Origin: Picocystis sp. L7
Taxonomy: Eukaryota > Chlorophyta > Picocystophyceae > Picocystales > Picocystaceae
Length of the DNA stretch: 64,000 nucleotides
Direction: 5' to 3'
Assembly (NCBI GenBank): GCA_020975725.1
Contig: QXJR01000017.1
Coordinates: forward strand, 435,001-499,000
The notes under the pieces are model-generated. The model worked only from the letters and a program-made list of their open reading frames with translations. It was not told the origin of the DNA and did not search any database. A program made the translations under genes and the position numbers. Positions 1 to 64,000 of this stretch are shown here, piece after piece. Each line of letters opens with the position of its first letter. The stretch's first letter is position 1.

Positions 1-55
1 GGAGAGGAATGGGCCCGCCAGACGCATGGTGACGCGTGGAACTCCACGTCGTACA
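1..55 (+). mobile_element. piggyBac-like transposase gene, 5' fragment upstream of the LTR insertion
   Basis: These 55 bases are open in the frame that ends with a TAC codon at 52-54. The same frame resumes after the LTR retrotransposon at 13838, where the second copy of the TACA target duplication lies. This is therefore the upstream side of the piggyBac-like coding region cut by the retrotransposon. The rest of the 5' end, including the start codon and left terminal repeat, lies outside the window. Confidence 0.6.
52..55. repeat. Target-site duplication TACA, left copy
   Basis: TACA directly precedes the TG that opens the 5' LTR at 56. The same four bases follow the CA that closes the 3' LTR, at 13838-13841. 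A short direct repeat outside TG...CA ends is the expected integrase footprint. Confidence 0.8.
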
Positions 56-204
56 TGAAAGGGACTTTGGGTCCCAGGCCCCCCTACGAGGAGCCTCGGT
101 CTCCCCTCCATCCTGGGTCACCCAACCAAGGGCCCCAGGATTCGGTTATACTAGCTTATGCGTGGGTGGTCCCCTCTGGCTTGATTGGAGACAGACAGTC
201 CCCC
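56..204 (+). repeat. 5' LTR, left part
   Basis: This stretch matches the start of the 3' LTR (13233 onward) with one difference seen. The match breaks at a run of C where the nested transposon block begins. Because of the C run the exact junction is uncertain by a few bases. Confidence 0.85.
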
Positions 205-993
205 CCCACCCCACCGCCACTTTTTCTTCATAGGGAGAGAGGGGCTGTCGCTGTGGGATCCGTGGAGCCTCGGGTGGACCTCTCCAGACGTTGCTCCTCC
301 AATCGAAGTTGTAGAGCACTCCGTGTTGAGGGGTTTGGATCGATGGACCCCGACCTGGTTCGACCCGTGCAAGAGCAGGGAGGCCCGTGCACGTCCCAGG
401 GTCTTTCGGGGCTGGATCCTGCCTCGTTTCCCCTGGCGGGTGCTCCTTCCTTTCGACGCGCGTATCTCTTCGAATATGGGTTCAAATCGAGCGAACGATA
501 GCTCGTTGGATAGGTCTCGGCGCGTTCTTTCGAACGGTGCTCTCAAAATGCCCAAATTCTGCCTGGCACGAGTTCTAGAGTCGAAAAACCACCGGCAGGT
601 GGTGGGGACCCCAAACGGCACCGCTGCTCAACACCTCCCCGAGGGCAGCCAGGCATCCACATAGAACCGGACCGCCAAACTTTAGGAGAGGAAAGAGAGA
701 AAGATAGGACACCTTCAGGAGAAAAAGCACATCGAGAGTCGATGCTCCTGGTGCCATGAAGCGCATGTTCAACCGCCTGGCCAAAACGCCCCAAAAAGGG
801 TGAATTTTGGAACACCCCCGAGCCAGCCGCGCCGAGTTCACCGGAAAGACGAACGATCCAGGACCAACCAAGCTCAGATTCGGATTCTCCTCGTCGAATC
901 ACCCAGAAACACCACAAAAAAGAAGGGGGAACAGGCCTGATGTGAAGAAAAAGCCAGAGGACTCACGCTTCCCCGAAGTGGCGGTGGGGTGGG
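205..993. mobile_element. E1: ~789-bp element with 16-18 bp terminal inverted repeats, diverged copy
   Basis: Left end CCCACCCCACCGCCACTT; right end is its reverse complement AGTGGCGGTGGGGTGGG followed by TA (994-995). E1 differs from E2 and E3 at scattered positions in its left half and strongly between about 580 and 697. From about 698 to its end it is identical to them. I recognise no protein in it, so it behaves like a non-autonomous, MITE-like element. Confidence 0.65.
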
Positions 994-1175
994 TACGTGG
1001 GGGGCGTTTCGGGATCTGCTGGATTGGGGGGGGCGTGGCGCCCGAAGTACGAGGTTTCTGGTCCTGAAATTCAAACCGTAGTTGATCCGGACGATGTACA
1101 ATTCACCTGCCAAATCTCGTTGTCCTGCCGTCACTCAGCGAGTGGCAGTGCCCCCGAGAGTCACCGCTGGTAGGT

Positions 1176-2417
1176 ATGGCAGGTTTGGAGGGGGGGTGCT
1201 GTCAACTCCCCTCCCCCAGCACACAGGGTGAGCAAGGGAGGATTATGGGGTGGAATCGAAAGAGGAAAGACCAAATACAGCACCGACCGGAGTTCAAGGC
1301 AAAGCGCTTCGTGATGGGGAAGAAGCGCACAAAAAAGCCATCACCAGGCCTCATGGAGGAAGCGGCCATCCAGGCCACCAAAGCGGCGTACAAGGTGCTG
1401 AGTGGGAATCTCTCCGCCACGTCCAAGGTTATGAAGCGGAGTTGGGTGACAGTGAAGTCTTGGGTGAAGGATCGTAAGCCCAAAGCTCCTTCCTCTTCAA
1501 AACGTCGTTCCCTCTCTTATGCCCGTGGTCATGGCAAGTGGCTGTGCAACTTGCTCAAGTCTCGTGCACTTGAAGGCCAGGCCATGGGAACAAGGGACGT
1601 CATGAGCGAGTGGGAAGCACGGTACGGACGGAGAGTACCGTTGAGGACCTTGCAACGGCTGTTGAAGGATTTGGGGGTGAAGACCAAGGTCCAAAAAAAG
1701 GTGATGAAGTTGCAGGCCTCGCACAAGGCCAATAGAGTGAAGTTTGCGGAACGGCACTTGGGGGATGATTTTGGGCGGGTTCTTTTCACGGATGCCCACC
1801 AAATTTACCTGGGAACCACCAAGCACAAAGGCTCCAAACGAACCCTGGTCCCTCCTGGTACCACACCCCTCGTGGAGTACAACATGGCCCCCCCACGAAT
1901 CAAAGTGTATGGTGGGGTGTGTGCCCGTGGACTCACAGGCCTGTTGACAGTCACGGGGACCACCGGGCAGCCCAGTGACTTCAAGGATGGACAAGGGAAG
2001 GTGTCCAAGGGTGTAGGACAGCAGGAGTACGCAGAAAAAGTCCTCCCTTGGCTGATGAAGGAGGGCACCAGGTTGTACAAGAAGGCCCCTTGGACCTTTC
2101 AACAGGATGGGGATGGGGCCCATCGATCGAAGGCCACCATTCTCAAGTTGGTGGAGCTCTCCACTCAAGCTCACGTGGATCTCATGTTGGATTGGCCCTC
2201 TCTCAGCCCTGATCTTAGTCCCATTGAAAACGTGTGGTCTTGCTTGGACAGGAGGGTGGAAGCCATGGGACCCACCACCTTGGAAGAGCTCAAAACCTGC
2301 ACCTTTCGTGCATGGAAGGAGCTCTCCAAAGAGGGGCTTGGATCAAAGCTCCTCAAAACCATGCCCAAGAGGCTTGAAGAGGTCATCCTCAACCGTGGGG
2401 AGTTCACCAAGTATTGA
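1176..2417 (+). CDS. Tc1/mariner-IS630-like transposase, copy 1
   Basis: This 413-residue protein would cut and paste the surrounding transposon in the nucleus. The N-terminal third is basic and has a helix-turn-helix-like stretch (about residues 60-95). The catalytic region has the Tc1/mariner signature: FTDAH with D206, FQQDGDGAH with D311, and SPDLSPIENVW with E351. There are 39 residues between the second D and the E, against 34 in classical Tc1. The first ATG in frame is used; a later Met before GWNRKRK could be the true start. The gene looks intact and sits in the T segment between E1 and E2. The family call rests on motifs; the subfamily is not known. Confidence 0.85.
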   Translation: MAGLEGGCCQLPSPSTQGEQGRIMGWNRKRKDQIQHRPEFKAKRFVMGKKRTKKPSPGLMEEAAIQATKAAYKVLSGNLSATSKVMKRSWVTVKSWVKDRKPKAPSSSKRRSLSYARGHGKWLCNLLKSRALEGQAMGTRDVMSEWEARYGRRVPLRTLQRLLKDLGVKTKVQKKVMKLQASHKANRVKFAERHLGDDFGRVLFTDAHQIYLGTTKHKGSKRTLVPPGTTPLVEYNMAPPRIKVYGGVCARGLTGLLTVTGTTGQPSDFKDGQGKVSKGVGQQEYAEKVLPWLMKEGTRLYKKAPWTFQQDGDGAHRSKATILKLVELSTQAHVDLMLDWPSLSPDLSPIENVWSCLDRRVEAMGPTTLEELKTCTFRAWKELSKEGLGSKLLKTMPKRLEEVILNRGEFTKY

Positions 2418-3023
2418 TTGCCTCCCATGAGAAAATGGCTTGTCTTGTAATTTGACTTGACAGTTTCTGTCTGTTTTTCCTTCCGTTTCTCGCTCAAAAC
2501 CAGGCACCCCCATGGAGTCGTGTGTTGGGCTCCTACGGACTTGTAGCTGCTCCACGCAGATCAAATCAACTAATGGAGCCCCTGTGAACGCTTGCATGCA
2601 GCTGAAACGGCTTGAGAAGGCCAGCCTGGGGCTCGGCCCCGTTGATGGGACTCATGGGACCTCTCAAGACACACCCCCAGGCTTCCCTCCCCAGGCTCTC
2701 GGGGATCCTTGCGAAAGCGGATTGTAACCAAACTCCGTGAGCACTACTCCTGACATGTGATTCAACTACCCTCCAGTTTTTGTGGCCAAAAACGTCGTGG
2801 TTCGTACGGTATGCCTAAAAGCCTCTCCCTGGAGGACAGGCCTGAATCACTGAGTTTCGGCCTGTTTTCAGCACCAAACCGTGGTCGTCCTTTCTCAGCC
2901 ACCACAGCGTTTCAGGAGCTACCCATCCGGTACAGTATTCCTCTAGCTCACTTCATAGGTCTCCCAGAGTTTCGTAGCCATCCAAGGCGCCATACGTCCG
3001 CGGTGGCCTCGGCAGCAAGCCCT
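2418..3023. other. T segment 3' part, no gene recognised
   Basis: This is the sequence between the transposase stop and E2, repeated at 5239-5844. It includes a pyrimidine-rich stretch near 2460-2490. No coding signal or inverted repeat matching the upstream T border (996-1175) was convincing. Confidence 0.5.
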
Positions 3024-3025
3024 TA

Positions 3026-3814
3026 CCCACCCCACCGCCACTTTTTCTTCATAGGGAGAGAGGGGCTGTGGCTGTGGGATCCGTGGAGCCTCGGGTGGAC
3101 CTCTCCAGACGTTGCTCTTCCAATCGAAGTTGTAGAGCACTCCGTTTTGAGGGGTTTGGATCGATGGACCCCGACCTGGTTCGGCCCGTGCAAGAGCAGG
3201 GAGGCCCGTGCACGTCCCAGGGTCTTTCGGGGCTGGATCCTGCCTCGTTTCCCCTGGCGGGTGCTCCTTCCTTTCGACGCGCGTATCTCTTCGAATATGG
3301 GCTCTAATCGAGCGAACGATAGCTCGTTGGATAGGTCTCGGCGCGTTCTTTCGAACGGTGCTCTCAAAATGCCCAAATTCTGCCTGGCACGAGTTCTAGA
3401 GGTGAATATTCACCACCAGGTGGTGGGGACCCCAAACGGCACCGCTGCTGCGCACCTCCCCGAGGGCAGCCGAGCGCCCACGGGGAACTGGAACGCCAAA
3501 CCCGGGGAAGGGAAAGACAGAAAGATAGGACACCTTCAGGAGAAAAAGCACATCGAGAGTCGATGCTCCTGGTGCCATGAAGCGCATGTTCAACCGCCTG
3601 GCCAAAACGCCCCAAAAAGGGTGAATTTTGGAACACCCCCGAGCCAGCCGCGCCGAGTTCACCGGAAAGACGAACGATCCAGGACCAACCAAGCTCAGAT
3701 TCGGATTCTCCTCGTCGAATCACCCAGAAACACCACAAAAAAGAAGGGGGAACAGGCCTGATGTGAAGAAAAAGCCAGAGGACTCACGCTTCCCCGAAGT
3801 GGCGGTGGGGTGGG
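3026..3814. mobile_element. E2: ~789-bp element with terminal inverted repeats and TA flanks
   Basis: The element has the same inverted termini as E1. TA lies immediately outside on both sides (3024-3025 and 3815-3816), as expected for a Tc1/mariner-type target duplication. A 334-codon open frame crosses from the T segment into E2. It has no recognisable domain and is probably fortuitous. Confidence 0.65.
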
Positions 3815-3996
3815 TACGTGGGGGGCGTTTCGGGATCTGCTGGATTGGGGGGGGCGTGGCGCCCGAAGTACGAGGTTTCTGGTCCTGAAATTCAAACCGT
3901 AGTTGATCCGGACGATGTACAATTCACCTGCCAAATCTCGTTGTCCTGCCGTCACTCAGCGAGTGGCAGTGCCCCCGAGAGTCACCGCTGGTAGGT

Positions 3997-5238
3997 ATGG
4001 CAGGTTTGGAGGGGGGGTGCTGTCAACTCCCCTCCCCCAGCACACAGGGTGAGCAAGGGAGGATTATGGGGTGGAATCGAAAGAGGAAAGACCAAATACA
4101 GCACCGACCGGAGTTCAAGGCAAAGCGCTTCGTGATGGGGAAGAAGCGCACAAAAAAGCCATCACCAGGCCTCATGGAGGAAGCGGCCATCCAGGCCACC
4201 AAAGCGGCGTACAAGGTGCTGAGTGGGAATCTCTCCGCCACGTCCAAGGTTATGAAGCGGAGTTGGGTGACAGTGAAGTCTTGGGTGAAGGATCGTAAGC
4301 CCAAAGCTCCTTCCTCTTCAAAACGTCGTTCCCTCTCTTATGCCCGTGGTCATGGCAAGTGGCTGTGCAACTTGCTCAAGTCTCGTGCACTTGAAGGCCA
4401 GGCCATGGGAACAAGGGACGTCATGAGCGAGTGGGAAGCACGGTACGGACGGAGAGTACCGTTGAGGACCTTGCAACGGCTGTTGAAGGATTTGGGGGTG
4501 AAGACCAAGGTCCAAAAAAAGGTGATGAAGTTGCAGGCCTCGCACAAGGCCAATAGAGTGAAGTTTGCGGAACGGCACTTGGGGGATGATTTTGGGCGGG
4601 TTCTTTTCACGGATGCCCACCAAATTTACCTGGGAACCACCAAGCACAAAGGCTCCAAACGAACCCTGGTCCCTCCTGGTACCACACCCCTCGTGGAGTA
4701 CAACATGGCCCCCCCACGAATCAAAGTGTATGGTGGGGTGTGTGCCCGTGGACTCACAGGCCTGTTGACAGTCACGGGGACCACCGGGCAGCCCAGTGAC
4801 TTCAAGGATGGACAAGGGAAGGTGTCCAAGGGTGTAGGACAGCAGGAGTACGCAGAAAAAGTCCTCCCTTGGCTGATGAAGGAGGGCACCAGGTTGTACA
4901 AGAAGGCCCCTTGGACCTTTCAACAGGATGGGGATGGGGCCCATCGATCGAAGGCCACCATTCTCAAGTTGGTGGAGCTCTCCACTCAAGCTCACGTGGA
5001 TCTCATGTTGGATTGGCCCTCTCTCAGCCCTGATCTTAGTCCCATTGAAAACGTGTGGTCTTGCTTGGACAGGAGGGTGGAAGCCATGGGACCCACCACC
5101 TTGGAAGAGCTCAAAACCTGCACCTTTCGTGCATGGAAGGAGCTCTCCAAAGAGGGGCTTGGATCAAAGCTCCTCAAAACCATGCCCAAGAGGCTTGAAG
5201 AGGTCATCCTCAACCGTGGGGAGTTCACCAAGTATTGA
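3997..5238 (+). CDS. Tc1/mariner-IS630-like transposase, copy 2
   Basis: This is the second, apparently identical copy of the gene at 1176-2417, in the second unit of the 2821-bp tandem duplication. It keeps the same D, D and E residues with the 39-residue spacing. Two intact identical copies mean either could supply transposase for the E elements, whose termini are the only clear inverted repeats in the block. Confidence 0.85.
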   Translation: MAGLEGGCCQLPSPSTQGEQGRIMGWNRKRKDQIQHRPEFKAKRFVMGKKRTKKPSPGLMEEAAIQATKAAYKVLSGNLSATSKVMKRSWVTVKSWVKDRKPKAPSSSKRRSLSYARGHGKWLCNLLKSRALEGQAMGTRDVMSEWEARYGRRVPLRTLQRLLKDLGVKTKVQKKVMKLQASHKANRVKFAERHLGDDFGRVLFTDAHQIYLGTTKHKGSKRTLVPPGTTPLVEYNMAPPRIKVYGGVCARGLTGLLTVTGTTGQPSDFKDGQGKVSKGVGQQEYAEKVLPWLMKEGTRLYKKAPWTFQQDGDGAHRSKATILKLVELSTQAHVDLMLDWPSLSPDLSPIENVWSCLDRRVEAMGPTTLEELKTCTFRAWKELSKEGLGSKLLKTMPKRLEEVILNRGEFTKY

Positions 5239-5846
5239 TTGCCTCCCATGAGAAAATGGCTTGTCTTGTAATTTGACTTGACAGTTTCTGTCTGTTTTTC
5301 CTTCCGTTTCTCGCTCAAAACCAGGCACCCCCATGGAGTCGTGTGTTGGGCTCCTACGGACTTGTAGCTGCTCCACGCAGATCAAATCAACTAATGGAGC
5401 CCCTGTGAACGCTTGCATGCAGCTGAAACGGCTTGAGAAGGCCAGCCTGGGGCTCGGCCCCGTTGATGGGACTCATGGGACCTCTCAAGACACACCCCCA
5501 GGCTTCCCTCCCCAGGCTCTCGGGGATCCTTGCGAAAGCGGATTGTAACCAAACTCCGTGAGCACTACTCCTGACATGTGATTCAACTACCCTCCAGTTT
5601 TTGTGGCCAAAAACGTCGTGGTTCGTACGGTATGCCTAAAAGCCTCTCCCTGGAGGACAGGCCTGAATCACTGAGTTTCGGCCTGTTTTCAGCACCAAAC
5701 CGTGGTCGTCCTTTCTCAGCCACCACAGCGTTTCAGGAGCTACCCATCCGGTACAGTATTCCTCTAGCTCACTTCATAGGTCTCCCAGAGTTTCGTAGCC
5801 ATCCAAGGCGCCATACGTCCGCGGTGGCCTCGGCAGCAAGCCCTTA

Positions 5847-6633
5847 CCCACCCCACCGCCACTTTTTCTTCATAGGGAGAGAGGGGCTGTGGCTGTGGGA
5901 TCCGTGGAGCCTCGGGTGGACCTCTCCAGACGTTGCTCTTCCAATCGAAGTTGTAGAGCACTCCGTTTTGAGGGGTTTGGATCGATGGACCCCGACCTGG
6001 TTCGGCCCGTGCAAGAGCAGGGAGGCCCGTGCACGTCCCAGGGTCTTTCGGGGCTGGATCCTGCCTCGTTTCCCCTGGCGGGTGCTCCTTCCTTTCGACG
6101 CGCGTATCTCTTCGAATATGGGCTCTAATCGAGCGAACGATAGCTCGTTGGATAGGTCTCGGCGCGTTCTTTCGAACGGTGCTCTCAAAATGCCCAAATT
6201 CTGCCTGGCACGAGTTCTAGAGGTGAATATTCACCACCAGGTGGTGGGGACCCCAAACGGCACCGCTGCTGCGCACCTCCCCGAGGGCAGCCGAGCGCCC
6301 ACGGGGAACTGGAACGCCAAACCCGGGGAAGGGAAAGACAGAAAGATAGGACACCTTCAGGAGAAAAAGCACATCGAGAGTCGATGCTCCTGGTGCCATG
6401 AAGCGCATGTTCAACCGCCTGGCCAAAACGCCCCAAAAAGGGTGAATTTTGGAACACCCCCGAGCCAGCCGCGCCGAGTTCACCGGAAAGACGAACGATC
6501 CAGGACCAACCAAGCTCAGATTCGGATTCTCCTCGTCGAATCACCTAGAAACACCACAAAAAAGAAGGGGGAACAGGCCTGATGTGAAGAAAAAGCCAGA
6601 GGACTCACGCTTCCCCGAAGTGGCGGTGGGGTG
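5847..6633. mobile_element. E3: ~787-bp element with terminal inverted repeats, right edge of the block
   Basis: This is the E2 sequence shifted by 2821 bp, with one base change noted (CACCTAG versus CACCCAG). Its left side is flanked by TA (5845-5846). The right end stops at GGGGTG and joins LTR sequence directly (CCCGGTC), so it lacks the GG-TA border seen in E1 and E2. Confidence 0.65.
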
Positions 6634-7090
6634 CCCGGTCATTTTGGGTGAACCCCCGGTCCCTATACAGAGATCGGTCCCTACCTCGAGGCCCCAACAC
6701 AGAAGGGTACTCGATCGAGGGTTCCCCAATCCCGAGGCTCTGCCCTGGAGGATCGGACGGCCAGAAGGGCTCCAGCAGCCCTTGCTCCCCAACAGAACGG
6801 ATCTTCACCGTTGGGTTGGGCACCAGACCCACCAAGAGATCTTTGCGGAGCAGATCTCATGGTGGATAAGGCCTGGAAACACCACCCCCCTGTGAGAAGC
6901 CACCTAGGGCTTCCCACAGGATCTTGTAATTGAATTAGAACCTTCCTGATCTCAGCTCCAGGTGCGCTTTGGTTCTCCGCACCTCCCAACTCAACGTGGA
7001 ACCTTCTCCACACGCAAAGTGCCAGAAACTTGGGCTGTTGTACGACCTGCTGTCGCTTCACAGCCTGCCCCAAGCCATCCAACCACAACA
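6634..7090 (+). repeat. 5' LTR, right part
   Basis: It resumes the 3' LTR sequence from about 13381 to 13837 with one difference seen, and ends in CA at 7089-7090. The 3' LTR is the unoccupied counterpart of the nested insertion site. I could not identify a convincing tRNA primer-binding site just after 7090. Confidence 0.85.
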
Positions 7091-7114
7091 GAGTTTACGA
7101 GTCCATCAGGCGTG

Positions 7115-8161
7115 ATGGAAGAAGATTCGGTTCTGGCTGCTACCACAGTAGCACGCCTTGAGGAAAGGGACTTGGCCAGGTCGCTGGCCACTCCCGAAGA
7201 CATCGAGGAAGAGGAGGACTTCAAACATGAACCTGCTGAATTCAGCGACATGTTTGAAGCCCTCCGAAAGTCCGGAGCAGTCAAAGGCATTGTAATGCCG
7301 TCTCCCACAGTCTTCACTGGGGAGGAGCTGAATAAGGATCCTTATGCCCTTCACAGGTGGTATAAGGAGACCTCTTGCTGGGTCAAAGCAAGAGTGGCGA
7401 AGGACGTTCCGCAGGCCGCTATGGCCCTCCAAACACTTGGAGGCACAGCCCGCCTTGCAATGGAAAACATGGAGACAGCAGCCCCTGGAAAGCTACAGTC
7501 TTTGGATGCGATATTCAGCGCACTGCTGAATATCTTCCAAAGATGTGACCCAGGTCCAAAAGCATACGATGAGTTCCTCAGAACTCGTATGCGAACGGAC
7601 GAAACAGCGGTGGATTTCCTGAACAGGTTGCTGTCACTGTCAGTAGTGATAGGCAGCAGCAAGGATCCCACAGTCTCCCGCATTTCCGATGCGGAACTGG
7701 CCGCACGCTTCCGCGCAGGGCTCCCGATATGGATGATTCAGCGGATGCGCGAAAAGCATCAGCTGCTGGTGACACTTCACCAGACCCCGGACATCAGCCC
7801 CTGGGGATTAGCAGGAACTGCCATGGACATTGAGCAGAACTGCTCCAGTGAACAGACTGGACAGGCTGCCAAACGCCCACAGCGTGCAGGACGCGTCAGC
7901 GCTATGAAGGACAGCAAGTCCTCCAAGGAGGAGGCAGTGAAGACCCAGCGCGCGTCCAAGCGCTTCAAGGACCTGGAAGAGAGGGACCAAGAATTGGTCA
8001 TGGCCCTCCAGGGGGACCTCAAGGGCTATGAGCTGAAGGCAAAGCTCCCTGGTGACCTGCTTCAGCGATGCCGCCAACTCTCGGTGTGCGATATCTGCCA
8101 TCGCTATGGCCACAGCGGCAGCGGCTGTAAAGCCCGTGCCGTGTTCAGTTCAAAAAACTGA
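7115..8161 (+). CDS. Gag-like capsid/nucleocapsid protein of the LTR retrotransposon
   Basis: The frame is 348 residues, starting 25 bases after the 5' LTR at the first in-frame ATG outside it. The central part is helix-rich, as in retrotransposon capsids. A CX2CX4HX4C zinc knuckle lies near the C-terminus (about residues 325-338), preceded by a lysine-rich segment. That arrangement is typical of Ty3/gypsy Gag. The pol frame begins 17 bases after the stop in a different frame. The gene looks whole. Confidence 0.85.
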   Translation: MEEDSVLAATTVARLEERDLARSLATPEDIEEEEDFKHEPAEFSDMFEALRKSGAVKGIVMPSPTVFTGEELNKDPYALHRWYKETSCWVKARVAKDVPQAAMALQTLGGTARLAMENMETAAPGKLQSLDAIFSALLNIFQRCDPGPKAYDEFLRTRMRTDETAVDFLNRLLSLSVVIGSSKDPTVSRISDAELAARFRAGLPIWMIQRMREKHQLLVTLHQTPDISPWGLAGTAMDIEQNCSSEQTGQAAKRPQRAGRVSAMKDSKSSKEEAVKTQRASKRFKDLEERDQELVMALQGDLKGYELKAKLPGDLLQRCRQLSVCDICHRYGHSGSGCKARAVFSSKN

Positions 8162-8178
8162 ACGCGCTCCAGCGGTCG

Positions 8179-11100
8179 ATGGGGGTTGACCGCATGGAGC
8201 CGGGAGCGTCAGCGAACGCTCCCCCTAACCTGGACCTGCCCCCCTTGAAGGAACCAGGACTCAAGCAGAATGATTTGCAGAAGTTGCAGCTGCAGGCCGT
8301 CCAGAATCGCAGACCTGGACAGGTGCTGCCATTGCATGCAATAGATAATTTGGCTCCAAGGAAGGAGTTTCTCACCTCTCAATGCTCGTTCGGTCGCAGA
8401 CCAGCGAAGGTGAGCAGTCAAGCATACCTGGACACACTGTCCAGCTTCTCCTTTGTAACACCTCAGTTGTTACAAAGGATACAACGGGCTGATGCACAAG
8501 GCATAACCTGGAAAACCACAGATGAGTATGTGGAATTTGGTGTGGCTGTGGGGAAGGAAACCCACAAGGCCCCCATTGTGCGCCTGGAACTTAGTATGGA
8601 CAGCTTCAGAGTTTGGCATGACTTTGGTATTGCTCCTGTCCAGGATTTTCAGTGTATCCTGGGCAGTGACTTTTCAAACTCTTACCTGCAGGTGCTGAAT
8701 TGGCAGCAAAGGACCATGATCCTCCAAGACGCAACCGGACGTCGCCATACAGTACATGGCGATGGGGACTTCATCCAGGCACGACGACTCGACTTGATCG
8801 TCCCTGCCGCTGAAGTTAGGCAAGCGGTGCGCACACCGGGTTGCCTGTATCTCATCGTACAACCGCAGGACACGCGATGGGAATTGGAAACAGAGGAGCA
8901 GGAGCTCCAGCAGGACAGAAGCCAGTTGAGTGCGCAGGCCGCGCTCTCAGAAGCGGAACAGCAGAGGTTGGACAACCTCCTGGACCAATATTCAGACTGC
9001 TTTAAAGCAAGGAAGGGTCCACCCGCGGAACGGGTCCCCGGCGAAAACTTCAGTATCCCCCTGGAATCTGAAGCAAAACCACAGTTCACCCAGTACTATC
9101 GCTTGTCGCCAACAGAACGCGAAGAGTTGCGAAAGCTGCTGAGTGAATATGTGGATGCAGGGAAAATGGATGTTTGTGCAGGCTCAGCCTGGGGTGCACC
9201 AGTGATCCTGGTCCCCAAGAAGGATGGAGGCTGGAGAGTGGTGTTCGATTATCGCAAGCTGAACAATGTTGCGATGAAAGATCGATACCCTCTGCCACGC
9301 ATCGATGACTTTCTGCAGGGGCTAGGCGGTGCCCGTTACTTTTCTGCGCTGGACGCATTGGACGGGTTCCATCAGTTGCCAATGAACCCAGAAGACATCC
9401 AAAAAACAGCAGTTCAGACTCCCTTTGGGAGTTACACCTGGAGGGTAATGCCCATGGGCATAGCAAATGCCCCAGCAGCCTTCCAGAGAATGATGAACAG
9501 GATTTTCGGACACTTGACCTTTTCTAAGGTCTATGTGGATGACATCCTGGTTCACTCAACCAGCAAGGAAGCTCACTTCCAGCACCTTGAAGACCTTTTC
9601 CAAGTGTGCAAGGCCGCAGATGTACGTTTGAAACGTACAAAGTGCCATTTCTTCTGCACCAAATTGGACTGGGTTGGGTTCAGGATCGAGAACCAGGAGC
9701 TGCGGTGCGCACCGCAAAAGCTCAGCAAGATCCAGCACTTCCCCAAACCCAGATCGCAGAAAGAAAACATGGCCTTCCTGGGCCTATGCCAATTCTACTT
9801 GAGGTTTGTACCTCACTACTCAGATGCTGCAGCTCCACTCACTGAGCTCAACAAGAAAAAGTACGCCCACGACTTTCAGCGCTACTGGTTGGATCGACAT
9901 GACCATGCTTTTGATCTGCTGGTGACCCAGCTCACCACTGCCCCTGCGCTGGCGCTGTACAATGAGGACCACGCGATCCGCATCGAGACAGACGCGTCAA
10001 ATATTGGCATGGGGGCAGTACTGCACCAGGAAATCTCCCCGGGCGAATGGCGTCCGGTCGAGTACTGGAGCCGCAAGTTCAATTCAGCTCAGCGAAACTA
10101 CCACGCTGCTGAACGCGAAACGTGCGCCATTGTTTACGCATTGGCTCACTGGAAGCACTTGGTGTTCGGCCGACCGTTTACGGTCATCACCGATAACACA
10201 GCATCCAAGTACCTTACGACAAAGAGCGTACAGCAGTTGTCGCCCCGCGACCCTCGCTGGATCGAAAAACTGGCATACTATGCCCCATTCAACGTGGAAT
10301 TCCGCCCTGGAATTCAGAATGTGGCCGCAGATTACTTCTCACGCCACCCGGTGGATGATTCAGCCAAACCGCTCAAGACGATTACTGTCCTGGACCTCTG
10401 TGCAGGAATGGGTACGACCCTTCGTGCCCTCGAACAAGCCATCCCAGAAACTGCAGAGTTGTCCATCAACTACATTGCAGTGGAGCAGGACCCCGATTGC
10501 GCAGCAATCGTACAGCGCGTGTTCAATTCTGTTCACCTCTCAAGACCTGGCCTGTTCATACGCGAAGACATCTTTCGCTATGGCAGCGATGTGCGCACCC
10601 TAGCGCATCGTCGCTTGCTGCCACCGGTGGACCTATTGATCGCTGGTGTGCCGTGCCAGCCCTTTTCGCGCGCCAACACATCAGACAGAGACCCCCCTCT
10701 GGGGCTGCGCGATGTGCGTGAACTGTTCACAGCGGTGCGAGACATTCGCAAACGCCTGGTAGGGGGACACTCCTACATCATAGAGTGTACCCCGTTCGCT
10801 CCGCATCTGCAGGATGACCTGGAGCGCATCAATGAATGGTTTGGAGAGCCACAAGAACACAACATGGCTCACTTTTCTGCCCAGCAGCGCACTCGCTTAT
10901 GCTGGACAGATCTGCCTCCACCCAAACCACAGGAACATCTATCGTCAGGGTTGCCCCTGACCTGGCAAGACTGCTTGGAACCTGGGGCGACTCCCCCGTT
11001 GGATAACCAGGGCCTGCCCCGCCTGAAATGCCCCACTCTGATGGCATCGCCAGGCAGTCACAGTGACCGCTCGCGTTCCACCTGGGTCATGGGACAAAAC

Positions 11101-13200
11101 CAGACCCTGCGCGAATTGACGATAGAGGAACGCGAACGCTTGGTGGGCATGCAGCCCAATGACACAGCAGGGTACAAGATTACCCCTGCTGCTCGCAGAA
11201 GAATGTGTGGAAACGCCTTTCCCGTAGGTTGGCTGTCCGTGTTAGTAGCAGATTGGTACCACTCGTGGATTCGTAAACTGCTCGGTACCCGTAGTGACAT
11301 CACTATGAGTGGTTTGGTAACGGCTGCTCCACGACACTCCCCTCCTAGCGACAATGGATCGGCAGTACACCTATCAGGTGTACCTTTACTGTCACGCATT
11401 CGTACAGCGATTCAGAATGACCAGCAATACTTGACCTACCTGGACCACCCACCTGGTGGATATACATGCAGGAATGGCCTGCTGTTTCAAGACAATGCAT
11501 CTGCAGAATTTGGACGCTACGCAGGTCCAGCGGTTCTGCGCGTCCCTCAAGACAATGCGCTACGCCAGGATCTGCTTCACCTGGTGCACGATCGCATCCA
11601 CTTTGGAGCCCATCGTACGTTCGAGTCAGCTCGTCGACACTTTATCTGGCCTGGCATGAAGACACACATCAAGCAATTTGTGGCACGGTGCCCTACCTGC
11701 CAGAGAATGAAGCCAGCAAACAAGAGCGCCGCTCGGCCTCATCTTCCAGAGATGAGGTTCTACCCTCATCCATTTCATACTGTAGTGGTGGATGTGGTTG
11801 AAGGCTTGCCAGTCACTCCTGATCACCACAATGCAGTGATCACCGTAGTCGACCGCCTTACGAAGTTTGCTGTGTACATTCCCATGCACACAACCTGGTC
11901 CGCAACGAAACAAGCCCGTGCGCTGCTGGATTGTGTGGCGTACAGGTATCATACCCCATCCATCATTCATACAGATAATGGGCCTGCGTATCGCAAACTG
12001 TTCGGCGCGTACTGTACAGCTTTGGGTGCCAGCCACAAGACCGGTACCCCGTACCATTCGCAGTCGCAGGGACCAGTGGAACGCCAGCATCGCACGCTTC
12101 TACAGACGCTGCGCACATCGTCCGAACGCCCCGACAATTGGGATCAGTACCTTCAAGCTGCAGCGCACGCATACAACGATAGCGTGCACCCGTTCCTGCA
12201 ACGCAGTCCCTTTGAGATGTTATATGGCTGTGCATCTCGCTTGCCGTGGCGTCTGCAGATCACAACAGCAGACCTGCCAACAAGGCAACTGCTGACTACA
12301 CCCAACAAGATGGTCACTGGTTTGCTAGACGAGCAGCGCAGAGTGTACAATGATGTACGGGACCTGCTGGTGAAACGCGCACGCGAACAGGCAACCATGA
12401 CACAGGACCTCCCCAACAGGATATTCAAGTCGGGGGATATGGTCAAGCTCCAGTATGGACTAAAAAGCACACGGGATCGCCCCAAACTGGATCCATACTG
12501 GGAAGGGCCCTACTGCATTGACAGAGCATTGGGTCAGGATGCCTATAGCCTGAAGCTGCCCCCCGGTACTCGCTTCCAGAATCGATTCCACTTGGATCGT
12601 CTCAGACCGTGGATTGAATCAGATCTGACACTGTTCCCAATGGATCGCGCTGCGCAGCCATTGGACCAGCTTCCCACCTCAGTGCAGGAACTCGGCGGGA
12701 CGCAATTACAGATTGCGCAATATCTAGTGCGCGACTTTGTGGATTTTCCAGCAGGTGCAGTACAGTACTGGGCTCGCTCGCACGATGGCCAGACTTCCTG
12801 GGTCAGCGAAAGCGCACAGAATCTGGATGAAGTATTGGACCTGGAGGAAACAAATGGATGCCTGCCCGAGCGCGGCATCGGCAAGCGCAACCTGGACGCC
12901 GTCCGACAACACAAAGAAGACATCTACATGCAGACCCCCAATCCTATTCTGCAGAATACATGGACCTGGTCATCTCTGCCGTACAGCACTCGACAGCGGC
13001 AACAGTGGAAGCCTCCTTCTAGGCTGGCTGGACAAGTAGTGATGGAGGCCTTTGAGATTGACCAGGGCGTGCAGTTCTATCAGGGTCTCGTACAGACCGA
13101 TGGACGCACGGTGGTATGGACTGATGGGTTCAAGACAAAACACAGGACATCAGAGCTCCAGGCTCTTTTGTACAACCCTGTAGCAGTAGTTTACAGTTGA
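8179..13200 (+). CDS. Pol polyprotein of the LTR retrotransposon with embedded DNA methyltransferase
   Basis: The frame is 1673 residues. In order it has an aspartic-protease-like region (about 60-180), reverse transcriptase with YVDD at about 452, RNase H (about 590-720), a cytosine-5 DNA methyltransferase (about 735-1034), an HHCC zinc-binding integrase head (about 1136-1180), an integrase core (about 1200-1310), a GPY/F-type segment (about 1418-1475), a chromodomain-like stretch (about 1515-1560) and a final Tudor-like stretch (about 1618-1665). RT-RNase H-integrase order places it in Ty3/gypsy. The last two labels rest on pattern resemblance only. The frame looks whole. Confidence 0.9.
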   Translation: MGVDRMEPGASANAPPNLDLPPLKEPGLKQNDLQKLQLQAVQNRRPGQVLPLHAIDNLAPRKEFLTSQCSFGRRPAKVSSQAYLDTLSSFSFVTPQLLQRIQRADAQGITWKTTDEYVEFGVAVGKETHKAPIVRLELSMDSFRVWHDFGIAPVQDFQCILGSDFSNSYLQVLNWQQRTMILQDATGRRHTVHGDGDFIQARRLDLIVPAAEVRQAVRTPGCLYLIVQPQDTRWELETEEQELQQDRSQLSAQAALSEAEQQRLDNLLDQYSDCFKARKGPPAERVPGENFSIPLESEAKPQFTQYYRLSPTEREELRKLLSEYVDAGKMDVCAGSAWGAPVILVPKKDGGWRVVFDYRKLNNVAMKDRYPLPRIDDFLQGLGGARYFSALDALDGFHQLPMNPEDIQKTAVQTPFGSYTWRVMPMGIANAPAAFQRMMNRIFGHLTFSKVYVDDILVHSTSKEAHFQHLEDLFQVCKAADVRLKRTKCHFFCTKLDWVGFRIENQELRCAPQKLSKIQHFPKPRSQKENMAFLGLCQFYLRFVPHYSDAAAPLTELNKKKYAHDFQRYWLDRHDHAFDLLVTQLTTAPALALYNEDHAIRIETDASNIGMGAVLHQEISPGEWRPVEYWSRKFNSAQRNYHAAERETCAIVYALAHWKHLVFGRPFTVITDNTASKYLTTKSVQQLSPRDPRWIEKLAYYAPFNVEFRPGIQNVAADYFSRHPVDDSAKPLKTITVLDLCAGMGTTLRALEQAIPETAELSINYIAVEQDPDCAAIVQRVFNSVHLSRPGLFIREDIFRYGSDVRTLAHRRLLPPVDLLIAGVPCQPFSRANTSDRDPPLGLRDVRELFTAVRDIRKRLVGGHSYIIECTPFAPHLQDDLERINEWFGEPQEHNMAHFSAQQRTRLCWTDLPPPKPQEHLSSGLPLTWQDCLEPGATPPLDNQGLPRLKCPTLMASPGSHSDRSRSTWVMGQNQTLRELTIEERERLVGMQPNDTAGYKITPAARRRMCGNAFPVGWLSVLVADWYHSWIRKLLGTRSDITMSGLVTAAPRHSPPSDNGSAVHLSGVPLLSRIRTAIQNDQQYLTYLDHPPGGYTCRNGLLFQDNASAEFGRYAGPAVLRVPQDNALRQDLLHLVHDRIHFGAHRTFESARRHFIWPGMKTHIKQFVARCPTCQRMKPANKSAARPHLPEMRFYPHPFHTVVVDVVEGLPVTPDHHNAVITVVDRLTKFAVYIPMHTTWSATKQARALLDCVAYRYHTPSIIHTDNGPAYRKLFGAYCTALGASHKTGTPYHSQSQGPVERQHRTLLQTLRTSSERPDNWDQYLQAAAHAYNDSVHPFLQRSPFEMLYGCASRLPWRLQITTADLPTRQLLTTPNKMVTGLLDEQRRVYNDVRDLLVKRAREQATMTQDLPNRIFKSGDMVKLQYGLKSTRDRPKLDPYWEGPYCIDRALGQDAYSLKLPPGTRFQNRFHLDRLRPWIESDLTLFPMDRAAQPLDQLPTSVQELGGTQLQIAQYLVRDFVDFPAGAVQYWARSHDGQTSWVSESAQNLDEVLDLEETNGCLPERGIGKRNLDAVRQHKEDIYMQTPNPILQNTWTWSSLPYSTRQRQQWKPPSRLAGQVVMEAFEIDQGVQFYQGLVQTDGRTVVWTDGFKTKHRTSELQALLYNPVAVVYS
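10381..11280 (+). other. Cytosine-5 DNA methyltransferase domain inside Pol
   Basis: The diagnostic C5-methyltransferase motifs occur in order. They are motif I LDLCAGMG (about residue 738), motif IV GVPCQPFS with the catalytic Cys at 826, motif VI IIECTPF (Glu near 869), motif VIII QQRTRLCW (about 902), and motifs IX-X ending in GNAFPVGW (about 1011). The QQRTRLCW region followed by LP recalls the DNMT3 branch. The domain would use S-adenosylmethionine to methylate cytosine in DNA. It lies between RNase H and integrase in the same frame, so it is a polyprotein part rather than a neighbouring gene. Confidence 0.88.
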
Positions 13201-13232
13201 ACTTATTCCTGCTGCGCAGGGAACCGGGAGAC

Positions 13233-13837
13233 TGAAAGGGACTCTGGGTCCCAGGCCCCCCTACGAGGAGCCTCGGTCTCCCCTCCATCCTGGGTCACCC
13301 AACCAAGGGCCCCAGGATTCGGTTATACTAGCTTATGCGTGGGTGGTCCCCTCTGGCTTGATTGGAGACAGACAGTCCCCCCCGGTCATTTTGGGTGAAC
13401 CCCCGGTCCCTATACAGAGATCGGTCCCTACCTCGAGGCCCCAACACAGAAGGGTACTCGATCGAGGGTTCCCCAATCCCGAGGCTCTGCCCTGGAGGAT
13501 CGGACGGCCAGAAGGGCTCCAGCAGCCCTTGCTCCCCAACAGAACGGATCTTCACCGTTGGGTTGGGCACCAGACCCACCAAGAGATCTTTGCGGAGCAG
13601 ATCTCATGGTGGATAAGGCCTGGAAACACCACCCCCCTGTGAGAAGCCACCTAGGGCTTCCCACAGGATCTTGTAATTGAATTAGAACCTTCCTGATCTC
13701 AGCTCCAGGTGCGCTTTGGTTCTCCGCACCTCCCAACTCAACGTGGAACCTTCTCCACACGCAAAGTGCCAGAAACTTGGGCTGTTGTACGACCTGCTGT
13801 CGCTTCACAACCTGCCCCAAGCCATCCAACCACAACA
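13233..13837 (+). repeat. 3' LTR, uninterrupted, 605 bp
   Basis: It begins TGAAAGGGAC and ends CCACAACA, so it has the usual TG...CA termini. It shows the empty state of the site that carries the transposon block in the 5' LTR: seven C then GGTCATTTTGGG. A modest purine-rich stretch lies just upstream (about 13219-13230) and could be the polypurine tract. Confidence 0.9.
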
Positions 13838-16051
13838 TACAGTGGTGAGGTGCTCCGCGTGTTGCGCCTCACCACCGGAGAGCAAGAGGCGATCATTCGC
13901 TTCGACTCACCAGGCGCGGTGGTGGAGGAATGGTCGGCTACCGTTGAAACGGTAGTCCGATACAGAGTTATGGAGCGGCTGGAGGAAGGAGAAGCGGAGC
14001 GCGCACCCCTGGAGGAGGAACGCGGCGCGGAAGTGGAAGTTGGTGGGTTCGTGGGTGAAGGCGCGCCACCCTCGGAGGTGTCGCCGGAGGAGGCCTTCCT
14101 CGACGTCCAGGAGTGCACACTGCTCCACGAGGAAGGTCTCGACCCATTAGAAGACAGTGTAGAAGCTAATGGAAGCGTTGGAAATGCGTTTGGAGTGGTG
14201 TGGAGCGAGGAAAAAGGAGAAGTGGCGGTGGACCCTCGTGCTGAAAGTGGGACGACGACGAGGTTACGGGGACATGCGTCGCCGTCGTCGTACTTGCCGG
14301 AGCCGTTTCGTGAGACGGAAGCGTTGCAATTCTTTCTCAGATTCTTTCCGTTTGAGTTGCTGACAGATTGGGCGAAGGAAATCACACGGCGCGGGCGCAG
14401 CAAGTACAATAAGCCAGGTGATACGTTCTTGTCCTACGACAGGGATTGTACACCTGGTTTGCTGCTAAGGGTGTTTGGTTGCTTCGTGTACATGCTTCTT
14501 TTTCCAGGACACAGCAGGAAATCGTTTTGGCAGGTGGTCGACATAGAGAAGGACCCATTGGCAGTTCAATTTTGCCTCAACAAGTACATCTCTAGGAGGG
14601 ACTTTGACAGAATTCTGGAATTTTTTGCAGACAGTGTGCCCAAGTATACAGCGGAGCGAGGAGCGAGGATGGACAGGCCTGAGCAAGCAGGAGCTTGCAA
14701 AGGACCACGAGGCACCATGCATACTTTGCATGGTGATCCTCACTGGGAATTGCGTCGGTTTTGGGATGCATGGAATGTCCATGCAACCAAACACTACACG
14801 CCCAGTTGGTTGGTGGTGGTGGACGAGTCAATGTTGAAATGGATGGGCAGGTATATGCCCTCACGGATGTTTCTTCGTCGAAAGCCGGATCCGTTAGGAC
14901 GCGAGCTGAAAACTGTATGTGATGGGCTGACGGGTGTGTGTTTTCGTATGGAGCCCGTGGAGAATGCAGAATTGATGAAGGGCAAACAGTTTTATTCAGA
15001 CTTTGGGACCACCACAGCTACTACCCTCCGGTTGATGGAGCCTTTGTTTGGAAGTGGGCGTGTTTGTCTTGGCGACAGTTGGTTTGGCTCAGTGAAAACG
15101 TGTTGTGCCCTTTTGGATCGTGGTTTATTTTCAATTTTGAATGTGAAGACGGCGCACAGAGGCTTTCCAAGGGCGACACTGGAGCGTTTGTTGGCAAGTG
15201 ACCCTCATCAGCGTGGGTTGACGGTTTGCGTTCCTGGCGAGGTGCATGCGGGAAGGACGAGGAGGAAGATCAAGGCAACCGCTCATCGTGGTCCAGCAGG
15301 TGTACCATTGTGCTTGGTATCATCCTGTTTCACCACACAACCGGCAGGGACATTAAAATATATGGTGAAGCACCCGACGGACACCACACATCTACTGGCG
15401 AAAGAAATACCAGTAGATGAAACGTCCCAGGTGTACAGATCAAGATATGGCATCGTGGACCAACACAACAGGTTAAGAACAGGTAGTGTTGCGTTCCACG
15501 ACGTCTGGAAAACGCACGACTTTCGAATCCGCGAGTTCAGCGAACTGATTGGGTTGGCCGAGGTCAACACGTTTCTGCTCATGCGTGCGAAAGGAACAGG
15601 GCAGGTGCGACAGAAGCACACTAGGAAGGTTTTAGCGAAGGAGCTTTTGGAAAACGCGTGGATAATGGCAGAGTTGGAGTTGGAGAGGCAGCAGGCCCTT
15701 CGTCTCCGACCGTTACTTGCTGCGATGGCAGGCGAGGAGGGAGGGATCGGTCACCGTTTGGTTTCGTTGGAGGAGGTGATGAAGTATAGTGGAGAAGGCA
15801 CCGGCGCGAAAAAGATAATACAACGCCGGTGTGTGATGTGCGGGAAGAAAGCATCAGCAGCATGTCTGCTATGCCATAGACCAAGCGAAGGCACAGTTGC
15901 CTACCTTTGTGGGCCGTATACTGGCCGCGAATGCGCGGCGCAGCACATGGCGGGGGTACCCTCCCGACGTCGACGTCGGGTGTCGGGTGAGGACGTGCGA
16001 GCGCTGCCAACGGCGCGCACGCGTCGAAGATCGAGGCATAGCCTCGAATAA
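13838..16051 (+). CDS. piggyBac-like transposase (DDE_Tnp_1_7), 5' part displaced by the LTR insertion
   Basis: In view are 737 codons to the TAA at 16049-16051. An acidic, low-complexity N-terminal part is followed by the piggyBac core. Catalytic aspartates are visible at the expected landmarks: VVVDESMLKWMGR (D at 14822), CLGDSWFGS (D at 15074) and YGIVDQHNRLR (D at 15458). A C-terminal cysteine-rich zinc domain follows (about 15830-15950: CVMCGKK, CLLCHRP, CGPYTGREC). The frame is open throughout this part. The upstream coding part lies before the retrotransposon (1-55) and beyond the window. The enzyme would excise and insert at TTAA sites. Split by a 13.8-kb element, this copy is unlikely to be active now. 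Confidence 0.88.
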   Translation, partial: YSGEVLRVLRLTTGEQEAIIRFDSPGAVVEEWSATVETVVRYRVMERLEEGEAERAPLEEERGAEVEVGGFVGEGAPPSEVSPEEAFLDVQECTLLHEEGLDPLEDSVEANGSVGNAFGVVWSEEKGEVAVDPRAESGTTTRLRGHASPSSYLPEPFRETEALQFFLRFFPFELLTDWAKEITRRGRSKYNKPGDTFLSYDRDCTPGLLLRVFGCFVYMLLFPGHSRKSFWQVVDIEKDPLAVQFCLNKYISRRDFDRILEFFADSVPKYTAERGARMDRPEQAGACKGPRGTMHTLHGDPHWELRRFWDAWNVHATKHYTPSWLVVVDESMLKWMGRYMPSRMFLRRKPDPLGRELKTVCDGLTGVCFRMEPVENAELMKGKQFYSDFGTTTATTLRLMEPLFGSGRVCLGDSWFGSVKTCCALLDRGLFSILNVKTAHRGFPRATLERLLASDPHQRGLTVCVPGEVHAGRTRRKIKATAHRGPAGVPLCLVSSCFTTQPAGTLKYMVKHPTDTTHLLAKEIPVDETSQVYRSRYGIVDQHNRLRTGSVAFHDVWKTHDFRIREFSELIGLAEVNTFLLMRAKGTGQVRQKHTRKVLAKELLENAWIMAELELERQQALRLRPLLAAMAGEEGGIGHRLVSLEEVMKYSGEGTGAKKIIQRRCVMCGKKASAACLLCHRPSEGTVAYLCGPYTGRECAAQHMAGVPSRRRRRVSGEDVRALPTARTRRRSRHSLE

Positions 16052-16460
16052 TAATAGAGTTTTGTATTTGGCTCTTAAGCTTTCTTTTGAACCCGCTCAC
16101 GCGTCATGCGCTCGCGCGAAGCCTACGTACGAAGCGCGCAAAAACGGTCGCTATTGTCCTATGGGTGACCGAAGGTCCGCACGCCGGGGGAGCTCGACGG
16201 CAACGTAGGGCATTTTTCGTCACGAGCGCTTGTGGAAAGTACGATCTTGGAGTTTACTCAGCGTGTATGGAAGCGCAAGTGCGTGCGCGCAATGTGCGCA
16301 AAACGGTAGCGCAAAAAGCGATTGTCCCAGAATGTCCTATATATAGGACAATGAGCTGGGGATTTAGCCATAATGCGACTCGATTTGTGGACGGGTTGGT
16401 CCCTTGTTTTGCATCGACTTTGTCCTTCTTTCAAACCTTCCGTGTGGGCCAATGATGTGG
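16052..16460. mobile_element. Probable 3' terminal region of the piggyBac-like element
   Basis: The region holds two related sub-blocks, AAAACGGTCGCTATTGTCCTAT (about 16141-16163) and AAAACGGTAGC...ATTGTCC...TGTCCTAT (about 16303-16340). The second runs into an 18-bp palindrome. Repeated subterminal motifs downstream of a piggyBac gene are expected near the right end. I could not fix the terminal repeat or the TTAA duplication, because the left end is not in the window. Confidence 0.35.
16333..16350. repeat. Perfect 18-bp palindrome TGTCCTATATATAGGACA
   Basis: The sequence equals its own reverse complement and repeats the TGTCCTAT motif seen near 16156. It may be a transposase-binding or cruciform site at the piggyBac element's right side, or the core of a nearby promoter for the downstream gene. 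Confidence 0.6.
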
Positions 16461-16883
16461 TAGATGGCATCCACAAGCGCACTCTTGGACACCCAGGATC
16501 GTGGAGTAGACCGTGTCCATCTCGTTTCCAACGCACCCCGTGCACTCGTTCCACCTGACGGGTGGAACGGTCTCGATGCATCGCCCAACTCGGTTAACAC
16601 GAACAAAAACGGAAGGGGAAGACGAAACCGACGTCTCGTCGAATTCGCGCGGATCGACCGCACTACACGAGCCGAAACCAACGTCGCAAATCTCCGGTTC
16701 AGGTTCACAAACCCTTGTTCGAGGTCTTCTGAGATCTTCGTTTGCGTCAGAGAGGATATTCAGAGCAAAAGACGCGCACTGCTTTCGTTCCACGTGCGAC
16801 GTCGGTGAGCCTGGAAGGTTCGTCCGTGCTCGGCTGCAGCCTTGCGACACGTGCGGCAGGGTTAGGACGTGCGTGCAGTTCAC

Positions 16884-17234
16884 ATGGCGAGCTTGATGGA
16901 CTCGCAACCACCAACGACAGTGAGACCGTCTCAGGAATCGGAAAGGGAGGAGCCTGAGGTGGTCCGTGTGGTCCTGAGACCGCGACGGACAGTGCGTTGG
17001 ACGGAAGACACGGTCGACAACGAAGGTTTGGGGAAGAAAAAGAGCAAGATCTGCTGCATCTTCCACAAGCGAAGGGACTTCGACACGGACGTGTCCGAAG
17101 CGGAGAACAACGGATCCGAAGACGATTGGACCAGCGAGGAGGAAGAGGAGAACGGACACGGGACTTGCTGTGGGCATCACCATCATGATGGACACCATCA
17201 TGGTGGCAAAGGCAAAGAGACGGAGTGCACGTGA
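16884..17234 (+). CDS. Protein phosphatase 1 inhibitor of the PPP1R11/YPI1 (inhibitor-3) family
   Basis: This 116-residue protein should bind and restrain type 1 protein phosphatase in nucleus and cytosol. The conserved core is present: [14 protein letters not shown], where TVRW fits the PP1-docking RVxF-type site, then [13 protein letters not shown] with the family's Cys-Cys and KR-D/F pattern. An acidic tail rich in Glu and Asp follows, then a Cys-Cys-Gly-His-rich end (CCGHHHH), as in the metazoan and plant homologues. Length matches the family (about 105-130). Met at 16884 is chosen because the family N-terminus is short; an in-frame ATG 15 bases upstream is possible. No intron is needed. 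It is the first gene of the host island after the transposon nest. Confidence 0.88.
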
Positions 17235-17858
17235 TGGTAATTCACCAGCGTCATTTCTCTTGGTAACAGTTTTGAGTGATGCGAGACATCCCACCCAAGC
17301 ATCGAAGGTCGATCGGTGCCTCCAGCCACCTCGCTTGGCTTTGCATCCACGCCAGCGAGGCAAGCATGCATGTCTCCCTCAAGCCTAAGTGGAGCAGCGA
17401 TCCCTGTGCTGCTGCATCTACGATCGTGTCATCTACCTGTCCTTGTTTTGTTGCCCTCCTGGCCACCATTGACGCCTCGCAGGGTGGTCCTCCCTCCCTT
17501 CGAGAAGATTCTCTCCTTCGGTTGTCTTCCCCTGACCTCACCCATCACCGTGAACCTCGGTGTTAACTACATTTTATCCCCTCTCGAACGCTCACACCCT
17601 AGCTATTCACAAAGAGTTCACGGCCGAGCCGTTCCTCCCCGAGTTTAACCGTGAGTTTAGCTTCCACCTCCCCTCTTCGAACCCCCAGGAACGTTCCCCC
17701 TCCTTCCCATTAACCCGGTGTTAAGTGGAAGGGAAGGGAGGGCGAGCTCACCCACGTGTTCGTCCATTCGATTCCGTTTTCGTCTTGGTTCGAAAGCGGA
17801 GCTTCGACCGCATCGTTCGATCGCAGCTGGACCAGCAGGCGAGAGAGGTGGGAAGGAA
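17235..17858. other. Intergenic and 5' leader region, no gene recognised
   Basis: It lies between the phosphatase inhibitor stop and the N-myristoyltransferase start. It has several pyrimidine-rich stretches and TTAAC motifs. It probably holds the 3' end of one gene and the promoter and leader of the next. Confidence 0.5.
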
Positions 17859-19176
17859 ATGGATCCACGCATCAAAGACATGCTGCAGGAGCGTTTGGAG
17901 GCCGAAAAGAGAGGTGTGCGACGAACACGGACCGCCGACATGAACGCAATCCACACGTGGGAAGCGCTGACGAAACGGAACACACGCATCTTCGGGCTCA
18001 ACAGAAGCGGAAGAGAAAGCGCACAAGTTCTGGGGTAACCAACCCGTCGTCCAGTTCGATCAAGACCGAAAGGAATTGAAGGAAGGACCACTCGATCCTA
18101 CGCTCAGCAAGGTCCGAGATGAACCTTACCCTCTGCCTGAAAGCTTTGAATGGTGCAGCTGCGATCTGGACGACGAAGAGGTCTGCAAAGAGGTGTACGA
18201 TTTGCTCACCAATAACTACGTAGAAGACAGCGATGCCATGTTTCGATTCGACTATTCGCCCGAGTTCCTGCGTTGGGCCCTCCACGTGCCTGGATACACC
18301 AGGGACTGGCACCTCGCCGTCCGTGTCAAAACTCCCACAGGAAGCGGTAAAATGGTAGCTTTCATTTCTGCTGTTCCGCAGACCATAAGAATAAACCAAC
18401 ACAGTATGCCGATGGTTGAGATCAATTTCCTGTGTGTGCACAAGAAACTCAGGAGCAAACGACTGGCCCCGGTCCTGATCAAGGAGATCACGCGGAGGGC
18501 AAAGGTACGGAGCGTCTTTCAAGCAGTCTACACTGCTGGAGTCGTTCTGCCAGGATACGTTGGGATATGCCGTTACTATCACAGACAGATCAATTGCCAA
18601 AAGCTGGTAGACATAGGATTTAGCCGACTGCCACCCAAAACAACACTCGCGAAGCAAATAAAGATGCACCGGCTGCCCGAAAAACAACATCTAGGGATGA
18701 GACAGGTCAAGAAAGAGGATGTTCCTGAAGTGACAGAATTGCTGGCTGCCAAGTTGGCACAGTACAAGCTTGCACCGGTATTCACGGAATCCGATGTAGG
18801 ACATCTGCTGTTGCCCGTCGAGGGAGTAGTCGAATGCTACGTCAAAGAAACCGATGGCAAAATCACAGACATGTTCAGCTATTACAACTTACCCTCCACA
18901 GTCCTGTACAATTCCGAACATTCCAGTTTGAAAGCTGCTTACAGCTATTATAATGTGGCAAACACCGTGTCCCTGTACGATCTCTTCCGCGAGGCATTGG
19001 TAGTCGCCAGGGACCAAGGATATGATGTGTACAATGCACTAGATTTGATGGAAAACGAAGAGATATTTGGCGATCTCAAGTTTGGAGTGGGGGATGGACA
19101 CTTGCAGTATTATCTGTACAACTGGAAGGTGCAAAATGTACTGGAACCCAAAGAAATTGGACTTGTTCTTCTATAG
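17859..19176 (+). CDS. NMT1: Glycylpeptide N-tetradecanoyltransferase (N-myristoyltransferase)
   Basis: Exons 17859-17913 and 18005-19176, with a 91-bp intron 17914-18004 (GTGTGCG...CAACAG), give 408 residues. The split codon G|AA makes the frame continuous from MDPRIKDM into AHKFWGNQPV, the N-terminal landmark of the family. The enzyme moves myristate from myristoyl-CoA to N-terminal glycine of proteins in the cytosol. Further landmarks are the EINFLCVHKKLRSKRLAPVL acyl-CoA-binding segment, VYTAGVVLP with the RYYHR element, SYYNLPSTV, and a chain ending in Leu-Leu, whose terminal carboxylate is the known catalytic base. Length is typical of the catalytic core with a very short N-terminal extension. 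Confidence 0.95.
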
Positions 19177-20847
19177 GATACATATAAGTTTGGACAAAGC
19201 GACTGATAATTAGCAGAAATGCTCTACAACGCAAGGATTTGATCTCTGAATTGTGATTTTTTACTCTCTGGCCTTGTCCTGTCTACTGAATCCTTGCAGG
19301 TGTCGTCTTGTTTCACTCTTGAAAATCTTCCTATGTGCGGAGGTAATGCATCACATGCCTGATTTGAAACAGCGTAGAGGCAGTCAATCTGCTGGTTCGA
19401 GGTGGAATGGAGAATCCAACGGCGATTCCCAACCAGGTTTTGGGCTTTGTTGGCGGCCTGTAGGAGCCTGATGAACGAGGTGGTTTGTTGTGTGATTGAC
19501 AGTTCCCTTCTTGAGCAGCTGCCCTATGTGTGATGAATCTGCCACTTTGCGCTCGGTCATCCCTTGGGGTATTGTCTGTTTTTGTGGTTACTGTCATTCA
19601 TGACTGCTGTTCGTGCAGTTTTGCAAGAAGAGTCCTTCTATCTCTTGCTTCTTCTAGCTAGTCTGCTCATCAAGCTGGCCTTTATACCTTTTCCACTTGC
19701 ATGTGCTCGTAGATCTGTACCCTTCTGATAAGTGTCCAGCTTGAGAGTAAGGATGACATTGTCTACCTTCCTCAGGCTGCTTTCTATGCATCTCTCGGCT
19801 TTTCTCTACTAATGGGCCTTGTAGGCTCTATATGCATTCTACCTCTTTGACGTCAGAATATTGGTGTATCGAGGGCGTGCCCCTTCCCATTCATTCTCTT
19901 CTGCGCATTTATGACCGGAAGACTGCTCACCCACTGGGGCTCCACTCGTGCCTATCACTTGCCTTTCTTTCCGTTGGGCCGACTTTCTTTGACAGACCCT
20001 CGATTGTCTACTCTGGCTCAATATCTCGTTGGCTGTTATAGCGTTGGCCATATCTTCAGAGTTGGAGCTGGGGGGGCTTTGGGAACGGGCCCAATCTCGG
20101 ATATGTGGCCCCTTCACGCAACAAGAAGTCCATGGTGCATCCGTTCAGGCAGCACGAGCTCTTCCATTCGTCTGGTGTGGGAATTGGTGCGAGGGACTGT
20201 CGCATTTCGTTTTTTATTTGCAACCGAATCCACAGCAACTACCTTGAGCAGAGACTCCTTTGATGGTCGATTTCCTGATGCTCTCCTTCGTGGGGTCAAT
20301 GCACATGTGTGTCTGCCAGTGGGGACACCCACTATTTCTTACTTCGAGTTTGGACCGATGGTTTGAGAAACGGGCGAATAGACGTGACTGGCGGTCCCAG
20401 TTGAACTGGAACTCCTGTGCGGTGTAGAACCGCAAAGACCTTCGGAGACCAAGGAGGAGCTGGGTTGGCAGACAACATGATGCGAAGAATGGGAACTGTT
20501 GGTTCGGATACTACGCTTTTGTGGGTCTGTGATGCCACCACAAGACCTCCCCATGATGATAGCCTCGTCCTCGCCTGGCCTTCCTTCTCGAGATCGTTCG
20601 AAACCGCACTTTTGGCTCCATCGGTTCCTCTTGCGTATCGAATGGAGAAGGAACTCCCTCTTCGGGGTGATCAAGGGCGAGCCGAGACTGCCACTGGATC
20701 CCCCCCCCGCTGAGAAGAAACTCCCACAGGGGGTGAGGTGGGGCGTGACAGGCTGGGGTCGGGGGGATCCACCCATCCGCGTCCTAGGGTCGGATGGTGG
20801 ATCGACTCCACCAGTGCTGAAGACGTGGGGAACGCACTTGCTGCACC
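19177..20847. other. 1.67-kb stretch without a recognisable gene
   Basis: It follows the N-myristoyltransferase stop. Only short or low-complexity frames occur on either strand, the longest being a 145-codon Ser-rich minus-strand frame near 20339-20776 with no domain I know. Part is likely NMT 3' untranslated sequence and part the promoter of the small secreted-peptide gene. Confidence 0.4.
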
Positions 20848-21096
20848 ATGAAACCCCAGCTGCTGCTGCTGCTCACACTGTGCCTGGTCCTCCTGGCGAC
20901 GGTGCAAGGACAGGATCCAGCTCTCCGAGGACCGAGGGGAAGGTTCGCCAAACCGCACGCGACGAGGAAGGAGCGATTCGCAGGCACGCGTTTGCAGGCC
21001 AGACGTGGAAGGCTCTCCAGGCTAGGACGACCCGACATCGGTGGAGCACGCACCAAGCGCGACGACGACGAAGACCTTCCTGACGAAGAAGGATGA
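20848..21096 (+). CDS. Small secreted basic peptide (hypothetical)
   Basis: This 82-residue frame starts with a textbook signal peptide: MKPQ followed by a hydrophobic core LLLLLTLCLVLLATV and a likely cleavage after VQG. The mature part, about 60 residues, is rich in Arg, Gly and Lys (RGPRGRF, ARRGRLSRLGR), has no cysteines, and ends in an acidic tail DDDEDLPDEEG. Paired basic residues (KR, RR) could be processing sites. I do not recognise a family. It stands alone between NMT and the TMEM14-like gene. The strong signal peptide is the main argument that it is real; an additional downstream exon cannot be excluded. Confidence 0.5.
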   Translation: MKPQLLLLLTLCLVLLATVQGQDPALRGPRGRFAKPHATRKERFAGTRLQARRGRLSRLGRPDIGGARTKRDDDEDLPDEEG

Positions 21097-22680
21097 GGAA
21101 GGAATGGTGTGCGTGAAAGGTCTGTTGGCTAGCCTCATCGGTCACTCGTTCTTTCCTTTCTCCCTCCGAGCAATCCATGTGCACGCTAATGCGGTGAAAA
21201 GGCGAGGCACGGGAAAGCAATGCTGACGATCCTTACATTGGAGACATAGAACATTGATGATTCAGCGGTGGCATGGGGGATGCACCGTGAAGGATACCTG
21301 AATGGTTGATACCCGTTCGCTCAACAATGGTGCACAGAACTTCAATTCAATATGCACAATATCCCTTTCAACCGCCGTTGCTATCTCGATCTTCTGCAAA
21401 CTCAGTAGTATGCTGGACAGTAAGTTCCTGACACAGAGCATCAACTAGTACTGCTCTTCCATTTTTCATTCATACCCCCGAGCATGTAAGTCTTCCTTCC
21501 CAAAGCAGGCAGACATCAGATGCGTTGTGAGAGTGCATGCAAGAATCACGTGCAGGCACTTTCTCATCTCGGTATGTTTTAGGCGGTTGTCCTGGTTGAA
21601 CAGAAGCAAGCAGAGAGAGCGACGCAGAGGACTGTCAGTCCCCTTGACCACTCGGCGCAGGGTACTGCTGACAATTCGATTTGCCATTTCGCGGAAACAG
21701 CAGGGGGTGACCATACGCTAGTCTTTGATAAAGAAAGGGACAAGATCGCATTGCAACCTGAACACTGCATCAGCAGCTGTCCTGGCCAGTGCACATGATG
21801 GAAAGTACGGTGGATCTACTTTTTCGTTGTTTACTTGTTTCCAGCATGGACGACGAATAAACTGATTGTGCGACGATCAAGCGCTGCATTGGCCCACGTG
21901 ATGCATGAGGGTGTTCTTGCTGTCTGAGACCCAATGATACCCTGCATTGGCTTCGGGTCCATGGCAGCCACGTTGCTCTGCAGAAAGGAGCCATTTGAAT
22001 TCGCGAAAGGATGGCTTTCGTGCGTGCTGGTTCTTCGGGTTGAGGTTATCCCTTCTGCACTTTTGAACGATCGTTTGCGTCGTTCAGTTGCTTTCCCATC
22101 CGAAGCGCGGGCGTGGGAAGTGTTTTTTTAGTTGGAAATCCTCCCTGTAGATTGGTGCAGTGGTCTTGTTTCGTCTTCCATCCAACTTGAGGGGCTCTCC
22201 TGGTTTCCCGGTGGAGAAGCAAGTTTGTGGTTGTGGGGTTGGGATCCTCCATCGTCCCTGGAGGAGGGGTCCACCCGAACCCTGGCCTGGATCCGAGCTG
22301 GCACCCTCCTCTCCATCGATTGGTCCGTCTTCTTGCCTCCACCAATCGGCGTCCGGTTCATCCCCACTCGCCCCGGATCGAGATCCCCCGGGAGGGTACG
22401 GCCTTCGATCCACCGTCGAACCCGACCCTCGTCCCTTTCGAACCCGCACGTGGTTCCCTTCTCCAAAGGAACCCGTCCGGGTTCGATCCCTTGGGGAAAA
22501 CGAAGGGTGGAATGAGCCCCTCGATCGATCCTGCACGTCGGCTTCGATTGGAGTTGGATCGGTTCGTGCGAGAACCAAGGCGCTTGCGAGAGCGACGCAC
22601 GTGCGCACCTTTCGCTGGGCACGTGCACGCATCGAAAGGAGGGAAGCAGGAAACGGGCACGACACGGGCGAAGCGGTGCC
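21097..22680. other. 1.58-kb stretch without a recognisable gene
   Basis: The first kilobase is more AT-rich with only short frames. From about 22100 it becomes GC-rich, with overlapping frames on both strands that have no domain and read as compositional artefacts. It is probably untranslated and promoter sequence of the flanking genes. Confidence 0.4.
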
Positions 22681-23467
22681 ATGACGTGGACGGTCGCGCG
22701 TCGTGTCGTGTCTACCGCGAAGGGAAGCGTGCCCGCCAACGCCGTGCCGGAAGGCGTCGAACCCATCCGCATCCCCAAAGTCACGCCCAGACAGAAAAGG
22801 GTCCGCACAACGCGACGTTCCGTTGCCTTCCTGCAGAACAAGAACCGATACTGGTTGTATCAGGCGCCTGCCAACTACGCAGCTCCCGGAAGTGGTGATC
22901 TGAAGGTCTCCTATGGAGCCTTCCCAGCCTACGGTCCTGGTGCGTGAACGTGCCAAGGGTTGGTCCAAGTGCAAAGCATGCGCGGCGCATCGAACGCTTC
23001 GATCCGTCGCTGGAACCCACGACGCCCGATCGCTGACCCGTTCCTTGCGTTGTGCGTACCCTGCAGGTTCAGGAGGCGTGGGGGGAGATTCCACAGGAAA
23101 GGGTGGTGGTGGTGGCGGCGGCGGTGGGAACTGGTTTGGCTTTGGCGGAAGCTCGGACGGTTTCTCCATGGGACCCTTGACTTGGGTGTTTGCGGCCTTC
23201 CTGTCCTTGGGTGGCCTGGTCGCTTACTTGAAGAAGGGAAGCTTGAAATCGCTCGTCACGAGCCTGCTTGCTGCGGGCACTCTGGCGGCTTCCATGCTGC
23301 TGCGATCCAGGAACCTTGCCCTGGCTTCGAGGATGCAGATTGCGACCGCCGGCACCTTGACTCTCCTGATGGGCCTCCGGTACCTGAACAATCCCAGCTC
23401 TGTGCCTGCGGGAGTGGTGACGGTCGCTTCGTTGTTGATGACGCTTGGTTACGCCAAAGACCCGTGA
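22681..23467 (+). CDS. TMEM14/FAX-family membrane protein, probably plastid envelope
   Basis: Exons 22681-22939 and 23067-23467, with a 127-bp intron (GTGCGTG...CCCTGCAG), give 219 residues; the split codon G|GT keeps the frame. Residues 1-87 form a basic extension with few acidic residues, consistent with organelle targeting. Next come a glycine-rich linker (GGGGGGGGGNWFGFGG) and a compact membrane domain of about four short helices rich in Gly, Ala and Leu (WVFAAFLSLGGLVAYLKKGS, SLLAAGTLAASMLL, TAGTLTLLMGLRYL, VVTVASLLMTLGYA). That is the Tmemb_14 pattern. Plant FAX1 of this family exports fatty acids across the plastid inner envelope; the same role here is inference. An upstream exon is possible. 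Confidence 0.8.
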
Positions 23468-23663
23468 ATGAAGGGAAAAGAGGCCCGGCCTGTTCTTGTA
23501 TTTACGATGTACAAACGTTGCATCCTCGCATCCCTGCCATCCTTCTCTCTTGCACGCGGAATCTTGACATCTGGTCGTTCCGTCGAATCAGACAGGACTC
23601 GACCGATCCAGGACGGCGTGCAAGTGCACTTCGGTGCCTCTTCGAACGGGCATCACCAGTCGT

Positions 23664-24211
23664 TTATTTCTTTTCTTCGCTTCGCTTGAGGGCTTCCTGG
23701 TGTGCCCAATCTCGGATGTTCGTGTTGGGTCGGGCCTGCAGTCCGAAGTAGAGGATCCCGACGGCCAGGAGCATGCCCGTGTAGCTTCGTGTCCAAAAGA
23801 TCCTCGTCAGTCTCTTTTTCGTTCGCGTTCCGAGGACACGCACGCGTTCCCATTTTCTTGATCGATCGGATCCCGTTGGGTGGCGTTTCTTCCACGCGCG
23901 TGGATTCCTCTTCCTTCCCGTCCCTCCCGTCTCCGCTTCCTTCCTTCTCGCACGAGATCCCTGTCGACGTCTATTCACCTTCCCAGGCGTCCTGTTCGCG
24001 TTTCGTCGTCGCGTTTCCCGTTTCCGACGCGCTGTTCCACGGACACGTACTAGGGAAGTTCCCAGCTCTCCCACTTCCGGCTCTGTCCTGGTGGTGGCGG
24101 CGTCTCTCCGAACAGCTTTCCCGGCAGCACCTCCTGCTTGCCTTGGCTCCAGAACCCACGCACGTGGATGGCACGCAGGCGAGTCCATGGCACGCGCTTC
24201 CACGTCGCCAT
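23664..24211 (-). CDS. Mitochondrial complex I subunit NDUFB11/ESSS-like (tentative)
   Basis: On the minus strand, exons 24211-24051 and 23784-23664 with a 266-bp intron (GTACGTG...GAAG) give 93 residues; the codon TA|C joins WELP to YYTGM. The N-terminus is basic (mitochondrial presequence-like), followed by GETPPPPGQ and [10 protein letters not shown] single membrane helix [15 protein letters not shown] comes next, then [17 protein letters not shown]. The pattern of helix, Pro-x-hydrophobic, W-A/S-x-x-E-A-x-x-R matches the NDUFB11/ESSS subunit of respiratory complex I (human: DYRMKEWSRREAERL). The family is short and poorly conserved, so the name is tentative. It is divergent from eL21, with 372 bp between the start codons, and convergent with the TMEM14-like gene. 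Confidence 0.6.
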
Positions 24212-24583
24212 GACGCCTTCGAAAGGAATGCGCCTGGCCATGTCCACCCGAAGAGAGGTATCGATGGAGCCTCCCTTTTCATCGAGATCTTTCCTCGCAA
24301 GGTATCGATCCCACCGGACCGAGGTCGCGATGGACGGCACCGGATCCCTCCATCGATACCTCTCCGAGATATCGAGATCTCGCGGTGGATCTCGATCCCG
24401 CCCCCCCGGGGTGGTGGGCGCCGCCACCCCGTCGGGTTCGTCCTGGTTCCACTCGGGTTCGAGTCCCGGTTCCTCCCCTTTCAGATCCGTCCGATCGAAC
24501 CGGGTTCGGATCGGGTTCGATCGAGGGTTCTCCCACGTCTCCTTGGACGCCATTCTTCCTTCGTTCGGCGCGATCGGATCGCG
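24212..24583. promoter_or_regulatory. Shared divergent promoter region of the NDUFB11-like gene and eL21
   Basis: 372 bp separate two start codons that point away from each other. Inside is a perfect 16-bp inverted repeat, AGAGGTATCGATGGAG (24254-24269) and its reverse complement (24348-24363). A partial third copy GGTATCGATCC occurs at 24301, and there are several CGAGATC repeats. A dyad in a bidirectional promoter is a plausible regulator-binding site, but no known element is recognised. Confidence 0.4.
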
Positions 24584-25607
24584 ATGCCGGCCGGCCATGG
24601 CTCTCGCGCACGCACGCGCGACACGTTTTCGCGCGGGTTCCGCCAGAAAGGGGTGATCCCCGTGAGCACCTACCTCCGCACCTTCAAGATCGGAGACTAC
24701 GTGGACATCAAAGTCAACTCGGCCGTGCACAAGGTGCGAAGGGAGACCGAAGGAGACGGAGACCTGGCGCAGACGTGCGAGCGAGCGCGCGCGATGGGAA
24801 GGGAGGGAGAGGCAAGACGGTCGGAAGCGCGAGGGAGGAGGGGATTCGAAGGATCGCGGCAAGGGAAGCCGAGGCGGACACGCGAGCGAGGACGTCCGCC
24901 GCCGCAAATGGACGGGACCAGGGTTTCGTTCGCGCGATCGCGACACGTCCACGCCGTTCCACGCGGTGTTTCGAACGGTGGAAGAGGAGCTGCAAGGTCG
25001 CTTCGGAAATCGAGATGGGGAACGTACGGCTGACCACGACGTCACGTGTGCGCGTCGTCTCTCGTCCCACAGGGCATGCCGTTCAAGTACTACCACGGGA
25101 AGACAGGAGTGGTCTGGAACGTGACCAAACGCGCCGTGGGCGTGGAACTGAACAAGCTGGTGCGCGAAAGGATCGATTCGACGCGATCCGAAGGGATGGC
25201 GAACGAAGCGCGGCGAGGGAAACCCGACTCGACGAGAGGCGCGAGGAACCTGGATGCTTGTGGGAAGGGATGGGATCGAAGGAAACGTGCTGATGCGTTG
25301 GTTGTTGCGGGACGTCCATCCCGTCCACGACACGCGACGCGCGCAGGTGGGGAACCGCATCATCAAGAAACGATTCCATGCCCGCGTCGAGCACGTGCAG
25401 CAGTCCAGGTGCAGGGAGGAGTTCCTGAAGAGGAGGGCGAGCAACGACGTGATGAAAGCCGAAGCGAAGCAACGCGGAGAACGGATCAAGGAAGCCCTCA
25501 AGAGGCAGCCCAAAGGTCCACGCGATGGTTTCATGCTGAAGAACGTGAAGATGGAGACCATCACGGCCATCCCCTACGACATCGTCAAGGAGGGCATCCA
25601 GACCTAG
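24584..25607 (+). CDS. RPL21: Cytosolic 60S ribosomal protein eL21
   Basis: Exons 24584-24733, 25073-25159 and 25347-25607 give 165 residues (introns of 339 and 187 bp, both starting GTGCG and ending in AG, both in phase 0). The product is a structural protein of the large cytosolic ribosomal subunit. It follows the yeast homologue closely: [35 protein letters not shown], then [24 protein letters not shown] in exon 2, then [20 protein letters not shown] and [12 protein letters not shown] in exon 3, ending in PIPYDIV-like [13 protein letters not shown]. Length matches the family (about 160). It is convergent with PsbQ' downstream. Confidence 0.95.
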
Positions 25608-25863
25608 TAGGTCCCTCGGCTCGCGCACCGTTTGGGACGGTTGTGATCAACGCCCGCGTCTTCCCATCCTCTTCCGCTCGCCCTTCGAGCGCATTTCCTG
25701 GCGTGCGTCTGCGTCCACCTTTTTCCTCCCTCGGTTTCCATGCGAAATGGGTCGGGGTCGGGGTCGGGGGGGAGGGGGCCTCGCGGTGCCAACGAATCTT
25801 CGACCATTACAAATAGGGCATCGGATGTATTCGCTTCTCCGCTCGATCGCTTCGGGCCCACGC

Positions 25864-26705
25864 TCAGACGAGGCTGGCGATCTCCGCATCCACGGCGGTC
25901 TTGGCCGCCACGAACGTTTGGAGCGCCGCTTCCTTGTCCTTGTTCCGGATGGCAAAGTCCAACGCGTCCACCTTGTTGAAGGTGTCCTTGGTGACCGCCT
26001 TGGCGGCCTTGGTCACGCCTTTGGCTTCGGCCAGGGTGTTGATGTCGTACCGGAGGGTCCCCATGGCACGACGCATGGCTTGGCCTGCTTCCGTCCAGTA
26101 ACCCTTGTTGATGGCCGGCAAGACCTCGCCGTCGAGTCGGGACTGGAACGTCGATGGCAAGCGCGATCACGCGATCGTTCGCTGTGGTCAGTCCACGATC
26201 TCGGACGCATCGGGCTACGTCCGCGGCGTTCCTTCGGACGCGTACCGCGGCTGCTTTGGCCCGTGCGGCCACTTGATCGATCGGCAGCGATTTCTTGAAG
26301 GCGAATCGATCGCCTCCTTCCTTTCCTTTGACGGAGATGTCGAGATCGCGGGCTTCGTAGATCTCGAGGAGTCCTGCGTCGATGGCTTTGCGATCGTCGA
26401 AGACGTCCACGGGGGTGGCCAGGGCCGTTCCCGCGGCCAGGACCATCATGGACGCCGCCGCCGCGAATCCCAACGCCTGCGGATCGTCGATCTTCCCCGT
26501 CAGCTCCTCCCCCTTCCCTTCCCTTCCCGTCCTGTCGCGTCTCGATCCACGCCGTCCGTCTTCGTCTCACCTTTCCGCCACCAACGCTCTCTTCATGGAC
26601 CTGGGCCCGTGCGCGCACGTTTCCGTTCCTCCTGTTCCGCTGCGTGTCCTTGGTCCCCCGCACGCGTACGGCGAAGGCGCTGGCGGTGGCGACGTGTGCG
26701 GCCAT
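25864..26705 (-). CDS. Photosystem II extrinsic protein PsbQ' (red-lineage)
   Basis: On the minus strand, exons 26705-26670, 26600-26571, 26503-26246 and 26142-25864 (introns 69, 67 and 103 bp, all phase 0) give 200 residues. The protein would sit on the lumenal face of photosystem II and support the oxygen-evolving complex. It has a short N-terminal extension, then a hydrophobic thylakoid-transfer segment ending ALA before TPVDVFDDRK. The mature four-helix part contains LLEIYEARDLDI, VLPAINKGYWTEAGQAMRRA and GTLRYDINTLAEAKG, the PsbQ' landmarks. The last three exons fit well; the first, with ASAFA, and the 30-nt second exon are predicted from frame and splice sites only. No clear ER signal peptide is seen. 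Confidence 0.8.
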
Positions 26706-27844
26706 GTCGAAGACGAAGTGCTGCTTTGCGGTTCCGATCGTCGCGTGCGCCGACCTCGTCCCGATTCCGATTGGACTCGAAGGATCCGATCCTTCCCGAG
26801 GAGGAGGAGAGGATCGGGGTGGATCAGGACCGGTCCTTTTCCCCCCTCCCCACTCCCCCACTCCCTCTCGCTCTCGAATGGGAGGGGATAAGGGACAGAA
26901 GGGATAAGGAAAGGGGGGGGGGGATCCTTCCTTCCTTCCCCCCCTCCCCCGACCGATGGAGATCCGGTCGGTGGGAGAGGGAGACGGGAGGACTTCTGCA
27001 AATCGGGTCAACCCGGATTTTGGTGCAACTCATTTCGGGTGATGATGTTCCCCTTTTCTCGAGGGCCCGTGGGCTTCTGATTCCGGACCAACTGGAGTGG
27101 TGCAACCGGGACGTCCTCTGCGGCACTTGTCGAAATTTCGATTGTTCGCGGACTGGCGGGAAGGTCGGGTGGGTAGGGACGACCGTCGGCCCATGCGCCG
27201 ATGGCGATGACGCATGTTCCTGTGACGGTCGATCCAACAGGTGTGTTCGGTTCTGTGAAACGACGAGTTCCGATGTACTCGATACGGTATTGCTAACGGT
27301 CGGCTCTCGCGCGGATCGCGTGCGACAGGAATGGGCGGTGTCGACGGCAAGCCTTTGCCGACGGATGTTACCCGCAACAGCGCGCAACATCCGTCCACAC
27401 AGAAAAGCGTCGGCGTGGAAGGGGGCGAGGAGCGTGCCCCAAACGTCGGCGAACCGGCGAGGAATGCGCACAAAACCGGTGCTCTGCCTCCCTCAAGTCC
27501 TCCAAGCAGTCGTCCATGGCCTGGACGATCATTTCGAGTATGACGACAACGTCATCTCGATATTCCTGGAACTGGGTGAACTCCACGAAGAGTTCCGACA
27601 GCTCGTCGAACTCTTCGCGGAGCTCCCTACGCTCCAGCGCGCTCCCCATCCTCGACGGCATGTCCGCGATCGAATCGTCGGCTTCCCGCCGATCGGTTTT
27701 CGAACCACGAGGACGAGCCCCTCCGAGGACGTAAACCCTGTTGCACCGATTTTCCTCGAAGGCTATGGCTAAATGCTATGGATTAATCGACCAATTGGTC
27801 GACAGTCCTCCCCCGGGTTCGACGGTTGGCGTAGGGCCGAAAAC
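26706..27844. other. Intergenic, GC-rich, with one copy of a 15-bp dispersed motif
   Basis: Contains low-complexity purine/pyrimidine runs (about 26860-27000) and one ATTTTGGTGCAACTC motif at 27017-27031. A minus-strand frame starting at 27661 is noted separately. No other gene is recognised. Confidence 0.4.
27368..27661 (-). CDS. Hypothetical acidic coiled-coil protein (weak candidate)
   Basis: The frame is 97 residues on the minus strand. The first two thirds are acidic and helix-forming with a heptad-like pattern (REEFDELSELFVEFTQF, VVILEMIVQAMDDCLEDL), unlike the Arg-Pro-rich noise around it. The last third turns Arg-rich and may be intron: a GTGCG sequence like other donors here lies after EAEHRF. 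It is bordered by copies of a 15-bp motif (27017 and 27846-27946) and could belong to a small mobile element. I recognise no family. Confidence 0.25.
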   Translation of the reverse strand: MPSRMGSALERRELREEFDELSELFVEFTQFQEYRDDVVVILEMIVQAMDDCLEDLREAEHRFCAHSSPVRRRLGHAPRPLPRRRFSVWTDVARCCG

Positions 27845-27845
27845 C

Positions 27846-27946
27846 ATTTTGGTGCAACTCAGGGGCCTCGAGTTGCACCAAAATCTCATTTTGGTGCAAC
27901 TCGACCCGCCCGGGGTCGAGAAAAAACTCTCGAGTTGCACCAAAAT
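27846..27946. repeat. Cluster of 15-bp inverted repeats able to form two hairpins
   Basis: ATTTTGGTGCAACTC occurs at 27846-27860 and 27888-27902, and its reverse complement at 27870-27884 and 27932-27946. Each pair can form a 15-bp stem. A further direct copy is at 27017-27031. An internal dyad TCGACCC...GGGGTCGA lies in the second loop. Such ends recall terminal repeats of small transposons, but no full element could be delimited. Confidence 0.6.
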
Positions 27947-28226
27947 CGAAATCGGGGCGATTGCAGAAGTCCTCCACGGGGAGACAGGGCCACCCCACCC
28001 CACCCGTCTCCCACCCGGTACCGAGGGATCGATCGATCCCCGCCCCGCCTTCTTCTTTCCTCGTCGACACACGGACCCTGCCTACCCCTTCCGTCCGGGG
28101 ACGGACGAGGGAACCGGATCCCTTCTGCACGGATGAAGGTGCCCCACCACCGAAGGGGCAGGGGAAAAACGGGGACCCGATCCTCGTCGGCACACGTCGA
28201 AACGAAAGGAAGGCGGTGGCGCGACG
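27947..28226. other. Leader region of the SDR gene, nothing recognised
   Basis: A GC-rich stretch of 280 bp between the hairpin cluster and the SDR frame. It probably contains the promoter and may contain an upstream exon. Confidence 0.35.
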
Positions 28227-29150
28227 ATGGCGCGGTGCTTCGTGGCGCGCGATGAAAAGGCGATGGCGATGGCGATGCGTTCGGGATCCGCGAACGGGTG
28301 GAAGGAAGGCAGGAGAGGCGTGCGAAATCCCAGGAGACGGGAGGTGCGATCGAGGGATCCCGCGTGCGCCGGAAAACGACGCAGCTTCGGGGAACAGATC
28401 GCGGATTACGTGGAAGGCGGACCGAAGCTGCGCAAGTGGTACGGCGCGAGCGACGAACCGAGGAGGTGGAGGGAGAAAACGGCAGGGAAGGGAGGCGAGG
28501 AAGGAGAACAAAGGGACGGATCCGTGCTCGTGGTGGGCGGAGACACGCCGGTCGGAGAGCTGGTGGTCCTGCAGCTGGTGCTGGCCAGTGCACGGGTCAC
28601 CGCGCTGGTGAAGGATGCACAAGCGGAGAAGAACGCCTACGGACCCTACGTGGTGCCCGTGGGAGGCACCAGCGGGGATCCAGGAACGGTGGAAGAGGCC
28701 CTGCGCGGCGCCAGGAGCGTCGTGGTGATCGGACAGCTGGGTTGCGTGGCGGAACTGGCCGTCCAAGCAGGCCAGGTGGAACACATGGTGCTCCTCTCTT
28801 CCGTCGGCGTGGCCAACGGGGGGAGCACCGGATTCGCCCGCTTGATGGGAGGAGAAAAAGCCACCATCAACAGCGTCAAGAGGGAACAGAAGGTCGTGGC
28901 CACTGGCATCCCCTACACCATCGTGCGCGTGGTGGAGCTGAAGGACGCGCCCATGGGTAGACCCACGGGCATACGCATCGGAGATCCAGGAACCATGTCC
29001 GGCACCGTCACCCGCGCGGACGCGGCAACGGTGCTGGTCAAAGCCCTGGAACATCCGCCCCGGAAGGGAAGGCTGTTCGAGGTAGCGGCCGGGGACATGG
29101 GTTCGGACGGACAGTGGGAGGAACTCTTCGCCAGCATCCAGGAAGTGTGA
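28227..29150 (+). CDS. Atypical short-chain dehydrogenase, NAD(P)-binding Rossmann protein, probably plastid
   Basis: The frame is 307 residues. A Rossmann fold begins at about residue 98 with SVLVVGGDTPVGELVV (the GxxxxxG dinucleotide-binding loop). It continues through VTALVKD, a GD-containing third strand segment, the VVVIGQLG and HMVLLSSVGV strands, IPYTIVRVVEL and ADAATVLVKALEHP. This is the NAD(P)H-binding PF13460/atypical SDR pattern. FGEQIADYVEGGPKLRKWYGA upstream matches plant plastid members of this group that carry GPKLRKWYGAPD. The substrate is unknown, and the usual SDR YxxxK catalytic pair is not evident, as in other atypical SDRs. The first ~60 residues look unlike coding sequence and may contain an unrecognised intron or a wrong start. 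It is convergent with the RluA gene. Confidence 0.75.
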   Translation: MARCFVARDEKAMAMAMRSGSANGWKEGRRGVRNPRRREVRSRDPACAGKRRSFGEQIADYVEGGPKLRKWYGASDEPRRWREKTAGKGGEEGEQRDGSVLVVGGDTPVGELVVLQLVLASARVTALVKDAQAEKNAYGPYVVPVGGTSGDPGTVEEALRGARSVVVIGQLGCVAELAVQAGQVEHMVLLSSVGVANGGSTGFARLMGGEKATINSVKREQKVVATGIPYTIVRVVELKDAPMGRPTGIRIGDPGTMSGTVTRADAATVLVKALEHPPRKGRLFEVAAGDMGSDGQWEELFASIQEV

Positions 29151-29370
29151 GCACGCGGCGTTGGCAATACCGGCACGATCCCTTGTCCTGCACGGTTCGA
29201 TGCCTGCCTACATCCCCCGCGGCACGGGGACGGGAAAGCTCGGCCACGACGCGCACGCTCCGAAGCGTCCGTCCCACGCTCGGACGACGTCGGTGCACCG
29301 AGGACCGCAAGCGGCAGGGTCGATTTCCATCCACGTCGATGGTGCGGACGGGCGAAACGATCGCTCGTGT

Positions 29371-30585
29371 TTAGAGGCCGTGCTCCGCCCAGGGAGGACG
29401 CCGGGCAGAAAGGTTCACCTGCTCCGTGCATCGAAACGGGTGCGGCAACGCCAGGCTTTCGGCGTGCAGGAGGTGATGTGCCAGCGGTTCCCCGCGGCGG
29501 TCGATCGCCGCACCGTAGTACTTCAGGTCGCCGGCGATGGGAAGGCCCAGGTATGCGCAGTGCAGGCGTATCTGATGCGTCCTGCCCGTGACAGGAAGGG
29601 CTCGCAAGCGGACCCAGAACGCGCGCCCTTCCTCTGGGCAGCGGATCCGACCGATCGGTACGCTTGCGGTGGTATGCATCCCGCGCACAGCGCCGCACCC
29701 AAATTCCTGCCGCTCCTCCGTGGCGACGCTTTCCACGTGGAAGTGCGTGCATGCCCTGCGAATGCGACCCCCCCCGGGCAGTTCGCGTCCGATGTCGTTT
29801 TTGTCATACACACGCCAGAGCCCATGCTTGGACCTCCCGTGCCCGGTCTCGACCGTCATCTGTTGCCAGGTAGGTTGGATCCCACTGCACATGCACACGT
29901 ACGTCTTGGTGGCTTGGCCAAGGTTGAAGGCCCTATGCAGAGACTTGGAGGCCGCACGGGAAGTAGCCAGGAGCAACACGCCCGACGTGTCGCGATCCAA
30001 TCTGTGCACCAGCTGCAGGAACGTCGATTCCTCCTGGTGTCGATGGGCCCGATCCTTCGACGACGAGCTGCTCCGGCTTCCGGACACGCGATCGTCCGAC
30101 GCCGTCTGGGAGCAGCTCTCGCGAACGTCCTGTCCCTTCCTCTTCGATCCGTACCATTTCCTGGCGGCATCTCGCACGTGGTCCACGTACACGCCGCATG
30201 GCTTGTACACCGCCAGGATCCCGTCGGCACAGTGCAGGACGTCTTCTTGCGACAGCTTCAGGTGGTTCCCTTTCGCATCGGCTCCCTTGGCCCTGCACCT
30301 CTCCGTCTCCATCGCTTCTGGATTCACGGCGGTGAGGTACTCCAGCTCGTGCTTCGTGCGGTCGCATTCTTCCATGGTTGGTTCGAATCGTTCGTGATGG
30401 CCTGTTTCCACCCAGGAAAGGGAAGGAGAATGCTCCCTTCGGACGTCCGACCGGTTTCGCGCCGACTGCGAAAGCGAGCCACGCTCGCGTGTCGATTCCA
30501 TCGGAAGGAACAATCCGGATGGACTTGTCCTGCGTGGTTCCCGATCCTGGTGAAAGAGAGGGAGAGAAGACGCTCGATCCACCAC
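29371..30585 (-). CDS. RluA-family pseudouridine synthase
   Basis: The frame is 404 residues on the minus strand. The enzyme would isomerise uridine to pseudouridine in rRNA or tRNA. ADGILAVYKPCGVYVDHV opens the catalytic domain (about residue 122). The active-site motif HRLDRDTSGVLLLA (about residue 195) has the conserved catalytic Asp. KTYVCMCSG and the late GRTHQIRLHCAYLGLPIAGDLKYYG are also RluA signatures. A Ser/Arg-rich insert separates the first two motifs. The first ~90 residues are low in conservation; translation may begin at an internal Met near MEECDRTKHELEYL. No S4 domain is seen. Organelle or nuclear location cannot be decided. Confidence 0.88.
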   Translation of the reverse strand: MVDRASSLPLFHQDREPRRTSPSGLFLPMESTRERGSLSQSARNRSDVRREHSPSLSWVETGHHERFEPTMEECDRTKHELEYLTAVNPEAMETERCRAKGADAKGNHLKLSQEDVLHCADGILAVYKPCGVYVDHVRDAARKWYGSKRKGQDVRESCSQTASDDRVSGSRSSSSSKDRAHRHQEESTFLQLVHRLDRDTSGVLLLATSRAASKSLHRAFNLGQATKTYVCMCSGIQPTWQQMTVETGHGRSKHGLWRVYDKNDIGRELPGGGRIRRACTHFHVESVATEERQEFGCGAVRGMHTTASVPIGRIRCPEEGRAFWVRLRALPVTGRTHQIRLHCAYLGLPIAGDLKYYGAAIDRRGEPLAHHLLHAESLALPHPFRCTEQVNLSARRPPWAEHGL

Positions 30586-33500
30586 TCACAACCACGTGAC
30601 ACGGCGAAGTCCATACGAAAGGGGACCGAGGATACCCGGGACGGATGGGGGAGGTGGCAACGCCGTCCGCAAGACAGATGGGCGATGAACGGAAGCGGGA
30701 TTGTGACCACGTGTGCATGAGAAGCGAATCGCAATCTCCTCGAGGCCGCGGTTGCCGACCCGTTCCCCTTCCATTCGTGGTTCGTTCGTGCGGTCCACCC
30801 ACGTCTCCACCCTCCAACCCAAGCACTTGCCAACGTAGGGATCTCTTCGCAACCGTCTCGCAAGAACACCTCGGGTTTCATGCAATCGTGTCACCGTACG
30901 GGACTCGTGGTCGTAATTCTGTGGGGTCGCTAGAATGCATTGCCCCGGGCCCGGTGGTTCGGGTCCTCTCGTTAGACTCCCCTTGCACGCATCGCAACCG
31001 TGAACGTTGACCTTCCAAAATAACCTTATCGGCGCATGCTTTCACCATCGACCTTCCTTGAACGAAACTGCTCGCCACAAAAACCAAGCCTTCTGTCCAC
31101 GAATCAGGCGAACTTTTCGTTTGTGGTCGCACTCGCTTGATGCAAGAATGAAGTAGACCCGGCCCCCGGTCGCACTAGCACGATCCAAGCAACGCAACGC
31201 ATCGTTTTGAAGACGAATCCACTTCGAAGGTTCAACGATGCGAAAAAACTACGATACGCAGGATGCCTTCCTCCGCTTTCCTCCGCCGCGCCCACTTCTT
31301 GAATTTGTGACCTAAGTGAAGGCGAACACATGAGATGGAGGAATCCTCGAGTCGTTCTCGGAGTCGAATCAGCGCAAAAAGATCCCCAACAAACACTGCT
31401 TCGCTTCGTAAACCTTAAGTGGTAACCTAGCCGATCCATTCGATCCTTCCCTTGATCAACAAAGAAATTTGAGCGAGAACATCGTCATGAAGTATGCGAA
31501 AGCCCAAATACAAACCAGTTTATTCTCGTTCGATGGATTTTCGGTCTATTGCAATCACGAAATCTGTCGAATGGATGGAGACCACAGACAAAAGAGTTTG
31601 TGCCCATCGGAAGAAGTGTAATTTCTTCATGGGTGTTCCATGGAGCTTTCTTCACCGGGCAAAATAGGCGCATCGACTTCCGCACAACGAGCCGCTGTAG
31701 CAAGCACGATAAAACTAAAAAGATTTGGACTACACGCAGCAAGTTGTGCACAGTCCCAAGATGAAGAGCAAGCATTTGCGTCTTCATCGAAGTGTGGAAA
31801 TCGACAGGAAGCCTGGACTTTCTTCAAAAAGCTCCACAACGTAAGCATGTTCAAACATTGTCGAAATGCAATACCACGATGGAGGTTTTGCCAAGTAAAC
31901 CTTTTGAAACTAGGGAAGTATGAAGGAGCATGTCCGTCCGTGCACGGGCAAGCTAGATGTTGAATGCAAGTTCATTCCTTCGTTTCTCAATCCCAGGAGG
32001 CACCAAGTGGGTAGTCCGCTTTTTTTTTCCACAAACGAGATGGAAGCTGGAGCCGTCCTAAGAACGGCACTTCGTGGTTGCGAATGTGACGAGTACATTG
32101 TTCTCCGGCTCTTGACAAGAGATCAACTGTCTTTCCATCACGCTGGGAGAATGTGCGTCTACAAGCTAGACTTGCATTAGTAGCGAACTTTCGGGAAACA
32201 CCATCGTTCAAGAGCTTGGTCGCAATCTATATCCAGCTCGAATGGACTTGTTCTCACAAACTTCGAACTAAACGTACTCTGGTCAACGAGATGCCCTAGT
32301 AGGAGCAATACCGTAGAGGATTGGCGGAAGCCTGTCGCACCTAGTTGGGGAAAAGTGATAAGGAAGTGGAAAATGGATTGATTGCTCTTCTACCCAAGTC
32401 ATAGGTCTACACGGGGAGTCAACGACCTTGGCAATGAACAAGGATCTATTCCCGTGGGACCAATGTGCCTTCTCGGGGTACTTTATGCGTGAGAGTAATA
32501 CCTTCCCATGTGTCCATGCCAAGCATGTGAAGTGGAAGACTTCTTGCTCCTTGTCTACCCCACTGGGTCGGATTTTCACCACACAAGTCGAAAGGCACAA
32601 CTATCGATCCAATCGTTTCCCGACCCGCTAAACTGTTGGGTCCTTCTCAACGCCTTTTTTACCCTTATTGGTACGTGCTATGACACGAGTTGAAGATGGA
32701 AAGATAAGCTTCTACTCCTGCAACGAGAACAAGACACGATTGCTACTCCATCAAAAAGCTTCTACACCCTGTTCGTGACACTTTTTGTGTGCAATGGTTG
32801 ATCTTAGACGTGGGGCGTGAGAACATCCTTTTAAGACGAAAGGGTGGCGAACTTTTATTGGTCAGAAGGGTATTGCTTACCTGATAAGCTTGCCACTCGC
32901 TGTTTGAGTAAGATAGGGCAAGCCAAGGTTTCAAGAAGCTTAACGCCCGTATGAACGGTCACGCATCGATCGTGTTTGGAGGACCACTAAAGTGCTCCTC
33001 GTGCATTTCAACGAGCTAACTTTACTTGCTTCGATCCTCGTTCCCAGTGTCCCGGAGTATAAGGAGTTCGTCCAAGACGTCGCGTGATAATCTCCGAACA
33101 TGATGTATGTCCGTAGCCCGATGCCACATAAGCCTTTGGGCGTTTCAAGTACCATTCACAAACGGTACGAGTTGAATTTTTTCAAGCGAAAGATTGGGGC
33201 GTTTCCCTTCAATAGGACGAGGGTCATCGTGTCAAGCTTAATCATGGACAATTTGTGTGTTTCAACGCATAGGGTACGTCTACGAGTAACTTCCTTTCAT
33301 AATACTAGGGTCGTTATGTGTTCTTTCGTCTTTTGTTTACTTGAGGAGGTAGGTCTAGAAATAAGGATAGTCACTCCAACCTAAGAGGAACGCGTGCTCC
33401 ACCATGCTCAAGCCATGCATTGCGGGGTGGATACAACGGCGAGGGAGGAGAAGGGAGCACGTCGGCAATTTATGTAGCACGCACGGAGTGCACCATGATT

Positions 33501-36094
33501 GCGGCTCCAGCAGTTGGATGATGTGATTGGTATCGTTCTTTGACATTCTATGTTGAATATAATTACCAAAACCCGAATAAGCCCCACACCGGCCCTTGTA
33601 CCACCTCGGATTGCTTCCGCTAAACCCTTTCAATACACCCATCATAGTATCTTCCTTGACATTGCGCACACACACACTACCATTGGTCATAAGGGGCATC
33701 AACTCCTACGGTCGCTCTTGGACTCACACGTAGTATAGTAGACAGATAAGAAGAGCATTTGCAAGCATTGGAAGGAGCTATCAAAAATCACCCTTGTCAT
33801 CCAAGAACAAGGATGCAAAAGTGCATAGAAGGAATCAGGATGTCTAAGGAGTTCTTGTTCGTGTCTATTTGTGCCATTGTTATCTTCAACTTTTACCCAA
33901 GCAATGGTCTCTTTCGGGGTTGTGCCGAGTTGTGAGACGCCATGACGCCAAGGGTAACGTTGAGGAAACATGTGGCGGCACGGTGGTGGAAGTGTCTGTA
34001 GTCCTTACAACGTGGTTCGTGCGTTGCTCAAGAGAAACCGTGCCCATCAAGGAGGCAGACGTATCCAAAGTACAAGTGCCCTCCGTGGAGGAATAGAAGC
34101 TTCGATTTCCCTCACCGGTTGGCTCTTCCAACTTTTCCTTTGCTTGGCAGACATTCCGTTCGTTCGTCTCCGTTGTTTTCCATTCAATATTCATCGTTTG
34201 CTTTGGTCGTGTCCCATTTAGCATTGGTCAAACCCTTTTTTTGTCGTTCGATGGATTGTTGCTGGTAATGTCACCCCACGCACACCATCCTCTCCTCCCT
34301 CCTCCTCAATGCAACTCGTATCGCCTCGCGTGGTAACCCTCCCATCTCACACATTGCTCGTCCTCGTCGGCGCAACTCAATTCTTTCGAATGTGCTTCTT
34401 TTTGGTAGGGCAATAGTATTGATCGTGAATTTCGAGTTTAAGCTCAAGTTTGGACGGGTGTTTGGTGCAAGTGATGCATCCGAACGTTGGATTTTGCATC
34501 ACGTTGATCGAGACGTTCTTGCTCTTGGACATGTGCACGGCAATTCCTGGGCAGATGTCGAAGGGAGGAGCACGAGCGAGTGCATGGACGAAGTGAGTGG
34601 CATGGATGGACACCAAGAAAGTGTCCTGCAATTACGTGCAAACGACCTTCCCAAGGATCGAAGCGATGCTTCACGTGAAAACTGTGAGAAGCTTCAAATT
34701 AGGAAGGCTCGCGGGTGTGGACAGCGTGGGACGACAAATCAGTACAAGGCGCTCCTTCGAAAGGTAGTGGACGAGGACTGTTGCTACTTCGAGATGTGAA
34801 CGTAAAATAGAAGCTCGCTTGGAGACGATGCATGGAACGCCTCGATAGGATGCATCCCAACCAGATGTGCAAGCGAATTTGGATAGAAAAACGTTGGGTC
34901 GGCGTTTGATCGAATTGTTACGTGCGCATCGCAATCGCAAACCAAAAGCGAAACTTGTGAGTGAACCTTACGCACACCAAGATGAGGAGATTTTCCAACT
35001 TTGTGACGAGGCTTGCAAACGGGTGGACGAAGCACAAGCAGCCAAGCGAGCAGGATGGCCATAGCAAGGTCCACCACTAGCAATACGAGAACGCACTAGC
35101 AACGTATTGCAACCGCAACAGTTGCAAACAAGCGGCAAACATGCATGGGGAGAGGCGCCTTTCTACAACTCAGCATAGGTGTTCACACCCGCACCGAACA
35201 AAAGGCAAAGTCGTTGGGAGGAAACTCACGAAGAAATAGACGCTTTCTTTTCTTCCATAAACAACGCCTTATTCTCGGTCGTGTGAATCTGTGCACGTTC
35301 AGTCGCTCTTGAAGAGTGGAATTTGCGAAGGGAATGGCACGACAAGGCACCCGCCTCATACCCACACCCACGAAACCTTGATGATTTCTTGAGTCTCCAC
35401 AACTCTCCTATAGCAAACATTCTAAGCCCCCCATCGCAACCTGCGACCACACAGTGAGATGGGCTACGAGGGAAGTCTCTCCAAAAGGTTCCCGGCATAA
35501 AAGACATATTGCCATGTGAATATACGTTTGCTTGTCTATCCGGGCCTTTACAAGGCTGCCTGTCGTGTTTGGTTGTTCTGTAGTCAGAGAAAATTGCGCA
35601 TGCAACAAGCTTAAAGCGTTTCTCGTACATAAGATATGGTAATAGGAAACCTCGAGCAAGTTCCTATGCGATGTAGCATATTTTCCGGCAACTTTTGCTA
35701 CTCTTGATAGGATCATTTAGCAACTTTTTGTGGACATCACTTGAGGATCTTGCAAGTTTCGGAATGCCTGACCAGCCCATCCAAGAAGTTCGGGAACACT
35801 TGACCAACTCATCCACCAACTTCTGTTTCGAGGGACCAATTCATCCTACGACTTTCCATGGACATCGTTGGATTATCGAGCAGCTGTCCATGCTAAAGAT
35901 CACGAGACCGTGCACAATGTGGCAGAGGTTTAGGATAGATTTGCCATTCCTCGAGAAGTTGGAGTGGCGTCCATTCGTAAGATGCCTCCATGTGCGCAAT
36001 TTGGGAAAACAAAATTGGCCGAACTAGCACTAACCAATAAGTCAAACAACGTGGTTCTTATCCGAAAGCATCGAGCTCTAGCATTGCCTATCCG
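30586..36094. other. 5.5-kb gene-poor, AT-richer region
   Basis: After a short GC-rich leader the composition shifts to lower GC, and only frames under about 140 codons appear on either strand, none with a domain I recognise. A Lys/Arg/Glu-rich frame at 34867-35064 has protein-like composition and may be a relic. I see no tRNA, tandem array or clear terminal repeats. The region may be decayed mobile-element sequence or long non-coding DNA. Confidence 0.4.
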
Positions 36095-37030
36095 ATGCAC
36101 CTCGTGAAAGCATCAAGTGGCCCTCTTGAAGCTGCCCGCTCCCTACGCGAGGTGCCGGAGGATCACACCTCCAAACTAGCACGTATTCACATCAATCGAT
36201 CGAGCTACGTTTCGAAATCGCCCACGTCGACTTCACTCGAACGTGAGGACGTGAACGTGGTTTGCTTGGGAAGTTGCCCGGAAATGCTGTTCCCACTGGT
36301 CCATGGGGATCTTCGGCCGGATGCTCGTTCGAGAAGAAACTCCCCCTTGTCTCCCAAGTCTTCGAGCACGTGGGTTTGCACCCCTCGTACGATCCGAGAA
36401 ACCTCCAGGCCCCGAACCTTGGGGGGGTGGGGTCGGGGCCATGCCCTGGGGTTGCCCCAACCCACCCGGTCGAAACCAGGAGGAGAACGCCCATCGATCG
36501 GGACATTGTTCCCAATCAAATCCCCAATTCTCGCCCCTGCTGGGCCTTCCAACAGGCTTTGGGGGGCCAGGTACGGTTTTGGAAAACCTCGTCCCGTGCC
36601 ACTACGGTTGCGACGTTCCAGATCCCAGGCGGCGCGTTCCACGTGCAGCGACGAGCGCACAAACCGTTCCAAATTGCCGTCCCGACCGGTTCGACGGGAC
36701 GTGGAACCGCGTTGTATGCTGTGCCAAACCCGGTGTCCACCGCGTTCGTGGGGAGAAGAAAATCTGCACCTGGGATCCTCGAACGAAGAGGGAGTGGACG
36801 CCCTTCGTGGTCGTTCAACGAGTGCGAAAGCAGGCGGCTTCCTTCTCCGGGAACCGTCGTGAATCTCGATCTGAGACAAACTGCGGCTGTGTTGAAACCA
36901 GCGAGCTCAACGAGCAGTCCTCGAAACCACCTGTTGCAGCATAAGGGATCACCTTCGTTGCAGTCGCAGCGAACTAGCCGGAAAGCTTCTTGCGCAACAA
37001 ACCGCCCAGCAAGAGGAGGAGCATTCAGCA
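36095..37030. other. GC-rich 0.9-kb block open in several frames, no protein recognised
   Basis: Frames of about 210-265 codons overlap here in all three forward frames, and also on the minus strand. That is the behaviour of stop-poor GC-rich DNA rather than of one gene. None shows a known motif. It probably contains the promoter and leader of the kinase-like gene at 37031. Confidence 0.35.
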
Positions 37031-38404
37031 ATGCTTCGCAGCAAGGACACGCCATTTGAAGGTGGGGAAGGATTCAAATCGTCGAGGTCACAATGTATTT
37101 CATTGGCACCCTGTTTGGCTATTTTCATGGCCCTCTTGTTTTTCCTCCCTATCATGTTTGTTTTCTGGGATCTTACCGATTGCGCAAGTCGTAGCGGGGT
37201 GGTGACAATCAACAAAAAAGCAGGTCGCCACAAGAATTCGAATCTGGCAGAAGCTTCCAACCTCCGTCAGCAAACCCCTCGTGCTTCCAGGCCGGATAAG
37301 GTATCTAATTGCAGGCACAGCGTGGAAAAGATTGACTGCCTTGGCAAACAAGGTGCGTTTCAAAAAAGGGATGAGAAGGGATTCACATGCGCTGGACGTA
37401 GCTGGAGTGCCCTACATGAAAAGAGAAACCACTCTTTTTCTGCAACGGATGTGAAGGCCGGGCATCTCTGGAACCTGCAAGACATGGACGGTCATTCCTT
37501 CTTCTACAAAATTGAATGCAGACCGACTCTACACCAGCTCTATCATTTTGGTGCGCACGGCTACACAGATTTCATTGCATTTCTGTTGGCGGAATTTTTG
37601 GACTTGGATGTCGTAATGCCATGCACAGAATTTCTGCAGATTCCGATTGGACAGCTCAGGAACAACACTCCTGTACCTAGCCAATGCATTTTTGAAGACT
37701 CGGATTCCAGATCTCCCTACACTATTGGAGCAATGAGTTCAGGGCTATCATCGCTTCGGCCGATGGAGTGGCTCAGCAATGAAGAGGTACGTTATTTTGC
37801 TACAGCAGAAGTGGTGCCTCGGCACTTGAAGCCGTACTTGGAAGATGTTGTGAAGATAGCAGTGCTTGACTACCTGGCACTAAATGACGACCGACATTGT
37901 GGCACGTACAACACTCTCTTCTCTTTGGAATATGGGAGGCCTGTCTTCATGGATGCAGGCGCGTTTTCTAGGTTCAGCGGAGACATTTGTGGAAACCACA
38001 CAACATTGCTCAAGTGTCCGTCTGTTCTTCGAACCACGAAGTTCCGATGTGCTAAATACAATGGATCAAGTGCAAATTTTTGTTTGTTTTCTGAATATCT
38101 CATGAGGAAAATTAGGGCTGCTCGTCCTGCCGATTTCATAAAGCGCATGCAGGTTCGCTTCGAAGGAAATAATGCTTGGCAAAGTTTTCTTCGGATTGGA
38201 GGCACCGATAGAGCTCCGGACTTAAGTAAGTTGTTGGCGAGAAAGGTGGGTACGTGTGCTCCATCGCAACACATCAATGACCCTGGCGAAATCACAGCTT
38301 TCCTTCTTGATGGAGCAGCTAAAAGGCTTAGCCTGCTTTGGTCTCATTTGCAAAATTGCATATTCAAAGAGGAACTGTCGTATGTTCTACAGCTAGATTC
38401 ATGA
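37031..38404 (+). CDS. Type II membrane protein with FAM20/PI-kinase-like catalytic signature
   Basis: This intronless frame is 457 residues. A short basic N-terminus is followed by one membrane helix (about residues 28-48, CLAIFMALLFFLPIMFVFW) and a long lumenal part, as in Golgi enzymes. Near residue 285 it has AVLDYLALNDDRHCGTYN followed by GRPVFMDAGAFSRF. This resembles the catalytic and metal-binding motifs of the FAM20/Four-jointed and PI3/4-kinase-like fold (DxxxxNxDRH...hhDxGxxF in FAM20 proteins). An upstream FFYKIE could hold the ATP-binding Lys. Several cysteines suggest disulfides. Phosphorylation of a secreted protein or glycan is an inference; the family assignment needs a profile search. 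Confidence 0.5.
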   Translation: MLRSKDTPFEGGEGFKSSRSQCISLAPCLAIFMALLFFLPIMFVFWDLTDCASRSGVVTINKKAGRHKNSNLAEASNLRQQTPRASRPDKVSNCRHSVEKIDCLGKQGAFQKRDEKGFTCAGRSWSALHEKRNHSFSATDVKAGHLWNLQDMDGHSFFYKIECRPTLHQLYHFGAHGYTDFIAFLLAEFLDLDVVMPCTEFLQIPIGQLRNNTPVPSQCIFEDSDSRSPYTIGAMSSGLSSLRPMEWLSNEEVRYFATAEVVPRHLKPYLEDVVKIAVLDYLALNDDRHCGTYNTLFSLEYGRPVFMDAGAFSRFSGDICGNHTTLLKCPSVLRTTKFRCAKYNGSSANFCLFSEYLMRKIRAARPADFIKRMQVRFEGNNAWQSFLRIGGTDRAPDLSKLLARKVGTCAPSQHINDPGEITAFLLDGAAKRLSLLWSHLQNCIFKEELSYVLQLDS

Positions 38405-41400
38405 CACGGCGGGGGCTGGTTGGATGACATGGCTTCTTCGTTGGTCCATAGGGCAACGCCCAGTCACAGCAAGCACCAACTTTGCGAACGATGCACCCAA
38501 AACTGGTATTGCAATTGATGAAAATATATAGTGCACTGCTTGGAGAGTGAGTATGTTATTTTAGTATTGAGTAGGCTTGCAAAGAAAATAACAGGGTAAG
38601 TTCATTGTTTCATAAGGCTATAAATCTAGCCTCTTTTACCTCCGCGTCTCCAAAAACTCCCCTTTGCCAACTTCATATCGGCACTTGCAGTCCTAACCCC
38701 TGCCTTAAATTAACATGTCGGGCCTACTCAATTGTACGGAGGTGTTCGTCGACTTGAACGAGTCCAATATTTTGACAGTTTGGACACGCAATACTGCCAC
38801 ATCAAATTGTCACTCCTACGAGGTCCATTCGAATAGTGCGGAAGAGTTGCTTCGTCTGATCGCAAGAAGAATTGGTAAACATGGTAGGCATACAATTCTG
38901 AAATGGATGAGCTTGGAGAAATCGGTGGCACATGGAAGAGAGTAGGCGGAAAGTTCACATCACAAGTGGTAAATAGAACCCCAAGCATGTGTGCCACCAT
39001 CGACCTACTTGTAGGCATAGTGCGAAAAGATGAATCTATGAATGCATCGCCACAACTCTTCAATCGAGGCCATGCCGCTCAACGAAGAACGTGATGGGAA
39101 TAATAAGCTCCTACAAGGTGCCCTCCTCCACAACACTTATTTGAGAATTAGCAAGACGGAGAAGCTCTTTTCATTTCCCTCGATGGTTTTGTTCGTCAAA
39201 TATCTTCCATAGCGGAGGAAAGTGCCCCCCATTAGCGCTCAAAATGCAATTGAACACGCCTGTACTCTTGGTCCTTGACATTTGTACGAAGTAGATGGAT
39301 ACAATTTGATCTAGCGTTATGATTTTCATTGACACTACCTTAATTGGCTCCAATCTACGAAAGCTCAAAACAAAATACTCCGTTCTTTTGAAAGCTTGAA
39401 AGTGAACAAAACTGTAAGAGGGTTGTCTTTGTGCATCTTCAGTTCACTAGTGATATAGTTAGGATGTTAACACTTGCGGGCTTGCGTGCTTTCGGGCTTG
39501 AGGAATTGACCACTCCCTCGGAGCACGTTAAGACGGCGAGCCGAAACATCAAGTAGTACCAAGGTCTTCATTGCAATGACGGGGCAGCGACAATAAAGTC
39601 AATTTTGAATGCTGTACGAGGATATGAGCACGATTCCCTTACCAAAGACAACGCATTCGGATGGTTCTTCGACGTATGACTCCTTTCCATAAGAGAAATC
39701 TTGTGCTTCAATTTGTTGGAAGGAATCCCCGACAACCCATGTTCCAAATCACAAAAGGACATCAACGACCTGCTTTGTGGTCGTGTGCTTAACGGCTAGT
39801 GCACCACGTTGGTGTATGATATATCCTTTTATCGCGTGTTGTTTCCTTGCAATCCTTGTACACATTGCAAGTCCTTGCATCTAGAAGTCAGTCCGATGGT
39901 GATTTCGCGGAATAGGTCCTTGCTTTGTTCACACATAATCGTTTCGGCCCAACGTAGAATGTCAAACTTGGACGCCTTTCCATTTCCTCGATGTTTCTTT
40001 AGTACCACCGTATGAAAGACTTCCTTCTCCGTCTGGCAATGACTTTAAATCAATAATGGTTTGTGAGGTGCATCAACGATAGTTTATTTACTGATCGACC
40101 TAGTCACCTTGCTTCGGAAGCAATCTCATAACCTTTTTCCCAATCGCATGCACATCCTTGCCAACGAAATGAACGATACTCGCGAACAGGACGAGGGAAG
40201 AATAAGACAGTGCATTTGCGTTCGCGTACAACCGCACTTTATCACAAAGTTTTGGCTCTTCAAAGTAGATGGCCCATGGCACCGATGTTCCATAAACGAA
40301 CGGAATATCAACCATCACGAATAGGACGTGTGATATGGCATTCACAAGGCAATTTAGTGAAAGAATCTTCGTGAAGGAATTCATTTTGGAACATACAAGA
40401 AGCGAATGCAACATCCTTCATTTTTTTCATCCATCCCATGGAAGAGAAGAAATAGTGTAAAAACATACAGTGCAAGTCTTGAGGTCCGGGTCACGTGGTG
40501 GGCAACGCGAATGATCTTCCTTGCTATCTAGGTCGTTCTTCAATTTAAACGTTATGATCCGAAGTTGAGCTGCCACCTAGGTAGTTGGGCCGATATAAAT
40601 GTCTCTATCCTTGCTTCCGGAGGGCCACCTTCGGACGTATTCCAAGTATGTAACTTGCTTGTCTTGGGAGGCGGACCCCCTCGCTTTGACACTTAGAACG
40701 GTCCTACTTTGGCCGTCGGACCTGCCTAATGATGGACAACATGTTGATTTCTTTTGTGTAGGAGCCCAGGGCTCTTTTTGTTCACCCATATCCAAGCGCT
40801 CAACTTTTCAAGATGTGGTTGTAAGTTATTGACTAGAGTCCTCTTAAGTCAATTAGGTTTAAGTAGTGCCCAATGGCCCAAATCAACGACTATTGGACAC
40901 GGTCACGTGGCCTAAATCGATTATGGATAAGTTGATTTGATCAAGCAAGTAATTTTAAGTTGACAAACCTAGCAAAAGTACTCGTTGTACAAGCTCAACA
41001 TCCACAACAACTCCATACTTCGTTCGACCTATTGCACGATTGGCTAACTTCAAAGTCCACAACCTACTTTCGAGCCGTCTCCAACATCCAAAGCGTAACT
41101 ATGCACATACGAGTGGCGTGACGAGTTGGAGCGTTGCCTTTTTGAATACAAATTTGAAGAGTATTCGAATAAAAGTTCTCGCCTTTGTACAACGGACATG
41201 TATATCTTCTTCACAAGTAGTGCACACGAGCCCATTCCCATCTCCTTCCAATGAAAATTTAGCACGAATTTTCAATTTGTATTGCTTTGCCAAGCTTGAA
41301 CTCGTTAGTGCCTCTTTGCCTGTACAAATGGAATTTGGCATGTCTTTTTTTTCGCGTCCAATTGAGCATAAGATGGCGAGTCTCATGTGCGTTGGATGTG

Positions 41401-41460
41401 CCGAACGTCTTGATGGAACGGGGGCAAAGAATGCGTCGGAGCTTGCTTTGTATCCTTAGT
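38405..41460. other. 3.1-kb gene-poor, AT-richer region
   Basis: Composition is like 31-36 kb. Only short frames are present (up to 139 codons) with no recognisable domain. No RNA gene, array or clear element boundary was found. Confidence 0.4.
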
Positions 41461-42411
41461 TCGTTGACGAGGGATTGAAGGTTTCGGCACCATCCATACA
41501 TAAAGTGCGTCGTAGACGTTTTTGGACCCGCACGTTCCACCCCTTCGAACTCAGGGTTGGATTTCTTGTTCCCGTGCACATCATCATTCGCTTTCCAGCT
41601 CTCGTTCGTTGTGCATTGGGGTGTGGACGCCTCCAACTCCATGTCGGATTTTTCCCATGCGGTCTGTGCTCCTTCTGTGTATGGTGGAAGTCCAGTCTTC
41701 CCTCGATCGAATGGGAGCACGTGTCCCATCGTCCCATGCAACAGTCCGTCGAAGGTCCGTTTTGGCGGTAGCCTGGATCCCTGGGATCACGTACGGGGTA
41801 CGTCCCATCCCCCTCTGGATTCCGGGTTTTCCGTACGGCAGACGTGGTGGAAGGGCAGGACGGGGGTAGCCTCCCCGGGGAACGGTCTCGAATCTTCGAT
41901 CGTGGTAGAATCCGGTCTGGGCGAATTTGCGCGGGAAGGCGTCTTACGCAGAGGAGCAGGGATGGAAACGCGGGATAGCTCTGCGCTATCCGTCACCCAC
42001 CCGTGCGTTTATCGATGGATCTCTCGTCCCCTATTCGAACCGTCACCATCACCCGAAGAGGAGCAGCACCCGTCCCCTGCACCGATCTTTCGGCCGATCC
42101 CGTCCTTTCGCATCGCCGGTCCCCTCCTCCCATCTCCCGTCGAGGATGGAGCACTGCATGCCCATCTCTCCCTCTGCGGTTCATGTTTTTCGTTCCCGCC
42201 TTCGGTTCCTGTCGCCTCAGGTTCCATGGCTTCGGACCCAGGTCGATCGATGCTCATCATTTTCTCGAACGCGATCGATCAGGCACGCACGCGTGCTGCG
42301 CCGGAAAGGAGTGGAGCGAAAACGAACGAAACGCGAACGAGAGAGGAAGAAAAGCACGCGAGGGAGGTCCGGGAGGCGGAGGCGGAGGGACGAGAAGGAG
42401 AGGGAACGAGC
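41461..42411. promoter_or_regulatory. GC-rich upstream region of the polyketide synthase gene
   Basis: Composition changes to GC-rich about 950 bp before the PKS start codon. It has purine-rich sequence immediately upstream (about 42300-42410). No known promoter element is recognised. Frames here on both strands are without domains. Confidence 0.35.
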
Positions 42412-44020
42412 ATGGCGGACGGAAACGAAGCGAACGTAGTGGTGGTGGAGTGCGAGAGGGATGAGAACCGATGCTGGGAGATGAAAGAGCTGCGCCAGCG
42501 GATCGCAGGATGTAGAAGGATGTTGGAGAACCTGGGCGTCGGAGGTGGGGACCGGGTTGCGGTCATGACCAGGAACCGGGCGGAGGTGATCGAGCTGCAC
42601 TTCGCAGCCGCCTCGTTGGGTTCCGTAATCGTCAACCTCAACGTCCACCTCGTGTCGCAAGAGCTCACGCACATCCTCGCGGACGCCGAGCCCGTCTGTA
42701 TTGTCGCAGAAAAGATGTACGAAGAAGTGCTTTTGGCTGCAAGAAAACGCCTTCGGATCCTATCGGCTGGCTCCATCGCAAGCCTCGTATGGCTGGAGGA
42801 CGAGACGTGCACAGACCTCGTGGAAACAGACGCCCACCAAAGCCGCGATAAAAAGCACCATGTTCAGTACGCAGTAGGTTGCGTTGACGAGGCAGGGGAG
42901 CTGTCCCTGTTTGAAGCATGGCACAGACATGCAGGATACCAGATGTACTACACCTCTGGGACGACCGGACTGCCCAAAGGGGTGCTCTTGAGCCAGCAGG
43001 TGGTGTTGTCGCACGCGGAGGGGACCATTGCCGAGATGGGCCTCGGGAGGGATGACGTTTGGGGGCACTTTGCACCCATGTTCCACCTGGTGGACGCCTT
43101 TGCGATCTATGCCATCACCTCCTTGGGGGCAAGGCACGTCGTCCCAGGGCCGTTCAATGCGAACTCTGCTCTGACCCTGATTGAGCAGGAAAGGATCACC
43201 TGCGTGAACTTTGCCTCCACCATGGTCACCATGATGATGTCCAACCCGAAACTGGACAGGGTGGACTTGTCTAGCATGCGGATTCTCTCCTGCGGAGGGT
43301 CCCCTATTCCTCCCGCCAATGTCCTTCGTGTGTTGTCCCATGTTGGGTCCAAGTTCTTTGTGTCTTATGGCATGACCGAGTGCTGCGGGAAGATCTCGAT
43401 GTCCCTGGTTTCAGAGGAGCAGCGCTTGGCACGAGAACCGGAAGGAATCCTCCGGAGCATCTGCACTTCCGGACGCCCGTTCGCGCTCTCGGATGTGAGG
43501 ATTGTGGACGACGGGGGATTGGACGTCGTCCCTGCTTCAGCCCAGGTGGGCCACGTTTGGGTGCGAGGTCACACCATGTTCCCAGGCTATTGGAAGAACG
43601 ACAGTGCCAATGCCACCTCATTTGTGGATGGATGGTTCTGCACCGGGGATATGGGGCTGGTGAACGAGGACGGTTACGTGACCATTGTGGATCGTGCAAA
43701 GGATATGATCCTCTGTGGAGGAGAGAACGTGTACTGTGCCGAGGTGGAAGCAGCGTTGCATGAGCACCCCTTCGTGCGCCAGGCAGCTGTCATCGGGGTC
43801 CCCAATCAGGTTATGGGGGAGCTGGTGGCCGCCGTGTTGGTTGTGTCCGAGCCTGTCACTCAGGCAGACATTGTGGCCTTCTGTCGTTTACGATTGTCTG
43901 AGTACAAGGTTCCTTACGTTGTAGAATTTGTGGATCAAATGCCAACCACTGGATCGGGCAAAATCTTGAAGACAAAGCTGAGGCAAGACTTTGCGAGCAT
44001 GCATGCATCCTTTGTGCCGC
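42412..44020 (+). other. PKS loading domain: acyl-CoA/fatty acyl-AMP ligase (ANL superfamily)
   Basis: Residues 1 to about 535. The ATP-binding P-loop YYTSGTTGLPKG is at about residue 179 and YGMTE at about 320. GWFCTGD and DRAKDMILCGGENVY follow at about 405-440, and the catalytic lysine motif TGSGKILK is at about 513. All adenylate-forming signatures are present, so the domain should be active. It would adenylate a free acid and pass it to the following carrier domains. Confidence 0.92.
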
Positions 44021-47000
44021 AAGTAGCAAGGAAAGAACTGCCTTCGTCTTGCTTCTCTCTGGAATGGTCAGGTTTTGACCAGGCAGCTGCACCCGAGCAG
44101 ACCAGCGACACTTGCTCTGAGACCTGGGCTTTCTTTGGCACTTTGCTTGGCCCTGTGCAGGACCTCGCTCACGAAATTGTCGATGCGGGGCAGTCCGCAG
44201 TGGTCGTGGATAAGTTTCGCAAGAGTGGAGGCAGAATCTGCCCTGGATACATGTTCGATTTGCACGAAGGAACATCGAACTGTCAACATGCTATTGCATC
44301 CTCGAGAGGACTTCTTGAAATGCTCTCGGACGAGCAGCAGGATGGCGCTCACATCTGTTTGGTTCATAGGATATTTTTGTGGGCACGGTCCACACCCCGG
44401 CTGCGCAGCCTCATGCTGGTATGCGAGTCCGAGGAACATGGATGCCGTTTCACCGATCCAACGCAGGCAGGCATGTCGGGGGCCTTCCTGTCCCTTATAG
44501 GAATGCTGCCTCATGTATCTGTTGTAGCGTTGATTGTCCCTGCGGGATTCAGCAAGGTCAAGGGCTGGAGCTTGTACAAGCTAGTACTGCAAGCCCAGCA
44601 CCATGCGCGAGATTTGCCGCCCCTAGGGTTTTGCCGCACATTCTGGGTACAGGAGGGACGGCTCCAGGTTCCTCGTCTCTTCCAGCATCCACGAAGCTTG
44701 CCCAGCAAAGGAAATGACACCACAATCTCTCGAGAATCCTTGCAAGCTGTGGTGGGTGCCGGAGAATTGGGTCTCCGTCATGTGGAGTGGTTGCTGTTTG
44801 AGTGTGAGTGCAGGAACGTTGTCCTATTGGGCACCCTGGAGGAGGAACAAAAAGTGGAACAGCTCCAGGACACAGCCACCCCCACAGGCTCGGTGTTGCG
44901 AGCATTCCTGTGTAGCACTCTGGACACGTGTACTCTAGAGCGGATTTTCAGGTTCCTTGCTACAACTGGCAGTGTGGATAGCATCTTCTTTGCTACGGAA
45001 TGCGGAAGTTCCCGGGAAAGCATTGGTCTTACCACTCGCTGCATAGCGGAGCAAACTGCCCCACGCATCAGCACCATCAAGTGCCTGCTGGCTGCCTTGC
45101 GCCGCCTCAGTGTCGTTGTGGGCACGTTTTATCTACCCATGAGCTCTACAGCCATGCCTCCCTCGTTTTGCTCGACAGTACTGCATGCAGCAGATCAGGA
45201 AGCAGCTGCCCTGCTTGCTGGAGCAGGAGAGGTCTTTTTGCGCTGTTACTGCCTCTACTGGGCAGTTCAAGAGTCCTTCGCGGACCACGGACACGAGGGC
45301 TTGGATCTGAGACTGCAGTCTAAGCTGGATGTGCCAACAGCGTTGGAGTGGTACTCACATTTGCCATCTTGTTCCCATCAATCAGTGGACACTGTCTGCA
45401 TACTACCTGAAGACTGGGGGAAGTTCCTTGCAGGCACATTTTCCGGCGATGGGGCCCAACAACCTGCAACGGTGGACCCCACGAGAACGCCGCAGAACAT
45501 GAAGGCGACAATCCACAAGATTCTTTCCGAGGTTCTCGGTTCCTTTTCAGGATCCGACAGTGAGCCACTGATGGCGGCTGGGTTGACCTCCTTGGCAGCC
45601 ATTAGGCTGACAGAGCTGTTGGGGGAAAACCTGGGCGTCGAGCTGCCCACCACATTGGTATTTGACTACCCTTCCATTGAGTTGATGGCACAGCACATTT
45701 CTACTTTCTACGACATCGATCGCACGGAGGCTCAATCCACAGGGGAGGGGCATGTCCTCGAGCGCGTGTTAGCTTGCATTGAGGAGTTGGTGGGGCGACC
45801 CGTGGAGAGCTCGGAGCCCTTGATGTCCGTGGGTTTGACGTCTCTGGCAGCCGTGAGACTGGCAGACAGCCTCTCTGAGATATTTGGCAAGGATCTCCCA
45901 ACCACGATAGGCTTTGACTATCCTACTGCTGCAGCCATCAGCGCTTTCGTTGCCGAGCAAGGCCATGGACCATCGACTATTTCACCAGTTGCGAGGGAGG
46001 CGGTGCCTGCCCCTACAGAGAGCAAGGCATCGTCCGCAGCAATTTGGAGCACAGCATCGCACACGCCAACTGGATACGAATTCAACAAGCACAATGTGAC
46101 ACGCTCCACAGATGGTATTTCCTGTGTGCCATACGAGCGCTGGTCACTTGCTGAAGGAAGCATGCCCTTTGGTGGTTTTCTCACTGATGTGGACAGATTT
46201 GAGGCTCCAACGTTTGGACTCTCAACCGCAGAGTCCACAGTGATGGATCCCCAGCAGCGGCTTCTTCTTGAGTGCTCGTTGGAAGCTTTGATGCCTGTTT
46301 CATCGATGTATGAGGAAGTCGTAGGGCGTCTCGCAGGCTCCTTTGTTGGTATATCCATGGTGGAGTATGCTTTGCTCCTGCGCCTCTTCGGCTACCCTCT
46401 GACAGCCTACACTGCCACTGGTGGTCATCTGGCTGTTGCAGCTGGTCGTTTGTCCTACACCTTTGGCTTTCGCGGACCCGCACTGTCAATTGACACGGCA
46501 TGCTCAGCTTCTCTGGTTGCCGCTCATCTGGGTCGGGAAAGCATCTCGTTGGGTAGATCTTCCTCCGCCCTGGTGAGTGGCGTGAATCTGATGCTGCATC
46601 CTCACTGGACGAATGCTTGCAACCAGGCCGGCATGTTATCTTTGGACGGGCGGTGCAAGACCTTGGACCAAGGTGCCAATGGATATGTGCGCGCAGAGGC
46701 ATGTGTGTCGATGCTGTTTGGGCGACCGGACGATTCGCCTTGCTCGCACGGTGTAGTCCTTGCTGCACTGCTGGGATCTTCTGTGAATCAGGACGGGCGT
46801 TCCAGTTCCTTAACCGCTCCTAACGGCCCATCCCAACAAGATGTCATTCGCGGGGCACTCTCAAGCAGTGGTACCTTCCCTGGAGAAGTCTTACAGCTCC
46901 AGATGCACGGCACGGGCACTGCACTGGGAGATCCCATTGAGATTGGCGCAGCCAGTGCCGTTTTGCTTCAAGGTAGGGAGGGGTTCCCGTTGTCTGCAAC

Positions 47001-50000
47001 GTCCAAGAAGTCTCATATCGGACATGCAGAACCAGCTGCAGGCGTTGTTGGTCTGATGAAGCTGGCATCAGATGTCACGAAGAGTACACTTGGTGCCACT
47101 CTCCATCTTCGTACTCTGAACCCGTTTGTTGTGAGTGCCATGGATAAGGGAGGCTGCATGGCGTTCCCCCGGATCGACAGTGTTTCTGTCCGGGTTCAAG
47201 CCAGCCCAGCTTTTAGCATCAGCGCGTTTGCTTTTCAGGGAACAAACGCCCATGCGATTGGAGGGTGCCACGTCCAGGAGGTGCTCAGTGGGTCTGAGGT
47301 TGCTCCCAGCTTGCGCAAGTTCCCAGCCAGCGGTTCCAGCTTTTGGGCGGTCCCCACCCCTCACCCTCTAGTGGGGCAGTTTCTCAGCAGTAGCTTGGCC
47401 GTGGGCAACAACGTAGCAGTGTACGAAACCCAGCTTACCAGTCCAAGCCTTGCCTACTTGTTTGATCATCGGATTCGTGGGAGGCCCTTGTTTCCAGCAA
47501 CTGGATTTCTAGAGAGTGCCCTGGCTGCCTCGCAGACATCTGTCACATCCTTGCCACAGCGTGTTGGTGTTGGCAATGTGTCTATCTCGTCCCCCTTGAT
47601 CATGGGTTCTACACCTGGGCAGACCACAAGCTGTGTTGTGTTGACCATATCTGAACATGGACATGTTTCTACCTACTCATCCGCTGGAAGGAGTTCATCC
47701 ACTGAAGGCTTGAACGACCCGCACGCCACTGGTACTATCCACTGCATCCTGGATAGAGCACAGGTCCCAAATGGTTCAAAGCCACGGGTCCCGGGGATTC
47801 TGCCAACGCAATCACCCATGCCAAAGCAAGCAGTTCTAAGCGAGTATTTCAGTCCTCGCGAGTCCATCTCGCTACCTTATGGTGCCCATCCTGCAGTGTT
47901 GGATGCGGCATGCTTGCAGCTCAATGTTCTGAGAATGGGGAAGGGCGAGACTGCGCTTCCAGTAGCGTCTCGCTTCTACTCGGTGGCCGAAAGCATGAAA
48001 GACGTGGCAAGCGGCCACGGCTTGAAGGTGGATGCAAGCGAGCAGACAAGGGGTTCCCATACAGAGAGCTTGCTTGCTCTGCTACGTCCTAGTGGCCCAG
48101 CTGGTGCGGTATTGGCAGGCCTCCAGGTGAGATCCGTGCGGCAGCAACCGGTGAGAGAAACTGCCCTGCAGTGTGTGGATTGCTTGTACGAGACAAGCTG
48201 GGAAGTTTCATCACACGACCACCCCCAACCTCCTTCAGAAACGGCCATGCAGAAGCAAGCTTGGTGGACCAGTACCATGAAACGGAACAGTTTGAGCAGG
48301 CATTTTGCATCCATGTTTTCCTCGATCCAGGCTGGGCTACCAAGTCTGGAGGAGAAGCACACCATACAAGCCCCTGAATTTGCGAACCTCTCTCATGGGC
48401 TGAAGCACTGGACAGACCTGCACAGCCTATCGGGAAGTGGCGTAAGAAGCCTCTTACGCGTCCTTGCTCAAGAGGACAAGTCTTTGGAGCTCAGCATCAA
48501 TGAAGACCCAGCAGCAGATACAATCCAAGTCGATTTGTGCAGATCAACTCATGCAAAAAGTGGCTGCTTTTCTGACATCCGCAAGGCCATAGGAGCCCTC
48601 CTCTGCCACGGACACCTGCACAAGAGTCCGAAACAATACACCCCTGCCAGGTTCCAGTTGCGTCCCTCACCACGTGGATCACTTTCAGGTCTCAAGCAGA
48701 TGTTGGAGGCACCGGAGCCTGGTATGCTCGAAGTGCGCGTGATGGCTGTCGGTTTGAACTTCCGTGACGTGTTGAACGTTTTGGGCATGTATCCTGGGGA
48801 TCCGGGTCCTCCCGGTGGGGACTGTTCCTGCGTCCGTTCCTCTGGCGGCGGTTTCCACTCGGTGGGCGAGTCCGTGTTTGGTCTCTCTTCGGGTTGCCTT
48901 GGCACGCACAGCGTGGCTTGGCGCGAGAGCCTTGCTCCCATGCCCTTGGGTATGACGTTTGAGGAGGCGGCCACCATGCCCACTGTGTTTGTGACGGTGG
49001 ACATGTCTCTTCGTCGCTCTTGTGGCATGTTGCCTATGGACGGCGTGTTGGTCCATGCCGCTTCTGGTGGCGTGGGTCTTGCTGCCCTTCAGTTGGTCCC
49101 CTCGTTTGGTGCCCGTGCGTTTTCTACGGCGGGTCAGCCCACGAAGCGCGCTTTGCTTCGTGGTTTGGGTTCCGTTGGCGTTTGCAGTTCTCGCGACACT
49201 CGTTTTGTGGATTCCTTCAGCCAATTGGGTGGCGTTGGTTTGGTTTTGAACTCCCTTACGTCTACGGGCCTGGTGGGTGCTTCTCTGTCTTGCCTTGTCC
49301 CTTGCGGTCGTTTTGTGGAGATTGGCAAGCGCGACGTGTGGAGCGTGGCGGCTTGTTCGATGGAGCGTGTTGACGTGAGCTACGGTTTGGTTGCGGTTGA
49401 CTTTCTTCCCCCTCGCGTGGTAGGGGACGCTCTTTGCAGCTTGTCTCGCGCTTGCTGCCTTGGTTTGGTCCAGGCCTTGACCCACATCGTCCATGGCATG
49501 GGTTCGACCAGCTCTGCCTTGCGTCAGATGTCCCAGGCGAAGCACGTGGGCAAGGTGGTGGTTCGTTCTCCTTGCAGTTCGGTGTTGGTTCCTTGGGGTC
49601 GCACGTCCTTGACGGGCGGCACGGGCGCCTTGGGTTCTTTGGTCGCGTGTTGGTTGGTGGAGCAGGGTCAGGTTCGCGTTCAGCTTCTGGGTCGCACGGG
49701 TCGCGTCTCTTCTTCGACCTCCCTGTCTGTTCTGGGCTGGGGGGGTGCGGTGGAGTCCCTTCGCGCGGACGCTTCCAGCTCGGAGGAGTGTTTGCGTTCC
49801 CTTTGGGGTGGTTTGCTTGGTTCGACTCCCCTCTGGGGTTTGATGCACGCCGGCGGTGTGTTGATGGACTGCACGGTGTCGAACCAGACGGTTTCTACGG
49901 TCCGCGGCGTGTTTGGTCCCAAGGTGTCTTCCATGCAGTGGTTGGAGTCCTTTGGCGTTGGTTTTCCCTTGGGCAGTTCCGTTTTGTTCTCTTCTGTGGC

Positions 50001-53000
50001 TTCCCTTTTGGGTTCCCCGGGTCAGTCGAACTACAGCGCGGCCAACGCCGCATTGGACGCTTGGGCCCACGCCCAGCGTTTGCGCGGTGGGGTGGCGGTG
50101 AGCGTTCAGTGGGGTGCATGGGCCGGGGGCGGCATGGCCGGATCCAATGCTGCCGTCTTGAAAAGAATGGAACGATCAGGGATGGGCACTATTCCTGTAG
50201 ATGTCGGCCTGTCAGCATTTCAGACTGCTCTCCTCAGCATTCCTTTTTCGGGGATGTGCATTGCGCAGGAATGTGTTTTCTGTGTGAATAGCTTTAGCTG
50301 GGATCGGTTTTTATCGCAGTTTAGAGGATCTGAAGGTTTTTTTGATGATTTTGTTGTGCTGAGTGACGTTGTACCAGCAGTGGACTTGGAGGTCACTTCA
50401 TCTGTTTCTGCTCCAAGTGCAGGGAGAGCGAGTAGGAATGAATTGGTTGCTACTATCAGTTCTTCAGTCAAATCGCTCCTCGGAGAAGAGGTGGACCCAA
50501 GCCACCCACTCCTTGATGCGGGGTTGGACTCGCTGAGCGCAGTAGAATTCAGGACCGTGCTCTCTTCTGCCCTTGGTCTTGACTTACCGAGCACTCTTGT
50601 GTTTGATTACCCTTCAGTGGATGAAATTGCTGAGTTCCTTTTGGTCACATGTGTGCAGGATGCTGATGCACAAGCGGTGGAAAAGGGCCCGGCTGCTGTC
50701 CCTGCCAATGAATGTCTCCGGTCTAACGTCATGGTTTGTGGCAATGTTGTTCGTAGTGCCTCTCCCAATTCCCACGTTGGAAGTTGCACAGCCGACAGGA
50801 TTCATAGAATTCACCTGACGAGATGGGATTTGGATGACTGTTCTGGCTTCTTGGCTGGCACATTGCAGGCACAGTTCAGCTCTCTTGTCCCTGACATAGA
50901 AGGGTTTGATGCAGGGGTCTTTGGACTGACCAGTATGGAGGGGATGTTGATGGATCCACAGCACCGCATCTTGTTCGAAACATTCATGGAGTGCTTTCCT
51001 GGCGGAGACACTCACCTAGTCTCAAAGCCTTGCGGTGTTTTTGTGGGGATATCTTGGACAGAATATGCAAAGATGCTTGCTGCCCTTCCTGAAGTGAGCA
51101 CTACAGCATTCACATCAACAGGCAATGCACTGAGCGTAGCAGCAGGCAGAATCTCCTATATGTTTGGACTCAAAGGTCCCTCTCTTAGCGTGGACACTGC
51201 ATGCTCGTCATCTTTGGTGGCCATGCACACTGGCCTGGGCAACATTCATCTCCATTTCTGCTCATCAGCATCCATTTCAGGGGTAAACCTCACCCTGCAA
51301 CCTAGTACAACCGCCCTTTTCAAGAGTGCAGGCATGTTGGCTCCGGACGGTCGCTGCAAGACTTTGGATTCCGGTGCAGATGGCTACGTTAGGTGTGAAG
51401 CTTGTGTGAGTCTCTTTCTGAGCTCTGAGAGTACTAGCTACTCCACCGCTTTGCTGGCGACGTTCGTAAACCAGGACGGTCGCAGCAGCTCTCTGACGGC
51501 CCCCAATGGCCCTTCTCAACAGGAGGCCGTGCGCAGTGCCCTTCGCCTGGCCGGTGTGCCCCCGCACGAGCTGGACATGGTTCAGATGCACGGCACGGGT
51601 ACTTCCTTGGGCGATCCCATTGAGGTGGGTGCTTTGAGTGCGGTGGTTTTGGGTGCCTCCTGTACGTCTCCTCGTTGTCCCTTGGTGTTGACGGCCGGCA
51701 AGTCGGGGACTGGGCACACGGAGCCCGCGGCCGGTTTGCTTGGCGTTTCCAAGGCCTTCTTGGGTCTTTCCCAGGCCGAGTGTCTCCCTATCCTCCACTT
51801 GCGCATGGTGAATCCTCACGTGTCTTCTGCCCTTTCCATGGCGGAGAAGCACGGGGGTGGTTTGGGGACGTCTTGTCTGATGCCTCGCGAGGGTAGCAGC
51901 CTTCCTCTGGGTCCTTCTTCCCAGCCACTGACCAGCGGGGTGAGCGCTTTTGCCTTTCAGGGCACGAACGCCCACGCTCTGCTTGGTCTTGGCAGCACGG
52001 TCGCTTGCTCTGGCAGCGGGTCTCCGGCTGGCGGGGTTCGAGCCTGGCACCGCGAGCGTCACTGGGTCTGGCCTCGTCCCCACGCCTTGGTGCATCGTGC
52101 ACCCCTGTCCAGTGGCAGCACGCAGACCCTAGAGGTACGCCTGGACAAATCCTTGGCTTCCTCTCTGTGGGACCACCGCGTGCAAGGCCAGGCCATCTTT
52201 CCCGGTGCAGGGTACTTGGAGCTGGCATCCTGTGTAGGAGGGTACCTTTCAGAAATCAGGGATGGCTTGGTTGGTCTTTTGTTTGCAGGAGTTGCAATTC
52301 CTGCGCCCCTGCTGCTTCCGGACCTTTCATCTTCTCCATGGGTGACACAGAGTTTTCTTGTCTCTGTGTCTTTGCATGACAGTGTTGTTTTGGCACATTC
52401 TATCCCGGTTGGGGACCGAAAGACATTGCACCTTTCCGGTAGATTTGAGAACATCTTTGACCGCCCAGCTGTCCACTCTTCCCTGAAGAAAGTGTGTCGC
52501 GCGTTTATGGTTAGTGGAGAGAAGGGAGTAAATGCATCTAACGGCGTTCTCAGCTCCATGTCAGAGGCTGTTCTTAGCAACTCTCCTGAGGAACTAGGTT
52601 GCATTGTTCCACCTGCCCTCCTGGATTCATCCTTCCAGCTAGCTACTGAAGCCGTCCAGCGTACAACAGAATCCAGCGTGACCCATGTTCCCTCCAAGAT
52701 CGATTCGTATCTTTGCAGCAGAAGGTCTGGGTTTCGATCAGGACATTCTTTGACTTCAAAGGAGTCGACTCCAGCTTCAACCATGTCGAAACGAGCTCCA
52801 TCCCTAGTGAGCTCCCACAGCCTATGGGGGCACTGCGGGTCGTTCCTTGCCCATGTACATAATCTTGAATCCAGGGCGATCCTGCTTGAGAAAGTTCTGC
52901 CGACTGTTGAGGGCTTGGCTGAGATGCGTTGCCTCTACCAGCTCGAGTGGCAATGTACTGCCTCGATGGATCATCAAGATGCTGAGCTTGGTTGTTGTTT

Positions 53001-56000
53001 CGCAGGATTCCATTCCCAGAAAATCTGCACTTCCAATTTCTTGGCTAAAATGCTCAGCGTTTTCCAGGGAGAGAAAGTTAGATCAGCTCATACAAGAAGC
53101 ACTTCTAGCACAACACAGCACACGCCTTCAACGCCATACTTGGGATGTGGTAAAAGCTTGAACAGCTCCATTATGTGGGCGTTCCTTCGCAGCATGGCAG
53201 AAGAAAACGCTCGCCTCCAGATAGCTGGAACAACACAAGCAGACATGCAAAGCCAAGGTCCATCCCACACACTTCAGGATGAAGGCTCATACCCTGTACA
53301 TCTGAATGCAAACGCTTGGCATCAGGCTACACTCTGCAGCAGTGCTGCCCACAGTTTCCCGGACAAGTTCCGCTTGTTCCCGGTTCCTCGTGGTTCTTTG
53401 GGCAGCCTTCGTCCTCTCCCACTGGAAGCGTCCCCGTTGGGTTCTTTGCGCGTGCGCGTGATGGCTGTCGGTTTGAACTTCCGCGAAGTCCTAAATGTTT
53501 TGGGCATGTATCCTGGGGATCCGGGTCCTCCCGGTGGGGACTGTTCCTGCGTCCGTTCCTCTGGCGGCGGTTTCCACTCGGTGGGCGAGTCCGTGTTTGG
53601 TCTCTCTTCGGGTTGCCTTGGCACGCACAGCGTGGCTTGGCAAGGGAGCCTTGCTCCCATGCCCTTGGGTATGACATTTGAGGAGGCGGCCACCATACCC
53701 ACTGTGTTTGTGACGGTGGACATGTCTCTACGCCGTTGTTGTGGCATGTTGCCTATGGACGGCGTGTTGGTCCATGCCGCTTCTGGTGGCGTGGGTCTTG
53801 CTGCCCTTCAGTTGGTCCCCTCGTTTGGTGCCCGTGCGTTTTCTACGGCGGGTCAGCCCACGAAGCGCGCTTTGCTTCGTGGTTTGGGTTCCGTTGGCGT
53901 TTGCAGTTCTCGCGACACTCGTTTTGTGGATTCCTTCAGCCAATTGGGTGGCGTTGGTTTGGTTTTGAACTCCCTTACGTCTACGGGCCTGGTGGGTGCT
54001 TCTCTGTCTTGCCTTGTCCCTTGCGGTCGTTTTGTGGAGATTGGCAAGCGCGACGTGTGGAGCGTGGCGGCTTGTTCGATGGAGCGTGTTGACGTGAGCT
54101 ACGGTTTGGTTGCGGTTGACTTTCTTCCCCCTCGCGTGGTAGGGGACGCTCTTTGCAGCTTGTCTCGCGCTTGCTGCCTTGGTTTGGTCCAGGCCTTGAC
54201 CCACATCGTCCATGGCATGGGTTCGACCAGCTCTGCCTTGCGTCAGATGTCCCAGGCGAAGCACGTGGGCAAGGTGGTGGTTCGTTCTCCTTGCAGTTCG
54301 GTGTTGGTTCCTTGGGGTCGCACGTCCTTGACGGGCGGCACGGGCGCCTTGGGTTCTTTGGTCGCGTGTTGGTTGGTGGAGCAGGGTCAGGTTCGCGTTC
54401 AGCTTCTGGGTCGCACGGGTCGCGTCTCTTCTTCGACCTCCCTGTCTGTTCTGGGCTGGGGGGGTGCGGTGGAGTCCCTTCGCGCGGACGCTTCCAGCTC
54501 GGAGGAGTGTTTGCGTTCCCTTTGGGGTGGTTTGCTTGGTTCGACTCCCCTCTGGGGTTTGATGCACGCCGGCGGTGTGTTGATGGACTGCACGGTGTCG
54601 AACCAGACGGTTTCTACGGTCCGCGGCGTGTTTGGTCCCAAGGTGTCTTCCATGCAGTGGTTGGAGTCCTTTGGCGTTGGTTTTCCCTTGGGCAGTTCCG
54701 TTTTGTTCTCTTCTGTGGCTTCCCTTTTGGGTTCCCCGGGTCAGACGAACTACAGCGCGGCCAACGCCGCATTGGACGCTTGGGCCCACGCCCAGCGTTT
54801 GCGCGGTGGGGTGGCGGTGAGCGTTCAGTGGGGTGCATGGGCCGGGGGCGGCATGGCCACCCAGGATTCCAGCACGGCGCTTCGCGTGGAGCGCACGGGC
54901 ATGGGGGTTTTGTCTGCGGACGATGGCCTTGGTGCGCTTCGGGGTGTGTTGTTGGAGGCGGGTTCCCGCGCTTGTTCTTCTTTGGGTTGGGGCGGTCAGT
55001 TTGCTGCGGTCCCTTTTGTTTGGGATCGTTTCCTTCAGCGTGTTAGTTCGGTTAGCCCTCTGTTTTTGGAGTTTGCGGACCAGCTTCCTTCTAGCATCTT
55101 CTTGGGCGAGGAGTCTTCCTCTCTGGGAGTTTCTGGTGCGTCTCACGAGGGTGGTAGGCTTTCCGGTCTGAGTGCAGCAGATCGCCGCGCGCAGCTTGCA
55201 AGCCAGGTTCAAGATACCGTGCGCCAGGTGATGGGCACGGAGGTGGATGCGGATGAGCCTTTGATGGCGGCAGGTTTGGACTCTTTGAGTGCGGTGGAGG
55301 TTCGCAATGGGATTGAGCGATCAGTGGGTTTGGAGCTTCCCGGGACGCTTGTGTTTGACTACCCGTCGATTTCTGCCATCTCCGTGTACTTGGAGGAATG
55401 TTTGGGCGTTGGCGAGGATGAAGTTGGCTTGTCCTTCCCCGCTTCCGTTGTCCCCGGTGAGGTGCAGGATTCAACGTTGGAATCCTCGGTATTTGTGGGC
55501 AGCATTTGCAGTCGTTTCCCCGGCGGCGATGTTGGGGGTGCGGTGGACGCGCGCCCCCTTGATGGGATCGGCGTGGTGTTATACGAGCGTTGGGACGTGG
55601 ATTCTGTTTCTACAGAGGCCCCCGCTCGTTTTGCAGGCAACCTGAGGTGCGCGGACTTGTTTGACGGTGCCTTGTATGGTGTGTCTTCCACGGAAGCCTC
55701 TCTGATGGACCCCCAGCAGCGCTTGCTTTTGGAGTCGGCGCTTTGCAGCTTGACCTCCTGCCCTGGGCGTGTCTCTTTGTCCAGCACGGGTGCCTTTGTG
55801 GGCATCTCTGGCACGGACTACGGCAAGCTGGTGTCTCTTTCCAGGCATACAGCTGGTCCTTATACGGCCTCGGGGGGCACCTTGAGCGTTGCATGTGGTC
55901 GTCTCTCTTACACGTACGGCTGGAAGGGCGCTGCTTTGAGCGTGGACACGGCCTGTTCCTCCTCTTTGGTTGCCACCCACGTGTCGTTTTCTAGCATCCG

Positions 56001-59000
56001 TCTCGGTGCTTGCCAGGACGCCCTTGTTGCCGGTGTGAACTTGACCTTAGCCCTGGACACCACATCCATGCTTTATGCTGCTAGTATGCTAGCTGTGGAC
56101 GGTCGCTGCAAGACTCTGGATGCAGCAGCGAGTGGCTACGTCCGTGGCGAGGCTTGCGTGTCTCTGTTGGTTTGGTCTGGTTCTTCCTCCTTGGGTGGTG
56201 CGGGTGGGTTTGCTGTGTTGCGTGCCACTTCTGTGAACCAGGACGGTCGCAGCAGCTCTCTGACGGCCCCCAATGGCCCTTCTCAACAGGAGGCCGTGCG
56301 CAGTGCCCTTCGCCTGGCCGGTGTGCCCCCGCACGAGCTGGACATGGTTCAGATGCACGGCACGGGTACTTCCTTGGGCGATCCCATTGAGGTGGGTGCT
56401 TTGAGTGCGGTGGTTTTGGGTGCCTCCTGTACGTCTCCTCGTTGTCCCTTGGTGTTGACGGCCGGCAAGTCGGGGACTGGGCACACGGAGCCCGCGGCCG
56501 GTTTGCTTGGCGTTTCCAAGGCCTTCTTGGGTCTTTCCCAGGCCGAGTGTCTCCCTATCCTCCACTTGCGCATGGTGAATCCTCACGTGTCTTCTGCCCT
56601 TTCCATGGCGGAGAAGCACGGGGGTGGTTTGGGGACGTCTTGTCTGATGCCTCGCGAGGGTAGCAGCCTTCCTCTGGGTCCTTCTTCCCAGCCATTGGCC
56701 AGCGGGGTGAGCGCTTTTGCCTTTCAGGGCACGAACGCCCACGCTCTGCTTGGTCTTGGCAGCACGGTCGCTTGCTCTGGCAGCGGGTCTCCGGCTGGCG
56801 GGGTTCGAGCCTGGCACCGCGAGCGTCACTGGGTCTGGCCTCGTCCCCACGCCTTGGTGCATCGTGCACCCCTGTCCAGTGGCAGCACGCAGACCCTAGA
56901 GGTACGCCTGGACAAATCCTTGGCTTCCTCTCTGTGGGACCACCGCGTGCAAGGCCAGGCCATCTTTCCCGGTGCAGGGTACTTGGAACTTGTTTCTTCC
57001 GGAGCCTTGCTCCTGCTGTCGGGTCTTGGGCAGAGCCAGTTTGCGTTTGTAGGCGGCAGCATTCCTGCTCCTTTGGTACTGCCTTCTTGGTCAAGGGACG
57101 AGTTGGGCAGCAGGGCGTCTGCTTTGGTGTCCATTGAATCGCCGTCGGGTGTTTGTCGCATTCACTCAGCAGGGCGGTCTGCTTCCTCCATTCCCCACAT
57201 GCAGGGTTCTTTTTGTGCGGTATCCCAAGCGCCGGCAATGGTGCCAGCGTCCGGTGGTTTGCTTTCCTCCGGCTGGTGCTTAGCCAGTGGTTGGGGGAGA
57301 CGCCCCTCAGTTTGCGAGGGCCGCATCTTGGTTGTGGGGGACCATACGGAAGCAGGGTGTCTGGTGCACCCTGCTGTGCTTGATTGTACCTTGCAGAGTG
57401 CAGCCGTTGGCAGTGTTGCACGTTCCGCTTCTCCTTCGCTGGAGACCCGTGTTCCTGCAGGGTTGGACGGGTATTTGGTGCATTCTAGGGTCAGCAAGGG
57501 TTGGGCGCTGGCCCGCTGTGCAGAGTTGGAGAAGCATTTGGGTCCACGCGCCTCGGGCAGTGTCTGGACTGATTTTGTCTTGAGTGATCCTAGCGGTCTT
57601 CCTTTGGGCACACTTTGTGGTTTGGAGGCAAAGTCCATGAGCCGGTCTGCATCCCCTGGCGAGGCGACCCAGGTGCCCCATGCATCCAAGGATATTCTGT
57701 ACGAACTTTCTTGGCGGGTATCTTCTCAGGCTTCAGCCTCTCCCAGTATTTGCCCGGACTTCCCCCCACGTATGGGGGCATCATTGTCCGCGTCTGCTTC
57801 TTCATCTTCTTTGGGATTGTTGGGTTTGCTGCGTATGCATCCGGGTCATGTTGGACTGACTACGTTTTCGGGCATGGGCGCCTTGGATTCTTCAGGCATC
57901 TGTGGGGCTCCCACCTGTTTCTCTGCCGGTGTGTTGGGATCCTCCATTTGGGGCATGTCGCGTGGTGCGAGCCAGGAGATGTCCCTGTCTGTGGATGGCT
58001 TGGGTTTAGACTGCCTTTCCAGCTTTGCTGGTCCGTCGACCAGTCTTGCACGTGGTTCCAGCCTGTACGGTACCCTGGCACGTTCTGGCTCTCTGTACGA
58101 GGCTGGTCTTTTGCCTAGCACGGCCCACAGTTTCCCGGACGAGTTCCGCTTGTTCCCGGTTCCTCGTGGTTCTTTGGGCAGCCTTCGTCCTCTCCCGCTG
58201 GAGGCTTCCCCGTTGGGTTCTTTGCGCGTGCGCGTGATGGCTGTCGGTTTGAACTTCCGTGACGTGTTGAACGTTTTGGGCATGTATCCTGGGGATCCGG
58301 GTCCTCCCGGTGGGGACTGTTCCTGCGTCCGTTCCTCTGGCGGCGGTTTCCACTCGGTGGGCGAGTCCGTGTTTGGTCTCTCTTCGGGTTGCCTTGGCAC
58401 GCACAGCGTGGCTTGGCGCGAGAGCCTTGCTCCCATGCCCTTGGGTATGACGTTTGAGGAGGCGGCCACCATGCCCAATGTGTTTGTGACGGTGGACATG
58501 TCTCTTCGTCGCTCTTGTGGCATGTTGCCTATGGACGGCGTGTTGGTCCATGCCGCTTCTGGTGGCGTGGGTCTTGCTGCCCTTCAGTTGGTCCCCTCGT
58601 TTGGTGCCCGTGCGTTTTCTACGGCGGGTCAGCCCACGAAGCGCGCTTTGCTTCGTGGTTTGGGTTCCGTTGGCGTTTGCAGTTCTCGCGACACTCGTTT
58701 TGTGGATTCCTTCAGCCAATTGGGTGGCGTTGGTTTGGTTTTGAACTCCCTTACGTCTACGGGCCTGGTGGGTGCTTCTCTGTCTTGCCTTGTCCCTTGC
58801 GGTCGTTTTGTGGAGATTGGCAAGCGCGACGTGTGGAGCGTGGCGGCTTGTTCGATGGAGCGTGTTGACGTGAGCTACGGTTTGGTTGCGGTTGACTTTC
58901 TTCCCCCTCGCGTGGTAGGGGACGCTCTTTGCAGCTTGTCTCGCGCTTGCTGCCTTGGTTTGGTCCATGCCTTGACCCACATCGTCCATGGCATGGGTTC

Positions 59001-62000
59001 GACCAGCTCTGCCTTGCGTCAGATGTCCCAGGCGAAGCACGTGGGCAAGGTGGTGGTTCGTTCTCCTTGCAGTTCGGTGTTGGTTCCTTGGGGTCGCACG
59101 TCCTTGACGGGCGGCACGGGCGCCTTGGGTTCTTTGGTCGCGTGTTGGTTGGTGGAGCAGGGTCAGGTTCGCGTTCAGCTTCTGGGTCGCACGGGTCGCG
59201 CCTCTTCTTCGACCTCCCTGTCTGTTCTGGGCTGGGGGGGTGCGGTGGAGTCCCTTCGCGCGGACGCTTCCAGCTCGGAGGAGTGTTTGCGTTCCCTTTG
59301 GGGTGGTTTGCTTGGTTCGACTCCCCTCTGGGGTTTGATGCACGCCGGCGGTGTGTTGATGGACTGCACGGTGTCGAACCAGACGGTTTCTACGGTCCGC
59401 GGCGTGTTTGGTCCCAAGGTGTCTTCCATGCAGTGGTTGGAGTCCTTTGGCGTTGGTTTTCCCTTGGGCAGTTCCGTTTTGTTCTCTTCTGTGGCTTCCC
59501 TTTTGGGTTCCCCGGGTCAGACGAACTACAGCGCGGCCAACGCCGCATTGGACGCTTGGGCCCACGCCCAGCGTTTGCGCGGTGGGGTGGCGGTGAGCGT
59601 TCAGTGGGGTGCATGGGCCGGGGGCGGCATGGCCACCCAGGATTCCAGCACGGCGCTTCGCGTGGAGCGCACGGGCATGGGGGTTTTGTCTGCGGACGAT
59701 GGCCTTGGTGCGCTTCGGGGTGTGTTGTTGGAGGCGGGTTCCCGCGCTTGTTCTTCTTTGGGTTGGGGCGGTCAGTTTGCTGCGGTCCCTTTTATTTGGG
59801 ATCGTTTCCTTCAGCGTGTTAGTTCGGTTAGCCCTCTGTTTTTGGAGTTTGCGGACCAGCTTCCTTCTAGCATCTTCTTGGGCGAGGAGTCTTCCTCTCT
59901 GGGAGTTTCTGGTGCGTCTCACGCGGGTGGTAGGCTTTCCGGTCTGAGTGCAGCAGATCGCCGCGCGCAGCTTGCAAGCCAGGTTCAAGATACCGTGCGC
60001 CAGGTGATGGGCACGGAGGTGGATGCGGATGAGCCTTTGATGGCGGCGGGTTTGGACTCTTTGGGCGCAGTGGAGGTTCGCAATGGCATTGAGCGATCAG
60101 TGGGTTTGGAGCTTCCCGGGACGCTTGTGTTTGACTACCCGTCGATTTCTGCCATCTCCGTGTACTTGGAGGAATGTTTGGGCGTTGGCGAGGATGAAGT
60201 TGGCTTGTCCTCCCCCGCTTCCGTTGTCCCCGGTGAGATGCAGGATTCAACGTTGGAATCCTCGGTATTTGTGGGCAGCATTTGCAGTCGTTTCCCCGGC
60301 GGCGATGTTGGGGGTGCGGTGGACGCGCGCCCCCTTGATGGGATCGGCGTGGTGTTATACGAGCGTTGGGACGTGGATTCTGTTTCTACAGAGGCCCCCG
60401 CTCGTTTTGCAGGCAACCTGAGGTGCGCGGACTTGTTTGACGGTGCCTTGTACGGTGTGTCTTCCACGGAGGCCTCTCTGATGGACGCCCAGCAGCGCTT
60501 GCTTTTGGAGTCGGCGCTTTGCAGCTTGACCTCCTGCCCTGGGCGTGTCTCTTTGTCCAGCACGGGTGCCTTTGTGGGCATCTCTGGCACGGACTACGGC
60601 AAGCTGGTGTCTCTTTCCAGGCACACGATTGGTCCTTACACGGCCACGGGGGGCACCTTGAGCGTTGCATCTGGCCGTCTCTCTTACACGTACGGCTGGA
60701 AGGGCGCTGCTTTGAGCGTGGACACGGCCTGTTCCTCCTCTTTGGTTGCCACCCACGTGTCGTTTTCTAGCATCCGTCTCGGTGCTTGCCAGGACGCCCT
60801 TGTTGCCGGTGTGAACTTGACCTTAGCCCCGGACACCACGTCCATGTTCCAGAGTGCGGGCATGTTGGCCCCGGACGGTCGCTGCAAGACTGTGGATGCA
60901 GCAGCGAGTGGCTACGTCCGTGGCGAGGCTTGCGTGTCTCTGTTGGTTTGGTCTGGTTCTTCCTCCTTGGGTGGTGCGGGTGGGTTTGCTGTGTTGCGTG
61001 CCACTTCTGTGAACCAGGACGGTCGCAGCAGCTCTCTGACGGCCCCCAATGGCCCTTCTCAACAGGAGGCCGTGCGCAGTGCCCTTCGCCTGGCCGGTGT
61101 GCCCCCGCACGAGCTGGACATGGTTCAGATGCACGGCACGGGTACTTCCTTGGGCGATCCCATTGAGGTGGGTGCTTTGAGTGCGGTGGTTTTGGGTGCC
61201 TCCTGTACGTCTCCTCGTTGTCCCTTGGTGTTGACGGCCGGCAAGTCGGGGACTGGGCACACGGAGCCCGCGGCCGGTTTGCTTGGCGTTTCCAAGGCCT
61301 TCTTGGGTCTTTCCCAGGCCGAGTGTCTCCCTATCCTCCACTTGCGCACGGTGAATCCTCACGTGTCTTCTGCCCTTTCCATGGCGGAGAAGCACGGGGG
61401 TGGTTTGGGGACGTCTTGTCTGATGCCTCGCGAGGGCAGCAGCCTTCCTCTGGGTCCTTCTTCCCAGCCATTGGCCAGCGGGGTGAGCGCTTTTGCCTTT
61501 CAGGGCACGAACGCCCACGCTCTGCTTGGTCTTGGCAGCACGGTCGCTTGCTCTGGCAGCGGGTCTCCGGCTGGCGGGGTTCGAGCCTGGCACCGCGAGC
61601 GTCACTGGGTCTGGCCTCGTCCCCACGCCTTGGTGCATCGTGCACCCCTGTCCAGTGGCAGCACGCAGACCCTAGAGGTACGCCTGGACAAATCCTTGGC
61701 TTCCTCTCTGTGGGACCACCGCGTGCAAGGCCAGGCCATCTTTCCCGGTGCAGGGTACTTGGAACTTGTTTCTTCCGGAGCCTTGCTCCTGCTGTCGGGT
61801 CTTGGGCAGAGCCAGTTTGCGTTTGTAGGCGGCAGCATTCCTGCTCCTTTGGTACTGCCTTCTTGGTCAAGGGACGAGTTGGGCAGCAGGGCGTCTGCTT
61901 TGGTGTCCATTGAATCGCCGTCGGGTGTTTGTCGCATTCACTCAGCAGGGCGGTCTGCTTCCTCCATTCCCCACATGCAGGGTTCTTTTTGTGCGGTATC

Positions 62001-64000
62001 CCAAGCGCCGGCAATGGTGCCAGCGTCCGGTGGTTTGCTTTCCTCCGGCTGGTGCTTAGCCAGTGGTTGGGGGAGACGCCCCTCAGTTTGCGAGGGCCGC
62101 ATCTTGGTTGTGGGGGACCATACGGAAGCAGGGTGTCTGGTGCACCCTGCTGTGCTTGATTGTACCTTGCAGAGTGCAGCCGTTGGCAGTGTTGCACGTT
62201 CCGCTTCTCCTTCGCTGGAGACCCGTGTTCCTGCAGGGTTGGACGGGTATTTGGTGCATTCTAGGGTCAGCAAGGGTTGGGCGCTGGCCCGCTGTGCAGA
62301 GTTGGAGAAGCATTTGGGTCCACGCGCCTCGGGCAGTGTCTGGACTGATTTTGTCTTGAGTGATCCTAGCGGTCTTCCTTTGGGCACACTTTGTGGTTTG
62401 GAGGCAAAGTCCATGAGCCGGTCTGCATCCCCTGGCGAGGCGACCCAGGTGCCCCATGCATCCAAGGATATTCTGTACGAACTTTCTTGGCGGGTATCTT
62501 CTCAGGCTTCAGCCTCTCCCAGTATTTGCCCGGACTTCCCCCCACGTATGGGGGCATCATTGTCCGCGTCTGCTTCTTCATCTTCTTTGGGATTGTTGGG
62601 TTTGCTGCGTATGCATCCGGGTCATGTTGGACTGACTACGTTTTCGGGCATGGGCGCCTTGGATTCTTCAGGCATCTGTGGGGCTCCCACCTGTTTCTCT
62701 GCCGGTGTGTTGGGATCCTCCATTTGGGGCATGTCGCGTGGTGCGAGCCAGGAGATGTCCCTGTCTGTGGATGGCTTGGGTTTAGACTGCCTTTCCAGCT
62801 TTGCTGGTCCGTCGACCAGTCTTGCACGTGGTTCCAGCCTGTACGGTACCCTGGCACGTTCTGGCTCTCTGTACGAGGCTGGTCTTTTGCCTAGCACGGC
62901 CCACAGTTTCCCGGACGAGTTCCGCTTGTTCCCGGTTCCTCGTGGTTCTTTGGGCAGCCTTCGTCCTCTCCCGCTGGAGGCTTCCCCGTTGGGTTCTTTG
63001 CGCGTGCGCGTGATGGCTGTCGGTTTGAACTTCCGTGACGTGTTGAACGTTTTGGGCATGTATCCTGGGGATCCGGGTCCTCCCGGTGGGGACTGTTCCT
63101 GCGTCCGTTCCTCTGGCGGCGGTTTCCACTCGGTGGGCGAGTCCGTGTTTGGTCTCTCTTCGGGTTGCCTTGGCACGCACAGCGTGGCTTGGCGCGAGAG
63201 CCTTGCTCCCATGCCCTTGGGTATGACGTTTGAGGAGGCGGCCACCATGCCCACTGTGTTTGTGACGGTGGACATGTCTCTTCGTCGCTCTTGTGGCATG
63301 TTGCCTTTGGACGGCGTGTTGGTCCATGCCGCTTCTGGTGGCGTGGGTCTTGCTGCCCTTCAGTTGGTCCCCTCGTTTGGTGCCCGTGCGTTTTCTACGG
63401 CGGGTCAGCCCACGAAGCGCGCTTTGCTTCGTGGTTTGGGTTCCGTTGGCGTTTGCAGTTCTCGCGACACTCGTTTTGTGGATTCCTTCAGCCAATTGGG
63501 TGGCGTTGGTTTGGTTTTGAACTCCCTTACGTCTACGGGCCTGGTGGGTGCTTCTCTGTCTTGCCTTGTCCCTTGCGGTCGTTTTGTGGAGATTGGCAAG
63601 CGCGACGTGTGGAGCGTGGCGGCTTGTTCGATGGAGCGTGTTGACGTGAGCTACGGTTTGGTTGCGGTTGACTTTCTTCCCCCTCGCGTGGTAGGGGACG
63701 CTCTTTGCAGCTTGTCTCGCGCTTGCTGCCTTGGTTTGGTCCAGGCCTTGACCCACATCGTCCATGGCATGGGTTCGACCAGCTCTGCCTTGCGTCAGAT
63801 GTCCCAGGCGAAGCACGTGGGCAAGGTGGTGGTTCGTTCTCCTTGCAGTTCGGTGTTGGTTCCTTGGGGTCGCACGTCCTTGACGGGCGGCACGGGCGCC
63901 TTGGGTTCTTTGGTCGCGTGTTGGTTGGTGGAGCAGGGTCAGGTTCGCGTTCAGCTTCTGGGTCGCACGGGTCGCGTCTCTTCTTCGACCTCCCTGTCTG
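42412..64000 (+). CDS. Giant modular type I polyketide synthase, AT-less, fully reducing (continues past window)
   Basis: One reading frame stays open from the ATG at 42412 to the window end, 7196 codons with no intron and no stop. Order: acyl-CoA/AMP ligase, decayed ketoreductase-like region, ACP-ACP, then [KS-DH-ER-KR-ACP] x3 and a fourth KS-DH-ER-KR cut by the window. No acyltransferase (GHSxG) domain lies between any KS and DH, so extender units must be loaded by a separate enzyme (trans-AT). The ligase would activate a fatty acid, and each module would add two carbons and reduce them fully, giving a long saturated chain. Long near-identical blocks recur with a 4776-bp period. Product, release mechanism and total module number are not visible. 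Start codon chosen as the first Met before the ligase core; the ligase N-terminus is about 30 residues shorter than usual. Confidence 0.93.
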   Translation, partial: MADGNEANVVVVECERDENRCWEMKELRQRIAGCRRMLENLGVGGGDRVAVMTRNRAEVIELHFAAASLGSVIVNLNVHLVSQELTHILADAEPVCIVAEKMYEEVLLAARKRLRILSAGSIASLVWLEDETCTDLVETDAHQSRDKKHHVQYAVGCVDEAGELSLFEAWHRHAGYQMYYTSGTTGLPKGVLLSQQVVLSHAEGTIAEMGLGRDDVWGHFAPMFHLVDAFAIYAITSLGARHVVPGPFNANSALTLIEQERITCVNFASTMVTMMMSNPKLDRVDLSSMRILSCGGSPIPPANVLRVLSHVGSKFFVSYGMTECCGKISMSLVSEEQRLAREPEGILRSICTSGRPFALSDVRIVDDGGLDVVPASAQVGHVWVRGHTMFPGYWKNDSANATSFVDGWFCTGDMGLVNEDGYVTIVDRAKDMILCGGENVYCAEVEAALHEHPFVRQAAVIGVPNQVMGELVAAVLVVSEPVTQADIVAFCRLRLSEYKVPYVVEFVDQMPTTGSGKILKTKLRQDFASMHASFVPQVARKELPSSCFSLEWSGFDQAAAPEQTSDTCSETWAFFGTLLGPVQDLAHEIVDAGQSAVVVDKFRKSGGRICPGYMFDLHEGTSNCQHAIASSRGLLEMLSDEQQDGAHICLVHRIFLWARSTPRLRSLMLVCESEEHGCRFTDPTQAGMSGAFLSLIGMLPHVSVVALIVPAGFSKVKGWSLYKLVLQAQHHARDLPPLGFCRTFWVQEGRLQVPRLFQHPRSLPSKGNDTTISRESLQAVVGAGELGLRHVEWLLFECECRNVVLLGTLEEEQKVEQLQDTATPTGSVLRAFLCSTLDTCTLERIFRFLATTGSVDSIFFATECGSSRESIGLTTRCIAEQTAPRISTIKCLLAALRRLSVVVGTFYLPMSSTAMPPSFCSTVLHAADQEAAALLAGAGEVFLRCYCLYWAVQESFADHGHEGLDLRLQSKLDVPTALEWYSHLPSCSHQSVDTVCILPEDWGKFLAGTFSGDGAQQPATVDPTRTPQNMKATIHKILSEVLGSFSGSDSEPLMAAGLTSLAAIRLTELLGENLGVELPTTLVFDYPSIELMAQHISTFYDIDRTEAQSTGEGHVLERVLACIEELVGRPVESSEPLMSVGLTSLAAVRLADSLSEIFGKDLPTTIGFDYPTAAAISAFVAEQGHGPSTISPVAREAVPAPTESKASSAAIWSTASHTPTGYEFNKHNVTRSTDGISCVPYERWSLAEGSMPFGGFLTDVDRFEAPTFGLSTAESTVMDPQQRLLLECSLEALMPVSSMYEEVVGRLAGSFVGISMVEYALLLRLFGYPLTAYTATGGHLAVAAGRLSYTFGFRGPALSIDTACSASLVAAHLGRESISLGRSSSALVSGVNLMLHPHWTNACNQAGMLSLDGRCKTLDQGANGYVRAEACVSMLFGRPDDSPCSHGVVLAALLGSSVNQDGRSSSLTAPNGPSQQDVIRGALSSSGTFPGEVLQLQMHGTGTALGDPIEIGAASAVLLQGREGFPLSATSKKSHIGHAEPAAGVVGLMKLASDVTKSTLGATLHLRTLNPFVVSAMDKGGCMAFPRIDSVSVRVQASPAFSISAFAFQGTNAHAIGGCHVQEVLSGSEVAPSLRKFPASGSSFWAVPTPHPLVGQFLSSSLAVGNNVAVYETQLTSPSLAYLFDHRIRGRPLFPATGFLESALAASQTSVTSLPQRVGVGNVSISSPLIMGSTPGQTTSCVVLTISEHGHVSTYSSAGRSSSTEGLNDPHATGTIHCILDRAQVPNGSKPRVPGILPTQSPMPKQAVLSEYFSPRESISLPYGAHPAVLDAACLQLNVLRMGKGETALPVASRFYSVAESMKDVASGHGLKVDASEQTRGSHTESLLALLRPSGPAGAVLAGLQVRSVRQQPVRETALQCVDCLYETSWEVSSHDHPQPPSETAMQKQAWWTSTMKRNSLSRHFASMFSSIQAGLPSLEEKHTIQAPEFANLSHGLKHWTDLHSLSGSGVRSLLRVLAQEDKSLELSINEDPAADTIQVDLCRSTHAKSGCFSDIRKAIGALLCHGHLHKSPKQYTPARFQLRPSPRGSLSGLKQMLEAPEPGMLEVRVMAVGLNFRDVLNVLGMYPGDPGPPGGDCSCVRSSGGGFHSVGESVFGLSSGCLGTHSVAWRESLAPMPLGMTFEEAATMPTVFVTVDMSLRRSCGMLPMDGVLVHAASGGVGLAALQLVPSFGARAFSTAGQPTKRALLRGLGSVGVCSSRDTRFVDSFSQLGGVGLVLNSLTSTGLVGASLSCLVPCGRFVEIGKRDVWSVAACSMERVDVSYGLVAVDFLPPRVVGDALCSLSRACCLGLVQALTHIVHGMGSTSSALRQMSQAKHVGKVVVRSPCSSVLVPWGRTSLTGGTGALGSLVACWLVEQGQVRVQLLGRTGRVSSSTSLSVLGWGGAVESLRADASSSEECLRSLWGGLLGSTPLWGLMHAGGVLMDCTVSNQTVSTVRGVFGPKVSSMQWLESFGVGFPLGSSVLFSSVASLLGSPGQSNYSAANAALDAWAHAQRLRGGVAVSVQWGAWAGGGMAGSNAAVLKRMERSGMGTIPVDVGLSAFQTALLSIPFSGMCIAQECVFCVNSFSWDRFLSQFRGSEGFFDDFVVLSDVVPAVDLEVTSSVSAPSAGRASRNELVATISSSVKSLLGEEVDPSHPLLDAGLDSLSAVEFRTVLSSALGLDLPSTLVFDYPSVDEIAEFLLVTCVQDADAQAVEKGPAAVPANECLRSNVMVCGNVVRSASPNSHVGSCTADRIHRIHLTRWDLDDCSGFLAGTLQAQFSSLVPDIEGFDAGVFGLTSMEGMLMDPQHRILFETFMECFPGGDTHLVSKPCGVFVGISWTEYAKMLAALPEVSTTAFTSTGNALSVAAGRISYMFGLKGPSLSVDTACSSSLVAMHTGLGNIHLHFCSSASISGVNLTLQPSTTALFKSAGMLAPDGRCKTLDSGADGYVRCEACVSLFLSSESTSYSTALLATFVNQDGRSSSLTAPNGPSQQEAVRSALRLAGVPPHELDMVQMHGTGTSLGDPIEVGALSAVVLGASCTSPRCPLVLTAGKSGTGHTEPAAGLLGVSKAFLGLSQAECLPILHLRMVNPHVSSALSMAEKHGGGLGTSCLMPREGSSLPLGPSSQPLTSGVSAFAFQGTNAHALLGLGSTVACSGSGSPAGGVRAWHRERHWVWPRPHALVHRAPLSSGSTQTLEVRLDKSLASSLWDHRVQGQAIFPGAGYLELASCVGGYLSEIRDGLVGLLFAGVAIPAPLLLPDLSSSPWVTQSFLVSVSLHDSVVLAHSIPVGDRKTLHLSGRFENIFDRPAVHSSLKKVCRAFMVSGEKGVNASNGVLSSMSEAVLSNSPEELGCIVPPALLDSSFQLATEAVQRTTESSVTHVPSKIDSYLCSRRSGFRSGHSLTSKESTPASTMSKRAPSLVSSHSLWGHCGSFLAHVHNLESRAILLEKVLPTVEGLAEMRCLYQLEWQCTASMDHQDAELGCCFAGFHSQKICTSNFLAKMLSVFQGEKVRSAHTRSTSSTTQHTPSTPYLGCGKSLNSSIMWAFLRSMAEENARLQIAGTTQADMQSQGPSHTLQDEGSYPVHLNANAWHQATLCSSAAHSFPDKFRLFPVPRGSLGSLRPLPLEASPLGSLRVRVMAVGLNFREVLNVLGMYPGDPGPPGGDCSCVRSSGGGFHSVGESVFGLSSGCLGTHSVAWQGSLAPMPLGMTFEEAATIPTVFVTVDMSLRRCCGMLPMDGVLVHAASGGVGLAALQLVPSFGARAFSTAGQPTKRALLRGLGSVGVCSSRDTRFVDSFSQLGGVGLVLNSLTSTGLVGASLSCLVPCGRFVEIGKRDVWSVAACSMERVDVSYGLVAVDFLPPRVVGDALCSLSRACCLGLVQALTHIVHGMGSTSSALRQMSQAKHVGKVVVRSPCSSVLVPWGRTSLTGGTGALGSLVACWLVEQGQVRVQLLGRTGRVSSSTSLSVLGWGGAVESLRADASSSEECLRSLWGGLLGSTPLWGLMHAGGVLMDCTVSNQTVSTVRGVFGPKVSSMQWLESFGVGFPLGSSVLFSSVASLLGSPGQTNYSAANAALDAWAHAQRLRGGVAVSVQWGAWAGGGMATQDSSTALRVERTGMGVLSADDGLGALRGVLLEAGSRACSSLGWGGQFAAVPFVWDRFLQRVSSVSPLFLEFADQLPSSIFLGEESSSLGVSGASHEGGRLSGLSAADRRAQLASQVQDTVRQVMGTEVDADEPLMAAGLDSLSAVEVRNGIERSVGLELPGTLVFDYPSISAISVYLEECLGVGEDEVGLSFPASVVPGEVQDSTLESSVFVGSICSRFPGGDVGGAVDARPLDGIGVVLYERWDVDSVSTEAPARFAGNLRCADLFDGALYGVSSTEASLMDPQQRLLLESALCSLTSCPGRVSLSSTGAFVGISGTDYGKLVSLSRHTAGPYTASGGTLSVACGRLSYTYGWKGAALSVDTACSSSLVATHVSFSSIRLGACQDALVAGVNLTLALDTTSMLYAASMLAVDGRCKTLDAAASGYVRGEACVSLLVWSGSSSLGGAGGFAVLRATSVNQDGRSSSLTAPNGPSQQEAVRSALRLAGVPPHELDMVQMHGTGTSLGDPIEVGALSAVVLGASCTSPRCPLVLTAGKSGTGHTEPAAGLLGVSKAFLGLSQAECLPILHLRMVNPHVSSALSMAEKHGGGLGTSCLMPREGSSLPLGPSSQPLASGVSAFAFQGTNAHALLGLGSTVACSGSGSPAGGVRAWHRERHWVWPRPHALVHRAPLSSGSTQTLEVRLDKSLASSLWDHRVQGQAIFPGAGYLELVSSGALLLLSGLGQSQFAFVGGSIPAPLVLPSWSRDELGSRASALVSIESPSGVCRIHSAGRSASSIPHMQGSFCAVSQAPAMVPASGGLLSSGWCLASGWGRRPSVCEGRILVVGDHTEAGCLVHPAVLDCTLQSAAVGSVARSASPSLETRVPAGLDGYLVHSRVSKGWALARCAELEKHLGPRASGSVWTDFVLSDPSGLPLGTLCGLEAKSMSRSASPGEATQVPHASKDILYELSWRVSSQASASPSICPDFPPRMGASLSASASSSSLGLLGLLRMHPGHVGLTTFSGMGALDSSGICGAPTCFSAGVLGSSIWGMSRGASQEMSLSVDGLGLDCLSSFAGPSTSLARGSSLYGTLARSGSLYEAGLLPSTAHSFPDEFRLFPVPRGSLGSLRPLPLEASPLGSLRVRVMAVGLNFRDVLNVLGMYPGDPGPPGGDCSCVRSSGGGFHSVGESVFGLSSGCLGTHSVAWRESLAPMPLGMTFEEAATMPNVFVTVDMSLRRSCGMLPMDGVLVHAASGGVGLAALQLVPSFGARAFSTAGQPTKRALLRGLGSVGVCSSRDTRFVDSFSQLGGVGLVLNSLTSTGLVGASLSCLVPCGRFVEIGKRDVWSVAACSMERVDVSYGLVAVDFLPPRVVGDALCSLSRACCLGLVHALTHIVHGMGSTSSALRQMSQAKHVGKVVVRSPCSSVLVPWGRTSLTGGTGALGSLVACWLVEQGQVRVQLLGRTGRASSSTSLSVLGWGGAVESLRADASSSEECLRSLWGGLLGSTPLWGLMHAGGVLMDCTVSNQTVSTVRGVFGPKVSSMQWLESFGVGFPLGSSVLFSSVASLLGSPGQTNYSAANAALDAWAHAQRLRGGVAVSVQWGAWAGGGMATQDSSTALRVERTGMGVLSADDGLGALRGVLLEAGSRACSSLGWGGQFAAVPFIWDRFLQRVSSVSPLFLEFADQLPSSIFLGEESSSLGVSGASHAGGRLSGLSAADRRAQLASQVQDTVRQVMGTEVDADEPLMAAGLDSLGAVEVRNGIERSVGLELPGTLVFDYPSISAISVYLEECLGVGEDEVGLSSPASVVPGEMQDSTLESSVFVGSICSRFPGGDVGGAVDARPLDGIGVVLYERWDVDSVSTEAPARFAGNLRCADLFDGALYGVSSTEASLMDAQQRLLLESALCSLTSCPGRVSLSSTGAFVGISGTDYGKLVSLSRHTIGPYTATGGTLSVASGRLSYTYGWKGAALSVDTACSSSLVATHVSFSSIRLGACQDALVAGVNLTLAPDTTSMFQSAGMLAPDGRCKTVDAAASGYVRGEACVSLLVWSGSSSLGGAGGFAVLRATSVNQDGRSSSLTAPNGPSQQEAVRSALRLAGVPPHELDMVQMHGTGTSLGDPIEVGALSAVVLGASCTSPRCPLVLTAGKSGTGHTEPAAGLLGVSKAFLGLSQAECLPILHLRTVNPHVSSALSMAEKHGGGLGTSCLMPREGSSLPLGPSSQPLASGVSAFAFQGTNAHALLGLGSTVACSGSGSPAGGVRAWHRERHWVWPRPHALVHRAPLSSGSTQTLEVRLDKSLASSLWDHRVQGQAIFPGAGYLELVSSGALLLLSGLGQSQFAFVGGSIPAPLVLPSWSRDELGSRASALVSIESPSGVCRIHSAGRSASSIPHMQGSFCAVSQAPAMVPASGGLLSSGWCLASGWGRRPSVCEGRILVVGDHTEAGCLVHPAVLDCTLQSAAVGSVARSASPSLETRVPAGLDGYLVHSRVSKGWALARCAELEKHLGPRASGSVWTDFVLSDPSGLPLGTLCGLEAKSMSRSASPGEATQVPHASKDILYELSWRVSSQASASPSICPDFPPRMGASLSASASSSSLGLLGLLRMHPGHVGLTTFSGMGALDSSGICGAPTCFSAGVLGSSIWGMSRGASQEMSLSVDGLGLDCLSSFAGPSTSLARGSSLYGTLARSGSLYEAGLLPSTAHSFPDEFRLFPVPRGSLGSLRPLPLEASPLGSLRVRVMAVGLNFRDVLNVLGMYPGDPGPPGGDCSCVRSSGGGFHSVGESVFGLSSGCLGTHSVAWRESLAPMPLGMTFEEAATMPTVFVTVDMSLRRSCGMLPLDGVLVHAASGGVGLAALQLVPSFGARAFSTAGQPTKRALLRGLGSVGVCSSRDTRFVDSFSQLGGVGLVLNSLTSTGLVGASLSCLVPCGRFVEIGKRDVWSVAACSMERVDVSYGLVAVDFLPPRVVGDALCSLSRACCLGLVQALTHIVHGMGSTSSALRQMSQAKHVGKVVVRSPCSSVLVPWGRTSLTGGTGALGSLVACWLVEQGQVRVQLLGRTGRVSSSTSLS
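44050..45420 (+). other. Decayed ketoreductase-like region in the loading module
   Basis: About residues 547-1003. The order of segments recalls a type I KR: a Rossmann-like GAGELGLRHVEWLL followed by NVVLLG, and a later SSTAMPPSFCSTVLHAADQEAAALL in place of the usual SSVASLLGS...NYSAANA stretch. The TGGTGxLG cofactor loop and the catalytic Tyr are not conserved, in contrast to the four intact KRs downstream. It is probably a structural remnant; the assignment is by alignment in mind only. Confidence 0.5.
45500..45960 (+). other. Twin acyl carrier domains of the loading module
   Basis: Two ACPs stand in tandem, with phosphopantetheine serines at codons 45589 and 45841 in the motifs AAGLTSLAA and SVGLTSLAA. 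Both use LTSL where the extension-module ACPs use LDSL. Each is followed by FDYPS or FDYPT, the usual end-of-ACP landmark. Confidence 0.85.
46075..50650 (+). other. PKS extension module 1: KS-DH-ER-KR-ACP
   Basis: KS 46075-47275 with active-site Cys in DTACSAS (codon 46501), HGTGT and SHIGHAEPAAG. DH about 47360-48170 with FDHRIRGRPLFPATG and HPAVLD. ER about 48685-49545 with GLNFRDVLNVLG and HAASGGVGLAA. KR about 49550-50150 with TGGTGALG and NYSAANAALDAWA. ACP about 50440-50640 with serine codon 50530 (GLDSLSAVEF). KS, the DH C-terminal part and the ACP are diverged from later modules, while ER-KR is nearly identical to theirs. Confidence 0.9.
50740..55400 (+). other. PKS extension module 2: KS-DH-ER-KR-ACP
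   Basis: KS about 50780-52000, Cys codon 51202 in DTACSSS. DH about 52095-52730 with WDHRVQGQAIFPGAG and PALLDSSFQ. ER about 53400-54270, KR about 54290-54860, ACP serine codon 55282. The KS N-terminal half and the segment 52215-53340 (DH C-terminal part and linker) are diverged. The KS C-terminal half and ER onward match modules 3 and 4 almost base for base. Confidence 0.9.
55475..60180 (+). other. PKS extension module 3: KS-DH-ER-KR-ACP
   Basis: KS about 55480-56760, Cys codon 55954. DH about 56850-57600 with WDHRVQGQ and HPAVLDCTLQ. A Ser-rich linker and KR structural part run to about 58130. ER about 58190-59050, KR about 59070-59640, ACP serine codon 60058. Almost all of it recurs 4776 bp later as module 4. 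Confidence 0.9.
60250..64000 (+). other. PKS extension module 4: KS-DH-ER-KR, cut by the window end
   Basis: KS about 60265-61540, Cys codon 60730. DH about 61630-62400. ER about 62970-63830. KR begins at about 63850 and its TGGTGALG loop is just inside the window. The ACP and any later modules lie outside. Sequence is nearly identical to module 3. Confidence 0.9.

Follow-up and report, generated by a model that had tools for sequence, protein, structure and literature searches.

The window, a stretch of DNA of 64,000 nucleotides, contains a young Ty3/Gypsy LTR retrotransposon of a green alga; in its single open pol frame, Pfam places a methyltransferase domain between RNase H and integrase. 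The reading put forward here, with a probability of about 0.55, is that this young element makes its Gag-Pol by −1 frameshifting and that the DNMT3-type enzyme carried in Pol methylates the element's own cDNA. The parts of the element, in window coordinates, are as follows.

56..206, + strand: first part of the 5′ LTR, matching the start of the 3′ LTR at 13233
207..6633, + strand: DNA-transposon insert nested in the 5′ LTR and foreign to the retroelement
6634..7090, + strand: second part of the 5′ LTR, identical to the 3′ LTR at all but 1 of 457 nt
7115..8161, + strand: gag-like ORF; by eye, a C-X2-C-X4-H-X4-C knuckle is seen towards its end
8131..13200, + strand: pol open frame of 1689 codons stop-to-stop; the first ATG, at 8179, gives 1673 aa
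8152..8158, + strand: putative −1 frameshift heptamer A AAA AAC, immediately 5′ of the gag TGA (8159-8161)
9211..9687, + strand: reverse transcriptase (PF00078, 8.7e-34; pol residues 345-503)
9886..10281, + strand: RNase H (PF17919, 2.5e-31; PF17917, 4.5e-31; pol residues 570-701)
10381..11280, + strand: DNMT3-type C5-cytosine methyltransferase domain (best PF00145 stretch, pol residues 736-833)
11551..11715, + strand: integrase H2C2 zinc-binding domain (PF17921, 2e-18; pol residues 1125-1179)
11767..12060, + strand: integrase core, rve (PF00665, 5.4e-11; pol residues 1197-1294)
12433..12612, + strand: SH3_Tf2-1-like integrase C-terminal domain (PF24626, 4.5e-6, slightly under the curated cut-off; pol residues 1419-1478)
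12700..12858, + strand: possible chromodomain-like module
13015..13188, + strand: possible Tudor/Agenet-like module
13233..13837, + strand: 3′ LTR

The pol order (RT, RNase H, DDE integrase) is that of Ty3/Gypsy elements, as are the direct LTRs of 605 nt (TG...CA) and the target-site duplication: GTACA lies to the left of the 5′ LTR and TACAG to the right of the 3′ LTR, TACA being common to both. A Pfam search with the gag-like ORF (7115..8161) gave no match. The A AAA AAC site is common to 14 of 17 family-A loci, the window included, and a −1 frameshift is the most likely route to Gag-Pol in the window element.

The nested insert (207-6633) has a 2821-bp repeat spacing and inverted repeats of 16-20 nt, and its ORF at 1176-2417 encodes a Tc1/mariner-type transposase. 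At the other end, an ORF for a piggyBac-type transposase (13709-16051; PF13843, 'Transposase IS4') adjoins the 3′ LTR, its open frame beginning within the LTR. Between 48000 and 64000 the AT skew of the + strand is strongly negative over a long stretch, and a Pfam search with the two large ORFs found there gave no match.

When the 300-residue product of 10381-11280 was isolated and used in a profile search, PF00145 was matched at 1.5e-11, which bears out the sequence-only reading of a C5-methyltransferase in the pol of an LTR element. The DNMT3-like flavour also suggested in that reading was upheld by sequence and fold, which are nearer to DNMT3 than to DNMT1, DNMT2, CMT or bacterial enzymes, and by the tree described below. 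Catalytic motifs I, IV, VI, VIII and X are all present in unrearranged order, and the catalytic Cys, the Glu, RxR and the GN of motif X were invariant in all 47 rows examined. Motif VI reads E-C-T/V instead of E-N-V, the usual Asn being missing in 47 of 47 rows. Identity to the catalytic domain of metazoan DNMT3A/3B is about 24%, and the Gypsy domain, unlike those enzymes, lacks ADD and PWWP and has ECT in motif VI and GNAFPV in motif X. Where it could be computed, dN/dS was 0.05-0.32 for the methyltransferase, compared with 0-0.31 for integrase and 0.02-0.28 for RT; of the 12 between-copy pairs in a second set, saturation affected every one of the three domains in four and RT alone in another two. 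The methyltransferase is under purifying selection comparable to that on integrase.

The domain is no isolated case: it is present at 158 or more places across the 20.5 Mb genome, spread over three diverged Gypsy families (A, B and C). This figure (131 + 9 + 21 − 3) is a lower bound, as further methyltransferase matches lie outside the lists used. With the domain piece as query, 131 places were scored from 189 candidates, 16 of them containing stops and three belonging to family C; family B contributes nine more and family C 21 in all. Of the 131, 59 lie in frames that run for 1660 aa or more without interruption. Pairing 150 scored RNase H matches with 150 scored H2C2 matches gave 108 pairs and left 42 RNase H matches unpaired. 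A methyltransferase match lay between the two domains in 86 pairs, or 88 with the family-C matches on contigs C7 and C4 included; of the remaining 20, one has a longer spacer and 19 (family D) have one about 400 nt shorter. An assembly or chimera artefact or a one-off insertion is rejected on these counts, spread over many contigs, and on public proteins of other origin that share the domain content; its probability is practically negligible. Contigs C3 and C4 make up 12% of the assembly, yet carry 51 of the 131 copies. At one family-C locus (C4:1048299-1063439) three copies stand in tandem with 7149-bp spacing and identical methyltransferase pieces.

The Gypsy copies compared as DNA were 20 loci (L009-L028), eight 3.9-kb pieces, and L029, L030, L034, L036, L037, L039 and L040. 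LTR pairs were detected in 18 of the 20 loci, although some LTRs extend beyond the limits of the 10-kb loci and a tandem neighbour confuses the L020 rows. Identity was at least 99% in 17 of the 18 pairs and 100% in nine, in agreement with the youth claimed for the element from its sequence; the exception, L018, stands at 96.3%. Target-site duplications of 5 nt were seen in six of the 18, with one more ambiguous (end shift of up to 3 nt allowed). The sampled copies are thus mostly young, recent insertions.

The earlier suggestion of a red-lineage alga did not survive: the host has a nuclear, plant-type rbcS (on contig C6, 870 kb) together with MET1, chromodomain-CMT, DRM and DNMT2. A search of the genome for rbcL found none. 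The rbcS product matched its best chain at 1e-52, the next at about 1e-35 and then one at 6e-12; from their entry codes we take these to be land-plant, Chlamydomonas-type and red-type chains, respectively. The MET1 gene has RFD and BAH domains, the CMT gene BAH and a chromodomain, and DNMT2 was matched at 2.8e-66; a PWWP methyltransferase is also encoded. Host DRM matched 4onq, presumably tobacco DRM, at 7.5e-38 and DRM2 chains at 9e-29. The gene set is probably that of a streptophyte-like green alga, the streptophyte-like affinity being likely because DRM is present and is stated, in the available part of a 2025 paper, to be confined to streptophytes (PMC12344493). By way of caveat, CMT-like enzymes are mentioned there for haptophytes too. 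A tree of the host myristoyltransferase (the window row and 46 rows chosen from 120 listed) yielded no more than a long branch standing apart.

These elements also occur in EukProt fragments under the label Pavlova_lutheri, and in one of them (P0009) 1205 of 1205 residues are identical to those of the L018 pol. The label is probably wrong or the data set mixed. The haptophyte host that it would imply is not supported, as the Diacronema lutheri genome is given as 73.25% GC and 43.5 Mb in the part of PMC8379373 available, against 44-65% GC per 2 kb in the window and an assembly of 20.5 Mb.

The origin of the domain was examined with a 28-row tree containing ten Gypsy methyltransferases picked to span families A, B and C, P0018 and P0021; its DNMT3A row is partial, DRM was left out and long branches are present. 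The ten form one clade (98/94), which argues against a separate capture in each family. The Gypsy clade, DNMT3A and the phage-type protein P0159 were split from host MET1, CMT, DNMT2 and PWWP methyltransferase and from eleven bacterial-type rows (92/97), P0159 joining DNMT3A (99/97). P0160 adjoins the Gypsy clade (98/91). Pfam recognised the methyltransferase alone in P0160; the stretch upstream of it is apparently a Copia RNase H end, judged by eye from its motif. Of 121 PF00145 matches in the six-frame translation of the genome, in which intron-split genes can escape, the strongest ones outside the elements were inspected, and an unrearranged cellular DNMT3 was absent among these. The best match not visibly a piece of an element was to phage DNMT3-like methyltransferases (P0159 and its kin, 1.3e-16). 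P0159 is free-standing, is 30% identical to the element domain and has kin in viral contigs and phage records; viral contigs hold 34 partial relatives at 26-47% identity.

Families A and C are 37% identical in RT, 49% in methyltransferase and 32% in integrase, and families A and B 40%, 37% and 34.5%. On bootstrapping (seven A rows, one B and two C), the A-C minus A-B difference was +12.9 for methyltransferase (95% 8.1 to 17.9), as against −2.6 for RT (−7.3 to 2.4) and −2.4 for integrase (−7.0 to 2.1). The best trees place A with B for RT (90/90), A with C for methyltransferase (69/67) and B with C for integrase (91/91); AU tests on these trees did not reject the alternatives (p 0.06-0.25). One copy, L007 (C3:484112-488011), is mosaic: over roughly the first 1.2 kb, which takes in RT and part of RNase H, it departs from L001 with dS of about 1.26, like another lineage, and its methyltransferase and integrase are of the window type (dS about 0.03), the break lying about 300 nt upstream of the methyltransferase domain. 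The identity patterns and this mosaic suggest that the domain may have been swapped between elements, including those of families A and C.

Family D, the 19 of 108 pairs in which no methyltransferase is recognisable, spreads without the domain, which is thus dispensable for a Gypsy element in this host. Two of its loci (L039 and L040) have a spacer of their own between RNase H and integrase, weakly co-linear with the methyltransferase. The score of this alignment was reached by 26 of 2000 shuffles (1181 were reported with a score), and hhalign gave P 0.011 with a probability of just 3.7; that the spacer might be a decayed methyltransferase is suggestive only.

For 25 pol frames with a methyltransferase, CpG observed/expected lay at 0.66-0.82; two frames of family D gave 0.99-1.00, five regions of host genes 0.61-0.92 and positions 16500-48000 of the window 0.98. 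CpG depletion is no stronger in the elements than in host genes and is not element-specific. Among recent transitions there is a mild CpG excess: 0.28 fell at CpG, compared with 0.20 of the C/G sites left unchanged (28 non-independent pairs). The corresponding values in other methyltransferase-bearing sets were 0.30/0.20, 0.29/0.19, 0.25/0.18, 0.28/0.19, 0.19/0.17 and 0.18/0.18, and in a single family-D pair 0.27/0.27.

If the Pol-borne enzyme does act on the element's own cDNA, Pol, whether processed or working as a fusion, would bring the methyltransferase into the particle beside newly made cDNA, whose cytosines could then be methylated before or at integration. Such action in the particle has likewise been proposed for DIRS elements in the available text of PMC5890265. 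A new copy would arrive already marked, and the cDNA might be protected, be passed as host DNA or be settled in silent chromatin, where host MET1 and CMT could maintain the mark. The chromodomain/Tudor-like tail, itself weakly supported, would fit insertion into marked chromatin. The spread of family D without the domain counts against a strong requirement for the methyltransferase. A wider scheme can be offered tentatively and is itself on the doubtful side: one DNMT3-type methyltransferase, captured anciently and lodged between RNase H and integrase, would be an exchangeable module passed among deeply diverged green-algal Gypsy (perhaps also Copia) families and, with a chromatin-reading tail, would turn Pol into a writer-reader, able to mark its own cDNA and to direct it into marked chromatin of a host that retains the plant set of MET1, CMT and DRM.

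The enzyme might instead target chromatin at the insertion site or sister copies, and not its own cDNA, and hold transcription down to a level at which the host tolerates the element. Host MET1, CMT and DRM could keep such marks, and the possible chromodomain/Tudor-like tail and the 51 of 131 places on C3 and C4 (12% of the assembly) would be in keeping with this, but CpG loss no greater than in host genes and the persistence of family D without the domain speak against it, and self-restraint of this kind appears rather unlikely. It is less probable still that the domain is a structural passenger, a spacer or nucleic-acid binder for which catalysis no longer matters. The altered motif VI in all 47 rows and the different spacer that family D has at the same place would suit such a role; the Cys, the Glu, both Arg of RxR and the motif X GN, however, are invariant in the same 47 rows across lineages, several of which show saturated synonymous change. 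Methylation of the element RNA or tRNA primer in place of DNA is very improbable. This activity was raised for SymbioLINE-Dnmt, whose tested enzyme failed to methylate DNA in yeast, but a retrotransposon DNMT of the Dnmt3 type did show activity towards CG DNA (both from the available part of PMC5890265), and the domain studied here groups with DNMT3, apart from host DNMT2. Methylation of the element's own cDNA remains the preferred reading.

That the element belongs to a reported kind of methyltransferase-bearing retrotransposon, as first proposed from the sequence, is supported by a published Gypsy precedent. A literature search for Gypsy elements with Dnmt3 in Pol found one reported for the charophyte Klebsormidium nitens, KnitGypsy-Dnmt3 (PMC5890265, in the part available); the part of PMC12344493 available reports Copia and DIRS elements in this context. 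The window element is, therefore, a further, abundant and diverse example, and adds another green alga to the known hosts of Gypsy elements with a methyltransferase. The small genome (20.5 Mb), with many young intact copies, plant-type methyltransferases and sister Gypsy copies lacking the domain, offers a natural comparison for asking how a transposon benefits when it methylates DNA. The single domain clade across diverged Gypsy families also recasts 'recurrent acquisition' partly as module sharing.

According to the available text of PMC5890265, KnitGypsy-Dnmt3 resembles the window element in having an intron-less, unrearranged Dnmt3-class domain within the Gypsy Pol frame of a green alga, with conserved key residues and purifying selection, although some of the present pairs (dN/dS 0.05-0.32) exceed that paper's 0.2. 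Its legend describes DIRS-like repeats, whereas the window element has an ordinary LTR pair. The present domain also differs in its abundance, with 158 places or more within 20.5 Mb, and in its spread over three diverged families; the two are set apart here by description and not by sequence, no K. nitens-named protein being among the protein matches listed. The independent capture suggested from the sequence alone is accordingly conjectural. In the same source, SymbioDIRS-Dnmt3 of Symbiodinium likewise has a Dnmt3-class domain in Pol with RT, and its methyltransferase carries out de novo CG methylation, but it is a DIRS element with a tyrosine recombinase, in contrast to the DDE integrase (rve) and LTRs found here. 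SymbioLINE-Dnmt, also of Symbiodinium, is similarly a high-copy retroelement with a C5-methyltransferase, but is described there as carrying it in a LINE ORF1 and as belonging to an orphan methyltransferase lineage (PMC5890265).
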